Assembly: GCA_013822425.1 (NCBI GenBank)
Contig: PNKL01000018.1
Location: forward strand, 1 to 50,392
Direction of reading: 5' to 3'
DNA from: Gemmatimonas sp.
GTDB taxonomy: Bacteria > Gemmatimonadota > Gemmatimonadetes > Gemmatimonadales > Gemmatimonadaceae
DNA: 50,392 nucleotides
The notes under the pieces were generated by a model. That model made no database searches. It saw nothing but the letters and a program-made list of their open reading frames with translations, and was not told the DNA's origin. Shown here one piece after another: positions 1 to 50,392 of this stretch. Each line of letters starts with the position of its first letter. Within the stretch, counting starts at the first letter, position 1. A program made the translations under genes and the position numbers.

Positions 1-427
1 CGATCTTCTTCGGCTTCGGCAGTTCCATCTTCGGCACCCGCACGTGGAGCACGCCGTTCGTCAGCGTGGCTTCGATCTTGTCCTCCTGCACGTTCGTCGG
101 CAGCTGGAACGAACGGCGGAACGAGCCGAAGGTGCGCTCGACGATGTGCCACTTGCCCTCGTCGCCTTCCTTCTTGACGCCGGACTTCTCGCCGGCGATC
201 GCGAGCACGCCGCCTTCGCAGGTGATCTCGAGCCGGTCCTCGGTGACGCCCGGCATCTCGAGGTCAAACAGCAGCGCGTCGTTCGTCTCCTTGACGTCAA
301 CGGCGGGCAGCCAGGCCGTGCTCGACAGCAGCGGCATGCCGGCGTTGCCGAACGTGTCCTCGAACAGCTTGTCGATCTCGCGGCGGAGCCCGAAGACGGG
401 CGCGGTGAACTTGGTGGTGCGGACCAT
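1..427 (-). CDS. Hsp20/alpha-crystallin small heat-shock protein (3' end outside window)
   Basis: ATP-independent holdase chaperone that binds unfolding proteins in the cytoplasm as large oligomers. The visible 142 codons start MVRTTKFTAPVFGLRREID and contain the alpha-crystallin beta-sandwich: a DVKETNDALLFDLEMPGV segment (about residues 44-61), then the family signature near the end, ATLTNGVLHVRVPK, matching A-x-x-x-n-G-v-L. A Shine-Dalgarno-like GGGAGG lies just before the ATG. The frame runs off the left edge after KPKKI, close to the usual length of 140-150 residues, so little is missing. It is divergent from the kinase operon to the right. A 5-bp inverted repeat (gttga-4-tcaac, 462-475) lies 35 nt upstream and could be an operator, but nothing ties it to a known heat-shock element. 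Confidence 0.93.
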   Translation of the reverse strand, partial: MVRTTKFTAPVFGLRREIDKLFEDTFGNAGMPLLSSTAWLPAVDVKETNDALLFDLEMPGVTEDRLEITCEGGVLAIAGEKSGVKKEGDEGKWHIVERTFGSFRRSFQLPTNVQEDKIEATLTNGVLHVRVPKMELPKPKKI

Positions 428-733
428 GGGACCTCCCAGAACGAGTCGCATCGTGTAATGAGTTGAGGGATCAACGGGCGGCGCCCTCGTGCGCCGCGCC
501 TGCCCCACAGAAGCGCAACGTGCGTGCCGCGCGTTCCTTGCCACGACGGCAAACCGCCCTGTCATCGTGATCGACACGCCTGCCACTCAGGCACGCGCGC
601 ACCACCGGCCCCCGATCGGTCACACTCGATCGGTCACACTCGATCGGTCACTCGATCGGTCACACTCGATCGGTCATCTTGTCTCGTCCCGCGCCGCGGG
701 GTACCTTCGCGATCCGGCCCTTTTCCGACCAAC
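428..733. other. Divergent intergenic region between hsp20 and the kinase operon
   Basis: About 306 bp without a gene. It must hold the promoters for the leftward heat-shock gene and the rightward kinase operon, but I cannot pick out convincing -35/-10 pairs. It contains a small palindrome at 462-475 and a 14-bp tandem repeat at 613-676, listed separately. Open frames reading through it lack a ribosome binding site and have repeat-derived sequence, so I do not call them. Confidence 0.6.
613..676. repeat. Tandem array of a 14-bp unit (CGATCGGTCACACT)
   Basis: Four units and a partial fifth: 613-626, 627-640, a 12-bp variant lacking AC at 641-652, 653-666, and a partial copy 667-676. Each unit holds the palindrome CGATCG. 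It ends 57 bp before the kinase start codon, in the divergent promoter region. Confidence 0.95.
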
Positions 734-2308
734 GTGACCGACCTGTCCACTCCTCCGGTACCGACCATTCGGGCGCTTGACGCCCTGGCCGCGGTCATTG
801 CCGAGTTCAACGCCGTCCGGCCGCTCGAGACCAGCATCGCGGTGGCGCTCGACGCCCTGCGGCGGTCCCTCGACGCGCGCGAGGTGTCGCTCTGGCTCCA
901 CACCGCCGACGGGCTCGTGCGGACCTGGGTCGCCGGTGAATCGCAGGTGCCGGAGGCCGCCGTCACGGCCGCGTTGGCGGCCGGAGACGAGGTCGAGGGC
1001 GTGCGCGCCGCCGCGATGACGGGCGGCGACCGCCGCGTCGGCGCCCTCGTGCTGCACCTCGGGCGCCCGGTGGAAAGGGACGAGGGGACGCTGCTGCGTG
1101 CCGTGGCCAACCTGCTCGCGCCGGAACTCGCGCACGCAGAGCGGTCACGCCAGCTCGAGGTGGAGGTCGCCGCACGCACGGCGGAAATTGACCGCGAGCG
1201 CCGCTTCACCGAGAAGATCATTGACTCGCTCCCCCTCGGCCTGTACGTGATCGATCGCGAGTACCGCGTGCAGGCGTGGAATCGCAAGCGCGAGACGGGC
1301 ATGCAGGGCGTGTCGCGCGACGAGGCGCTGGGCCGGGTGATCTTCGACGTGCTGTCCCGTCAGCCGATCGAGATGCTGCGTCGCGAGTTCGACGAGGTCT
1401 TCGCCACCGGGCGCATCCAGGAATACCAGATGGAGTCGTCGGCCAGCGGCTCCGCGCGCACGTTCCGCATCACCAAGATTCCGATGCGCCTCGGCGACTC
1501 CGCGGTCACGCACGTCATCACCATCGGCGAGGACGTCACCGAGTGGCGCGAGGGACAGCACCGGTACGCGCAGGCGGAGAAGCTGGCCGCCATCGGGACG
1601 CTCGCCGCCGGCGTGATGCACGAGATCAACAACCCGCTGGCCACCATCGCGGCGTGCGGCGACAGCCTCGGGTACCGGCTGGAGGACCTGCAGCAGAAGG
1701 GGGCGAACGTCAACAAGGACCTCTTCGACTACGTCGAGATCATCGAGAACGAGGTGGTCCGCTGCAAGCAGATCGTGGACCAGCTGCTCGACTTCAGCCG
1801 GCCCAGGCAGCTGGCGAAGTCGCGGGTGGACCTGAACGACGTGGTGGAGAAGACGCTCCTCCTCATGAAGCACCACGGCGGCTTCAAGAAGCTGACGCTG
1901 GTCAAGGAACTGGATCAGGCCCTGCCGGCGGTGCCGCTTGGCAACGCGGAGCAGCTGGTGCAGGTGCTGATGGCGCTGATGATCAATGCCACCGATGCCA
2001 CCGATGCCGCCGATGCCGCCGATGCCGCCGATGGGCAGGGCACCATCACGGTGCGCACCCGCACGGGTCCCACTCCCACCGACGGGGCAATCGTCGAGGT
2101 GAGCGACACGGGGCAGGGCATCTCCCGGCCAGAGCTCTCGAACATCTTCGAGCCGTTCTACACGACCAAGGCGCCGGGGCGCGGCACGGGGCTCGGGCTC
2201 GCCATCTGCTACGGCATCGTGCAGGAGCACCGCGGGCGCATCGAGGTGGACAGCGTCGTGGGGAAGGGGAGCACGTTCCGCGTACTGCTGCCGACCATCG
2301 AATGGTGA
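734..2308 (+). CDS. Soluble PAS-domain sensor histidine kinase (NtrB-like)
   Basis: Autophosphorylating sensor kinase of 524 residues without an evident membrane segment, so probably cytoplasmic. A GAF-like N-terminal region (about 20-150) leads through a helical linker into a PAS domain (about 160-275, containing LPLGLYVIDREYRVQAWN). The H-box is GVMHEINNPLA with His296 as the predicted phosphoacceptor. The ATPase domain has DTGQGI (G1), FEPFYTTK (F box) and GTGLGLAI (G2). The N-box is interrupted by five 9-bp repeats coding ATD/AAD triplets after MIN. The GTG at 734 is chosen because residues before it come from the 14-bp repeat; the start is not certain. The last 7 nt overlap the next gene. 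The H-box resembles NtrB-class kinases, whose partners usually carry an AAA+ domain; none is here. Confidence 0.88.
   Translation: MTDLSTPPVPTIRALDALAAVIAEFNAVRPLETSIAVALDALRRSLDAREVSLWLHTADGLVRTWVAGESQVPEAAVTAALAAGDEVEGVRAAAMTGGDRRVGALVLHLGRPVERDEGTLLRAVANLLAPELAHAERSRQLEVEVAARTAEIDRERRFTEKIIDSLPLGLYVIDREYRVQAWNRKRETGMQGVSRDEALGRVIFDVLSRQPIEMLRREFDEVFATGRIQEYQMESSASGSARTFRITKIPMRLGDSAVTHVITIGEDVTEWREGQHRYAQAEKLAAIGTLAAGVMHEINNPLATIAACGDSLGYRLEDLQQKGANVNKDLFDYVEIIENEVVRCKQIVDQLLDFSRPRQLAKSRVDLNDVVEKTLLLMKHHGGFKKLTLVKELDQALPAVPLGNAEQLVQVLMALMINATDATDAADAADAADGQGTITVRTRTGPTPTDGAIVEVSDTGQGISRPELSNIFEPFYTTKAPGRGTGLGLAICYGIVQEHRGRIEVDSVVGKGSTFRVLLPTIEW
1988..2032 (+). repeat. In-frame 9-bp tandem repeat in the kinase ATPase domain
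   Basis: Five consecutive 9-bp units (GCCACCGAT twice, GCCGCCGAT three times) encode Ala-Thr-Asp or Ala-Ala-Asp, placed directly after the N-box asparagine and before the GTITV strand. Related kinases have a short turn of a few residues here, so this looks like a local expansion. Confidence 0.9.
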
Positions 2309-2520
2309 CGGCGGCGCCGCGCCCGGCCACGGGCGACCTGACCGCATTCCCCGCGCCGCTGACGCTGGCCGAGGTGGAGCGGCGGCACATTGCCGCGACG
2401 CTGGAGCGCACGGGCTGGCACCAGGGCCGCGCCGCCGCCGCGCTCGGCATCTCGGTGAAGACGCTCTACCGGAAGATCCGGGCATACGGTTTCCAGCGTC
2501 CGGGGGGACGCACCCGATGA
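2302..2520 (+). CDS. Stand-alone Fis-type helix-turn-helix protein
   Basis: A 72-residue protein that is almost entirely a Fis-family DNA-binding domain: LAEVERRHIAATLERTGWH, then GRAAAALGISVKTLYRKIR, the helix-turn-helix with the recognition helix around KTLYRK. This sequence normally forms the C-terminus of NtrC-type response regulators (receiver-AAA-Fis) or RegA/PrrA-type (receiver-Fis). Here no receiver or AAA+ domain precedes it; the frame upstream is a shadow of the kinase gene. The ATG overlaps the kinase stop (ATGGTGA) and its stop overlaps the regulator start (ATGA), so all three look translationally coupled. It may be a reduced NtrC-like regulator or a small DNA-binding partner. Coding is supported by the intact motif and precise overlaps. 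Confidence 0.85.
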   Translation: MVTAAPRPATGDLTAFPAPLTLAEVERRHIAATLERTGWHQGRAAAALGISVKTLYRKIRAYGFQRPGGRTR

Positions 2521-3185
2521 AAGTCCTGGTCATCGAGGACGACAAGACGGTCGGTCAATTCGTGAAGCGCGGGCTGGAACAGCAGCGCTGGAGCGTGGAC
2601 CTCGTGGCCGACGGCATCGAGGGCGAGCGGCTCGCGCGCACGCAGCCCTACGACGTCGTGGTGCTCGACATGCGCCTGCCCGGCAAGCAGGGTCTCGACA
2701 TCCTGCGCGACCTGCGCGCCTGGGGTTTCGAGCGGCCGGTGCTCGTGCTCACGGCGCAGGACGCCGTGGATGCCAAGGTGACGACGCTGCGCGCGGGGGC
2801 GGACGACTACGTCACCAAGCCGTTCGCGTTCGAGGAGCTGCTGGCGCGCGTCGAGGCGCTGGCGCGTCGACCGCGCGCCATCTCGACGCCCGTGCTCACG
2901 GTCGGCGACCTGACGCTCGACCTCGACACGCGCGAGGTGCGGCGCGACGGCCGCCTCATCGACCTGACGCCCAAGGAGTTCCTCGTTCTCGAGTACCTGA
3001 TGCGCCACGCCGGCCGCGTGATGAGCCGCACGCTGATCACCGAGTACGCCTGGGGCTACCACTTCGATCCCGGCACCAACATCGTGGACGTGGTGATCAA
3101 CCACCTGCGCAAGAAGGTGGACGCGTCGGCCGAGAAGAAGCTCATCGCCACGGTCCGCGGCGTCGGCTACGTCGTGAAGGGCTAG
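2517..3185 (+). CDS. OmpR/PhoB-family response regulator
   Basis: Two-component transcription factor of 222 residues. Receiver domain 1-115: acidic pair Asp8/Asp9, phosphoacceptor Asp51 in VVVLDMRLPG, and Lys101 in DDYVTKPF. Winged-helix effector domain about 125-222, with LTPKEFLVLEYLMRHAGRV and VVINHLRKKVD, typical of the OmpR class. Such proteins bind direct repeats spaced 10-11 bp; a matching TTAA-7-TTAA repeat lies 1.5 kb downstream before tonB. It overlaps the Fis gene by 4 nt and is 9 nt from the membrane kinase, its probable cognate partner. Confidence 0.96.
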   Translation: MKVLVIEDDKTVGQFVKRGLEQQRWSVDLVADGIEGERLARTQPYDVVVLDMRLPGKQGLDILRDLRAWGFERPVLVLTAQDAVDAKVTTLRAGADDYVTKPFAFEELLARVEALARRPRAISTPVLTVGDLTLDLDTREVRRDGRLIDLTPKEFLVLEYLMRHAGRVMSRTLITEYAWGYHFDPGTNIVDVVINHLRKKVDASAEKKLIATVRGVGYVVKG

Positions 3186-3194
3186 GCGGGATTC

Positions 3195-4688
3195 ATGGCG
3201 ACCATACGCTCCCGGGTCACCGCGGCGTACGCACTCGCGCTCTTCGGGACGATGCTGGCGTTTGCCGTGGCGCTGTGGACGGCGCGGCGCGCGTCGGCGC
3301 TGCGCGACCTGCAGACGCGTGTCGAGACGTGGACCAACATCGCGCATCTCGTGCTCACGCAGGCCGGCACGCAAATCAACCCGGTGGTGGTGGACACCAC
3401 CGGCTCGCAGCGGGAGCCGGAGCTGCAACCGAATCTCCGGGCGCGCCTCGATGTGATCCCCGAGTATCTCGTGGTCGCCGACTCGTCGCGCGCGCTCTAC
3501 GCGTCCATGGCGGTGCGCCGCCTGGCGGTCGAGGATCTCGACGAGCTGCTCTCCGAGGTGATGCGGCTCACCGAGGAGCGCCGCGTCGCAACGGTGCGGC
3601 TGACCACGGACAAGCTCCTGCTGGTGGCGCGCTTCGAGCACGGCGAGGCTGGCCCGGTGCGGCGCGTGGTGGCGGCGAGTTCGGTGGCGTCGGTCGACTT
3701 CATCGGCAGCGAGCAGTTCGGCGTCTTCGTGCTGATCGCGCCGCTGGTGGTGCTGCTCTCCGTCATCGTCGCGCACCTGATCACGGGGCGCGCGCTGCGC
3801 CCCGTGGACGAGATCATCAGCGAGGTGTCGGCCATCACCGACGGCCGGTCGCTGCACCGGCGGCTGCCGCAGTCGGAGGGTGACGACGAACTCGCGCGGC
3901 TCTCGGCGACGCTCAATGCCATGATCTCGCGCCTCGAGCAGTCGTTTTCCGGCCTGCGGCGGTTCACGGCCGATGCGAGCCATGAGCTGAAGACGCCGCT
4001 CACCGTCCTGCGCGCCGACATCGAGCGCGCGATGTCGGCGGGGCCGCGGTCCACCGAGGGGCTCGTGGCGCTCGAGGAGGCGCTGCAGGAGACGGCGCGC
4101 ATGGCCGACCTCGTGGAGTCGCTGCTGACGCTCGCCCGCGCCGACGAGGGGCGGTTCGACCTTCACCGCGAGCCGGTGGCGCTCGGCCCGCTGGTCATCG
4201 ACGTCGCGGAGACGGCGCAGATCCTCGGCGAGGAGGCGGGGTTGAAGGTCGGCGTGACCCCGCTCGAGGAGGCCACGGTCCTGGGCGACGCGCTCCGATT
4301 GCGCCAGCTGTTCCTGAACCTCGTCACCAATGCGGTGAAGTACACGGCCCGCGGCGGCCGCGTGGACCTGTCGCTCGTGCGACGCGGGGACATGGTGGAG
4401 TTTGCCGTCCGTGACACCGGCTTCGGCATCGCGGGCGCCGACCTGCCGTACGTCTTTGACCGGTTCTGGCGCGCCGACCGCGCCCGGTCACGCACGTCTG
4501 AGCGGGGCGGCGTGGGGCTGGGGCTGGCGATCAGCCAGTACATCGCGCACGCCCACGGCGGGTCCATCACGGTGGCGTCTCGGCTCGGGCGGGGGTCGAC
4601 GTTTACGGTGTCCATTCCCCTGCACGATCCGGGACCGGCGGCCCTCGCGAGCGGCGAGGCCGACCCGGAGTCCGACAGGAAGTCCTAA
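3195..4688 (+). CDS. Membrane sensor histidine kinase (HAMP-HisKA-HATPase)
   Basis: Inner-membrane kinase of 497 residues, probable partner of the adjacent regulator. TM1 is about 8-30, a periplasmic sensor region of roughly 140 residues follows, TM2 is about 174-196 (VFVLIAPLVVLLSVIVAHL), then a HAMP linker. The H-box is TADASHELKTPLTVLRA with His263 as phosphoacceptor. The ATPase domain shows NLVTNAVKYT (N-box), DTGFGIAGADLPYVFDRF (G1/F) and GVGLGLAI (G2). Architecture and H-box match the CusS/QseC-type partners of OmpR-family regulators. The stimulus cannot be read from the sequence. A strong candidate promoter for tonB follows about 30 nt after the stop. Confidence 0.95.
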   Translation: MATIRSRVTAAYALALFGTMLAFAVALWTARRASALRDLQTRVETWTNIAHLVLTQAGTQINPVVVDTTGSQREPELQPNLRARLDVIPEYLVVADSSRALYASMAVRRLAVEDLDELLSEVMRLTEERRVATVRLTTDKLLLVARFEHGEAGPVRRVVAASSVASVDFIGSEQFGVFVLIAPLVVLLSVIVAHLITGRALRPVDEIISEVSAITDGRSLHRRLPQSEGDDELARLSATLNAMISRLEQSFSGLRRFTADASHELKTPLTVLRADIERAMSAGPRSTEGLVALEEALQETARMADLVESLLTLARADEGRFDLHREPVALGPLVIDVAETAQILGEEAGLKVGVTPLEEATVLGDALRLRQLFLNLVTNAVKYTARGGRVDLSLVRRGDMVEFAVRDTGFGIAGADLPYVFDRFWRADRARSRTSERGGVGLGLAISQYIAHAHGGSITVASRLGRGSTFTVSIPLHDPGPAALASGEADPESDRKS

Positions 4689-4695
4689 CTTCGCG

Positions 4696-4710
4696 TTAAG
4701 CGAATCTTAA
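4696..4710 (+). promoter_or_regulatory. Candidate OmpR-family operator: TTAA direct repeat at 11-bp spacing
   Basis: GTTAAG and CTTAAT half-sites place TTAA at 4696-4699 and 4707-4710, exactly 11 bp apart, one helical turn, as for PhoB/OmpR-type regulators. It ends 12 bp before the proposed -35 of tonB, a position suited to activation. TTAA is rare in this GC-rich DNA. Confidence 0.5.
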
Positions 4711-4721
4711 TGTTCCCGTGG

Positions 4722-4750
4722 TTACTCCCTTCATCCACGTGCCGTAGAAT
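4722..4750 (+). promoter_or_regulatory. Candidate sigma-70 type promoter for tonB-exbBD
   Basis: TTACTC (4722-4727) and TAGAAT (4745-4750) are separated by 17 bp, about 54 nt before the tonB GTG. The -10 matches consensus at 5 of 6; the -35 is weak, consistent with activator dependence on the direct repeat just upstream. Confidence 0.5.
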
Positions 4751-4803
4751 CACTTGCACGAACCGCCGTAACCGTTTCACCGCAGCCACACACGGGGTGC
4801 GTA

Positions 4804-5505
4804 GTGTTCAACAACCTGCTTGAGTCGAAGGCGCAGAAGCAGCGGTCCGTTGGCGGCAGCTTCGTCAGCGGAGTGATGCACGTGTTGCTGATCTGGGGCG
4901 CGGTCGTCGCGACTGCCAGCGCCGGCGAGAAACTGCGCGAGGCGAAGGAGCAGAAGGTCGACTTCGTCGAAGTGAAGAAGGAGAAGCCGAAGGAGCAGCC
5001 GAAGGAACTGCCCAAGGACGTGGCGGTCGCGCCTGTCGTCAAGGGGTTCCAGGTGCTCACGGCACCGATCAACATCCCGGACGTCATTCCGGAGATCGAC
5101 CTGTCGCGTTCGGTCACCAACGAGGCGGACTTTTCGGGCAAGGGCGTGCAGGGCGGCGTCGCCAGCGGCGTGAAGGGCGGCATCGTTCCGACGGACGTGA
5201 CGCAGACGTATTTCGAGTTCCAGGTGGAGAAGCCGGTTGTGTCGGCGCCCGGATCGGCGACGCCCCGGTATCCAGAAATCCTCAAGTCGGCTGGCGTGGA
5301 GGGCGAGGTGCTCGCCCAGTTCACGGTCGACACCACGGGGCGTGCGGAGCCCGGGTCGTTCAAGGTCCTGAAGACCTCGCACGAGCTCTTCGCCCTCGCC
5401 GTCAAGAACGCCCTGCCCGGGATGCGTTTCCTCCCGGCCGAGGTGGGCGGCAAGAAGGTCAAGCAGCTCGTCCAGCAGCCATTCGTCTTCGCCATCCAGA
5501 AGTAG
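4804..5505 (+). CDS. tonB: TonB-family energy transducer
   Basis: Couples the inner-membrane proton-motive force, via ExbB/ExbD, to outer-membrane TonB-dependent receptors. The 233 residues have an N-terminal signal anchor about 18-40 (SFVSGVMHVLLIWGAVVATA), a Lys/Glu/Pro-rich periplasm-spanning stretch (about 45-72), and a C-terminal TonB domain from about 148 (TPRYPEILKSAGVEGEVLAQF ... MRFLPAEVGGKKV) carrying the family's YP and F-x-PA signatures. GTG is the start because it precedes the anchor and the upstream DNA looks like a promoter. It heads an operon with exbB and two exbD genes, so the system is complete without receptors. Regulation by the adjacent two-component genes is inference from the operator-like repeat. 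Confidence 0.93.
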   Translation: MFNNLLESKAQKQRSVGGSFVSGVMHVLLIWGAVVATASAGEKLREAKEQKVDFVEVKKEKPKEQPKELPKDVAVAPVVKGFQVLTAPINIPDVIPEIDLSRSVTNEADFSGKGVQGGVASGVKGGIVPTDVTQTYFEFQVEKPVVSAPGSATPRYPEILKSAGVEGEVLAQFTVDTTGRAEPGSFKVLKTSHELFALAVKNALPGMRFLPAEVGGKKVKQLVQQPFVFAIQK

Positions 5506-5541
5506 TTCGTTACCACCACTGAACCGCGGGAGCCATTCTCT

Positions 5542-6273
5542 ATGTCAATGATCGAACTCTGGCACTCCATGGGCTATTTCGCCAAGGGGATCGTCTACAC
5601 CCTCGTCATCATGTCGGTGTGGTCGTTGTCCATCATGGTCCAGAAGTGGTGGTTCCTGCGCGCGGCGCAGGCCCAGACGCGCAAGTTTGCGCCTGAGTTC
5701 TCCCAGTTCCTCGAGGAGGACAACCTCAACGAGGCCATCAACCTGGCCGAGGGCTACAAGAAGTCGCACGTCGCCAAGGTGCTCGGCGGCGCGCTCGCCG
5801 AGATCAAGCCGCTCATTCAGGACGGCTCGGTGACGGTGTCGGACATCAACTCGGCCGAACGCGCGGTCGAGCGTGAAATGCTCATGCAGATCGTGCTCAT
5901 GAAGCGCGGCCTGGCGATGCTCGCCACGACAGGCGCCACGGCGCCGTTCGTCGGCCTGCTCGGCACGACGATGGGCGTGGTGAACGCGTTCCAGGGCATG
6001 GCGGCCGGCGGCGGCGGCGGCATCAGCTCGATCGCGGCCGGCATTTCCGAGGCGCTGATCACGACGGCGTTCGGTCTGCTCGTGGCCATCCCGGCGGTGT
6101 GGGCGTTCAACTACTTCCAGACCAAGATCGACAACATCACGGCCGAGATGACGTATTCGTCGAAGGAGATGATCGACTACCTCATCAAGGGCGTGTCGGG
6201 CGAGTTCGGCCGTTCGCGCTTCACCCGTGAGTTCAACACGGCCGCGCAGAACGCCGGCAAGTCGCCGGTCTGA
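5542..6273 (+). CDS. exbB: ExbB/TolQ/MotA-family proton channel protein
   Basis: Pentameric inner-membrane channel subunit that works with ExbD to drive TonB. The 243 residues show three membrane segments typical of the family: about 13-33, 124-146 and 168-190, with a large cytoplasmic loop between the first two. The MotA/TolQ/ExbB core motif spans the last two, including ATTGATAPFVGLLGTTMGVV and a Gly-rich turn GGGGGISSIAAGISEAL before TM3. It lies 36 nt after tonB and is followed by exbD, with GGGAG upstream of the ATG. TolQ is the main alternative; the adjacent tonB and absence of tolA/tolB favour ExbB. Confidence 0.95.
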   Translation: MSMIELWHSMGYFAKGIVYTLVIMSVWSLSIMVQKWWFLRAAQAQTRKFAPEFSQFLEEDNLNEAINLAEGYKKSHVAKVLGGALAEIKPLIQDGSVTVSDINSAERAVEREMLMQIVLMKRGLAMLATTGATAPFVGLLGTTMGVVNAFQGMAAGGGGGISSIAAGISEALITTAFGLLVAIPAVWAFNYFQTKIDNITAEMTYSSKEMIDYLIKGVSGEFGRSRFTREFNTAAQNAGKSPV

Positions 6274-6306
6274 CCTGGACCATCCATCCTTTAATGGAGG
6301 ACGGTC

Positions 6307-6783
6307 ATGTCGATTGCCGTCAGTGGGGTTAGCGAGGTAAAAGCGGAACCGAACGTCACGCCAATGATTGACGTGATGCTGGTGCTCCTCATCATCTTCA
6401 TGCTCGTCATACCGGCCATCAACGCGGGATTCAACGCGGTCCCGCCGCAGGGCCAGAACCTGAAGCCGCATCCCGAGGAGGACGCGGACCAGGTGCTCGG
6501 CATTGACGCTTCAGGGGCGTACTACCTGAACAAGAAGGCGATCAAGAACGAGGACCTTGCGACCCTCCTCAAGGCCATATACGAGGCCCGCACGGAGGAC
6601 AAGATCCTCTTCCTGAAGGCGCACAACCAGCTCAAGTACGAGAAGGTGATCGATGCCCTGGACATCGCCGCCAAGAACGGGGTGCGCGTCACGGGCATGA
6701 TCACCGACCAGATCCCGGGCTCGCGTTCCCTCATCGACACGGACAATCTGTCGCCGATGAAGGCGCAGGGAGGCAAGCCATGA
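6307..6783 (+). CDS. exbD: ExbD/TolR-family protein (first copy)
   Basis: Inner-membrane partner of ExbB: one N-terminal membrane segment (about 18-40) and a periplasmic C-terminal domain; 158 residues. The segment carries the essential protonatable aspartate in the motif TPMIDVMLVLLIIFMLVIP (Asp22), which lines the proton path. A GGAGG ribosome site precedes the ATG. Two exbD genes in tandem after one exbB are common in Bacteroidota-like and related phyla, where the second copy can serve TonB-dependent uptake specifically. The stop overlaps the start of the second copy by 4 nt. Confidence 0.95.
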   Translation: MSIAVSGVSEVKAEPNVTPMIDVMLVLLIIFMLVIPAINAGFNAVPPQGQNLKPHPEEDADQVLGIDASGAYYLNKKAIKNEDLATLLKAIYEARTEDKILFLKAHNQLKYEKVIDALDIAAKNGVRVTGMITDQIPGSRSLIDTDNLSPMKAQGGKP

Positions 6784-7211
6784 GTATGTCCGTGGGCGGA
6801 AAGGGCGGTGGCTTGAATGCCGAACCCAACCTGACGCCGATGATCGACGTGCTGCTCGTGCTGCTGGTGATCTTCATGCTCATCATCCCGATGAGCCGGA
6901 AGGCGCTGGACGTCCAGCTTCCCGATCCGACGCCGCAGGACTCCGACGCAAAGCCGAACCCGGACCAGATTGTGCTCGAGGTGCTGCCGGGTGGAGTGTT
7001 CGCGGTCAACAAGCAGCCGAAGACGAAGGCAGAACTCTATCCGTTCCTCAAGCAGACCTACGACCCCCGCCCGGAGAAGATCATCTTCGTGAAGGGCGAT
7101 CCGCAGGTCCTGTATCAGGACGTCATCTTCGCGATGGACCAGGCGCGCGGCGCCGGGGTGAAGGTGATCGGCGTACCGCCGAAAGCGACACCGGACGCGG
7201 AAGAGAAATAG
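6780..7211 (+). CDS. exbD: ExbD/TolR-family protein (second copy)
   Basis: Second ExbD of 143 residues, distinct from its neighbour beyond the membrane helix. It keeps the key motif LTPMIDVLLVLLVIFMLIIP with Asp23 in the membrane and has a periplasmic domain ending in GAGVKVIGVPPKATPDAEEK. The ATGA overlap with the first copy suggests coupled translation and a mixed complex. Two ExbD proteins may form heterodimers, or each may pair with one of the two TonB-like proteins in this locus; the sequence cannot tell. Confidence 0.95.
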   Translation: MSMSVGGKGGGLNAEPNLTPMIDVLLVLLVIFMLIIPMSRKALDVQLPDPTPQDSDAKPNPDQIVLEVLPGGVFAVNKQPKTKAELYPFLKQTYDPRPEKIIFVKGDPQVLYQDVIFAMDQARGAGVKVIGVPPKATPDAEEK

Positions 7212-7241
7212 GATCGTCCAGACCCCGGACGGGTATCAGTC

Positions 7242-7271
7242 GGCGGGCGAACCCACTCGGGGTCGCCCGCC
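7242..7271 (+). terminator. Hairpin after exbD (possible terminator or attenuator)
   Basis: GGCGGGCGA (7242-7250) pairs perfectly with TCGCCCGCC (7263-7271) across a 12-nt loop, 31 nt after the exbD stop. Only a weak T-containing tail follows, so it may attenuate rather than end transcription before the downstream TonB-like gene. Confidence 0.5.
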
Positions 7272-7390
7272 GTACTGCTTTCAGGGGGTCAGGCCAGAAA
7301 CCCGCACCCGCCCAAAATCCGTTATAGGTTGTAGGGGTGGGGCGAATCCCCGCTCCGCGCCCATCGTCCTCTTTCCTTGCTTGATTCGTC

Positions 7391-8185
7391 GTGACCGCCC
7401 CTCGCCCTCGTCGCCCGCTGCGCCCGCCCGTCGGGCTTCCCATCCGTGAGGACGGGAAGCTGCGTGGTATCGCGGCGTCGATTCTCCTGCACGCCATCCT
7501 GATCTTCCTGCTGGCGGGTCCCATCTGGATGCGTGACACGCTCATCGCGGTGCGCGAGGGGGCAGGCGGTCCGGGGCCAGCGGGTGGCGGCGGCGGCGGG
7601 ACCCGCGGCACTGGCGGCGTGCTGCAGGAGCGCGTGCGGTTCATTCGGGTAGCGCCGGCGCCGGCCGCGAAGACGGAGGTGCCGGTGATCCAGCCGGTCA
7701 TCCCGCCGCCCCAGCCGCAGCCCAAGGTCGAGCCGACCCCCACACCGCCGGCAGCGCCGCCTCAGGCGGAGAACAAGGACGCCAGCCTCGTGGCGGGCGT
7801 CGGGGGAGGAACCGGCAATGACGGCAGCGCGGGCTCCGGGCCGGGCTCGGGTGGCGGGGTAGGCTCGGGCGTCGGGACGGGGCGCGGTTCGGGAATCGGC
7901 CCGGGGACCGGTGGCGGCACGGGCAAGGTCTACCCGCCCACGCCGACGAACCTGGTCATCCTGCCCATACCGGTGCCGGCCAAGGTCCGCCCATACAAGC
8001 TGGTCGCCTTCTTCGACGTGGACGAACGCGGCAACACCACGCTGATCTCCTTCAACCCGTCGAAGGACGCGGGGTACAACCGGAAGATCCGTGAGATGCT
8101 GCTCGAGTTCCGCTTCCGTCCCGCCGTGCGCGCCGACGGCACGCCGGTGCGAGATACTACTTGGATCTCGGCGGAAGCGCCGTAG
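7391..8185 (+). CDS. TonB-like periplasmic energy-transducer protein, Pro/Gly-rich
   Basis: A 264-residue protein with TonB layout: cytoplasmic basic head (RPRRPLRPP), one membrane anchor about 26-47 (IAASILLHAILIFLLAGPIWM), a long Pro-rich then Gly/Ser-rich spacer (about 55-178), and a C-terminal domain of about 85 residues with VAFFDVDERGNTTLISF and LEFRFRPAVRADGTPV, like the TonB C-terminal fold with its F-R-PA signature. The spacer is low complexity, so homology rests on the ends. GTG is the only sensible start before the anchor. It follows the exbD pair by 179 bp, beyond a hairpin, so may be transcribed separately. It could instead be an AgmX/PglI-like or TolA-like protein. Confidence 0.75.
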   Translation: MTAPRPRRPLRPPVGLPIREDGKLRGIAASILLHAILIFLLAGPIWMRDTLIAVREGAGGPGPAGGGGGGTRGTGGVLQERVRFIRVAPAPAAKTEVPVIQPVIPPPQPQPKVEPTPTPPAAPPQAENKDASLVAGVGGGTGNDGSAGSGPGSGGGVGSGVGTGRGSGIGPGTGGGTGKVYPPTPTNLVILPIPVPAKVRPYKLVAFFDVDERGNTTLISFNPSKDAGYNRKIREMLLEFRFRPAVRADGTPVRDTTWISAEAP

Positions 8186-8189
8186 AATA

Positions 8190-8244
8190 GAGAGACAACA
8201 GAGAGACAACAGAGAAACAACAGAGAGACAACAGAGAGACAACA
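8190..8244. repeat. Left arm of inverted 11-mer arrays (GAGAGACAACA x5)
   Basis: Five head-to-tail 11-bp units at 8190-8200, 8201-8211, 8212-8222 (GAGAAACAACA variant), 8223-8233 and 8234-8244, beginning 5 nt after the TonB-like stop. They are the reverse complement of the array at 8299-8375. Confidence 0.97.
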
Positions 8245-8298
8245 GAGGGTGGCCCGCGGTGGCCACCCTTCGTGCTTTGTCCGGCGCGCCTGACCCTC

Positions 8299-8375
8299 TG
8301 TTGTCTTTCTGTTGTTTCTCTGTTGTCTCTCTGTTGTTTCTCTGTTGTCTCTCTGTTGTCTCTCTGTTGTCTCTC
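8299..8375. repeat. Right arm of inverted 11-mer arrays (TGTTGTCTCTC x7)
   Basis: Seven consecutive 11-bp units from 8299 to 8375 with single-base variants (TGTTGTCTTTC, TGTTGTTTCTC) that partly correspond to the variant in the left arm. About 54 bp of unique DNA, itself with a GGGTGG...CCACCC inverted repeat, separates the arms. A transcript could fold into a stem of about 55 bp. Confidence 0.97.
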
Positions 8376-8426
8376 TGCTACCTTAGCCGGGTTCTCCAGG
8401 GCTTTACCCGCTATCCGAGGCACAGC

Positions 8427-9914
<1,488 letters not shown>

Positions 9915-10179
9915 GAGAGGCGACACGGCATGCGCGTGCGGCACCGCCGGACCCAACTCTTCGTGCCACGTCCGCGTATCGTGTGCACGGGTCGGTTGCC
10001 GCGCGGCGGGGTTGGCGCGTCGGCTGGCGCCAGGAATCACGCGGGATCAGTAGACCGTGCCGGACCACTAACGATTTCGTGAGGCATTCCATGCGAAGGC
10101 TGCGCTCTGCGCCGCGCCCGTTGTCCACGCTGGTGACGGGAATCTCCACCCGGCGGCGCCTGCTGCCCGTGAGGACGGT
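9915..10179. other. Intergenic region before the dicarboxylate symporter
   Basis: 265 bp with no gene I can support: frames crossing it have poor codon bias and no family signature. It probably holds the promoter for the next gene; a GTGAGGA ribosome site lies immediately before that start. Confidence 0.5.
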
Positions 10180-11505
10180 ATGACGGAATCCATCGGCAGC
10201 AGCGGGAAGGGGATGAAGCTCCATACCAAGATCCTCCTCGCCCTCGTCGTCGGCGCCACGGCCGGCATTCTCGCCAACACGCAACTCGGCGGCGCGGCGC
10301 CGTCGGTCGTCTGGGTCAACAAGTACGTCGCGGGCCCGGTGGGGCAGGTCTTCCTGCGGATGCTGTTCATGGTCGTGATGCCGCTGGTGTTCTCCTCCAT
10401 CGCCCTCGGCGTCGCCGGTCTCGGTGACTTGAAGAAGATCGGTCGCGTCGGCGGCAAGGCGATCGGCTACTTCCTCGCAACGACCTTCCTCGCCGCGTCC
10501 TTCGGCCTGATCATCGTCAACGTGTTCAAGCCGGGCGAGGGAATTCCGGCGGAAGTGAAGACGCAGTTGATGGCGACGTACGCCCAGGACGCGTCCGCGA
10601 AGATCACCGCCCAGCAGACGGGCGGGTTCGGCATCGAGACCTTCGTGAACATCGTGACGCGGAATCCGGTCAAGTCTGCGGCCGACGGCGACATGCTCGG
10701 GATGATCTTCTTCGGCCTGGTGTTCGGCGCGGCGCTGACGATGCTGAAGCCGGAGCGCGCCAAGCCGATGCTCGACGTGCTGGAGGCCCTGCAGGAGGTG
10801 GTGATCGTCATCGTCGGCATGGCAATGAAGCTCGCGCCGTATGGCGTGACCGGGCTGATCTTCGGCGTGACCTCGCGATTCGGCTTTGCGCTGCTTGAAC
10901 CGCTGGCCGGGTATGTCCTCGTCGTGCTCGGCGCCCTGATCCTGCACGTGGCGATCAATCTCTCGCTGATCCTGCGCTTCATCATCGGCATCAGCCCGCT
11001 GGTGTACTTCGGGCGCATTCGCTCCGCGCTCATTACGGCGTTTTCCACCAGTTCGAGCAACGCCACGTTGCCGGCGGCGCTCAAGGCCTCGGAGTTCGGG
11101 CTCGGCGTACCGCCCAACATCGCCGGCTTCGTGCTCCCCCTCGGCTCGACGATGTGCATGAACGGTACGTCGATTTTTGAGGGGATCACGGTCATCTTCC
11201 TCTGCCAGGTGTTCGGCATCGACCTGACGCTGGGCGGAATGATCGTCGTCATCGTGATGTCGGTCATTACGGCGGTGGGGGCGGCGGGCGTGCCCGGCGG
11301 CTCCATTCCGCTGCTCGTTGGCATCCTCGCGATGATGGGGGTGCCGGGAGAGGGGATCGCCATCGTGCTCGGCGTGGACCGCATCCTCGACATGAGCCGC
11401 ACCACGGTGAACGTGGCCGGTGACATTTCCGCCACGGTATTCGTCGCGAAGTCGGAGGGGCTGTGGGACGCGAGCATGGTGCCCGCGGCGTCGCGGGCCG
11501 AGTAG
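10180..11505 (+). CDS. Dicarboxylate/amino acid:cation symporter (DAACS family)
   Basis: GltP/DctA-type carrier importing C4-dicarboxylates, glutamate or aspartate with H+ or Na+. It has 441 residues, close to the family norm, with about eight helices and two re-entrant loops. Diagnostic motifs are the serine-rich loop AFSTSSSNATLPAALK (about 287-302) and MCMNGTSIFEGITVIF (about 325-340) in the seventh helix region. GVDRILDMSRTTVNVAGD near the C-terminus matches the conserved TM8 motif, where R and D contact substrate. GTGAGGA precedes the ATG. The exact substrate is not determinable. Confidence 0.95.
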   Translation: MTESIGSSGKGMKLHTKILLALVVGATAGILANTQLGGAAPSVVWVNKYVAGPVGQVFLRMLFMVVMPLVFSSIALGVAGLGDLKKIGRVGGKAIGYFLATTFLAASFGLIIVNVFKPGEGIPAEVKTQLMATYAQDASAKITAQQTGGFGIETFVNIVTRNPVKSAADGDMLGMIFFGLVFGAALTMLKPERAKPMLDVLEALQEVVIVIVGMAMKLAPYGVTGLIFGVTSRFGFALLEPLAGYVLVVLGALILHVAINLSLILRFIIGISPLVYFGRIRSALITAFSTSSSNATLPAALKASEFGLGVPPNIAGFVLPLGSTMCMNGTSIFEGITVIFLCQVFGIDLTLGGMIVVIVMSVITAVGAAGVPGGSIPLLVGILAMMGVPGEGIAIVLGVDRILDMSRTTVNVAGDISATVFVAKSEGLWDASMVPAASRAE

Positions 11506-11527
11506 GCGACCGCGCTCGGCCGCCTTC

Positions 11528-12565
11528 GTGCCACTCGCGTCCACCTCCGAATCCTCGCACGCCGATCGCCTGCTCGTGGTGACCGGTGCCGCCTGCGGTG
11601 CCTGCGTGGCGCTCTCGCGAATCGCCTCAAGTTCGGGGGCCGAAGGGTCCTCGTGGCTGATGGTGCTCATCCAGGCGACGGTAGCGGCACAGGGCGGCGC
11701 TGCCGTGCTGTGGGTCGTGCGCGCACTGCTGCGCTGGCTGGTGGGGCGCGTGAGCGGGTCGCACGCCGTTCGCGACGCCTACATGCGGGACGACACCGCC
11801 ACGTACGCGGTCTTCCTGCTGACACTGGCGACTGCGATTGGCGTGCAGTTGGTGGCCCCGGTCCTCTGGCTGCTCTTGGTGCTCTTCGCCGCGGCGCAGT
11901 TCCGGGTGCTCCACAGCGCGCGCCCACGGCGCGTTCGCACGGAGGCTGAGCGTCGCGAAGGGGCGGTGCTCACGTTGCTGTTCGTGAGCGGGATTGCCCT
12001 GATGCTCTACGCCATCACGTGGCGGCGGCTGCTCGAGCGCCAGCTTGGCGCGTCGGCCGATCTCTCGACGGCGATCACGACCGGGCTCCTGGCGGGGCTT
12101 GGCCTGGGCGTGCTGACCGGATGGCGGCTCGCGCGTTGGCAGCCGGGACGACTCGGCGTCGTCTTCGTCGCGCTGCAACTGGCTGCCGGACTATGGGGCG
12201 CGGCGAGTCTCGCGCTCATACCGCGGGTCGGTGTCGAGGTTGCCGGAGCGACGATGGTCGCCTCGATGGCCGTCGTCGTCGCCGTCACGGCGCTGCCCGC
12301 ACTGGTGATGGGGGTCGCGCTCATGGCGCTGGTCGACGCCCTGCCGTGGCCGGGGCGCGTCCTCGACCGGTCTGCGGGCTGGCTGGGCGCTGCGGTGGTG
12401 TCGGGGGCCGCGATCGCCGCCGTCGTGGCGGTGGACCTGCTCTTCGCCTTCGCCGGCATTCGCGGGAGCCTCGTTGGGTCGGCGGCGCTCAGCGTGGCAT
12501 CTGCGATCGGGGCGGCAATCCTGTTCGTGCGCTGGCCGACGGCCGACGCGGTGGAGCGCGCATGA
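11528..12565 (+). CDS. Polytopic membrane protein of unknown function
   Basis: A 345-residue protein made up of about ten hydrophobic segments with short Arg-rich loops (SARPRRVRTEAERREG near 130) and no motif I recognise. Cytoplasmic loops are positively charged. GTG at 11528 is chosen, 22 nt after the symporter stop; the N-terminus (PLASTSESSHADRLLVV) is compatible. Its stop overlaps the start of the next gene (ATGA), whose product has a membrane half and a synthase-like half, so the pair may form one complex. The long hydrophobic array resembles the membrane half of fused MFS/spermidine-synthase proteins, but I cannot show homology. Confidence 0.75.
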   Translation: MPLASTSESSHADRLLVVTGAACGACVALSRIASSSGAEGSSWLMVLIQATVAAQGGAAVLWVVRALLRWLVGRVSGSHAVRDAYMRDDTATYAVFLLTLATAIGVQLVAPVLWLLLVLFAAAQFRVLHSARPRRVRTEAERREGAVLTLLFVSGIALMLYAITWRRLLERQLGASADLSTAITTGLLAGLGLGVLTGWRLARWQPGRLGVVFVALQLAAGLWGAASLALIPRVGVEVAGATMVASMAVVVAVTALPALVMGVALMALVDALPWPGRVLDRSAGWLGAAVVSGAAIAAVVAVDLLFAFAGIRGSLVGSAALSVASAIGAAILFVRWPTADAVERA

Positions 12566-14154
12566 CGGTGCGCGCCCCCACTTCACTCCGTGTCCTCGAC
12601 GCGCTGGCTGTCGCCGCCGGCGCCCTGACCGTGGGCCAGGCAATGCTGTGGGGTCGTGTGATCGGGAGCGCAAACGGCAACCGTCCGGAAACGTTTGCCC
12701 ACGCGCTCGGCGTGGTCCTCGCTGGACTCGCAGCCGGCCTGGTGGTCGGACTGCCGCTGAAGGAGCGCCTTGGCCTGGGTGCGCTTCGATTTGGCGCGCT
12801 CACGGTCGCCCTCTCGGGCGTGGTCTTCTATCTCGCCATGCCCACGGGCGCCACCGTCATGCTGCGGGGAGCCGCGACCGGGCGCGCCGCGTTCTTCGCC
12901 GGGGCGGCGGTGGCGGCTGGCGCCATGGGCGCGCTCGTTCCCGCGCTGTTCGAGGCGACGGCGGCGCGCATGGACTCCCGGCCGCTGTCCGTCGCACGCG
13001 TGACATCGACCCTCGTGCTGGGGGCCGCCGCAGGCGCGCTTGTCACCGGATTCGTGCTCCTGGACGCCGAGACGCTCGAGCATTCCATCCTGATCGTCAC
13101 GCTCTCGGCGCTTGGCCTGGCGCAGGCGCTCTGGCTCGTGGCACCGGAGCGCCGCCGCCGCGCGGGCGTCACGGTCTTTGCGCTCGCGTCACTGGCGGCG
13201 CTGGCCGGTCACGCCCGCCTCTTTGACGGGTTCCTCGAGCGCGTGCATTTCGGTCCTGGCGCTGGCGAGACGCAGTACCGGGTGGTGGTGCAGGGGCGAT
13301 CCGGCATCGTCGGTGTGACGACCGACGGCCGCGTCTTTGGCGACGGGTTGTATCGCGGCGCGACGTCGCTCGATGCGGGGGCCACGCCGGACCTGATCAG
13401 CCGCGCGTACCTGGTGCCGGCACTCCACCGCACGCCGAGGCGCATCCTGCAGATCGGGCTCGGCAGCGGCGCCTGGACGCGCATCCTGGCCGATATCCCA
13501 GGCGTGGATTCACTCACCGTCGTCGAGGGAAATCCCGGATACCTCGACGCGCTCTGGCGCGTCCCGCTGATTGCCGGCGTGCTCGACGATCAGCGGGTGC
13601 GGGTGCACCTCGACGCCCCGCGCCGGTGGCTCGCGCGCCACCCGCAGCGGCGGTTCGACGTCATCGTGGCGAATACCGAGTGGCACTGGAGCGCCGGCGC
13701 AACCCACGTGCTCTCGGCCGAGTTCCTCCAGCTGCTCAAGGGGCACCTGGCGCCTGGGGGAGTGGCCTACTTCAACGGCACCGGATCGCTCGATGCGCTG
13801 TACACGGCGTCGGGCGTCTGGCGCCACGTCGTTCGCGCGTCGAACTACATCGCCGCGAGTGACGCGCCCTTCGATCAGGGCCGGGACGAACGCCGCGCCG
13901 CAGTGCTGTCGATTGTGGCCCCTGACGGCACGCCGCGCATCCGAGGCGCGCGGGCGCCACAAACCGCAGACGCGATCCTCGACCAGGTGAGCGGAGATCT
14001 GGCGCCCGCCCTGCGCCGCGCCAACGATCTCTGGAACATCACCGAAAACAACATGGCCTCCGAGTTCAAGGCGACGGGGGCCGGTGCCTGGTGGCGCGCG
14101 CTTCCCGGCCGCGTCTGGCGCCCCGACCGCGCATGGCCGACCGTCCTGTTCTGA
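12562..14154 (+). CDS. Membrane protein with spermidine synthase-like domain
   Basis: A 530-residue protein. Residues about 10-220 hold seven or so membrane segments; from about 235 a soluble domain resembles spermidine synthase/SAM-methyltransferase folds: ILQIGLGSGAWTRILADI (glycine-rich nucleotide loop), SLTVVEGNPGYLDAL (acidic end of beta-2), HLDAPRRWLARHP and FDVIVANTEWHWSAGATHVLSAEFL. In true polyamine synthases the YDVII-D strand is followed by an aspartate-rich loop that binds the amine; here it reads ANTEWHW, so putrescine chemistry is doubtful. It is coupled to the upstream membrane gene by a 4-nt overlap and overlaps the sulfatase gene by 22 nt. Function unknown; possibly a SAM-dependent membrane-associated enzyme. 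Confidence 0.8.
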   Translation: MTVRAPTSLRVLDALAVAAGALTVGQAMLWGRVIGSANGNRPETFAHALGVVLAGLAAGLVVGLPLKERLGLGALRFGALTVALSGVVFYLAMPTGATVMLRGAATGRAAFFAGAAVAAGAMGALVPALFEATAARMDSRPLSVARVTSTLVLGAAAGALVTGFVLLDAETLEHSILIVTLSALGLAQALWLVAPERRRRAGVTVFALASLAALAGHARLFDGFLERVHFGPGAGETQYRVVVQGRSGIVGVTTDGRVFGDGLYRGATSLDAGATPDLISRAYLVPALHRTPRRILQIGLGSGAWTRILADIPGVDSLTVVEGNPGYLDALWRVPLIAGVLDDQRVRVHLDAPRRWLARHPQRRFDVIVANTEWHWSAGATHVLSAEFLQLLKGHLAPGGVAYFNGTGSLDALYTASGVWRHVVRASNYIAASDAPFDQGRDERRAAVLSIVAPDGTPRIRGARAPQTADAILDQVSGDLAPALRRANDLWNITENNMASEFKATGAGAWWRALPGRVWRPDRAWPTVLF

Positions 14155-16505
14155 CACCGGGCGCTTCCTCGCCCGCGGTCGAGCACCGGTCGCGCGCAGC
14201 CCGCGCGCACCTCGCCGTGCAGGTGGTGCTCATGGTCTTCGCGTTCACCACGATGGTGCAGGCGCAGCTCTTCGTGCGCTACGTCGCGCCGGTGAGCGCG
14301 GCCGGACGGTCGGTGGGCACCTTCCTCCTCGCGCTGCCGTTCCTGCAGTGGCAGACGTTGATCGCCTCGCTCGTCCTCGGCGCCGTGGTCTACGCGGCGG
14401 CGCGGCGCCGTCCCTGGGCGTTCGGGGCCTGGTTCCTGGTCACGCTGGTGCTCGTCCTCGTGACCTTCGACCAGTTGACGTTCAAGCGCTTCCGCGATCA
14501 TCTCTCCATCGCGCAGACCGACGGCGGGGTGCTCGACCTCGGTGTCGCCATCCCGCGGCTCCTCGGGTCGGCGGCCAGCGACGCCGATTGGATGACGTAC
14601 GTGAATTTCACGATGCTCATCGCGCTGCTGGTGGTGCTGCATCGCCTGCTGGTAGGACGCGCCTACACGCCGGCGGGTGCCCAGCCGCGGCAGGCGACAC
14701 TGCTGGTGGCACTCGGCGCGTACGCCGCGCTGGCCGTTCCCGTGCTGCGCAACGTGCGCGACCGTTACGAACTCGACCGCTTTCCGCTCCTCGGCATCCT
14801 GTGGTCGCAGCCCGATGCCGCGGCCGTGCCGCGGGTACCGCTCCCACGCGGGCCGGAGCTTTTCCGGTTGCGTGACGCGGAGTGGCGCGCCGACACCGCG
14901 GCGGACCGCGCGATGATTTGGCGCGCCGCGGCCCTGCGGGCGGCGCACCGGCGCAACGTGCTGTTCATCGTGCTCGAGTCGGTTGGCGCGCAGCAGCTGC
15001 TGCCGACGGGACGGCCGGACGCGACGCTGACGCCCAACCTCGCCGCGCTGGCGGACGATGCGCTGATCTTCCCCGACCTGTACGGCGTCTATCCCGCGAC
15101 CACCCGGGCGCACGTGCCGATCATGACGGGCGGGCGCGCGATCACGTGGGGCAGCGTGGGCGACGAACTGACGCTGCCGCTGCGCGCGCCGACGCTCGTG
15201 AGCGCGTTCCGCGACGCGGGCTATCGCACGGGGCTGTTCGCGGCGCCCGACCTGCGCTTCGGCTATGTGCGGGAGTTCTACCGGACCATGCCATGGGACA
15301 CGGTCGTGCACTATCAGGATGGCACGCCCACCTTCGCGCCGGAACAGGAAATCCACTCTTGGGGCGTCAACGAGGATGCCATGCGTCCGCCGATGATGCG
15401 ATGGCTCGATGGCACGGCCGGCTCCGGCCGACCGTTCTTTCTCGAGTTCCAGACGATCGCAACGCATCATCCGTACGGCACGTGGGCCGGCCACCGAGGC
15501 CCGGCGCGTGGGGAGGATGACGCATCCCGATACGCGAACTCGATGCACTACATGGACGCCGCCATCGGCCGCCTGCTCGACGACCTGCGCGGGCGCGGGC
15601 TGCTGGAGCAGACGCTCGTGGTCATCACCGGCGACCACGGCCAGGCGTTCGCGGACCTGCACGAGGACAACTGGGTCCACCGGAACCGGCTGTACGACGA
15701 GAATGTCCGCAACTTCATGTTCATCGCCGCGCCCGGTGTTGGCGGCGGCGCGGTGGTGTCGCACCGGTTGGGGCAGCACGGCGACCTCATGCCGACCTTA
15801 CTCTCCCTGCTCCGGCTGCCGGCGGCCGATGTACCGGGCCAGGACCTGACGGCGACGGGCTATGAGGCGCGCATCGCGTACTTCCACAAGGACGCACGAC
15901 CCGCGCAATTCGGCCTGCGCGACGGCCGCTGGAAGTACATCGCCCAGCTCGACGGACGCCAGCCGGAGCTGTATGACGTCTCCAGCGATCCGACGGAGCA
16001 GCAGAACCTCGCCGCGCGCCACCTCGACCGCGTGCGCATGTACCGCGAGCTGGCTGCCAACTGGTACGTCTGGGCCAACTACGATTACGCGCGCCGGCTC
16101 GTCGGGTACGATACGACCCAGCGGCGTGTGGTGACCATCGCGAACTATGCACGCCCCGAGCCCCCGGAACTGCGGGTGGGGTACTTCACGCGGGGCGAGG
16201 GCGGCGGATTCGTTGAGACGCCCGTCATGGCGCCCAACGCGCCCGTGTACATCTGGAATCGGTGGAACTTCCTTCCCGATGACATCACCGTGCGCATCCG
16301 CCTGGTCTCGCCGCGCCGCGCGGTGTACGAGTATGACTTTCACATCTCGGCCGACTGGGAAGTCAGTTGGTACCACCCGGGCGTGGACGACGCCAAGGAA
16401 GAGGGGGTGTGGGAGGTCAGCATCTGGGCTCGCGGCGACCGGCTGGCCACGGAACGCTTTGAGGTGAGGCGCTCAGAGGTGCCCGCTCTCCGTGATGCGC
16501 GCTAG
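14133..16505 (+). CDS. Membrane-anchored sulfatase / LTA synthase-family hydrolase or transferase
   Basis: Alkaline-phosphatase superfamily enzyme of 790 residues. About five N-terminal membrane helices (25-220) anchor a catalytic domain from about 270: NVLFIVLESVGAQ supplies a metal-binding Glu, ATTRAHVPIMTGG the nucleophile region (Thr), and VVITGDHGQAF the metal-binding Asp-His. A second-half fragment ELYDVSSDPTEQQNLA is typical of sulfatases. A beta-rich C-terminal extension of about 120 residues follows (WNFLPDDITVRIRLVSPRR). The fold is shared with LtaS, EptA and OpgB, so it may transfer phospho-alcohol groups to lipids or glycans, or cleave sulfate. No formylglycine CxPxR motif is visible, which argues against a classical sulfatase. 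ATG at 14133 is preferred. Confidence 0.88.
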   Translation: MADRPVLTPGASSPAVEHRSRAARAHLAVQVVLMVFAFTTMVQAQLFVRYVAPVSAAGRSVGTFLLALPFLQWQTLIASLVLGAVVYAAARRRPWAFGAWFLVTLVLVLVTFDQLTFKRFRDHLSIAQTDGGVLDLGVAIPRLLGSAASDADWMTYVNFTMLIALLVVLHRLLVGRAYTPAGAQPRQATLLVALGAYAALAVPVLRNVRDRYELDRFPLLGILWSQPDAAAVPRVPLPRGPELFRLRDAEWRADTAADRAMIWRAAALRAAHRRNVLFIVLESVGAQQLLPTGRPDATLTPNLAALADDALIFPDLYGVYPATTRAHVPIMTGGRAITWGSVGDELTLPLRAPTLVSAFRDAGYRTGLFAAPDLRFGYVREFYRTMPWDTVVHYQDGTPTFAPEQEIHSWGVNEDAMRPPMMRWLDGTAGSGRPFFLEFQTIATHHPYGTWAGHRGPARGEDDASRYANSMHYMDAAIGRLLDDLRGRGLLEQTLVVITGDHGQAFADLHEDNWVHRNRLYDENVRNFMFIAAPGVGGGAVVSHRLGQHGDLMPTLLSLLRLPAADVPGQDLTATGYEARIAYFHKDARPAQFGLRDGRWKYIAQLDGRQPELYDVSSDPTEQQNLAARHLDRVRMYRELAANWYVWANYDYARRLVGYDTTQRRVVTIANYARPEPPELRVGYFTRGEGGGFVETPVMAPNAPVYIWNRWNFLPDDITVRIRLVSPRRAVYEYDFHISADWEVSWYHPGVDDAKEEGVWEVSIWARGDRLATERFEVRRSEVPALRDAR

Positions 16506-16590
16506 TCCTCGCTCGTCCGTTCATTGACGTTACGTGCCGGCGGCGTTAGTTACAGTACCGTTACTTCCCCAGGATCGAGACCCAGACATC

Positions 16591-17016
16591 GTGCGCCCCT
16601 CGTCATCCGGCAGATCCGCCCGTGGCATCTCCGCACTGCTGTGCGGCGTGCTCATGGCCGCTTGTGCGCCGGATCGCGTGCCCGGGTCCACGGTCTCGCA
16701 GGGTGACGCCGGCATCGCCTTCCATCGTGAGCTGGCCGCCCTTCGCGGTGCCGGCGCCTACTCCAGCGGTCGCGGCGGAACGTCTACCTCCGGCGCCTCG
16801 TACGGCGGCGGCTCCTCGAGCTCGACGCGCGCGCCGGCGGCATTCGCCCTTGAAGCGCCGGATCTGCGTCCGGGCGGCAGGGCCTGCGACTGGATCGTGA
16901 CTGCCGAGCCGGCGTCGGCCCACGAGGCAGCACAGCCGTCCCCGGAGCGTGTCCGCAGCAACGGCACGGACGCCTGGGTGGCCGCGAACTGCGTGAACGC
17001 GGGCGAGCTCCGGTAG
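16591..17016 (+). CDS. Small Ser/Gly-rich predicted lipoprotein
   Basis: A 141-residue predicted lipoprotein: basic n-region [11 protein letters not shown], hydrophobic [12 protein letters not shown] and a lipobox ending at Cys26 (LMAAC). The mature part has a Ser/Gly-rich stretch ([18 protein letters not shown]) then a more ordered tail with two cysteines ([20 protein letters not shown]). No family recognised. GTG at 16591 is chosen to give a normal signal peptide. A weak promoter-like TTGACG lies 67 nt upstream. Its 3' end abuts the decayed gene on the other strand, so the last codons may belong to a rearrangement scar. Confidence 0.6.
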
Positions 17017-17385
17017 CAGCCCGCTGAGCCAGTGCATCACGTTCAGCAGGAACTGCGGATTCTGCGGCGCCGCAGGATCGTTCATCCCCATGGGGACGCG
17101 ACGCGCGGCTCCAGCACGGTGGCGCCTCTTTCGAGCGTCATGAGTGTCTGGCCCGGCGCATCCACGCGGAAGGCCTGGCCGGTGAAGGCCACCACGCGGT
17201 CCACACGCTCCGATGGGCTGCGACCGTCCGTGACCGGGTGAAAGGCAAGACGGCCGGACGCGCGCGTGAAGACGAACCGGCTGTTCGTGCGCGATGAGTC
17301 GTACGCGAAACCGTTGCGCAGGTGCACGCCGAACGCCTCGGCGAGGGCGCCAGCCGCGCCCGGGAACGTGCGGACGCGCCCGTGG
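17014..17385 (-). pseudogene. Remnant of a DUF4350/GATase-like secreted protein gene
   Basis: Reading leftward, one frame encodes [20 protein letters not shown], then [30 protein letters not shown] and [20 protein letters not shown] before a stop at 17082. A second frame immediately takes over with [26 protein letters not shown] (17091-17014). Together they resemble the second half of proteins that end in a [12 protein letters not shown]-type motif. The N-terminal half is missing because the S9 peptidase gene ends at 17386, and in the homologues I recall a segment of about 30 residues containing a GxGRVAVFGEA-like motif lies between the two pieces. So this gene seems truncated, internally deleted and frameshifted, and it reads through into its neighbour without its own stop. 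Confidence 0.75.
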
Positions 17386-19695
17386 TCATCTTGCCATCGA
17401 GGGCGGCGTCTCCTTGTTCCAGACGAAGCGCTTCAGGAACCGGTCGGTGCGCTCCCACGTGTCGACCCAGTTCTTGTGGAGCATGGACTCGTGCAGGTCG
17501 TCGGGGACGATGATCATCTCGTGATAGATGTCGCGCGCCCGCAGCAGCTGCACGAGCCCCACGGTCTGCGCGAAGTCCACGTTGCGGTCGTCGTCGCCGT
17601 GCACGAGGAGAACCGGGGACTTCCAGTTGTCGATGGCGCCGACGGCCGACGACTTGAACGACAGCGCCGCCGTGTCCACCGAGCTGCCGTACAGGTGCAC
17701 GCCCGCGTAATCCACGCCCGCAATGAAGAGGTCGCTGTTGCGCGCGAGTGCCTGCGCGGTGAGCAGTCCGCCGTACGACAGCCCCCAGATGCCGATGCGC
17801 GCCGGGTCCACGTCGTCGCGCGTCTGCAGGTACTTGCCGCCGGTCAGGACGTCCTGGTACTCGCTGTTGCCCTGCGCCTGCGCGTTCGGCGCCTGCTGGA
17901 ACGACCGTCCGTAGCCGATGCCGCGCCGGTAATTGATGGACAGCACGACGTACCCCTGCGCCGCGAGCCACTGGTTATAGGCATACGACCAGTGGTAGAA
18001 CTCCATGTAGTGGTAGCCAGGGAGCATCTGCCGCATCGGGCCGCCGTGCACGAAGACCACCGCGGGACGCTTCTCGCCCGGATTGAGGTCCTTCGGCAGG
18101 AAGAGCTGGTTGCTGATGGCCAGGCCGTCGGGGGCCTTGGTCCACACGATCTGCGGCTTCACGTGCGCGTCGCGCGGAAACTCCTTGCCGAGCACCGGGA
18201 AAATCGTCTTCGCCTTGTCGGTGCCGGCGACGACGATGCCCACCGAGGCCGGTGTGTTCCAGTCGAAGTAGAGCACGGCCAGCGCCTTTCCCGACGCGAG
18301 ATGCACCGGGGAGGTCTCGATCCCTTCGCCCGTCGTGACCTGCTGCGGCGTGCCGCCGCTCACCGGCACCGACCAGATGTGCCGGCGCTCGATGTCCTCG
18401 GCGTTGGTCGCGTAGTACAGCGTCTTGCGGTCCGCCGAGAGTTTGGCCGACCCCGCTCCCTCGATGAGGCCGTCGGTCGTGGTGAGAAGCACCGGCTCCT
18501 GTGCCGGGTTCGCAAGGTTGATGGAGAACCAGCGGTCCCACTCGTCGTTCGGCACGGTGGCCGGGAAGACCACATACCCCGCCGCGTAGCGCATGCCGTT
18601 CAGCGTCGTGAACGTCCGATCGCCCGGCTGGTTGTGCCAGACCTCGCGGGCGATGCGCGTCGAGACGTCGGCCACCATCAGCGACAGGGAGTAGCCGCCG
18701 GCAAACCGCGCCTGGAAGAAGCCGGGGCGCGAGACCGCCTCCGGGTTTGCCGCCGCCGCGCCGCGTCCGCCACCACCGCCGCCACCGAATCCGAAGCCAC
18801 CGCCACACGGCGGACCGAACCCGCCGTTGCGCAGGCGCTGCAGCGCCTGCGTGATGCTGACAGGCGTGCCAGCCGACTGGCCGACACCGGCACCGTCCTG
18901 GTTCTGCAGGCCGAACGGCGTTCCCGGGCGCCGCGTGAAGACGATCTGCTTCGAGTCGTCGGTCCAGACCGGATTCCCATCGCAGTCCACGCTGGGATCG
19001 AGGTACGCGAGCGTCCGGCTCTTCACGTCGTAGACGGCGATGAACGCATGATTCTCGCGGTCGCTCACGAACGAGATCTTTCTGCCATCGGGCGACCACT
19101 GCGGATTGCTCTGTCGTCCCCAGGCCGTGATGAACGGCTTCTCGCCGCGGTCCATGGCGGTCGCCGGATTCACCGGAGCGACCGGAGCGCGGTAGATCTG
19201 CCCGTCCTTCACGTAGAGCACGGCCTTGCCATCAGGCGAGAGCACCGGTGACCCGCCGACGGCCACCTTCCACGGCGCGCGGCCCCCGGTGGTCCGCACG
19301 GCCCAGATGGCCCGTTCGGGTCCGTTGGGATCATGCGACGGGTTCGCCACCCAGCCACGCGCGTTGGGCGCGGACCCGCGCACGAAGACGGCGATCGATC
19401 CGTCGTCCGACAACGAGATGTCCCCGATCTCGAGGCCGTTGTCTTCCGTGTACCGGGTGAGGTTCACCGGCTTCCACGAGGGCGCGGCGGCCGTGTAGAC
19501 GTTGCGCATCCCCCGCTCGTAGGTCTTCCATGCCACCCGGTCGGTCTTCGCGGCGGCGGTGAGCGTGAGGGGAGACGCGACATTGAAGTACGGTTCGAAC
19601 TTCGTGTTCGTCAGCAGGTCGGTGCGCTGGGCGGCCAGCGGAGACGCGGCCAAGCCGGCGGAGACGGCAATCAGGAAACGGCGAAAGCGCGACAT
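17386..19695 (-). CDS. Secreted S9-family prolyl oligopeptidase-like peptidase
   Basis: Secreted serine peptidase of 769 residues, probably periplasmic or exported, degrading oligopeptides. Signal peptide about 1-22 (RRFLIAVSAGLAASPLAA). Residues about 50-440 form a TolB/beta-propeller-like domain with repeated WSPDGRKISF-type blades; it holds a Gly-rich insertion (GGFGFGGGGGGGRG, about 305-318). The C-terminal alpha/beta-hydrolase carries Ser640 in GLSYGG, Asp703 in HGDDDRNV and His735 in DDLHES, a complete triad. AGAGGA precedes the ATG. Downstream is a truncated pseudogene whose sequence starts within 3 nt of this stop, suggesting a deletion joined the two; the final residues ETPPSMAR could have been altered by it. 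Confidence 0.95.
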   Translation of the reverse strand: MSRFRRFLIAVSAGLAASPLAAQRTDLLTNTKFEPYFNVASPLTLTAAAKTDRVAWKTYERGMRNVYTAAAPSWKPVNLTRYTEDNGLEIGDISLSDDGSIAVFVRGSAPNARGWVANPSHDPNGPERAIWAVRTTGGRAPWKVAVGGSPVLSPDGKAVLYVKDGQIYRAPVAPVNPATAMDRGEKPFITAWGRQSNPQWSPDGRKISFVSDRENHAFIAVYDVKSRTLAYLDPSVDCDGNPVWTDDSKQIVFTRRPGTPFGLQNQDGAGVGQSAGTPVSITQALQRLRNGGFGPPCGGGFGFGGGGGGGRGAAAANPEAVSRPGFFQARFAGGYSLSLMVADVSTRIAREVWHNQPGDRTFTTLNGMRYAAGYVVFPATVPNDEWDRWFSINLANPAQEPVLLTTTDGLIEGAGSAKLSADRKTLYYATNAEDIERRHIWSVPVSGGTPQQVTTGEGIETSPVHLASGKALAVLYFDWNTPASVGIVVAGTDKAKTIFPVLGKEFPRDAHVKPQIVWTKAPDGLAISNQLFLPKDLNPGEKRPAVVFVHGGPMRQMLPGYHYMEFYHWSYAYNQWLAAQGYVVLSINYRRGIGYGRSFQQAPNAQAQGNSEYQDVLTGGKYLQTRDDVDPARIGIWGLSYGGLLTAQALARNSDLFIAGVDYAGVHLYGSSVDTAALSFKSSAVGAIDNWKSPVLLVHGDDDRNVDFAQTVGLVQLLRARDIYHEMIIVPDDLHESMLHKNWVDTWERTDRFLKRFVWNKETPPSMAR

Positions 19696-19712
19696 GCGTC
19701 CTCTCGAGCGAG

Positions 19713-19740
19713 CGGTGGTCGGTGGTCGGTGGACGACGGA
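19713..19740. repeat. Short heptamer repeat in the S9 peptidase leader
   Basis: CGGTGGT, CGGTGGT, CGGTGGA and CGACGGA follow each other on 7-bp spacing, 18 nt upstream of the peptidase start. A weak array, but with the same 7-bp period as the two arrays in the ribosomal region. Confidence 0.6.
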
Positions 19741-19820
19741 CCCGGATGCCAGAATGTACGAAGCCCGGGGCCGGCTCGTTGGCGCGGACCCGGGTTCGCG
19801 TCGCAGCGAATCTCGGCGGG

Positions 19821-20750
19821 TTACGACCGTTTCGTCGCCGCCTGCAGCGCCAGGCGCACCGCGCCGCGCGCCGGGACCACCGGCTCGGTCCGCACCTCGG
19901 CGCCGGGCACCGCGCTCTTGAGTCGCAGCTCCACGAGCTTCCGCAGGAACGAGCCGCGCTCCATGAGGCCGCCGGCCAGCGCCACCGGAATTGACGCACG
20001 CTCGTCGGCGAAGAGCTGGCGCGCCAGCGCCCGGACGTGCGTCACCAGTTCCTCGGCGGCCAGCGCCAGCAGCGAGTTCGCCCGCAGGTCGCCCGTGGCG
20101 GCCACCGTGATGACCGTGCTCGCGATCTTCGCCAGCGCCGCGGGATCGGCGTGCGCCGCCCACACCACCAGGCCGTCGCTGCTCTCGAGCTCGAGAGCGG
20201 TGAGCACCGCGGGCAGGAGCGTGGTCTCGGGCTCGCGACCGTCGGCGGCGGCGGCCACGATGCTCAGCGCCTTGCGACCGATCCAGGCACCACTCCCCTC
20301 GTCGCCGATGTTGAGTCCCCATCCACCGCAGCGCCCGAATGCGCCCGTGTGGGAGCGCCCGAAGCACGACGAGCCCGTGCCGCTCACCAGCAGGATGCCT
20401 GGGCCGTCGCCGAACGCGTCCACCAACGCGACGGTGGCGTCGGGCTCCACGAGCACGTGGTCCGCCACCTCAAGACGCACGAGCGCCTCCCGCACCGCCT
20501 GCCGCTCGGGCTCGCGGCCAGCGCCGGCGAGCCCCGCGCAGAGCACCCGCGGCACCTCGCCTGACCGGTCACACGACGCCAGCGCCTCCTTCACGGTCTG
20601 CGCAATCACCTCGGCGGCGTGCGTCGTCTGCCCGGGGCGCGCCGCGCTGCCGCCGCCCGTGGCCGTCGCCACTTCGCGGCCCTGCTCGTCCGCCACGACG
20701 ACCTTGGTCTTGGTGCCGCCGCCATCCACGCCAACGATGAGAAAACTCAT
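19821..20750 (-). CDS. BadF/BadG-type ATPase domain sugar kinase, likely N-acetylglucosamine kinase
   Basis: ASKHA-fold kinase of 309 residues, expected to phosphorylate N-acetylglucosamine at O6 in the cytoplasm. The phosphate-1 loop GVDGGGTKTKVVV (about 7-19) is diagnostic; VSGTGSSCFG (about 122-131) is the phosphate-2 region, GGWGLNIGDEGSGAWIGRKAL a conserved substrate/ADP loop, and ALAGGLMERG the adenosine region. The family includes eukaryotic NAGK and bacterial MurK/GspK. Position next to a sodium:sugar symporter, a NagB-like deaminase and a GH3 hexosaminidase supports GlcNAc (or GlcNAc/MurNAc) as substrate. It lies 64 nt after the symporter, with a strong inverted repeat between, and no clear ribosome binding site. 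Confidence 0.88.
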   Translation of the reverse strand: MSFLIVGVDGGGTKTKVVVADEQGREVATATGGGSAARPGQTTHAAEVIAQTVKEALASCDRSGEVPRVLCAGLAGAGREPERQAVREALVRLEVADHVLVEPDATVALVDAFGDGPGILLVSGTGSSCFGRSHTGAFGRCGGWGLNIGDEGSGAWIGRKALSIVAAAADGREPETTLLPAVLTALELESSDGLVVWAAHADPAALAKIASTVITVAATGDLRANSLLALAAEELVTHVRALARQLFADERASIPVALAGGLMERGSFLRKLVELRLKSAVPGAEVRTEPVVPARGAVRLALQAATKRS

Positions 20751-20767
20751 GGGGGTCGAAAAAGGGA

Positions 20768-20823
20768 GCCGCGTGACGCGGCGGTTCAGGAGAGGCGCGC
20801 CGCGTCGCGCCGCGTCACGCGGC
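20768..20823. terminator. Inverted repeat between symporter and kinase genes
   Basis: GCCGCGTGACGCGGC (20768-20782) and its exact reverse complement GCCGCGTCACGCGGC (20809-20823) are separated by 26 nt. Each arm is also nearly self-palindromic (7 bp around one centre base). The right arm covers the symporter stop codon. No T tract follows, so it is more likely an mRNA processing or stability structure within the operon than a true terminator. Confidence 0.55.
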
Positions 20824-22326
20824 GTCAGGCGACCGGCGCACGTGCGAGCTGATGAACCCGGAGCCCACGGTGATCGTGGTGCCGATCAGCACGTACCACG
20901 GCCAGGCAATGTTCGCGAGCGGCCCGAGCGTGCTGGCCAGCCACGGATACGCCGCCGACAGCTGCTTGGCGAAGACGACGAACGCCATGACGGCGATGCC
21001 AATGGACATGCCGACGATCGCGTCGCGCTGCACCGCGCGCTTCACGAAGATCCCGAGGAAGAACCCGCCGAGCAGCGCGCCCTGCGTGAACGAGGCGATC
21101 GAGAGGGCGATCTCCACGACCGGCGTCCGACCTTCGGGGAAGAGCAGGGCGCCGAACGTCAGCACCACGCCCCATGCGAGCGCGAACCACCGGCCGGCAC
21201 GGAACGTCGCCGCCTCGTTGGGCGCCTTCCTGAAGAGCGGCACGTAGATGTCGTGCGTCGTCGTGGCGGCCAGCGAGTTGATGGCGCCCGAGTGCGTGCT
21301 CATCGTCGCCGCCAGGATCGACGCCACGAGCAGGCCAATCAACCCGTTCGGCATCTTCTCGAAGATGAAGGTCGGGAAGATCTGGTCGGGCGAGTTGAAC
21401 GTCGTCCCCTGATAGTACGACCAGAGGCCGATGCCCACCGTCAGGAAGAGCGTCATCAGCGCGAGCACCGCGATGCCGCTGCCGATGATCGCCTTCTGCG
21501 CGTCCTTGAGCGACCGCGCCGACAGCATGCGCTGCACGATGGTCTGGTCGGCGCCGTGCGAGGCCATGGTCAGCACCGCGCCGCCGATGATGCCGGCGAA
21601 GGCGGTGAAAGGCCGGTCGAAGCCGGTGTAGAAGTCGAAGACGCGCAGCTTGTCCTGTGCGCCGGCGTCGGCGAGAATCTGCGTCCATCCGCCGCTGACG
21701 GCCTGCCCCACGAGATACGCGGCGCTGAGGCCGCCGGTGGCGTACACGCCCGCCTGCAGCAACTCGGTCCAGACAACGGCCCGCATGCCGCCCTTGTACG
21801 TGTAGATGATCGTGAGCACGCCGAGGATGACGATGGCCGCCGGCATCACCAGCTCCCGCGGCAGCGACGGCCCGATGACGATCGCGATGGGGATCGCCGA
21901 CGCGAAGACGCGCACCGAGTCGGCCATGCCGCGCGTCACCATGAACACCACCGACGTGAACCGGCGGGTCGCCATGCCGAACCGCGTCTCGAGCAGCTCG
22001 TACGCCGTCACGAGGTCGCCCTCGAAGTAGCGCGGCAGCAGCACGTACGCCACCACGACGCGGCCGAGGACATAGCCCAGGCAGACCTGCAGGAAGCCGA
22101 AGTTGCCGATCACGGCGAGGCCAGGCACCGAGATGAACGTCAGGGCACTCGTCTCGGCGGCGACGATGGAGAACATCACCGCCCACCACGGAATGTTGCG
22201 CCCGGCGACGAAGTAGTCCTTGGAGTTCTTCTGGTCCCGTCCCAGCCATACGCCCAGCACCGTCGTGCCGGCGAGGTAGACGAGGAGGACCAGGAGGTCG
22301 AGCCATCCGAAGCGGGTACCGCTCAC
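20815..22326 (-). CDS. Sodium:solute symporter (SSS family), probable amino-sugar uptake
   Basis: Inner-membrane Na+-coupled transporter of 503 residues with about 13-14 helices. It has the LeuT-like SSS opening GWLDLLVLLVYLAGTTVLGV, the early motif SKDYFVAGRNIPWWAVMFS and ETSALTFISVPG (TM2 region), and ASHGADQTIVQRMLSARS, a conserved signature of this family. SGAINSLAATTTHDIY contains conserved serines of the sodium site. Sugar and sialic acid SSS transporters share these motifs. GTG start. Between a NagB-like gene (22 nt upstream) and a GlcNAc-type kinase, so GlcNAc or an anhydro-muropeptide sugar is the likely cargo by context only. Confidence 0.92.
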   Translation of the reverse strand: MSGTRFGWLDLLVLLVYLAGTTVLGVWLGRDQKNSKDYFVAGRNIPWWAVMFSIVAAETSALTFISVPGLAVIGNFGFLQVCLGYVLGRVVVAYVLLPRYFEGDLVTAYELLETRFGMATRRFTSVVFMVTRGMADSVRVFASAIPIAIVIGPSLPRELVMPAAIVILGVLTIIYTYKGGMRAVVWTELLQAGVYATGGLSAAYLVGQAVSGGWTQILADAGAQDKLRVFDFYTGFDRPFTAFAGIIGGAVLTMASHGADQTIVQRMLSARSLKDAQKAIIGSGIAVLALMTLFLTVGIGLWSYYQGTTFNSPDQIFPTFIFEKMPNGLIGLLVASILAATMSTHSGAINSLAATTTHDIYVPLFRKAPNEAATFRAGRWFALAWGVVLTFGALLFPEGRTPVVEIALSIASFTQGALLGGFFLGIFVKRAVQRDAIVGMSIGIAVMAFVVFAKQLSAAYPWLASTLGPLANIAWPWYVLIGTTITVGSGFISSHVRRSPDAA

Positions 22327-22347
22327 TGGACACCCCGCGCTGCGCCG

Positions 22348-24336
22348 CTAGTCCACGACATACGCCTCCATGGCGAAGTACTCGGCGAGGCCGAGCTGGT
22401 CGAGAATGCCTGCGGTCTCCTTGTTGCGCTGCTCGACGCGCTGCCAGAACTCGCGCTCGTCCTGCCCCGGGAAGGGCATGGAGTCCTTCTGGCTCTGGTG
22501 CTTGAAGATCGCCTGGATCTTGAAGCGCAGTTCCTCCTGCGACATCGGCACGAGCCACGTGGCCTCGGTGATCGGCCACTCCTGCCAGGCGCCGCGGTAG
22601 AGCCAGACCTCGGGCGCCTGCGCTGGCGTGTCCTCGCCAGCGCGGCGCGCCTCCACGGGCCGCGGCCCACGCGGCCGGTTCGGCCACAACTCGTCAATCG
22701 CCGCGTCGATCGCTTCCTTGCACATCCGGTGCGTGCCGTGCGGGTCCGACAGGTCGCCGGCGACGAAGATGTAGTCCGGCTTCGCTTCCGCGAGCAGCGC
22801 GCGCACGATCGCCACGTCGGCCGGGCCGATGGGGTCCTTCTTCACCTTGCCCGTCTGGTAGAACGGCAGGTTGAGGAAGCGGCCGTTGGCGCCCGTCAGG
22901 CCCACGGTCTCAAGGCCGCTGATCGCCTCGGCCTCGCGAATGATGCGCTTGATGTCCGCCACCTCGGGGATGTCCACGTCGCCCGGCTGCTTCGACTGCA
23001 GGAACGCATCCACCTTGGCCACGAAGGCCGGCACCTGCGCGTCGCCCAGGCCGTGGCCGGTTTGCATGCGATGGAGGAAGTCCACATGCCGCCGCACGTC
23101 GTGGTCGAAGACGGCGATATTGCCGCTCGTCATGTACGCCACGATGATCTGGTTGCCGTTCTCCGTCAGCTTGCGGAGGATGCCGCCCATCGAGATGACG
23201 TCGTCGTCGGGGTGCGGCGAGAAGCAGACGACCTTCTTGCCGTGCGGGAGCTTGCTCTTGCCGCGGATCTTGGCGCCGAGGAGGTTGAACACGAGTCCGT
23301 TGACGGCGCCGGGGCTGCCGTGGCGGGCCACGAGCGACGACAGCTGGTGCTCGGCATAGTCGCCCTGCGTCAGCTTGAGGATGGCCCGCCCCACCTTGCG
23401 CGAGAGCCACGTCACCGCGTCGAGCGTGCGCCGCTCCGTCCACTCCACCTCGTCGAGCAGCCACGGCGTCGCCACGCGCGTGAGCTCGACGGCGGCGGCG
23501 GCGTCCACGAAGAACGTCGTGGCCGGGTGGCGTTGCAGGAACGTGGCGGCCACCTCGAGGGCCACCGGCCCCTCGACGGCGCGGCGCACGATGCGCGCCT
23601 TGTGCTCGCCGGTGGCCAGGATGACGATCTCGCGGGCGTCGAGGATGGTCGCCACGCCCATCGTGACCGCCTCGCGCGGCACGAATTCCTCGCCGAAGAA
23701 GTCGGCGGCGGCGTCGCGGCGTGTCACCGTGTCGAGGTGCACGAGGCGCGTGCGGCTCGTCTCGCCCGACCCGGGTTCGTTGAAGCCGATGTGCCCGGTC
23801 TTGCCGATGCCGAGAATCTGGATGTCGACGCCGCCCTGGTCGCGGATCGCCTGCTCGTACGCGGCGCACCACGAATCGAGTTTCTCGCGCGGCACCGTCC
23901 CGTCGGGGATGTGCACGTTCGCCGGGTCCACGTCCACCTGCGAGAACAGGTTCTCCCACATGAAGCGGTGGTACGAGTGGATGTTGTCGGGCGCCATCGG
24001 GTAGTACTCGTCCAGGTTGAACGAGACGACCCGCTTGAAACTCAGCCCCTCCTCGCGGTGCATCCGGATGAGCTCGCGGTACACGCCGATGGGCGTCGAG
24101 CCGGTGGCGAGGCCGAGGACCGTGGCGCGGCCCTCGGCCTCGCGCGAACGAATGATGCCGGCGATGCGCTGTGCCACCTCAACCGCGACCGCCTGGTGGT
24201 CGTCGAGGACGACCGTGGGAATGCGCTCGAGCGCGGTAAGGGCGCCGGAGACGTGCGAAGGCCCGCGCTGCGCCGCCGGGGCGGTATCGCGGGCCTTCGA
24301 AGCGTCTGCGGCGTCGTGGCGAAGGCCAGACGTCAT
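22348..24336 (-). CDS. NagB-like glucosamine-6-phosphate deaminase fused to a PIG-L/LmbE deacetylase
   Basis: Bifunctional-looking cytoplasmic protein of 662 residues. The N-terminal half (about 40-310) is NagB-like, the enzyme converting GlcN-6-P to Fru-6-P and ammonia: Asp109 in FNLDEY, and the active-site loop GKTGHIGFNEP with His182 and Glu187. In E. coli NagB this loop is GNDGHIAFNEP; the aspartate of the Asp141-His143-Glu148 triad is Thr180 here. The C-terminal half (about 365-640) is a PIG-L/LmbE zinc deacetylase with CFSPHPDDDV (374-379 metal motif) and SDPHGTH. Such fusions occur in Bacteroidota. A natural reading is deacetylation of GlcNAc-6-P by one domain and deamination by the other, replacing NagA, which is not in this window. 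It lies 16 nt after the Fe-S carrier gene. Confidence 0.9.
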   Translation of the reverse strand: MTSGLRHDAADASKARDTAPAAQRGPSHVSGALTALERIPTVVLDDHQAVAVEVAQRIAGIIRSREAEGRATVLGLATGSTPIGVYRELIRMHREEGLSFKRVVSFNLDEYYPMAPDNIHSYHRFMWENLFSQVDVDPANVHIPDGTVPREKLDSWCAAYEQAIRDQGGVDIQILGIGKTGHIGFNEPGSGETSRTRLVHLDTVTRRDAAADFFGEEFVPREAVTMGVATILDAREIVILATGEHKARIVRRAVEGPVALEVAATFLQRHPATTFFVDAAAAVELTRVATPWLLDEVEWTERRTLDAVTWLSRKVGRAILKLTQGDYAEHQLSSLVARHGSPGAVNGLVFNLLGAKIRGKSKLPHGKKVVCFSPHPDDDVISMGGILRKLTENGNQIIVAYMTSGNIAVFDHDVRRHVDFLHRMQTGHGLGDAQVPAFVAKVDAFLQSKQPGDVDIPEVADIKRIIREAEAISGLETVGLTGANGRFLNLPFYQTGKVKKDPIGPADVAIVRALLAEAKPDYIFVAGDLSDPHGTHRMCKEAIDAAIDELWPNRPRGPRPVEARRAGEDTPAQAPEVWLYRGAWQEWPITEATWLVPMSQEELRFKIQAIFKHQSQKDSMPFPGQDEREFWQRVEQRNKETAGILDQLGLAEYFAMEAYVVD

Positions 24337-24352
24337 CGCACGGGACTCGTGT

Positions 24353-24709
24353 CTATGCCGAGAATGAACTGCCGCATCCGCAACCGCCGGACGCGTTCGG
24401 ATTCTTGAAGGTGAAGCCCGACCCCTGCATGGACGTCACGTAGTCGATCGCGACGCCGTTCAGGTACTGCATCGAGAACGGATCGACGAAGACGCGGTAG
24501 CCGTCCTGCACGAGGATCGTGTCGTCCTCGGCCGCCTGATCCTCGATCAGGAGGCTGTACTTGAACCCCGAGCAACCACCGGGCTGGACGCTCACGCGCA
24601 GGCCGCCCACATCGGGCGACACGCCTTCGGCGGCCATGAACTTCTTGACCTCGGTCGTGGCGTTGGCGGAGATCGTCAGGGCGATTTCGGGAGTATTTGT
24701 GGTGCTCAT
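24353..24709 (-). CDS. HesB/IscA-family iron-sulfur cluster insertion protein
   Basis: A-type Fe-S carrier of 118 residues that delivers clusters to apo-enzymes. It has the three conserved cysteines: one in SVQPGGCSGFKYSL and two in the C-terminal GGCGCGSSFSA. The fold elements ITISANATTEVKKFMAAEG and YRVFVDPFSMQYLNGVAIDYV match ErpA/IscA. A GGAG ribosome site precedes the ATG and a strong promoter lies 50 nt upstream. Its place as first gene before nagB-pigL looks fortuitous, since no recognised Fe-S enzyme is in the operon. ErpA versus IscA cannot be separated with confidence. Confidence 0.95.
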   Translation of the reverse strand: MSTTNTPEIALTISANATTEVKKFMAAEGVSPDVGGLRVSVQPGGCSGFKYSLLIEDQAAEDDTILVQDGYRVFVDPFSMQYLNGVAIDYVTSMQGSGFTFKNPNASGGCGCGSSFSA

Positions 24710-24759
24710 GCGAGACTCCGGGTGTGGGGGGCGGCAGGCCGCCATCTCGTAACATAGGA

Positions 24760-24788
24760 AATATACTGCGACCGGCGGGGCGGTTCAA
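24760..24788 (-). promoter_or_regulatory. Strong candidate sigma-70 promoter for the hesB operon
   Basis: On the minus strand, TTGAAC (24788-24783) and TATATT (24765-24760) are separated by exactly 17 bp, about 50 nt before the hesB ATG. Close to consensus and AT-rich against a GC-rich background. It probably drives hesB, nagB-pigL, the symporter and the kinase. Confidence 0.75.
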
Positions 24789-24801
24789 CGGCTGGGGCCT
24801 A

Positions 24802-27702
24802 CTATAAGTGGCCCGCCGCGGCCAGCGCCGCGGCCATGTCCGCCACCGCCTGCCTCACGGCGCTGATCTTGCTGTTCTGTCTCGTCGGGTTCACGCGGTT
24901 CGTCAAAAGCACTACGAACAGGTCGTTCGCCGGGTCGATCCACATGCTGGTCCCGGTGAATCCCGTGTGCCCGAACGCCGGCCGCTTCAGCACGTGCCCG
25001 GCTGAGTTCATCCCGTTTGGCGTCTCCCAGCCTAGCGCCCGGTTGGAGAACGTCGAATCCGCGACCGTCGTGAACAGCTTGATCGTCTCGGGGCTCCAGA
25101 TACGCACGCCGTCAAGCGTGCCGCCGTTTAGGTAGGCCTGGCACAGGCGGCTCACATCGTGCGCCGTGGAGAACAGGCCCGCGTGGCCGGAGACACCGCC
25201 CAGGGTGAACGCGTTCTCGTCATGGACCTCGCCGCGGAGATGGCGCCCGCGCCACGGGTCCACTTCGGTCGGGGCGATGCGCGGGAGAAGCGACTTGTCC
25301 GGATTGAACTGCGTATCCGTCATCTTGAGCGGCCCGAACACCTGCTCGCGCACGAACGCGTCGAGCGTCAGTCCGCTCACCCGCTGCACGATCTGGCCGA
25401 GCAAGATGAAGTTGATGTCGCTGTACAGCATGCGCGCACCCGGGAGGGTGTCGAGCTGCGTCTGGAACACCAGTTGCATCCCCTGCTCGGCACTTGTGGT
25501 TTCCTTGTAGATCGGGCGCCACGAGATCAGGCCTGACGAGTGCGTGAGCAAGTGACGGACCAGCACCTTCTCCTTGTTCTTGCCTTGCCAGTCGGGCAGG
25601 TACTTCTGCACCGGCGCATTGATATCCACCTTGCCCGCGTCCACCAGCCGCATGATCGCGGATGTGGTCGCGGTCACTTTCGTGAGCGACGCCATGTCCC
25701 ACAGGGTGCGCTCGTCGGGGACGGTGGGTTCCTTCCAGTCGAGCCGCCCCGCGCTCACCGTGGCGAGCACGCGGTCCTTGCGGCCGACGATGGCGACGGC
25801 GCCCGGAAACGCCGAGTCGCGTACGGCGCGGTCGAGCAGGTGCTGCAGCGAGTCCTTCATGACGGTCGGAAGCGCTTCGCGCGGGAACGGGAGGGCGCGC
25901 GGGATGCCGTCGCCGCGCGCGTAGAATCCGGGGAGAGAGATCGGCGAACGGCCGGTGATCGGGCGCAGTCCAGCCATGGCGAGGGCGGACGCGCTCTCCA
26001 TCGTGGCGCCGGTGCCGAACGCCATGGCATACGTGCCAACGTTGCGGAACTGGCGGATGACGTACGGGTTGCCATGCGAGACCATCACCACGGGTCTTAC
26101 TGATGCCACGGAGTCGAGCCACTGCGCCACCTGGGGCGCAATGGCGAGCTTGCCCTCGCCCTCGATGGTGCGGCCGTGCGTGCTGAAGACGACGCGCTGC
26201 GCCCCTTGGCCGAGGGAATCGAGCTCGCCGCGCGGTGTGCGGGCGCCGATGCGTTGCGCGCGCATGCCGCCGCCGAGCGCGCCGCGCAGGGACGTCGCGA
26301 ACGTGCGGCCGGCGGCGATGTCCTGCTCCGGGGCGTACGTCAGCACGAGGGTCGGGATGCCGCGTGCGAGCGGCACGAGGTCACCGCGGTCGCGCACGAG
26401 CGTGACGGCCTTCTGGGCGATCTCGGCGGCGAGCGTGCGGTGCTCGGCGGCGCCCACCGTGTCCCGCAGCGCCTCGAGCGAGACGAACGGCCGCTGGATG
26501 ACGCCGACGCGCAGCTTGTGCTCCAGCAGCCGGCGCACCGAGGCGTCAATGCGCGCCATCGGAATCTCGCCGCGCTCCACCGCCGCCACCACCGCGTCAA
26601 TGGCGCGGCCAATGTGCGTTGGCTTGAGCAGGACGTCGGCACCCGCGAGCACGGCGGCGACCGCGCTCTTCTCCACCGTGTAGCCGCCGCCGATGCCTTC
26701 CATGGAAAGCGCGTCGGTGTACGCCACGCCCGTGAACCCGAGGGTGTCGCGCAGCAGCCCGGTGATCACGTCCTTGCGGAGCGTTGCCGGCGCATTGTCC
26801 TCACCGATGGCCGGCAGGGCGATGTGGGCCGACATCACCGCCATCGCGCCCGCCCTGATCGCGGCGCGAAACGGTACGAGCTCCACCTGGTCGAGTCGCG
26901 CGCGGTTGCTCTTCACGACCGGGAGCGCAAGGTGCGAATCGGTGTCGGTGTCACCGTGCCCGGGGAAGTGCTTCACGGTGGCAATCGCCCCCGACGACTG
27001 CACCCCGCGCACGAACGCCGCAGACAGCGCCGCCACCTGCTGCGGATCCTCGCCGAACGACCGCGTGTTGATGACCGGGTTGGCGGGGTTGTTGTTCACG
27101 TCCACCGTCGGCGCGAAGACCACGTTGATGCCGACGGCGAGAGCCTCTCGGCCGACGATCTCGCCCGCCCGCCGGGCCAGCGCCGTGTCACCGGTGGCGC
27201 CGATGGCCATGTTGGCGGGAATGACCGTGGCCGAACCGGCCCCGTAGGCGTACGGCGCGAAGATCCCGCCTTCGAGCCGGCCAAGGTTGGGCTCGAGATC
27301 CGAGTGCACCAGCATCGGAATCCTCGCCAACTTCTGGAGGTCGTTGATCTTGGCCGCCACCTCGATGGGCGTGCCCAGCGACATCGTGAAGCCCCCGACC
27401 TCATCCTTGGTCACCCAGTCACGAACCTCCACGTAGCTCGGATCCGAGGTGCTGGTGTAGTCGCCGAGCACCCAGGCCGAGGTCATCTGGCCGACCTTCT
27501 GGCGCAGCGTCAGCCCCGCCAGGGTTTGCTCGATCCAGGCCCGGGCGTCATCGTTCAGCGGCGCAGTCAGCGACGGCGTGAACCCCGGCGTTGCGGCGCG
27601 GGTTATATCAGGGGAGACGGTGGCCGCGGGACGGATGCGGCCGCACGCAGCCGCGGCGAGCGCGGCCATGACCATCAGCGAGGCGAGACGACGAGCGTGC
27701 AT
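24802..27702 (-). CDS. GH3 beta-N-acetylhexosaminidase fused to a beta-lactamase-family domain (lipoprotein)
   Basis: A 966-residue cell-envelope enzyme. Signal HARRLASLMVMAALAAAAC with a lipobox Cys about residue 20. Residues about 55-400 are a glycoside hydrolase family 3 domain with KHFPGHGDTDTDSH (from Lys244), the signature of NagZ-type beta-N-acetylglucosaminidases, whose catalytic Asp/His pair lies in this loop; AYTDALSMEGIG holds the nucleophile Asp. A GH3 C-terminal region follows (about 420-610). Residues about 640-966 are a serine beta-lactamase/PBP-like domain with SLTK (Ser672, Lys675) and MLYSDINF as the Tyr motif. GH3-beta-lactamase fusions are known in Bacteroidota. Together they could clip GlcNAc from muropeptides and act on the peptides or D-Ala ends. 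The start overlaps the start of the divergent NamZ-like gene. Confidence 0.93.
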   Translation of the reverse strand: MHARRLASLMVMAALAAAACGRIRPAATVSPDITRAATPGFTPSLTAPLNDDARAWIEQTLAGLTLRQKVGQMTSAWVLGDYTSTSDPSYVEVRDWVTKDEVGGFTMSLGTPIEVAAKINDLQKLARIPMLVHSDLEPNLGRLEGGIFAPYAYGAGSATVIPANMAIGATGDTALARRAGEIVGREALAVGINVVFAPTVDVNNNPANPVINTRSFGEDPQQVAALSAAFVRGVQSSGAIATVKHFPGHGDTDTDSHLALPVVKSNRARLDQVELVPFRAAIRAGAMAVMSAHIALPAIGEDNAPATLRKDVITGLLRDTLGFTGVAYTDALSMEGIGGGYTVEKSAVAAVLAGADVLLKPTHIGRAIDAVVAAVERGEIPMARIDASVRRLLEHKLRVGVIQRPFVSLEALRDTVGAAEHRTLAAEIAQKAVTLVRDRGDLVPLARGIPTLVLTYAPEQDIAAGRTFATSLRGALGGGMRAQRIGARTPRGELDSLGQGAQRVVFSTHGRTIEGEGKLAIAPQVAQWLDSVASVRPVVMVSHGNPYVIRQFRNVGTYAMAFGTGATMESASALAMAGLRPITGRSPISLPGFYARGDGIPRALPFPREALPTVMKDSLQHLLDRAVRDSAFPGAVAIVGRKDRVLATVSAGRLDWKEPTVPDERTLWDMASLTKVTATTSAIMRLVDAGKVDINAPVQKYLPDWQGKNKEKVLVRHLLTHSSGLISWRPIYKETTSAEQGMQLVFQTQLDTLPGARMLYSDINFILLGQIVQRVSGLTLDAFVREQVFGPLKMTDTQFNPDKSLLPRIAPTEVDPWRGRHLRGEVHDENAFTLGGVSGHAGLFSTAHDVSRLCQAYLNGGTLDGVRIWSPETIKLFTTVADSTFSNRALGWETPNGMNSAGHVLKRPAFGHTGFTGTSMWIDPANDLFVVLLTNRVNPTRQNSKISAVRQAVADMAAALAAAGHL

Positions 27703-28848
27703 CGGACTTGGGCGTGGGGAGTCGGAGTGACGTTGCTGGCGGCCTGTGCTTCCTCGGGACCGCCAAGGGAAGATGCGGGTCGGGGGGGCCCGGAGAAAGT
27801 GCGGGCGAGCATGACCGTGCTGGTGGAAGACAGTCTCCGGCTGCTGGCCGGCCGCGGGGTGCTCTGGATCACCGAGCAGCCGGGGGCCCGCGGCGGGCTC
27901 CCGAGTCCCGCGGAGCTGCGCGAGGACGGCCGCGTGCGGCGCATGAACGTGCACCTCCTCGCCGTCATCAGCCCCGACTCCGCGCTCTCCGACGCCGCCT
28001 GGCGCGGCGTGAACGGCGCGGTCATCGACATCAACGACGGCGGCTTCGCCGCGCGGTCGTCTCTTGGGAAGCTGCATCGCATGGTCGCGAAGGCCGCGTC
28101 GCACAAGGCCACCGTCGTGGTCCTTGACCATCCGCCGTCGCTCGGCGGGGAATCGTACGACGGGCCCATGTGGCGGCCGGTGGCCGGCAGCGACATCGCG
28201 ATCCCGGTGCGCTACGGACTGTCGGTAGGTGAGGCGCTGCGCCTCTTCGCCTCAACGCTGCCCGCCGGGGCCGACCTGCACGTGGTGCCGGCGCGCGGTG
28301 TGCGGCGCGACAGGTTCTGGGGTGGCGAGAGCAAGCTGCCGTGGACATCGCCGGTGGAGGAGGTGCGTTCGGTGGACGACCTCCTGCTGGCCGCGTCGCT
28401 GCTTCCGCTCGAGGGGACTACGCTCTCGTTGGGGCGTGGCACGGCCTATCCGTTCACCCTCATTGGGGCCCCGTGGCTCAACGCCAAGCGCGTGCTCGAT
28501 GAGCTGGCCGACCGTCCGCTGCCGGGCGTGCGATTCGAGGCCGAGCGCTTCACGCCGCGCGGGCCCTCCGACGGCAAGTACGATGGCATGAGCATCCCGG
28601 GCATTCGCATCGAAGTCCTCGACCGCGAGCGGGTGCAAACCGGCCGGCTGGCGCTCAACCTCGCCTGGGCCGTCTGGAAGGTGCACGGCGATTCGCTCAA
28701 GCTTGCCGGTGCGGCCGGCGCGCCCGGGCTTGGCGAGGCGCTGGCGCTCGTCGCACGCGGGGCAGACCCCGATTCGCTTGTGGATGCCAGCCTGACGGCG
28801 CTCGTGGCGTTCCAGAAGAAGGCCCGGACCCTGCAGCTGTATCGTTGA
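27697..28848 (+). CDS. NamZ-like (DUF1343) lipoprotein, divergent
   Basis: Resembles exo-beta-N-acetylmuramidase NamZ (DUF1343), which removes MurNAc from peptidoglycan ends. The 383 residues have a lipoprotein signal (HRTWAWGVGVTLLAAC, Cys17). Family features: VVVLDHPPSLGGESYDGPMW (about 126-145), PVRYGLSVGEALRLFASTLPAG, WTSPVEEVRSVDDLLL, LEGTTLSLGRGTAYPF and GAPWL. But the N-terminal core is short: families of this type have a PEHGxRG-like loop and a sLYG segment that I do not find; the corresponding place reads LLAVISPDSALSDAAWRGVNGAVIDINDGG. It may have lost activity or changed specificity. The GTG start shares six bases with the start of the divergent GH3 gene; a lipoprotein signal is only gained with this start. 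Confidence 0.8.
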   Translation: MHRTWAWGVGVTLLAACASSGPPREDAGRGGPEKVRASMTVLVEDSLRLLAGRGVLWITEQPGARGGLPSPAELREDGRVRRMNVHLLAVISPDSALSDAAWRGVNGAVIDINDGGFAARSSLGKLHRMVAKAASHKATVVVLDHPPSLGGESYDGPMWRPVAGSDIAIPVRYGLSVGEALRLFASTLPAGADLHVVPARGVRRDRFWGGESKLPWTSPVEEVRSVDDLLLAASLLPLEGTTLSLGRGTAYPFTLIGAPWLNAKRVLDELADRPLPGVRFEAERFTPRGPSDGKYDGMSIPGIRIEVLDRERVQTGRLALNLAWAVWKVHGDSLKLAGAAGAPGLGEALALVARGADPDSLVDASLTALVAFQKKARTLQLYR

Positions 28849-28890
28849 CCGCTGACACGGTCATCGGGGAACAACCCACGCCGGAACGTG

Positions 28891-28919
28891 TTGATCCCGT
28901 GCAGACGGGGACTTACACT
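28891..28919 (+). promoter_or_regulatory. Candidate promoter before the CDP-alcohol phosphatidyltransferase gene
   Basis: TTGATC (28891-28896) and TACACT (28914-28919) lie 17 bp apart, about 80 nt before the ATG at 29001. Both hexamers are reasonable matches to sigma-70 consensus. Confidence 0.5.
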
Positions 28920-29000
28920 CCCTTGAGGGCACTGTGCGACGCGATGCGGCGCACGCCGCCGTGTCCTGGGCACCGGCACCGTCCCGTCCACTGACCTCCG

Positions 29001-29693
29001 ATGCGTTCGCTCTGGAACTCGATCATCGCCGGGTATACGCGCGCCGTCGAACCCTTCGTCGGGTTCCTCGTCCGGAGGCGTGTCAGCCCGAACACGCTCA
29101 CGACGATCGGCACGCTCTGCACTTGTGCGGCCGGGTTGGCCTTTGCCTCGGGGCATATCCGGACGGGCGGCTGGATTCTCGGCGTCACCGCCGTCTTCGA
29201 TTTCGCCGACGGGGCCGTGGCGCGCCGCACGAATCGCAGCACGACGTTTGGCGCCTTCTACGACTCGACGCTCGATCGCATCGCCGACGGGTTTCTCTTT
29301 GGCGGCCTGACCTTCTTCTTCGCCGCCGACGCGTGGCATCGCTCGCTCCCGATGGTCGCCGTCGGGTTGCTGGGGATGATGGCCACCTTCGTCATCTCGT
29401 ACGCGCGGTCGCGCGCCGAGACCCTCGGTATCGAGATGAAGGGCGTGGGCATGATGGAGCGCGCCGAGCGCATCACGCTGCTGGCGGCGCCGCAGGCGCT
29501 CTTCGGGCTCGTACTCGACGGACTACTGCTGCGGCTCGTCTTCTCGCTGCTCGCGGCCAGCGCCATCGTCACGGCCGTGCAGCGCATCGCGCACGTGCGT
29601 TGGGCGACGCAGCCCGTGCCGCAGCCCGCGCCGCCGCCCGCTGCGCCGGCGCCCGCCGTCGACGAACGCGCGGCGGATGCGACGATTCCCTGA
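29001..29693 (+). CDS. CDP-alcohol phosphatidyltransferase
   Basis: Inner-membrane phospholipid synthesis enzyme of 230 residues that transfers a phosphatidyl group from CDP-diacylglycerol to an alcohol. The eight-residue signature is perfect: Asp67-x2-Asp70-Gly71-x2-Ala74-Arg75-x8-Gly84-x3-Asp88-x3-Asp92 (DFADGAVAR ... GAFYDSTLD). Six or so membrane helices follow. The next gene makes inositol-3-phosphate, so the acceptor is likely myo-inositol-3-phosphate, as in the PgsA1-like phosphatidylinositol-phosphate synthases of mycobacteria, or the related archaetidylinositol pathway. Start at ATG 29001 gives a normal N-terminus; 24 nt separate it from the next gene. Confidence 0.92.
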   Translation: MRSLWNSIIAGYTRAVEPFVGFLVRRRVSPNTLTTIGTLCTCAAGLAFASGHIRTGGWILGVTAVFDFADGAVARRTNRSTTFGAFYDSTLDRIADGFLFGGLTFFFAADAWHRSLPMVAVGLLGMMATFVISYARSRAETLGIEMKGVGMMERAERITLLAAPQALFGLVLDGLLLRLVFSLLAASAIVTAVQRIAHVRWATQPVPQPAPPPAAPAPAVDERAADATIP

Positions 29694-29717
29694 ACCGACC
29701 TTTCATCCGACCATCCT

Positions 29718-31049
29718 GTGACCACGTCTCCCGCCACAATTCGCCCCGCCACAATTCGCCCCGCCACGGGGAAGCTCGGTGTGCTGACTCCCGGGCTCGG
29801 CGCCGTCGCCACCACATTCATCGCCGGCGTCGAGAGCATTCGCCGGGGCCTCAGCAAGCCCATCGGATCGCTCACCCAGATGTCCACCATCCGGCTGGGA
29901 CAGCGCACCGAGAGGCGCTCGCCGCTCATCCGCGACTTCGTGCCGCTGGCCGGGCTCGACGACATCGTCTTCGGCGCGTGGGATCCCATTCCCGACGACG
30001 CCTACACGTCGGCCCGGAAGGCCGGCGTGCTGGAGGACAAGCATCTCGAGCCGCTGCGCGAGTTCCTGCAGTCCATCCGGCCCATGCCGGCCGTCTTCGA
30101 CCGGCATTACGTCACGCGCATTCACGGCACGCACGTGAAGACGGGGACGACCAAGCGCGACCTTGCCGAGCAGCTGCGCCAGGACATCCGCGACTTCAAG
30201 ACCGCCAACGGCTGCGACCGGATGGTGGCCGTCTGGTGCGGATCCACGGAGATCTACATCGCGCCGTCGGCCGTCCACGCGACCATCGAGTCGTTCGAGC
30301 GCGGGATGGACGAGAACCACCCCGACATCGCGCCGTCCATGCTCTATGCGTGGGCGTGCATCATGGAACACGTGCCGTACAACAACGGCGCTCCCAACCT
30401 CGCGGTGGACGCGCCGGCGCTGCTGGCGCTGGCCGAGCGTGAGGGCGTCCCCGTTTCGGGCAAGGACTTCAAGACGGGCCAGACGTGGATGAAGACCGTC
30501 ATCGCCCCCGCCCTCAAGGCGCGCATGCTGGGGCTGGCCGGCTGGTACTCCACCAACATCCTCGGAAACCGCGACGGCGAGGTGCTCGACGATCCGGCGT
30601 CCTTCAAGACCAAGGAAGCGTCGAAGCTGAGCGTGCTGCACACGATCCTGCAGCCCGAGATGTATCCCGACCTGTATGAGGGTTTCTCGCACGTCGTCCG
30701 CATCAACTACTACCCGCCACGCGGCGACAACAAGGAAGGGTGGGACAACATCGACATCGTCGGGTGGATGGGCTACCCGATGCAGATCAAGGTGAACTTC
30801 CTGTGCCGCGACTCCATTCTCGCGGCGCCCATCGTCCTCGACCTCGCGCTGCTCAGCGACCTGGCCGGCCGAGCCGGGCAGAAGGGAATCCAGGAATGGT
30901 TAAGCTTCTATTACAAGTCGCCGATGGCCCCTGCGGGATTGCTTCCGGAGCATGATCTTTTCATCCAGCAGACGAAGCTGAAGAACACGCTCCGCCACCT
31001 GATGGGGGAGGAGCAGATCACCCACCTCGGCCTGGAGTACCAACCGTGA
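29718..31049 (+). CDS. ino1: myo-Inositol-3-phosphate synthase
   Basis: NAD-dependent enzyme converting glucose-6-phosphate to 1L-myo-inositol-3-phosphate. The 443 residues have the Rossmann start GKLGVLTPGLGAVATTFIAG, the conserved NGAPNLAVD and GVPVSGKDFKTGQTWMKTV with the catalytic lysine region, GWYSTNILGNRDG, and NNIDIVGWMGYPMQIKVNF, a family signature block near the C-terminus. The actinobacterial/archaeal type is shorter than yeast Ino1; this fits. GTG start. The first residues (TIRPATIRPATG) are from a 15-bp tandem repeat and are not family sequence. Followed immediately (GTGA overlap) by a small lipoprotein. With the upstream phosphatidyltransferase it forms an inositol lipid module. 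Confidence 0.96.
   Translation: MTTSPATIRPATIRPATGKLGVLTPGLGAVATTFIAGVESIRRGLSKPIGSLTQMSTIRLGQRTERRSPLIRDFVPLAGLDDIVFGAWDPIPDDAYTSARKAGVLEDKHLEPLREFLQSIRPMPAVFDRHYVTRIHGTHVKTGTTKRDLAEQLRQDIRDFKTANGCDRMVAVWCGSTEIYIAPSAVHATIESFERGMDENHPDIAPSMLYAWACIMEHVPYNNGAPNLAVDAPALLALAEREGVPVSGKDFKTGQTWMKTVIAPALKARMLGLAGWYSTNILGNRDGEVLDDPASFKTKEASKLSVLHTILQPEMYPDLYEGFSHVVRINYYPPRGDNKEGWDNIDIVGWMGYPMQIKVNFLCRDSILAAPIVLDLALLSDLAGRAGQKGIQEWLSFYYKSPMAPAGLLPEHDLFIQQTKLKNTLRHLMGEEQITHLGLEYQP
29731..29770 (+). repeat. 15-bp tandem repeat at the 5' end of ino1
   Basis: CCGCCACAATTCGCC at 29731-29745 and 29746-29760, then the partial CCGCCACGGG, giving the peptide PATIRPATIRPAT. It lies within the non-conserved N-terminal tail before the Rossmann fold. 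Confidence 0.9.
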
Positions 31050-31525
31050 TCCCGCTCCGACGCCTGGCGCTCATGGTGCTGGCGACCGCAGCGGCGGCCT
31101 GTTCGCCGCCCGACCGGCCGAACACCGACATCCGCCTGTGGACGCAGGACTTCGAGATCCGGGCGTGGAGCGACATCACCCCCCCCGTCTCGCTCGAGCC
31201 CATCCACTACACCATCGTGGTCCGCGACAAGAAGACGAAGGAACCCATCGCGGACGGGCAGGGCCGCATCTACGTTACAAATGCCGACGGCATCACCAAG
31301 TGGGACGGGTTCCGGTATGGCCCGGAGGTCGGCACGTATCACGCCACCCTGATGTTCCCGGCCGCCGGCGAGTGGGCGCTCGGGATCCAGTTCCGGCGGG
31401 ATTCCACGAAGTTGCTGCAGAAGACCGTCGAGGATTGGCGGCAAACCGTTTTTGTGGGTGAGGAGTTCGGCCCGAGTGCCACCCCCGCCGCACCGGTCAC
31501 GCCAGCCGAACCCAGGAAGCCCTGA
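31046..31525 (+). CDS. Predicted lipoprotein with YtkA/FixH-like domain
   Basis: A 159-residue predicted lipoprotein: RRLALMVLATAAAAC with Cys19 as lipobox. The mature part is beta-strand rich: HYTIVVRDKKTKEPIADGQG and YHATLMFPAAGEWALGIQF resemble the Ig-like fold of YtkA/FixH/CopC-related proteins, where the second motif is typical (T-x-x-F-P-x-x-G-x-W). It ends in a Pro/Ala tail. Overlaps ino1 by 4 nt (GTGA), so co-expressed. Substrate or partner not deducible; the class is often linked to membrane stress or metal handling. The Ig-fold assignment is by resemblance only. Confidence 0.65.
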   Translation: MIPLRRLALMVLATAAAACSPPDRPNTDIRLWTQDFEIRAWSDITPPVSLEPIHYTIVVRDKKTKEPIADGQGRIYVTNADGITKWDGFRYGPEVGTYHATLMFPAAGEWALGIQFRRDSTKLLQKTVEDWRQTVFVGEEFGPSATPAAPVTPAEPRKP

Positions 31526-31532
31526 GACCATC

Positions 31533-31844
31533 ATGAAGCACTTTCATCGAACGACCGTCCATCCCGATACCGTCCTCGCCGAGGCCGATGCCTTCTTTCC
31601 GACGATTGGACTGAGGCTCACGCACACGACCAACCGCTCGCGCACGTATCGGGGGGTCGTCGGCACGCCCGAAGTGCCAGCCACGCTCACGCTGTCGGTG
31701 AAGATGGAAGGCGGGCACTATACGTTCGTCGAGGGCGAGACCGACCAGATGGGCGAGAGCCGCATTGACCGCAACGTCAAGAAGTTCTTTGTGCAACTCC
31801 ATCGAAAGACGGATGCGCGGCACGAGTTGACGTCGGCGTTCTAG
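31533..31844 (+). CDS. Small hypothetical protein, 103 aa
   Basis: A 103-residue protein, KHFHRTTVHPDTVLAEADAF at the start, then an acid-rich beta segment (TLSVKMEGGHYTFVEGETDQ) and RIDRNVKKFFVQLHRKTD. No signal peptide or membrane segment. It starts 7 nt after the lipoprotein stop with a normal codon bias, supporting coding. No known family is recognised; DUF-like small cytoplasmic protein. Confidence 0.7.
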   Translation: MKHFHRTTVHPDTVLAEADAFFPTIGLRLTHTTNRSRTYRGVVGTPEVPATLTLSVKMEGGHYTFVEGETDQMGESRIDRNVKKFFVQLHRKTDARHELTSAF

Positions 31845-31893
31845 GACATGGGCATGCACGCGTGGACGCCGGCGCGCCGGGGAGGTCGCTAGA

Positions 31894-32172
31894 ATGCAGG
31901 ATGCCCCGGGAGCGCCCGCGGGCCAGGGCGCGCCCTGGTCCCGCACGATCGCCGTTGGCTGCTTCATGGTGCCGCTCGGGTTCTTTTCCGGCGGCATGAT
32001 CGCGGCATTCTTGTCGAAGGTCGTGGCATACGTGACGCACGCGAAGCCCTGCGACGGGGTGCCGGCGTGCAATTGGCTCGAGTATACGCTGGTCGGCGGG
32101 GCGATCGGGATGATCTCCCTTCCGGCCCTCGTCATGTGGGCGCTTCGGACCCCGAAGCGCCCGGAACAGTAG
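31894..32172 (+). CDS. Small membrane protein, 92 aa
   Basis: A 92-residue protein with two membrane segments (about 18-43 and 65-85) and a short loop between containing two cysteines (AKPCDGVPACNW). GGGGAGG lies 8 nt before the ATG, a strong ribosome site. It precedes the E2 gene by 12 nt. No family recognised; the loop cysteines could form a disulfide if periplasmic. Confidence 0.75.
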   Translation: MQDAPGAPAGQGAPWSRTIAVGCFMVPLGFFSGGMIAAFLSKVVAYVTHAKPCDGVPACNWLEYTLVGGAIGMISLPALVMWALRTPKRPEQ

Positions 32173-32184
32173 AGGAGGCCCCCC

Positions 32185-33549
32185 TTGGCCCGATTGGACG
32201 TTGCCATGCCCCAGATGGGTGAATCGATCGCCGAGGGAACACTCTCGCGGTGGCTCAAGAAGGTGGGCGATGAAGTCCGGCGCGATGAGCCGATCTTCGA
32301 GATTTCCACCGACAAGGTGGACGCCGAGATTCCGTCGCCGGCCGCCGGCGTGATCGCCGAGATTCTCGTGAACGAGGGGACCACGGTCGCGGTGCAGACG
32401 GTCGTCGCGCGCATCGAGACCGAGAAGGGCGCCGCCATGGCGCTGGCGGCGTCTGGCGCCGTGCCTGCTGCCGCGCCCGCTGCCGTGCCTGCTGCCGTGC
32501 CTGCTGCCGTGCCTGCTGCCGCGCCCGCTGCCGCGCCCGCTGCCGCGCCCGCTGCCGCGCCGCACCGGCCAGTGCCGCACTCCTTCGAGGAGCGCGTGCG
32601 CATGCGCTCGTCACCGCTGGTGCGTCGGATGGCCGCCGAACACGGCGTCGACATCGCCGCGCTCACCGGGTCGGGCATCGCGGGACGTGTGACCAAGAAG
32701 GACCTCGAGACTTTCCTCGACAATGGCGGCGCTGCCGCCGCGGCCCCCCAGCCGGCCGCACCTGCCATGCCGGCGGCGATGCCCGCGGCGGTCCGCCTGG
32801 TTGACGCGCACGTGGACGCCCCCGCGGCTGCGCCGTGGCCGGGCGACGTCGTCGAGCCGATGACGAAGATTCGCCGGCTCACCTCGGAGCACATGGCGCT
32901 CGCGATCCGCGTTGCGACGCACGTGACGACGGTGCACGAAGTGGACCTCACCCGCGTGGCGCGCGTCCGCGCGAAGATGCGCGCGGAGTTCGAGGCGACC
33001 ACGGGCCAGAAGCTCAGCTTCCTGCCCTTCATCATCCACGCCGTGGTGGCGACGCTCAAGCGTCATCCCATCATGAACGCGGTGGTCAACGGCAGCGACA
33101 TCATCTACCGCAAGCGCTACAACATCGGCGTCGCCGTCGCGCTCGAGCCGACGGGACTCATCGTCCCCGTGATCAAGAACGCCGAGGACCTCTCGCTCTC
33201 GGGGCTCTCCAAGGCGGCCAACGACCTCGCGCTGCGTGCCCGCACCAAGCGGCTGAATCCGGCCGAGGTGCAGGACGCGACCTTCACGATCAGCAATTAC
33301 GGCGTCTTCGGCTCGATCTTCGGCACGCCCATCATTCCGGTCGGCACCACGTCGATCCTCGGGCTCGGCGCCATCGAGAAACGTCCGAAGGTCGTCACCG
33401 GGCCAGACGGCGAGGACACGATCGCGATCCGCACCTGCGCGTACTTCTCGTTCTCGTTCGACCACAAGGTGGTGGACGGCGCCGACGCGGACCGCTTCAT
33501 GGCCGACCTTCGGAAGACGCTCGAGACCATTCCAGACCAGGGATTTTGA
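32185..33549 (+). CDS. 2-oxoacid dehydrogenase E2 (dihydrolipoyl acyltransferase)
   Basis: Core acyltransferase of a pyruvate, 2-oxoglutarate or branched-chain dehydrogenase complex; 454 residues. Lipoyl domain about 1-80 with lipoylated Lys44 in STDKVDAEI; a long Ala/Pro linker (about 93-127); peripheral subunit-binding domain about 138-176 (SSPLVRRMAAEHGVDI ... GRVTKKDLETFL); catalytic CAT domain from about 225 with His427 and Asp431 in SFDHKVVDGAD. It starts with TTG after AGGAGG. E1 and E3 genes are not nearby. The DKVDAEIPSP lipoyl sequence resembles SucB/branched-chain type; specificity is uncertain. A hairpin after the gene may end transcription. Confidence 0.95.
   Translation: MARLDVAMPQMGESIAEGTLSRWLKKVGDEVRRDEPIFEISTDKVDAEIPSPAAGVIAEILVNEGTTVAVQTVVARIETEKGAAMALAASGAVPAAAPAAVPAAVPAAVPAAAPAAAPAAAPAAAPHRPVPHSFEERVRMRSSPLVRRMAAEHGVDIAALTGSGIAGRVTKKDLETFLDNGGAAAAAPQPAAPAMPAAMPAAVRLVDAHVDAPAAAPWPGDVVEPMTKIRRLTSEHMALAIRVATHVTTVHEVDLTRVARVRAKMRAEFEATTGQKLSFLPFIIHAVVATLKRHPIMNAVVNGSDIIYRKRYNIGVAVALEPTGLIVPVIKNAEDLSLSGLSKAANDLALRARTKRLNPAEVQDATFTISNYGVFGSIFGTPIIPVGTTSILGLGAIEKRPKVVTGPDGEDTIAIRTCAYFSFSFDHKVVDGADADRFMADLRKTLETIPDQGF
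32461..32556 (+). repeat. 12-bp tandem repeat in the E2 linker
   Basis: Eight consecutive 12-bp units (GTGCCTGCTGCC or GCGCCCGCTGCC) encode VPAA/APAA. E2 proteins have Ala/Pro-rich swinging linkers; a repeated DNA unit this exact suggests recent expansion. Confidence 0.95.
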
Positions 33550-33554
33550 CCACC

Positions 33555-33576
33555 CCGACGCCGGCCATGGCGTCGG
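33555..33576 (+). terminator. Hairpin after the E2 gene
   Basis: CCGACGCC pairs with GGCGTCGG across a 6-nt loop, 5 nt after the E2 stop. No T tract follows, so it could be a weak terminator or an mRNA end stabiliser. Confidence 0.35.
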
Positions 33577-33606
33577 CGCCTAGACCCCGAACGCCAGAGC
33601 CCCCCG

Positions 33607-33867
33607 ATGCCCCGCGCGCTGAGCATGCAACGCACCGTTGTTCCCCCCGATGACCGCGCGAAGTTCCTCGAGCGCGTGAGCGCGCGCGCGGCGCACTACA
33701 CGGACGCGGGCTGCCAGTACTGGCTCTTCGAGGAGGCGGCGCTGCCCGGCGCGTTCATCGAGTTCACGGAGGCGCGCGACGCCGCCACGCTGAAGGAGGC
33801 GCACGCCAGTGCGACGGAACCACCGATCGATCCGGCGCGCATCTACGCGCAGGTGGACCTGTCGTAG
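33607..33867 (+). CDS. Small hypothetical protein, 86 aa
   Basis: An 86-residue protein, RAKFLERVSARAAHYTDAGC ... FIEFTEARDAATLKEAHA ... RIYAQVDLS. No membrane segment. The alternation of strands and helices (ALPGAFIEFTEA) recalls small antibiotic-monooxygenase-type ferredoxin folds but no conserved motif is certain. There is no good ribosome binding site at ATG 33607; ATG 33625 (MQRTVVPP) is an alternative start. It precedes the PHP phosphatase gene by 40 bp. Confidence 0.6.
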   Translation: MPRALSMQRTVVPPDDRAKFLERVSARAAHYTDAGCQYWLFEEAALPGAFIEFTEARDAATLKEAHASATEPPIDPARIYAQVDLS

Positions 33868-33907
33868 TGTCCTCACCGCGCGTCGCGCCGCCGCGAGGCG
33901 TCCGTAC

Positions 33908-34786
33908 GTGACGGCGCCCACCGCGATCACGCCGGGCGGCGCGCTGCGCATCGACCTGCACGCGCACAGCACGGCGTCCGACGGCACGGCGTCGCCCACG
34001 CTGCTTGTGGAGACCGCCGCGAGCGCGGGCCTCACCGTCGTCGCCCTCACCGACCACGATACGGTGGACGGCGTTGCCGAGGCCATGGCCGCCGCCGGGC
34101 CGCTCGGGGTGCGCGTCGTGCCCGGTGTCGAACTCAGCGTCATGGACGGCAAGGCGGAGGTCCACCTGCTCGGGCTGCATCTCGCCGATGTGGACACCAT
34201 TGCCGATGCCCTGCGGCAGTTCCGCGACGGGCGCACCGTGCGGGCCGTTGCCATGGTCGCCGCGCTGAACGCGCTCGGAATTCCGGTGACGATGGAGCGG
34301 GTGCTCGCGGAAGCGGCGGGCGGGGCGGTCGGCCGGCCGCACGTGGCGCGGGCGATGCTCGCCGGCGGCTTTGCGGCGGATTCACGGGAGGTCTTCGACA
34401 AGTGGCTCGGCATCGGCAGGCCGGCCTACGTCGAAAAGCCGCGACTCGACGTCGCCGACGGCGTGGCGCTCATTCACCGGGCGGGCGGACTCGCCATCTG
34501 GGCGCATCCGGGCGACGACGGACGCCGCGCGCGCTTCGAGCGGCTGGTCGCGGCCGGCATTGACGGCGCGGAAGTCCGGCACCCCGGACACAATGCGTCC
34601 GATCAGGCGCGCATCGGTGCGCTCGTCGAGTTCTTCCATCTCGTGCCCAGCGGCGGGTCCGACTGGCACGGCGCAATGACGGGACCGCGCGTGCTCGGGG
34701 CGGTGCAGGTGCCGTCCGAGTGGCTGGCGCGGCACGAGGAGCGGCTCGAGATGCGGCGCCGCGCCGTGCCGGTGCGCGAGGAATGA
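33908..34786 (+). CDS. PHP-domain phosphoesterase
   Basis: Cytoplasmic metal-dependent phosphoesterase of 292 residues. Motifs of the PHP superfamily: IDLHAHSTASDGT (His18, His20), ALTDHDTVDG (Asp-His), PGVELSV, WAHPGDDG and SGGSDWHG, which together coordinate a trinuclear metal site. This subfamily includes YciV/TrpH-like 3',5'-nucleoside bisphosphate phosphatases that remove small RNA ends or pAp. GTG at 33908 is chosen; the earlier in-frame stretch is Arg/Ala-rich noise. It overlaps the SDR gene by 4 nt (ATGA). Confidence 0.9.
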   Translation: MTAPTAITPGGALRIDLHAHSTASDGTASPTLLVETAASAGLTVVALTDHDTVDGVAEAMAAAGPLGVRVVPGVELSVMDGKAEVHLLGLHLADVDTIADALRQFRDGRTVRAVAMVAALNALGIPVTMERVLAEAAGGAVGRPHVARAMLAGGFAADSREVFDKWLGIGRPAYVEKPRLDVADGVALIHRAGGLAIWAHPGDDGRRARFERLVAAGIDGAEVRHPGHNASDQARIGALVEFFHLVPSGGSDWHGAMTGPRVLGAVQVPSEWLARHEERLEMRRRAVPVREE

Positions 34787-35514
34787 GCGCGCTGCGCGGA
34801 CGCGTCGCGCTCGTCACCGGCGCCGGGCAGCGCGTGGGCCAGGCCATTGCCCTCGCGCTGGGCGCCGAGGGCATGCGCGTCGCGGTGCACCATCATGCAT
34901 CCGTGGAGGGTGCGCGCCGGACGGCGTCGGCGCTGCGCGGCCTCGGCGTGGAGAACGCAACGTTCGCTGCCGACCTCCGCGCGACGGATACTCCCGAGCG
35001 CCTGGTCGCCGACGTTGTAGCGCAGTTCGGCGCACTCGACCTGCTGGTGAACTCGGCGGCGATCATGCGGCGCGTCGCGCTCGACGCCGTGACAGCCGCC
35101 GACTGGGACGAGACGTTCGCCATCAATGCGCGGGCGCCGTTCTTCCTGTCGCTGGCGGCCGCGCGTGCCATGGGCGCGCCGGGCGGCGCCATCGTGAACA
35201 TCGCCGACCACCTCGCGCACGAGTCCTGGCCGATGCTCGTGCCGCACGCGGCGAGCAAGGGCGCGCTCGAGACGATCACGCGGCAACTCGCGGCGCAGCT
35301 TGCCCCTCGCGTGCGCGTAAACGCGGTAGTGCCCGGCGCCGTGCTTCCACCGGAGGGGTGGCCCGAAACGGCGCGCCGCGCCTTTGAGGAAGCGACGCCG
35401 CTGCGGCGCCTCGGATCGCCGGACGACGTGGCGCAGGCCGTGGTCTACCTGGCGTCGGCGCCCTACGTCACGGGCCAACTCCTCTTCGTCGACGGCGGCC
35501 GGCACCTCGGCTGA
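34783..35514 (+). CDS. SDR-family oxidoreductase, pteridine-reductase-like, without catalytic Tyr
   Basis: Short-chain dehydrogenase of 243 residues: nucleotide-binding TGAGQRVGQAIA (about 12-23), NSAAI structural motif and C-terminal VYLASAPYVTGQLLFVDGGR are all intact. The catalytic area NIADHLAHESWP, PHAASKGAL aligns best with pteridine reductase (PTR1: Asp181, Tyr194, Lys198): Asp142 and Lys159 are kept, but the tyrosine is His155, giving H-x-x-x-K. A His at this place occurs in some uncharacterised bacterial SDRs I recall, so a different mechanism or substrate is possible. It overlaps the PHP gene by 4 nt and is 96 nt before thioredoxin reductase. Confidence 0.85.
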   Translation: MSALRGRVALVTGAGQRVGQAIALALGAEGMRVAVHHHASVEGARRTASALRGLGVENATFAADLRATDTPERLVADVVAQFGALDLLVNSAAIMRRVALDAVTAADWDETFAINARAPFFLSLAAARAMGAPGGAIVNIADHLAHESWPMLVPHAASKGALETITRQLAAQLAPRVRVNAVVPGAVLPPEGWPETARRAFEEATPLRRLGSPDDVAQAVVYLASAPYVTGQLLFVDGGRHLG

Positions 35515-35610
35515 GGGGGGTGCCCCCTTCCAGCGCCCGCACGATCCGGTGAATCTTTCAGGGAGCGACCGGGCCGCGCCGCAGCCCCATTCATCCAATC
35601 GGAACGACAC

Positions 35611-36591
35611 GTGGCAACGCACGAATACGAAGTGATCATCATTGGCGCGGGCCCGGCTGGACTCTGCGCCGGCATGTACGCCGGCCGTTCGATGCTGAAG
35701 ACCGCCGTCCTCGAGCAGGGCCTCCCGGGCGGCGAGCTGCTCAATACCGAAGCCATCGAGGACTATATCGGCTTCGAGCACATCCTCGGGTCCGAGCTCG
35801 CCGAGAAATTCCAGGCGCACGCCGTCAAGTTCGGCATGGACCTGCAGACCTTCGTGCGCGTCGAGAAGGTCACCAAGCAGCCCGACGGCACCTTTCTCGT
35901 GACCACCGAGGGCGGCGACCGCTACCACGCACCCGCCGTCATCGTGACTGCCGGCGGCACGCCCGTGAAGCTCGGCGTGCCCGGCGAGCTCGAGTACGCC
36001 GGCAAGGGCGTCAGCTACTGCGCCATCTGCGACGGCGCCTTCTACAAGGGGCACACCATCATGGTAGTGGGCGGCGGTGACGCCGCGCTGGAAGAGGCGG
36101 ACTTCCTGACGCGCTACGCGAGCAAGGTGTACATCGTGCACCGGCGCGACGAGTTCCGCGCGTCGAAGATCGTGCAGAAGCGGGCGCTCGCGAACCCGAA
36201 GATCGAAGCCGTATACGACACCGTCGTAGACGCCATCTACGGCGATGCGCAGGGGCTGATGACGCACGCGACGATCCGCCACGTGAAGACGGGCGCCGTG
36301 CGCGATCTCGTCGCGACGGGGTGCTTCGTCTTCGTCGGCTTCAAGCCGAACACCGGCGTCATCGACGGCCACTTTCAGCACGACAGCGCAGGCTACATCC
36401 TGACGGACTCCAACATGATGACGTCCATCGAGGGGCTGTTCGCCGCCGGCGACGTGCGCGTCCAGCTCACGCGGCAGGTGACCACCGCCGTGGGCGACGC
36501 CACCACGGCGGCGATCGCGGTGGAGAAGTACCTCACGGCGCGACGCACCGGGCAGGCGGTGCCGGCGCCCATGCCGATGCTCGTACGCTGA
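35611..36591 (+). CDS. trxB: Thioredoxin reductase
   Basis: Flavoprotein of 326 residues that uses NADPH to reduce thioredoxin. FAD loop IIIGAGPAGLCAGMYAGR (about 9-26), redox pair Cys137-Ala-Ile-Cys140 in SYCAICDG, NADPH loop VVGGGDAALEEADFL with the HRRDEFRAS 2'-phosphate site, and the C-terminal FAD motif GLFAAGDVRV. A GTG start at 35611 leads into a normal N-terminus. Its stop overlaps the start of the MBL-fold gene (TGATG), so they are coupled. Confidence 0.96.
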   Translation: MATHEYEVIIIGAGPAGLCAGMYAGRSMLKTAVLEQGLPGGELLNTEAIEDYIGFEHILGSELAEKFQAHAVKFGMDLQTFVRVEKVTKQPDGTFLVTTEGGDRYHAPAVIVTAGGTPVKLGVPGELEYAGKGVSYCAICDGAFYKGHTIMVVGGGDAALEEADFLTRYASKVYIVHRRDEFRASKIVQKRALANPKIEAVYDTVVDAIYGDAQGLMTHATIRHVKTGAVRDLVATGCFVFVGFKPNTGVIDGHFQHDSAGYILTDSNMMTSIEGLFAAGDVRVQLTRQVTTAVGDATTAAIAVEKYLTARRTGQAVPAPMPMLVR

Positions 36592-37232
36592 TGTTCGTCC
36601 GCGCCGAGACCGTGGGCCCCTTCGCGGAAAACTGCTATCTCCTGGCCGACGAGCAGACGCGCAACGCCGTGCTGATTGATCCCGGCGACGAGGGGGCGCG
36701 ACTGATCGCCGCGGTGGAGCGGGGCGGCTTCACGTTGGGCGCGCTCTGGATCACGCACGCGCACATCGACCACGTCGGCGGCATCGCCGCGGTCAAGCGT
36801 CGCTGGGATGTTCCCGTCTTCCTGCATCCCGCCGACCGCCCGCTGTACGATCGCGTCACGGAGCAAGGCACGTTCTACGGGTTGCAGATCGAGGCGCCGC
36901 CTGGCCCCGATCGCGATCTCGCCGAGGGTGACGTCGTGCAGGTCGGTGGGCTCTCGTTCCGCGTGATGCACGTCCCTGGCCACGCGCCGGGCCACGTCGC
37001 GTTTGCGGGGCACGGCGTGGTCTTCGGCGGCGACTGCCTGTTCGCGGGTTCCATTGGCCGCACGGACCTGCCGCTGTCGGACCCGCGCGCGCTGCAGCAA
37101 TCGCTCGGGCGCCTCGCCGCGCTCCCGCCGGAAACGGTCGTGTACGCGGGACACGGGCCAGCCACGACGATTGGCGAGGAGATCCGAACGAATCCGTTCC
37201 TCACGGGCGCGGCGCGCCTGATCTCGCGGTGA
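36591..37232 (+). CDS. Glyoxalase II-like MBL-fold hydrolase
   Basis: Metallo-beta-lactamase fold of 213 residues. The zinc motif THAHIDHVGG has His56, His58, Asp60 and His61; further ligands are His in VPGHAPGH, Asp in FGGDCLFAGSIGRTD, and the final GHGPATTIGEE. The pattern SIGRTDLP is typical of YcbL-like single-domain hydroxyacylglutathione hydrolases. It is co-translated with thioredoxin reductase and overlaps the next gene, suggesting a thiol or aldehyde detoxification role by context. Confidence 0.93.
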   Translation: MFVRAETVGPFAENCYLLADEQTRNAVLIDPGDEGARLIAAVERGGFTLGALWITHAHIDHVGGIAAVKRRWDVPVFLHPADRPLYDRVTEQGTFYGLQIEAPPGPDRDLAEGDVVQVGGLSFRVMHVPGHAPGHVAFAGHGVVFGGDCLFAGSIGRTDLPLSDPRALQQSLGRLAALPPETVVYAGHGPATTIGEEIRTNPFLTGAARLISR

Positions 37233-37726
37233 CACGCCCCGTCGCGGCGCTCATCCTCGCGGCGCTCATCCTCGTGGCGCTCTGGCTCGGCGCCGCGCTG
37301 CTCACGGTCACCGTGGTCGCGCCGGGCGCCTTTGCGGTGCTGCCGACGCGCGCCCTCGCCGGCGAGATGGTCGGGCGCGTGCTCCCCGTGGTCTTCGCGG
37401 GCGCGATCCTCGTTCCCGCGGCGGTGCTCGCCATCGTCCCCGCAGTGCGGCGTTCCGGCCTCGCCGTGACAGCGGGGGGTGCCGCCGCCGTCGCGGCCGC
37501 CGTCGCCCTCTGGGTGGTGAATCCGCGCATCGCGGCACTGCGCGCGGCGGCGGTCATGCCCATCGACCAGCTGGCCGCCAGCGACCCTCGGCGCACGCTG
37601 TTCGGGCTGTGGCACGGGGTGTCGGTCGCCCTGCTCGGACTTGCCATGCTCGCCATCGCCGCGTTGCTTGTTCTGCTTGCGCGCACTGCCGCTGGTCGTG
37701 CCCCATCGTCCGGAGAGGCCCGATGA
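37229..37726 (+). CDS. DUF4149-like membrane protein
   Basis: A 165-residue membrane protein with four predicted helices (about 5-32, 44-63, 73-93, 138-158). The overall form, and the WNPRI/GLWHGVS segments around the last helices, resemble DUF4149 (TMEM205-like) proteins of unknown role. GTG at 37229 overlaps the previous stop and the stop overlaps the following ATG, so it belongs to the trxB operon. A 15-bp duplication in its first helix is listed separately. Confidence 0.7.
   Translation: MTRPVAALILAALILVALWLGAALLTVTVVAPGAFAVLPTRALAGEMVGRVLPVVFAGAILVPAAVLAIVPAVRRSGLAVTAGGAAAVAAAVALWVVNPRIAALRAAAVMPIDQLAASDPRRTLFGLWHGVSVALLGLAMLAIAALLVLLARTAAGRAPSSGEAR
37244..37273 (+). repeat. 15-bp duplication in the first membrane helix of the DUF4149-like gene
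   Basis: GCGGCGCTCATCCTC is repeated exactly at 37244-37258 and 37259-37273, followed by a partial copy, giving the peptide AALILAALILVAL in TM1. The duplication adds five residues, about 1.4 helical turns. Confidence 0.85.
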
Positions 37727-38517
37727 TCCGCCGCCGCACCGTCCCTCTCGCCCTCGCCGCGCTCGCCTCGGTCGGCGTCGCCTGCATGGAGTCGACGAGT
37801 CCTTCGTCCGTGCCGTACGGCTTTGTCACGATGGTCGCGCAGAGGTCACTTACCGGATACACCGCCTCGCCGGTCGGGACGTTCTTTGGAGCCAGCGGCC
37901 TGGGCGTTCCCACGGCCGTGTCGCCCTGGGACTCCTGTCGGCTGCAGACGTACTCGCGCGCCACGGTGGGTCTCGGCGAGATCTACCCCAGCATTGGCGC
38001 GGGGCCGGCCATCCAGCTCATGGTCTCTGGACGCACCGACTCGATCTTTCCGGGCGCGGTGGGACGCGAGGTGCAGTACCGCTTGCGCACCGCGAGCGTC
38101 CCGTACGTGCCGGGTGACTCGGTGCGCGTCGTGATCCCCGGCGACGCCGACGGGTACCCCGCCATCACGTTCAAGGCCAAGACCGCGGAAGTGCTGACCG
38201 TGACGGACTTTGAAACGCCGACCTCCGGGACGCGGCTCGACGTGCGATGGAGTCCCGGACACGACCTGAACAACACGGTGGCCTTCGCGTTCCGCTACGG
38301 CGCCCTCAACGCCGACACGCTGAATACGCAGGTCTCCTGCCAGTTCCGGGACGACGGTGCGGACTCGGTGCCGGCGAAGTACATAGGGGCGTGGGCACAG
38401 GCCAGGATCAGGACGTGGGTGGTGTCGAGGGTGCGCACGTACGTCTCGCCGGTGGCGCGCAACGGGTACTTCGATTTCATCTCCACCTTCGACGTGCCCA
38501 CGCCGCTGTCTCCGTAA
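37723..38517 (+). CDS. Predicted lipoprotein, unknown function
   Basis: A 264-residue predicted lipoprotein. Signal RRRTVPLALAALASVGVAC with Cys about 21. The mature part is beta-rich with conserved-looking SPWDSCRLQTY, VEYRLR-type strands and VSCQFRDDG; two mature cysteines could form a disulfide. No family recognised. ATG overlaps the previous stop by 4 nt. The stop codon is inside the first unit of the 16-bp repeat, so the C-terminal VPTPLSP may be repeat-affected. Confidence 0.7.
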   Translation: MIRRRTVPLALAALASVGVACMESTSPSSVPYGFVTMVAQRSLTGYTASPVGTFFGASGLGVPTAVSPWDSCRLQTYSRATVGLGEIYPSIGAGPAIQLMVSGRTDSIFPGAVGREVQYRLRTASVPYVPGDSVRVVIPGDADGYPAITFKAKTAEVLTVTDFETPTSGTRLDVRWSPGHDLNNTVAFAFRYGALNADTLNTQVSCQFRDDGADSVPAKYIGAWAQARIRTWVVSRVRTYVSPVARNGYFDFISTFDVPTPLSP

Positions 38518-38591
38518 GCGACCGACACCGTCAGCGACCGACACCGTAAGCGACCGACACCGTAAGCGACCGACACCGTAAGCGACCGACA
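38512..38591. repeat. Tandem array of a 16-bp unit (CCGTAAGCGACCGACA x5)
   Basis: Five exact-length units at 38512, 38528 (one change, TCAG), 38544, 38560 and 38576. The first covers the stop codon of the lipoprotein gene. No intervening spacers of different sequence, so this is not a CRISPR array. Confidence 0.97.
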
Positions 38592-38688
38592 CTTCCTGAC
38601 CGTCATTCCGGGCGGTAATCTCTCCCCATGCGCATTGACTCTCGGCTGGTGCAGCAGCACGTCCGGTCTCTCAGCCGCCGCTAGCGTG

Positions 38689-39261
38689 ATGGATCGACTG
38701 CCCTTCATCGGTGCGATGCTGGCGCGCCTTCGCCGGCGCCGCCGGGCCGACGCGGTCGTCGCGCGCCTGTTTCGCGAGCCGCGCGAGGCCGACGTGCTCT
38801 GGCTCGCCGACGCCGCGGCCGGCGGCGACGTAGACCACGCCCGCTGGGAACTGCGCTACGCGCGCCGCGCGCTTGGACTCATCGCCGCGCAGCGCGACGC
38901 GCTCGATGACCAGACCGCCTCGGATATCGCGACCGCCATCACCGCGGCCTTCACCATCGATCCGCACGTCTCACCCGACCTGCGCCCGCTCGCCGAGCGC
39001 CAGTTCAACGACCGGGTAACGACCTACCGCGAAGCGCTGCAGTCGCGCGGCGGACCCATCGGTCCAGCCGACAAGCTCGGGCGCATGCTTCTCGCCTTCG
39101 CGTCCGACTCCGCGCGCACGGCGGGCACGCCACTCGCCCGCGCGATCGAAGTCATGGACGGCTATCTGGCGGACGCCGGCGAAGCGCTGCGCGACGTGTA
39201 CGGCGGGGCGCCGGAACTGCCGGAGGATGTGAAGCCATCGGAGAGCAGGACGCGGCGATAG
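38689..39261 (+). CDS. Hypothetical cytoplasmic protein, 190 aa
   Basis: A 190-residue soluble protein, Arg/Ala-rich at the start (LARLRRRRRADAVVARLFRE), then helical: HARWELRYARRALGLIAAQRDALDDQTAS and DRVTTYREALQSR. No signal or membrane segment and no family recognised. ATG at 38689 or GTG at 38686. A 19-codon open frame of its own (38629-38685, MRIDSRLVQQHVRSLSRR) ends 3 nt before it and might be a leader peptide. Followed by a 25-bp repeat array. Confidence 0.65.
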   Translation: MDRLPFIGAMLARLRRRRRADAVVARLFREPREADVLWLADAAAGGDVDHARWELRYARRALGLIAAQRDALDDQTASDIATAITAAFTIDPHVSPDLRPLAERQFNDRVTTYREALQSRGGPIGPADKLGRMLLAFASDSARTAGTPLARAIEVMDGYLADAGEALRDVYGGAPELPEDVKPSESRTRR

Positions 39262-39277
39262 CGCGGGTGCGGACGGT

Positions 39278-39396
39278 GGTGCAGGGACAGGGGGCAGAGT
39301 ATGGTGCAGGGGAAGGGTGCAGAGGGTGGTGCAGGAGAAGGGTGCAGAGTGTGGTGCAGGGACAGGGGGCGGAGTATGGTGCAGGGGCAGGGCACG
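39278..39396. repeat. Tandem array of a 25-bp unit (GGTGCAGGGA...), 4.75 copies
   Basis: Units at 39278-39302, 39303-39327, 39328-39352, 39353-39377 and a partial copy 39378-39396. Internal similarity of the two halves (GGTGCAG-) suggests an older 12-13-bp unit. Strongly purine-biased on the + strand. It lies between the hypothetical gene and the tRNA terminator. Confidence 0.95.
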
Positions 39397-39426
39397 AAAA
39401 AGGGCGACGCCTCAAGGCGCCGCCCT
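39397..39426 (-). terminator. Intrinsic terminator of tRNA-Leu
   Basis: Reading leftward, AGGGCGGCGCC, loop TTGA, then GGCGTCGCCCT followed by TTTTT (39401-39397). One mismatch in the stem. It lies about 50 nt after the tRNA 3' end, in the right orientation. Confidence 0.8.
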
Positions 39427-39466
39427 CTGTCGTATTCTGTCGTATTCTGTCGTACTCTGTTCTTTT
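39427..39466. repeat. 10-bp tandem repeat (CTGTCGTATT x3) between tRNA-Leu and its terminator
   Basis: CTGTCGTATT at 39427 and 39437, CTGTCGTACT at 39447, and a degenerate CTGTTCTTTT at 39457. It occupies the tRNA 3' trailer. Confidence 0.85.
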
Positions 39467-39477
39467 CTGCCCTTAAG

Positions 39478-39561
39478 TGCCGAAGCCGGGACTCGAACCC
39501 GGACGGGCGTAAGCCCACTGCGCCCTGAACGCAGCGCGTCTACCAATTCCACCACTTCGGC
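39478..39561 (-). tRNA. tRNA-Leu (CAG)
   Basis: 84 nt. The acceptor stem pairs GCCGAAG (5', 39561-39555) with CTTCGGC (3') followed by A as discriminator; CCA is not encoded. The T arm has GGTTCGAGTCC. The anticodon stem CTGCG...CGCAG closes a 7-nt loop TTCAGGG with CAG as anticodon, and the long variable arm (GTGGGCTTACGCCCGT) is typical of leucine tRNAs. Confidence 0.97.
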
Positions 39562-39716
39562 AGGGAGCAGAAACGTATCCGGGCCCGCCGGGTGAATCAA
39601 GAGACGCCGGCCCCCGTCCGCTCGTCATTCTCCGGGGAACCGCGCCGGCGGTTCGGGACCCTGCACCCCCCGCGGTGTAAATTCCACCAACTGCCGCCTC
39701 CTTCGCTCAGCCGCCC

Positions 39717-40184
39717 GTGACCAAGCCGTCCCCCGACACCGAACTGATCGCCCGCAACAAGCGCGCACGCCACGACTACGAGGTCCTCGAGACCTTCGAG
39801 GCCGGGCTCGTGCTGCAGGGCACCGAGGTCAAGTCGCTGCGCAACGGCAAGGCCAACCTCGTTGATGCGTACGGCGTCGTGAAGGATGGGGAACTCTGGC
39901 TGCTCAACCTCCACATCGCCCCGTACGAGCAGGGCACGGCGTGGAACCATGAGCCCACGCGCACCCGCAAGCTCCTGCTGCACGCGAGCGAGATCCGCCG
40001 CCTCATCGGGGCCGTCGAGCGCAAGGGGCTCACCATCATCCCGCTGGAACTGCGGTTCCGTCGCGGACGCGCCAAGGTCGTCCTCGCGCTCGGACGCGGC
40101 AAGAAGCTCCACGACAAGCGCGCGGATCTGAAGGAGAAGGACGCCAAGCGCGACGTCGCGCGTGCCCTGCGGAGCAGCCGATGA
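39717..40184 (+). CDS. smpB: SsrA-binding protein SmpB
   Basis: Partner of tmRNA in rescue of stalled ribosomes; 155 residues, normal length. The N-terminal ARHDYEVLETFEAGLVLQGTEVKSLR, ANLVDAYGVV and GTAWNHEPTRTRKLLLH are strong family signatures; the C-terminal basic tail KKLHDKRADLKEKDAKRDVARAL reaches the ribosome mRNA channel. GTG start. The stop overlaps the amidase start (ATGA). No tmRNA gene is visible in this window. Confidence 0.97.
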   Translation: MTKPSPDTELIARNKRARHDYEVLETFEAGLVLQGTEVKSLRNGKANLVDAYGVVKDGELWLLNLHIAPYEQGTAWNHEPTRTRKLLLHASEIRRLIGAVERKGLTIIPLELRFRRGRAKVVLALGRGKKLHDKRADLKEKDAKRDVARALRSSR

Positions 40185-41440
40185 TGCTCGCGCTCGTGCT
40201 CGCCGCCGCCCTCGCGGGCCCGGCTGACTCGCTGCGCTTCATGGTCAGCGGGCGCGACTCGGCCATCCCGATGCGCGCGGAACCGCAGGCGTCCTTCGTG
40301 GTCGCCGAGGCGGCGGTGGGTGCGCTTGGCGGGCGGGTGCAACGCCTGCCGAACCACCGGTACCTGGTAAGCGTCGGCGGCGTGGCGTTCGAAGTGGCCG
40401 ATCGGGTTCCCTTTGCGCTCTCCGACGGCCGGCTGTACCCGCTCGTGGTTGCCGCGCGCGAGCGGGACGGGCGACTCGAGCTTCCGGTGCAGCTGCTCAC
40501 CGACATTGCACCGCGTGCCGGCGCGCGGCTGCGCTGGGATCCGGTGCGGCGCCGCCTCACGCAAACCGCGGCGGCACCGGCCGTGGCGACGCGGGCCGCC
40601 AGGCTGTTGCCCTCACCCGCCGCGGTGTCCGCCGCCGCGCCGCCGCGCGCCGCCGCGCCGCGCCTGGCGAAGGGCGACGACACCGTGCCTTCGCCGCCGC
40701 CGCGTCCCAGCCGGCGCCGCGTCATCGTGGTCGACGCTGGCCACGGTGGTCGCGACCCCGGCATGCGCGGGTGGAGCCCGGAGCGCACGCCGGTGCGCGA
40801 GAAGGACGTCACGCTCGGGGTCGCCCTCCAGCTCGAGCAGGAACTGGAGCGCCGCGGCTACGCCGTCGTCATGACGCGGCGCACCGACACGCTCGTTGCG
40901 CTCGACGACCGCGGCCGCATCGCCAATCGCAGCAAGGGCGATCTCTTCATCTCGCTGCACGTCAACGCCGCCAATCCCAAGTGGCGCGAGCCGCACGCCG
41001 CGCGCGGATTCGAGACGTACTTCCTCGCCGAGGCGAAGACCGAGGACGAACGCCGCGTGGCGCAGATGGAAAACGAGGTGGTGCGGTTCGAGACCGAGGC
41101 GGATGCGCCCAGGGACGATCCACTCGGCTTCATCATCAACGACATGGCGCAGAACGAGCACCTGCGCGAGTCGAACGACCTCGCGGAGACCATCCAGGGG
41201 GCGCTGCGGCGCGTGCACCCCGGCCCGAGCCGCGGGGTCAAGCAGGCCGGCTTCCGCGTGCTGGTGACGGCGTACATGCCGGCGGTGCTCGTCGAGATCG
41301 GGTTCGGCACCAACGGCGCCGAGGCGGCCTTCATGAGTTCCCTCGCCGGCCAACACTCCCTCGCCAGTGCCATCGCCGACGCCGCGGCGGAGTACCTCGG
41401 CCGGTACGAGCAGCGCATCACGCCCGGCGGCGGACGATGA
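40181..41440 (+). CDS. N-acetylmuramoyl-L-alanine amidase
   Basis: Zinc amidase (Amidase_3 family) of 419 residues that cleaves the amide between MurNAc and the peptide stem, acting in the periplasm during cell separation. Signal-like start MMLALVLAAALAGPADS; an N-terminal region of about 150 residues binds peptidoglycan or regulates; an Ala/Pro linker; then VIVVDAGHGGRDPG with His188, GLFISLHVNAA-type DLFISLHVNAAN and the catalytic Glu in AVLVEIGFGTN. It overlaps smpB and the TPR lipoprotein gene, and its last codon region begins the 24-bp repeat. An AMIN-type domain is possible but not proven. Confidence 0.93.
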   Translation: MMLALVLAAALAGPADSLRFMVSGRDSAIPMRAEPQASFVVAEAAVGALGGRVQRLPNHRYLVSVGGVAFEVADRVPFALSDGRLYPLVVAARERDGRLELPVQLLTDIAPRAGARLRWDPVRRRLTQTAAAPAVATRAARLLPSPAAVSAAAPPRAAAPRLAKGDDTVPSPPPRPSRRRVIVVDAGHGGRDPGMRGWSPERTPVREKDVTLGVALQLEQELERRGYAVVMTRRTDTLVALDDRGRIANRSKGDLFISLHVNAANPKWREPHAARGFETYFLAEAKTEDERRVAQMENEVVRFETEADAPRDDPLGFIINDMAQNEHLRESNDLAETIQGALRRVHPGPSRGVKQAGFRVLVTAYMPAVLVEIGFGTNGAEAAFMSSLAGQHSLASAIADAAAEYLGRYEQRITPGGGR

Positions 41441-41515
41441 GCAGTCGCCTGCGGCGGACGATGAGCAGTCGCCTGCGGCGGACGATGAGCAGTCGCCTGC
41501 GGCGGACGATGTGTC
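41437..41515 (+). repeat. 24-bp tandem repeat carrying successive start codons
   Basis: ATGAGCAGTCGCCTGCGGCGGACG repeated exactly at 41437, 41461 and 41485, with a degenerate fourth copy from 41509 (ATGTGTCGTCGCCTGCGG). Every unit begins with ATG in the same frame, giving MSSRLRRT three times before MCRRLRQF. The first unit overlaps the amidase stop. Confidence 0.97.
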
Positions 41516-42957
41516 GTCGCCTGCGGCAGTTCATCTTGCCGTCCGCCGTCTGCCTGCTGCCGTCCGTCACGGCCTGCGCGTACTACAACGGCATCTACAA
41601 CGCCAAGACCGAGCTCGCCGCCGGCGAGCGACTCGCCCGTCAGGGGCGTGAAGCCGAAGCAGGGTCGCGGTATGCTGCGGCCGCCGCGAAGGCCGAGACG
41701 GTGCTGGTGCGCTACCCGCGCACCCGCTGGCGGCCGCAGGCGCTTGCCATCGCGGCGCGCGCGTCGGCCCTGTCCGGCGACTGCGCGGTCGCGCGTCCTC
41801 TCCTTGTGGAAGCGCTTGCCCTGCCGGCGGTGAATCCGGCGGAGCGCGATCGCCTGCTCGTCGCGCAGGGCGTCTGCGAGGTACGCGAGGCGCGTCCGAT
41901 GTCCGCGCTCTTCATCCTCGAACCGCTGTCCGAGCGCGGCCACGCCTCGGTGCGCGCGGCGGCCGCGCTCTGGGCCGCGCGCGCCGCCATCGCGCTCGGT
42001 GACGCGGACCGCGCGCGCCGCGTCCTCGGCGCGCTCGACGCCGGCACCGCCCACTGGGAGCTTGCCCAGGCGTCGCTGGGCGCGCACCAGTACGCTGCCG
42101 CCGAGTCGCTGCTCGCGCTGCGTGCGGCGCGCGGCGACGCGCGCCCCGAGCTCACGCCGATGCTGCGCACGCTCTGGCTCGCCGGACGGCGCGATGCGGT
42201 GGAGCGCCTGGTCGCGCAATACCACGCCGCCGGAACGCGCGCGAACGACAAGCTGTCGCTGCACATGCTCGCCGCCGACCTGCAGATCGAGACCGGCCTC
42301 GACGCGCCGGCGCGCGCGCACCTGCTCGCCGCGCGCCGCCTCGCGGTGGACAGCGTCGTGGATGCCGAGGCCGTCGCGCGCCTGACGCTGCTTTCCCTCG
42401 CGCCGCTCTCCCGGCTCGAGGACGTGTCGGCCGCGGTGCGCCGCGGTTCGGTGCAAGGACGGGCGTCCCATATCCAGCGTCGCCTCGACGACAACGTGCT
42501 GTTGGCCGAACTGCTTGCCGGGCGCGCCGACCCGTCTGGCGCGTCGCTCTACCTCGCCGCCGAGGTCGCCCGCGATTCGCTGCGCGCGCCGCAGCTTGCG
42601 TTCCAGTTGTTCCGCCGCATTGACCAGACGCTGCAAGGCGCGGTGATGGCGCCGCGTGGGCTCTTCGCCGCCGCGATCCTCGAGCCCGACTCGGCGGCCG
42701 CCCTGCACGCGCGACTGCGCGAGCGGTATCCGCGTTCGCCGTGGGCGCTCGCGCTCGACGGCGGAAGTCCGGGCGACTTCCCCGCGTGGGAGGCGTCGGA
42801 GGCCACGCTGCGCGTTGCGTGGAAGGACGTCGCGCTGCAGTTTGCCGATTCACTCACGCGCCTGCGCACTCCGGTGGTGCCGGGCGCCAACCAGCGGACG
42901 GTCCGACCCGTGAAGCAACCGGCGGCAAAGTCTCCCGCGCAGGGCGCCATCCCATGA
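41437..42957 (+). CDS. TPR-type lipoprotein with repeated N-terminal start codons
   Basis: Predicted lipoprotein of up to 506 residues. The lipobox is VTAC after CRRLRQFILPSAVCLLPS, so the natural start is probably the fourth ATG (41509); starts at 41437, 41461 or 41485 only lengthen the basic n-region by 8 residues each. The mature protein is helical with TPR-like repeats (LAAGERLARQGREAEAGSRYA; LVRYPRTRWRPQALAIAARASALSGD), similar to BamD/YfiO-type outer-membrane assembly or other tetratricopeptide lipoproteins. Leu/Ala-rich repeats continue to about 480, ending in Pro/Lys. It overlaps the amidase stop and the pyrD start is 4 nt before its stop. Specific role unknown. Confidence 0.8.
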   Translation: MSSRLRRTMSSRLRRTMSSRLRRTMCRRLRQFILPSAVCLLPSVTACAYYNGIYNAKTELAAGERLARQGREAEAGSRYAAAAAKAETVLVRYPRTRWRPQALAIAARASALSGDCAVARPLLVEALALPAVNPAERDRLLVAQGVCEVREARPMSALFILEPLSERGHASVRAAAALWAARAAIALGDADRARRVLGALDAGTAHWELAQASLGAHQYAAAESLLALRAARGDARPELTPMLRTLWLAGRRDAVERLVAQYHAAGTRANDKLSLHMLAADLQIETGLDAPARAHLLAARRLAVDSVVDAEAVARLTLLSLAPLSRLEDVSAAVRRGSVQGRASHIQRRLDDNVLLAELLAGRADPSGASLYLAAEVARDSLRAPQLAFQLFRRIDQTLQGAVMAPRGLFAAAILEPDSAAALHARLRERYPRSPWALALDGGSPGDFPAWEASEATLRVAWKDVALQFADSLTRLRTPVVPGANQRTVRPVKQPAAKSPAQGAIP

Positions 42958-43883
42958 GCGAGGCGCTGCGCTCGACCGTCGCCGGACTCGAGTTCGCGAA
43001 TCCGGTGCTGCTCGCCTCGGGCACGGCGGGCTACGGTCGCGAGCTGTCGGGCGTCATCGAGCTTGAGCAGATCGGCGGGCTCGTTACGAAGGCCGTGAGC
43101 CCGGAGCCACGCCACGGCAACGCCGCGCCGCGCGTCTGGGACTTCGACGGCGGCATGATCAACGCCGTCGGTCTGGCCAACCCGGGACTCAAGGAGGTGC
43201 GCGCCGAGGCGCTCCCGTGGATTGCGGCGCACATGCGGCGCTCGCGGGTGCTCGTGAACGTGGTGGGCCACACCATCGAGGATTACTCGGAGGTGGTCGC
43301 CGGCCTCGACGCGTCACCCGGTTTTCATGGCTTCGAGCTCAACGTCAGCTGCCCCAATACCAGGAAGGGTGGACTCGAGTTCGGCGCCGACGCCGAGTCG
43401 CTCGGTGCGCTCGTGTCGCGCGCCCGCGCCGCGACGGCCAAGCCGCTCTTCGTGAAGCTCTCGCCGACGCTCCCCGACGTCGTCGGCACCGCACGCGTCG
43501 CCATCGAGAACGGCGCCACCGGGGTGACGCTCTTCAATACAATGCCGGGCCTGGTCGTGGACACGGAGTCACGGCGTCCCGTGCTCGGCTTCGGCAGCGG
43601 CGGCGTCAGCGGGCCGGCCCTGCTGCCCGTGGCCGCGCTCGCGGTGCGACGCGTCACGCAGGCGCTGCCCGGCGTGCCGGTCATCGGCACGGGCGGCGTG
43701 AGCACCGCCGACCACGTGCTGCAACTCGTTCTCGCGGGGGCGTCGCTCGTGGCGCTCGGCACCGCGTCCATGGCCGATCCCCGCGCGGCGGAGCGCATCG
43801 TGCGGGATCTCGGGCGCTGGTGCGAGGTGCACGGGGTGTCGCGGCTCGCCGACCTGCGCGGAACCCTGGAGTGGCCCGCATGA
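42954..43883 (+). CDS. pyrD: Dihydroorotate dehydrogenase (class 1B type)
   Basis: FMN enzyme converting dihydroorotate to orotate in pyrimidine synthesis; 309 residues. NAVGLANPGLKEV, FELNVSCPNTRKGG (catalytic Cys and conserved NVSCPN) and VGTGGVSTADHVLQLVLAGA-type phosphate/FMN motif IGTGGVSTADH are clear. Cys as base is typical of class 1; length and sequence resemble 1B, which needs PyrK for NAD use. No pyrK is seen nearby. It overlaps the pyrF start (ATGA), forming a pyrDF pair. Confidence 0.95.
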   Translation: MSEALRSTVAGLEFANPVLLASGTAGYGRELSGVIELEQIGGLVTKAVSPEPRHGNAAPRVWDFDGGMINAVGLANPGLKEVRAEALPWIAAHMRRSRVLVNVVGHTIEDYSEVVAGLDASPGFHGFELNVSCPNTRKGGLEFGADAESLGALVSRARAATAKPLFVKLSPTLPDVVGTARVAIENGATGVTLFNTMPGLVVDTESRRPVLGFGSGGVSGPALLPVAALAVRRVTQALPGVPVIGTGGVSTADHVLQLVLAGASLVALGTASMADPRAAERIVRDLGRWCEVHGVSRLADLRGTLEWPA

Positions 43884-44593
43884 CGATGCAATTCGCGGGC
43901 GCGACGCTGACCCCGACGCCGATCGTGGCGCTGGACGTGCCCACCATGACATCGGCACGCGCCCTCGTGGACCGGCTTGAGGACACGGCCGACTTCTTCA
44001 AGGTGGGATTGCAGTTGTACACGGCCGAGGGGCCGCGCGTGGTCGAGTGGCTGCGCGGCATCGAGAAGCGGGTCTTTCTCGACCTCAAGCTGCACGACAT
44101 CCCCAACACGGTGCGCGGCGCGGCGCAGAGCGCCTCGTCGCTGGGCGTCGAACTGCTCACCGTGCACGCAGTGGGCGGCGACGCGATGCTGCGTGCCGCG
44201 GTGGAAGGCGGCGGGGCGACGGCGATCCTGGCGGTCACGGTGCTCACGTCCATGACGCAGGGCGAACTTGAGGCCGCGCGCGGGCACGCGATGGCGAGTG
44301 TGGGCGATGAAGTGCTGCGCCTGGCGCGAGCCGCCGATGCCGCGGGAGCGCACGGAATCGTCTGTGCCGGATCGGAAGTGGCGGAGGTGCGGGCGGCGCA
44401 CGGTGGCCGTCTGCGCACGCTGGTGCCGGGCATCCGCTTGGGCGGCACGCCGGCGCACGACCAGGCGCGCGTGATGACGCCGCGAGAGGCAGCCGCGGCC
44501 GGCGCGTCGTATGTGGTAATCGGCCGTACGGTGACCGCGGCGGAGGATCCCCCGGCCGCGATGCGGCGTGTCCTCGCCGAGTTGGCGGGTTAG
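43880..44593 (+). CDS. pyrF: Orotidine 5'-phosphate decarboxylase
   Basis: Last step of UMP synthesis; 237 residues. The catalytic Asp-Lys-Asp array is in [12 protein letters not shown]; substrate motifs are VALDVPTM at the start, [12 protein letters not shown], and the phosphate-binding LVPGIRLGG plus [18 protein letters not shown] overlap with pyrD suggests coupling. An intrinsic terminator lies 138 nt after the stop. Confidence 0.97.
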
Positions 44594-44730
44594 CGTCGGA
44601 TTGCGCAGTCCGGCAGGGGGCCAGGACGAAGCGTCCTCCGGAGTTCGCGCCCTCCCATGCCGATCGAATCTTCAATCGCAATCCCACATCGGAATCCTGG
44701 GTCCAAATCCGAAATCGCCGGTCCGTATTC

Positions 44731-44766
44731 CCGAAGATCCGCCGAACCCGGCGGATCTTCGGTTTG
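44731..44766 (+). terminator. Intrinsic terminator after pyrF
   Basis: CCGAAGATCCGCC (44731-44743) pairs perfectly with GGCGGATCTTCGG (44750-44762) around a 6-nt loop and is followed by TTTGT. A 13-bp stem of this quality separates pyrimidine and ribosomal transcripts. Confidence 0.85.
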
Positions 44767-44802
44767 TACACGTCGGTACGGAAAAAAAGTCAAGACCCCC
44801 GC

Positions 44803-44831
44803 TTGTATTCGGTGTTTCAAGCGGTTACAAT
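44803..44831 (+). promoter_or_regulatory. Promoter of the rpmJ-rpsM-rpoA ribosomal operon
   Basis: TTGTAT (44803-44808) and TACAAT (44826-44831), 17 bp apart, 49 nt before rpmJ. Very good hexamers in an AT-rich island following the terminator. No infA or secY gene lies upstream, so this promoter, not read-through, must feed the operon. Confidence 0.75.
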
Positions 44832-44879
44832 ACTTGTCTGTCCCAAAATACTACCGTCTTCGCACCACCGGGAGTTCGT

Positions 44880-44996
44880 GTGAAAGTTCGAAGCAGCGTG
44901 AAGCCGATTTGTGAGCACTGCAAGGTCGTGAAGCGCGACGGCGTGACTCGCATCATCTGCAAGCGCAATCCCAAGCACAAGCAGCGGCAGGGTTAA
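44880..44996 (+). CDS. rpmJ: 50S ribosomal protein L36
   Basis: A 38-residue zinc-ribbon ribosomal protein: [20 protein letters not shown], with Cys11, Cys14, Cys27 and His33 as zinc ligands (C-x2-C-x12-C-x5-H). GTG start; a GGGAG ribosome site precedes it. The usual bacterial alpha-operon order rpmJ-rpsM-rpsK-rpsD-rpoA-rplQ follows. In many genomes infA comes just before; here pyrF is there instead. Confidence 0.96.
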
Positions 44997-45002
44997 CCGA
45001 CT

Positions 45003-45380
45003 ATGGCCCGAATTTCTGGCGTCGACCTGCCGCGCGAAAAGCGCGTGGACATCGGCCTGACGTACATCTACGGCATCGGCCGCGCGGTGGCGCGCCGCAT
45101 CCTCGAATCGGCGGGCGTCTCCCCGGACATCCGGGTGAAGGACCTGACCGACGGCGACGTGAACAAGCTCCGTCAGGAGATTGAGAAGACGTATCGCGTC
45201 GAGGGGGCCCTGCGCACCGAGGTCGCGATGAACATCAAGCGTTTGATGGACATCGGGTCCTACCGCGGCATCCGTCACCGTCGCGGGTTGCCGGTCCGCG
45301 GCCAGCGGACGCACACCAATGCGCGCACCAAGAAGGGTCCGCGTCGCGCGATCGCCGGCAAGAAGAAGGTGACCAAGTAA
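45003..45380 (+). CDS. rpsM: 30S ribosomal protein S13
   Basis: Head-of-30S protein contacting tRNA and 50S; 125 residues. [41 protein letters not shown] and a Lys-rich tail are conserved. Six nt after rpmJ; its stop overlaps the rpsK ATG (TAATG). Confidence 0.98.
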
Positions 45381-45757
45381 TGGCTACGGGCAAGAAGACC
45401 AAGCGCGTGGTGGAGGCGGAGGGCGTCGCCCACATCAGCGCCACGTTCAACAACACCCTGATCACGATCACCGATTCCCATGGGAACGCCGTGTCGTGGG
45501 GCTCGGCGGGCAAGGCCGGGTTCAAGGGTTCGAAGAAGAGCACCCCGTTCGCGGCGACGGTCGCCGCCGAGCAGTGCGCGCGTGAGGCGTTGACCGCCGG
45601 CGTTCGCAAGGTGCACGTCCGCGTGCAGGGGCCGGGGTCGGGGCGCGAGTCCGCGATCCAGGCGCTTGCCGCCGCCGGACTCACCGTCAAGTCGATCAAG
45701 GACGTCACGCCGATTCCGCACAACGGCTGTCGTCCGCCGAAGCGCCGGAGGGTCTAG
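45380..45757 (+). CDS. rpsK: 30S ribosomal protein S11
   Basis: Platform protein of the 30S; 125 residues. [40 protein letters not shown] and [22 protein letters not shown] are the family sequence. Starts within the rpsM stop and lies 3 nt before rpsD. Confidence 0.98.
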
Positions 45758-45760
45758 GCC

Positions 45761-46393
45761 ATGCGCTATACAGGTCCCAGCTGCCGGCAGTGCCGGCGTG
45801 AAGGCACCAAGCTGTTCCTCAAGGGCACGAAGTGCTTCACCGAGAAGTGCCCCGTCGAGCGCCGGCCGTTCCCGCCGGGCCAGCACGGGCAGAACACGTC
45901 GCGCCGCCGGAAGGTGTCGGAGTACGCGAAGCAGCTGCGCGAGAAACAGAAGATCAAGCGCATGTACGGCGTGAGCGAGCGGCAGTTCCGCAATACCTTC
46001 GAAAAGGTGTCGTCGCTGCCGGGCATCACGGGCCACAACCTGCTGGCCGCGCTCGAGAGCCGTCTGGACAACATGGTGTACCGCATGGGCTTTGCCGCCA
46101 GCCGCAAGGCGGCGCGTCAGCTCATCTGCCACCGTCACGTCGAGATCAACGGAAAGACGGTGGACATCCCGTCGTTCCAGGTGCAGCCCGGGCAGGAGAT
46201 TCGCGTCCGGGAGCACGCGCGGACCAACGTCGGCGTGCAGGCCTCGCTCGAACAGGCCGCCCGCGGCCAGGTGCCGAGCTGGCTGGCGGTGGACAAGGAC
46301 TCGTTCAGCGGTCGCATGCTGGAGCGTCCGCAGCGCGCCTCCATCCCGATCGCCGCGCAGGAGCAGCTGGTCGTGGAGTTGTATTCGAAGTAG
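45761..46393 (+). CDS. rpsD: 30S ribosomal protein S4
   Basis: Primary 16S rRNA-binding assembly protein and, in many bacteria, translational repressor of the alpha operon; 210 residues. RYTGPSCRQCRREGTKLFLKG has zinc-type cysteines (C-x2-C; a further C in KCFTEKCPVE), i.e. a zinc-binding S4. S4 RNA-binding domain: LDNMVYRMGFAASRKAARQL and GVEINGKTV-type HVEINGKTVDIPS. GGAGG precedes the ATG. Followed by a heptamer inverted-repeat region before rpoA. Confidence 0.98.
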   Translation: MRYTGPSCRQCRREGTKLFLKGTKCFTEKCPVERRPFPPGQHGQNTSRRRKVSEYAKQLREKQKIKRMYGVSERQFRNTFEKVSSLPGITGHNLLAALESRLDNMVYRMGFAASRKAARQLICHRHVEINGKTVDIPSFQVQPGQEIRVREHARTNVGVQASLEQAARGQVPSWLAVDKDSFSGRMLERPQRASIPIAAQEQLVVELYSK

Positions 46394-46471
46394 AGGGTAG
46401 CGGGTAGATGGCAGAAGGTAGATGTCAACCATCTATCATCCACCACCTACCATCTGCCTTCTGGTCTACCC
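46394..46471. repeat. Inverted heptamer arrays between rpsD and rpoA
   Basis: Directly after the rpsD stop: AGGGTAG, CGGGTAG, ATGGCAG, AAGGTAG (46394-46421), 8 nt, then CATCTAT, CATCCAC, CACCTAC, CATCTGC, CTTCTGG, TCTACCC (46430-46471). The first group is roughly the reverse complement of the second, with a 7-bp period throughout, so RNA here can fold into an imperfect hairpin. Confidence 0.85.
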
Positions 46472-46566
46472 TGACTATCACACGGGCCTGCCGCGCGTCA
46501 GGGGCGAGGCAGGGCGTAGACGGCGCCGCGGGCGTCGCCTGACCACACCACGGATCTCACGGACGA

Positions 46567-47628
46567 ATGGCACAGACTATTGATTTGCGCGGGCTGGTGC
46601 GGCCGCAGCTCGTCGAAATGACGAAGCGCGACGACAACCCGAACATCGCGGAGTTCCGCCTGCAACCGCTCGAGCGGGGCTATGGGCACACGCTCGGCAA
46701 CGCGATGCGCCGGATGCTGCTCTCGTCGCTGCGCGGCTCCGCCGTGTGGGGCTTCCGCATCGACGGCGTGCTCCACGAGCACCAGACCATCCAGGGCGTC
46801 GTCGAAGACGTCCACCAGATCATCGGCAACCTCAAGTCGCTCACGCTCTCGCTGGCCGGCGATGTCGAGGAGACGGTGCTCCGCATCAACTGCACCAAGG
46901 CGGGGGCGGTGGTGGCCGGGGACATCGAGGACCAGGGCGGCGTACGGGTGATCAACCCGAAGCACCACCTCTTCACGATGCAGGACGACCGCGACATCAC
47001 GGTCGAGCTGTACGTGAACAAGGGGCGCGGGTACGTCGAGGCCGACCAGCACCCGACCGACCGGTCGCTGCCGGTGGACCTCGTCCGCATTGACTCCATC
47101 TACTCGCCGGTCCGCCGCGTGAACTTCCACGTCAGCGAGACCCGCGTCGGTCAGCGCACCGACTACGATCGCCTCGTCCTCACCGTCGAGACGAACGGCA
47201 CGGTGTCGCCCGAGGAAGCGGTGAGCTATGCCGCCGCCCTCGCGCAGACGCACTTCCAGCACTTCGCCGGCTTCGGCTCGCACAGCGCCGCCATCGCCAG
47301 CGACGGCACGTCCGACGCCCAGCGCCTCGCGCAGCTGCTGTCGACGTCCATCGACGCGCTCGAGCTCTCGGTGCGGTCGGTGAATTCCCTGAAGAACTCG
47401 AACATCCGCTCGCTCGGCGATCTCGTCCGGCAGACGGAAGGCCAGATCATTCAGGTCAAGAACTTTGGCAAGAAGTCGCTCCAGGAGATCGCCGACCTGC
47501 TCGAGCGTGAGGGGTTGAACTTCGGGATGAAGTTCGAGGACAGTGGCGACGGCGTCCGGGTCACGGACTGGGGCACGCCGCCGAGCCGGGCCGCGGCCAA
47601 CGCGCCCGACGACGAAGAAGAGGAGTAA
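46567..47628 (+). CDS. rpoA: RNA polymerase subunit alpha
   Basis: Alpha subunit of 353 residues. N-terminal dimerisation domain with GYGHTLGNAMRRMLLSSLRG, VVEDVHQIIGNLKSL and VYSPVRRVNFHVSETRVGQRTDYD-type segment; C-terminal domain with LELSVRSVNSLKNSNIRSLGDLV and NFGKKSLQEIADLL, which binds UP-elements and activators. An acidic tail ends it (DDEEEE). 173 bp after rpsD, the largest gap in the operon, holding the heptamer arrays. Confidence 0.98.
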   Translation: MAQTIDLRGLVRPQLVEMTKRDDNPNIAEFRLQPLERGYGHTLGNAMRRMLLSSLRGSAVWGFRIDGVLHEHQTIQGVVEDVHQIIGNLKSLTLSLAGDVEETVLRINCTKAGAVVAGDIEDQGGVRVINPKHHLFTMQDDRDITVELYVNKGRGYVEADQHPTDRSLPVDLVRIDSIYSPVRRVNFHVSETRVGQRTDYDRLVLTVETNGTVSPEEAVSYAAALAQTHFQHFAGFGSHSAAIASDGTSDAQRLAQLLSTSIDALELSVRSVNSLKNSNIRSLGDLVRQTEGQIIQVKNFGKKSLQEIADLLEREGLNFGMKFEDSGDGVRVTDWGTPPSRAAANAPDDEEEE

Positions 47629-47634
47629 CACCCG

Positions 47635-47991
47635 ATGCGTCACCGCAAGGCAGGCCGGCAACTGCGCCGGACCAGCGAGCAGAAGCTCGCGCTCCTGCGC
47701 AACCTCGCGACCTCGCTCATCGAGAGCGGCGCGATTGAAACGACCGAAGCGAAGGCCAAGGAACTCCGGCCCTTCGTCGAGAAGCTCATCACCAAGGCCA
47801 AGGCCGGCACGCTGCATGCGCGCCGCGAGGCCGGCAAGCACGTCCATAAGCGCGCGGCCGCCGACAAGCTGTTCCAGGAAGTCGGTCCCAGGATGGCCAA
47901 GCGCGCGGGCGGGTATACGCGCATTCTCAAGACCGGCCATCGCAAGGGCGACGGTGCGGACATGGCGCGCATCGAGATCGTGGAGAACTAG
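47635..47991 (+). CDS. rplQ: 50S ribosomal protein L17
   Basis: 118-residue protein near the peptide exit tunnel. RHRKAGRQLRRTSEQKLALL, RNLATSLIESGAIETTEAKAKEL and GGYTRILKTGHRKGDGADMARIE are conserved. Six nt after rpoA, 3 nt before rpmB. Confidence 0.98.
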   Translation: MRHRKAGRQLRRTSEQKLALLRNLATSLIESGAIETTEAKAKELRPFVEKLITKAKAGTLHARREAGKHVHKRAAADKLFQEVGPRMAKRAGGYTRILKTGHRKGDGADMARIEIVEN

Positions 47992-47994
47992 GCC

Positions 47995-48216
47995 ATGCCC
48001 ATTGCCCGCAATAAGTGCTATGTCTGCGAGAAGGGGATTGCCTTCGGCAACAACGTCTCGCACGCGAACAACAAGACCCGCCGCACCTGGAAGCCCAACC
48101 TCCAGGTCGTCCGCGTCGTCCACGAAGGGAAGATCACCAAGGTGAAGGTCTGCACGCGCTGCCTGCACGCCAACAAGGTCGCCCGCGCCCCGCGCGGAAA
48201 GGCGGCGGTTGCTTAA
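47995..48216 (+). CDS. rpmB: 50S ribosomal protein L28 (zinc-binding type)
   Basis: 73-residue protein. It is the cysteine-containing form: CYVCEKG near the start and CTRCLHAN near the end supply two CxxC pairs; the middle [19 protein letters not shown] is the family core. Zinc-type forms are usually repressed or replaced under zinc limitation in some bacteria. Unusual place: at the end of the alpha operon rather than with rpmG. Confidence 0.97.
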
Positions 48217-48250
48217 CCGCAGGATCGTGCCGCTGTTGGGGTTGTGAGAG

Positions 48251-48275
48251 GGGAGCCCCTGCGGCTCCCTTTCTT
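48251..48275 (+). terminator. Intrinsic terminator of the ribosomal operon
   Basis: GGGAGCC (48251-48257), 5-nt loop, GGCTCCC (48263-48269), then TTTCTT. It sits 35 nt after rpmB and just before the second heptamer array. Confidence 0.85.
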
Positions 48276-49344
<1,069 letters not shown>

Positions 49345-49349
49345 GCGAC

Positions 49350-50318
49350 GTGAAACGGGCGCTCGTCACGGGAGCTTCGGGGTTTGTCGGCCCGTGGCTT
49401 TGCCATGCACTGCTGCGCGACGGGTGGGAGGTCACGGGCGTGTCGCTCACGACGCTCCCGGGCGAGAGCGTGCTGTCGGCGCACGAGCGTGCCGCCATTC
49501 GCTGGATCCAGGCCGACCTGCTCGCCGGATCGACCATCGCACAGGTCGTCGGCGAGTCCACGCCCGACGCGGTCTTTCATCTCGCGGGCATCTCGTTCGT
49601 CCCGGCGTTTGGCGATGACCCGTTGGCGGGCTTCCGGACCAACGTCGAAACCACCGTCTCGATTCTCGCTGCCGTGAAACAGCTGCGCGGCGCCTCCACA
49701 CTCGATCCCGTCGTCCTCGTGATCGGGAGTGCCGAGCAGTACGGACGCCATGCGCCGGAGCACGGCCGCCTGACGGAGAACGCAGCGTGCCGGCCGGCCA
49801 CCTGGTATGCGGCGTCAAAGTCCGCGCAAGAGGCGATGGCACTCGGCGCCTTCCGCGCGGAAGGGCTGCGCGTGATCGCGACGAGGAGCTTCAATCAGGC
49901 CGGACCGGGACAGTCTCCGCGGTTTCTGCTGCCGTCGCTCGTCGAGCGGGTCCGTGCGCTCCGCGACGGGGCGGCGCGCGATCGCAAGCTCGTCCTCGGC
50001 AATCTCGACACGACGCGCGATTTCCTGCACGTCTCGGACGCCGCCGCGGCATACGTGGCCCTCGTCGATCGCGGCGTCCCCGGCGAGGTCTACAACGTCT
50101 GCTCCGGCGACGGCGTGACGGTGGAGGCGCTCGCGCGAGAAGTCTGCGCGCGCGCCGGCGTGGACGCCGTGCTCACGAGCGATCCGGCCCTCCGCCGCGC
50201 CGTCGACGTGCCGTGGTTGGTAGGCGACAACTCGAAGCTTCGCTCCACGACCGGCTGGACTCCCCGCCGCTCGCGTCCCGACATCATAGACGACCTGTTG
50301 AATGCCGCGTCGCACTGA
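49350..50318 (+). CDS. rmd: GDP-4-keto-6-deoxymannose reductase-type NAD-dependent epimerase
   Basis: Extended SDR of 322 residues: [18 protein letters not shown] glycine motif, catalytic GSAEQYG and [11 protein letters not shown] (Tyr-x3-Lys), [14 protein letters not shown] substrate loop. The combination beside gmd indicates formation of GDP-D-rhamnose (Rmd) or GDP-fucose (Fcl); sequence favours Rmd. GTG start 5 nt after gmd. Its last 17 nt overlap the carB start. Confidence 0.85.
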
Positions 50319-50392
50319 CATTCATCGCATCCTGCTCATCGGCTCCGGCCCCATCGTCATCGGGCAGGGCGCCGAGTTCGACTACTCCGGCA
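50302..50392 (+). CDS. carB: Carbamoyl-phosphate synthase large subunit (N-terminal 30 codons, cut by window)
   Basis: Begins [20 protein letters not shown] and continues [10 protein letters not shown] at the right edge, the highly conserved start of CarB, the ATP-grasp synthetase for arginine and pyrimidine synthesis. The ATG at 50302 lies inside the end of the reductase gene, out of its frame, a 17-nt overlap. Only about 3% of the protein is visible. It connects functionally with pyrD and pyrF 6 kb upstream but not as one operon. Confidence 0.93.

Follow-up and report, generated by a model that had tools for sequence, protein, structure and literature searches.

Inverted pairs of 11-bp repeat arrays at gene ends in Gemmatimonas as candidate shoulders of two-way termination elements

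Bidirectional Rho-independent terminators consist of a purine-rich shoulder, a GC stem and a U-rich shoulder, a design that is reverse-complement symmetric. DNA uptake sequences are short, genome-specific words enriched at terminators in inverted pairs, and REP/BIME elements are dispersed intergenic repeats of alternating orientation that form hairpins and often lie at gene ends. Closest to the sequences described here are tandem arrays of two heptamers, GGGAATC in Xanthomonas and GGGGA(C/T)T in Nostoc, which are dispersed and mostly intergenic; four units are commonest, a preference that the authors ascribed to G-quadruplexes, array length varies between species while position is usually kept, and Xanthomonas has 70-75 convergent inverted pairs per genome (PMC4692102, Rehm et al., 2015). 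Starts or stops of Xanthomonas transcripts are more frequent at these G4-type repeats (PMC4692102). TAACTGA direct repeats, found in Beggiatoaceae, Cyanobacteria and Bacteroidetes and suspected of a post-transcriptional role, are a further case of many intergenic sets of short direct repeats that keep a fixed relation to neighbouring genes (PMC4679880).

The array pair considered here lies in a contig of Gemmatimonas sp. (PNKL01000018.1 of assembly GCA_013822425.1), of which positions 1 to 50,392 were analysed, hereafter the window. A preliminary description had given it as five units, about 54 bp and seven reverse-complement units, starting 5 nt after one stop codon and ending about 50 nt before the next start. 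This anatomy stands (Table 1): five GAGAGACAACA units fill 8190-8244, 4 nt past the stop, and continue as a partial unit; a core of 54 nt (8245-8298) follows, then seven inverted units at 8299-8375, which leave 51 nt to the downstream ATG. TRF scores the left array at 111 and the right array, taken as 7.5 copies, at 143. The unit is mirror-symmetric, not palindromic, and has no run of G. Variant units had been claimed in both arms and were found there, GAGAAACAACA once on the left and twice on the right, GAAAGACAACA once on the right; from outer to inner end the variants read G G A G G in the left arm and G G G A G A a in the right. The proposed flanks, a TonB-like gene and a permease, hold fully for the permease; the upstream gene has no Pfam match, though it stands behind genes for TonB_C, ExbB, ExbD and ExbD. 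Elsewhere in the window, a 118-nt gap before the TonB gene (4689-4803) hardly changes in length among nine species of the genus and is strongly conserved in them.

Table 1. The array pair, its core and its flanking genes (positions in the window)
Feature	Position	Strand	Remarks
Upstream gene, TonB-like protein	7391..8185	+	Orthologs in nearly all relatives; stop TAG at 8183-8185
5' array, five GAGAGACAACA units and a partial unit	8190..8247	+	Sense strand purine-rich, T-free
GC-rich hairpin, terminator-like on both strands	8245..8270	+	-19.3 kcal/mol, z -2.6
T-containing tail CGTGCTTTGT behind the hairpin	8271..8280	+	
GACCCTC, mirror of GAGGGT at the inner end of the left array	8292..8298	+	
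3' array, seven inverted units (TRF extent)	8296..8377	-	Pyrimidine-rich (U/C) on the + strand
Downstream gene, amino acid permease	8427..9914	+	AA_permease_2, PF13520, E 4e-56

Folded as a single strand, positions 8180-8440 reach -158.7 kcal/mol, where shuffles average -81.7 (z = -15). In the + strand RNA the two arrays are predicted to pair in a stem of about 60 bp, in keeping with the stem of up to 55 bp proposed beforehand, and neither array is predicted to form a structure alone. The core has the form of an intrinsic bidirectional terminator, a GC stem-loop followed by a T-rich tract on both strands, and yields two terminator-like calls over both strands, against 0.6 expected; its tail UGUUGUCUCUC forms only a moderate U-tract and, for a rut site, is poor in C. 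A search of Rfam gave nothing above the gathering score; the microRNA matches below it are of the sort that long hairpins commonly attract. The foldable stem, together with a core hairpin that resembles a terminator on both strands, makes a role at transcript ends plausible, as had been suggested.

The locus is not a one-off. The genome-wide search for the 11-mer that the preliminary description called for, run with a two-unit word and up to three mismatches, found 181 forward and 156 reverse overlapping matches in the 3.57-Mb source genome, from which we estimate roughly 90 array arms; a reversed-pattern search is invalid as a control because the unit is mirror-symmetric. In an unselected 344 kb, all 35 exact units lay inside arrays and none was isolated (0.11 expected), which rules out a DNA-uptake-like signal: unlike uptake words, the 11-bp unit always stands in tandem arrays, and several units coexist. 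The arrays also sit at the ends of contigs of the source metagenome-assembled genome (MAG), namely the end of C2 and the starts of C97, C100 and C127; contigs that end within arrays indicate that arrays break the assembly, and long ones are thus probably under-counted.

Among ten other genomes of the genus, six have at least 66 matches each and four have none or one; in 30 genomes of other genera the two-unit word is absent. An exact scan of 84,980 species matched almost only MAGs of Gemmatimonadota, several of which are named for groundwater or lake-depth samples, and the source bacterium is a freshwater or groundwater member of that phylum. Single contigs binned as Acidobacteria and as Planctomycetota (L101 and L128) contain the 22-mer too. 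L101 comes from the same groundwater as an array-rich Gemmatimonadota MAG and bears an ortholog of an array-bearing gene, which makes misbinning likely.

Arrays of this unit keep a narrow place. On the sense strand of 41 clusters in the source genome, the array follows the stop codon by at most 14 nt in 40 of 42 arms, most commonly at an offset of -1 to +1, and in other genomes of the genus 72 of 75 sense arms lie within 11 nt of the stop, the loci behind both counts being partly chosen for having exact units. Unselected sequence (1.24 Mb) gives the same picture: 23 of 24 arms are intergenic, and all 14 sense arms lie within 13 nt of a stop. Four units are the mode in unbiased arms (11 of 24; 8 of 11 in the relative G001) and also account for 95 of 174 arms in a pooled, partly selected set. 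The base before the outer end is A in all arms of the source genome, the inner end mostly continues as GA, and in four-unit arms the first unit favours GAGAAACAACA (51 of 95; 61 of 285 among the other units; p 1e-8). Phase-locked ends and ordered unit content favour a defined module over slippage acting independently at each locus. Some arrays stand directly before the next start in operon-like gaps (L055, L136, L138, L142), that of L142 running into the start with no hairpin, and a few antisense arms occur in short same-strand gaps (L129, L132). Gene calls came from a home-made caller based on codon usage, which makes some distances to start codons approximate.

A module with such ends and such a mode, present beside many unrelated genes in an estimated 90 arms per genome, is what a REP/BIME- or MITE-like element that inserts four units at a time next to stops would leave behind. 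We regard mobility of this kind as very improbable: the core sequence differs at every locus, no target duplication was seen, and the arrays are old at orthologous sites. A Y1 transposase (Y1_Tnp, RAYT type) occurs in only two of eleven genomes of the genus and is absent from the array-rich G001, G005 and G008. In contrast to REP/BIME elements, the unit is not palindromic, and most array-rich genomes lack a matching RAYT transposase; as the presence of the transposase is uncorrelated with arrays, REP/RAYT mobility was rejected.

The unit itself varies little. Over 780 units the consensus is GAnArACAACA, with nine of eleven positions at least 98% constant and positions 3 and 5 variable; choosing loci and units by similarity inflates this constancy, though it affects the contrast between positions less. 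A sequence-specific RNA- or DNA-binding protein that reads the consensus after stops, for example in mRNA 3'-end control or ribosome recycling, would explain why two positions are free and the others are not, and the four-unit mode of unbiased arms fits a defined site. Sister units also have a CRRCAGA-like core in common, found in 36 of 102 near-stop arrays where shuffled units gave 7, which points the same way; covering only about a third of these arrays, the core fails as a general explanation. We nevertheless think such a reader quite unlikely. No candidate emerged and Hfq was not detected, the unrelated units AGGATTGCGATTG and GGTGCAGGGGAAG occupy the equivalent place, and loci selected by similarity exaggerate the conservation.

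Place and mode are shared with the Xanthomonas and Nostoc arrays, as are dispersal and strand relative to stop and start codons, and inverted pairs are shared with Xanthomonas. The differences are equally clear: the Gemmatimonas arrays belong to another phylum and have an 11-bp unit free of G-tracts, which places them outside the G4 class; they are phase-locked, start 0-6 nt from the stop, usually enclose a GC hairpin between the arms, and include several unit families that obey one rule of place and strand. TAACTGA repeats differ in lying mostly just upstream of starts, in containing stop codons within the unit, in occurring often as single copies and in almost never forming inverted pairs (PMC4679880). 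Since a unit without G-tracts shows the same four-unit preference, quadruplexes cannot be the general reason for it; that place, mode and pairing are likewise the same without G-tracts suggests a role in ending transcripts or insulating genes.

It is extremely unlikely that a quadruplex, triplex or cruciform is the working form. In its favour stand the mirror symmetry of the unit and the inverted repeat formed by the pair, and the related G-rich arrays have been attributed to G4 (PMC4692102). Two C in eleven nucleotides break a purine triplex, a unit without a G-tract is not expected to form G4, and most clusters are unpaired, so that cruciforms cannot be general.

The rule of place and strand extends beyond the 11-bp unit. 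Tandem arrays of period 6-26 were collected from 706 unselected intergenic gaps of at least 60 nt (two genomes, 1.8 Mb) and oriented by purine content. Same-strand gaps gave 47 arrays with a purine-rich sense strand and 9 of the opposite kind in the 25 nt that follow the stop, and 33 pyrimidine-rich arrays and one of the opposite kind in the 25 nt that precede the next gene; at the two sides of convergent gaps the rule holds by 17:1 and 13:0. Where a gap contains two arrays, the purine array precedes the pyrimidine array 36 times and follows it once, and 27 of 52 such gaps share the unit in inverted form, against 9% between gaps. Post-stop sequence without arrays is unbiased (purine 0.51), and shuffled gaps contain essentially no arrays. 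As the strand rule holds for all unit types, the locus is one case of a general reverse-complement-symmetric layout. This layout of purine array, stem and pyrimidine array parallels the A-tract, stem and U-tract of two-way terminators, from which it differs in having tandem arrays of 44-100 nt as shoulders in place of A- and U-tracts.

The window contains further arrays of other units. A purine-rich GGTGCAGGGGAAG-type array, a hairpin and a TCTGTCGTAT array follow one another at 39277-39469, where the last leads the terminator of a tRNA-like gene on the minus strand. Inverted 7-mers of the TAGATGG type lie 3' of a terminator hairpin at 48279-48383 and end at the next start codon; the counterpart in G001 has a pair of a related 7-mer. 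Inverted arrays of 7-mers, again of the TAGATGG type, with a 4-nt loop directly follow the stop of rpsD, which encodes S4 (46390-46470), and the rpsD gaps of G005 and G007 hold an inverted pair of the same or another 7-mer. Some 100 nt between rpsD and rpoA (46457-46566, GTCTACCCTGACTATCACACGGGCCTGCCGCGCGTCAGGGGCGAGGCAGGGCGTAG...) are strongly conserved in five species and have no Rfam match; this stretch is possibly an unannotated leader RNA of rpoA. A 16-mer array, CCGTAAGCGACCGACA, occupies 38512-38592, its first unit including the stop codon of the preceding gene, and is absent from orthologs, and a 14-mer array, CGATCGGTCACACT, lies between divergent genes at 613-676.

Comparison of relatives, suggested beforehand as a check on unit number, revealed variation at this very locus. 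The five and seven units seen here correspond to about four units on the left and no right array in G001; G010 has about five units on the left and an unrelated 7-mer array on the right. In G005 the gap contains an inverted pair of a different, GGTGCAG-type unit, in G003 a 10-mer array, in G002 a short GTGCAG stretch and in G004, further on, a degenerate inverted pair of ACGGATT-like units; no clear array was found in the same gap of G006, G007 or G009. In G023, which belongs to another genus, GATGGGC 7-mers form an inverted pair on either side of a hairpin. Among six further genes followed through the genus, picked only for bearing an array in the source genome, most orthologs have an array right after the stop, made of the 11-bp unit or of a sister unit (GAGAACGACA, GAGTACGACA, GAGAGAAAGCA, GAGAACAACA or GGGAGAC). 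Behind the arrays of the alanine dehydrogenase (AlaDH) and glycine cleavage genes, the hairpin is homologous among orthologs. Place and general form thus persist while unit number and sequence change.

Such turnover at orthologous sites is what one would expect if the arrays were a by-product of mutation, built without function by slippage and by template switching primed from hairpins, in any DNA beside a hairpin that can vary freely. Pairs of opposite orientation had been thought much less common than single arrays, a view not borne out by the source genome, where an inverted partner accompanies 9 of 10 convergent clusters and 8 of 30 in same-strand gaps, at partly selected loci, nor by the numbers reported for Xanthomonas. 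Each arm in a convergent gap goes with its own gene; where the genes share a strand, as at this locus, the second arm is assignable to no called gene. Across all 45 convergent inverted pairs studied, the arms share slightly more variants than random arms, weakly so for inner units (p 0.02). Where the core is at most 35 nt, inner units are more alike than between loci (p 0.003-0.005; 0.016-0.07 in the source genome alone), and no excess sharing of inner variants was found with cores above 35 nt. The cut at 35 nt was set after seeing the data, as the only one tried, and some pairs are orthologs, which leaves the short-core signal of copying suggestive.

The preliminary idea that a pair arises by copying across a hairpin therefore finds some backing at short cores and none at longer ones, the pair in question among them, whose 54-nt core and non-matching arms bear no sign of such copying. 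Inner variants common to short-core pairs fit quasipalindrome template switching suggestively (PMC7202029), and one pair in G005 (L294) resembles a conversion tract that ends within the third unit. As a full account, however, a functionless by-product seems unlikely to us, though it deserves serious weight: many unrelated genes bear one and the same unit in arrays whose ends are phase-locked, orientation at the stop codon is strictly sense, the strand rule holds 36:1, first units are preferentially GAGAAACAACA, and arrays persist at orthologous stops.

Our leading explanation, to which we give an even chance, is that the locus is one copy of a genus-wide repeat forming the shoulders of two-way elements for termination and insulation; such elements would most likely let transcription end cleanly between neighbouring genes. 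Because the second array runs the opposite way, either strand reads as purine array, hairpin and pyrimidine array. The 5' array, 44-60 nt long, would act as an unstructured spacer between the ribosome at the stop codon and the hairpin, holding the stopping ribosome clear so that the hairpin can fold. In E. coli, a terminator placed a few nucleotides past a stop codon is almost inactive, being covered by the ribosome, and regains activity with distance (PMC4824070). In Gemmatimonas, a hairpin lies within 110 nt of 17 of 18 unbiased 3' ends with the 11-bp unit (family F11), and the median hairpin starts 50 nt after the stop where an array is present, against 16 nt at array-less ends. A hairpin of -15 kcal/mol or better starts at the inner end of 47% of arms, against 20% of shuffles; by the same fold test, about half of the arms have no strong hairpin there.

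The 3' array may supply a U/C-rich tail behind the hairpin, serving as a U-tract or in Rho loading, and may also pair with the 5' array in a long stem, barring read-through and shielding the RNA end. Slippage would alter unit number, and in same-strand gaps with short cores, template switching across the hairpin may partly keep the second arm similar. Rho is encoded in the source genome, its main copy on contig C20; a second Rho-like protein (G000:C24:17736-18803) scores 424.8 bits, below the TIGR00767 cut-off. Fully paired arms would hide a rut site, a point against Rho loading. A spacer, moreover, needs no conserved sequence, yet nine of the eleven unit positions are nearly invariant; this counts against the explanation, as do the arms that have no strong hairpin, the arrays in operon-like gaps, the antisense arms in short same-strand gaps and the moderate U-tract.

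The 11-bp arrays are real, genus-wide and conserved in place, and short arrays at gene ends are already known from other phyla. A broader reading, which we offer tentatively and think somewhat improbable, is that all array types are interchangeable shoulders of two-way terminators, hence the purine-rich outward strand at gene edges; the G4 arrays of Xanthomonas and Nostoc would then be the same kind of element, and each lineage's unit would be kept or re-spread by a trans-acting factor or a copying process. If this is true, the four-unit preference of the Xanthomonas and Nostoc arrays has nothing to do with quadruplexes, and a purine-rich outward strand is a rule, not stated before, that applies generally to bacterial genomes with many short tandem arrays. 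A conserved place combined with a changing unit offers a natural experiment on the origin, spread and replacement of non-coding repeats.
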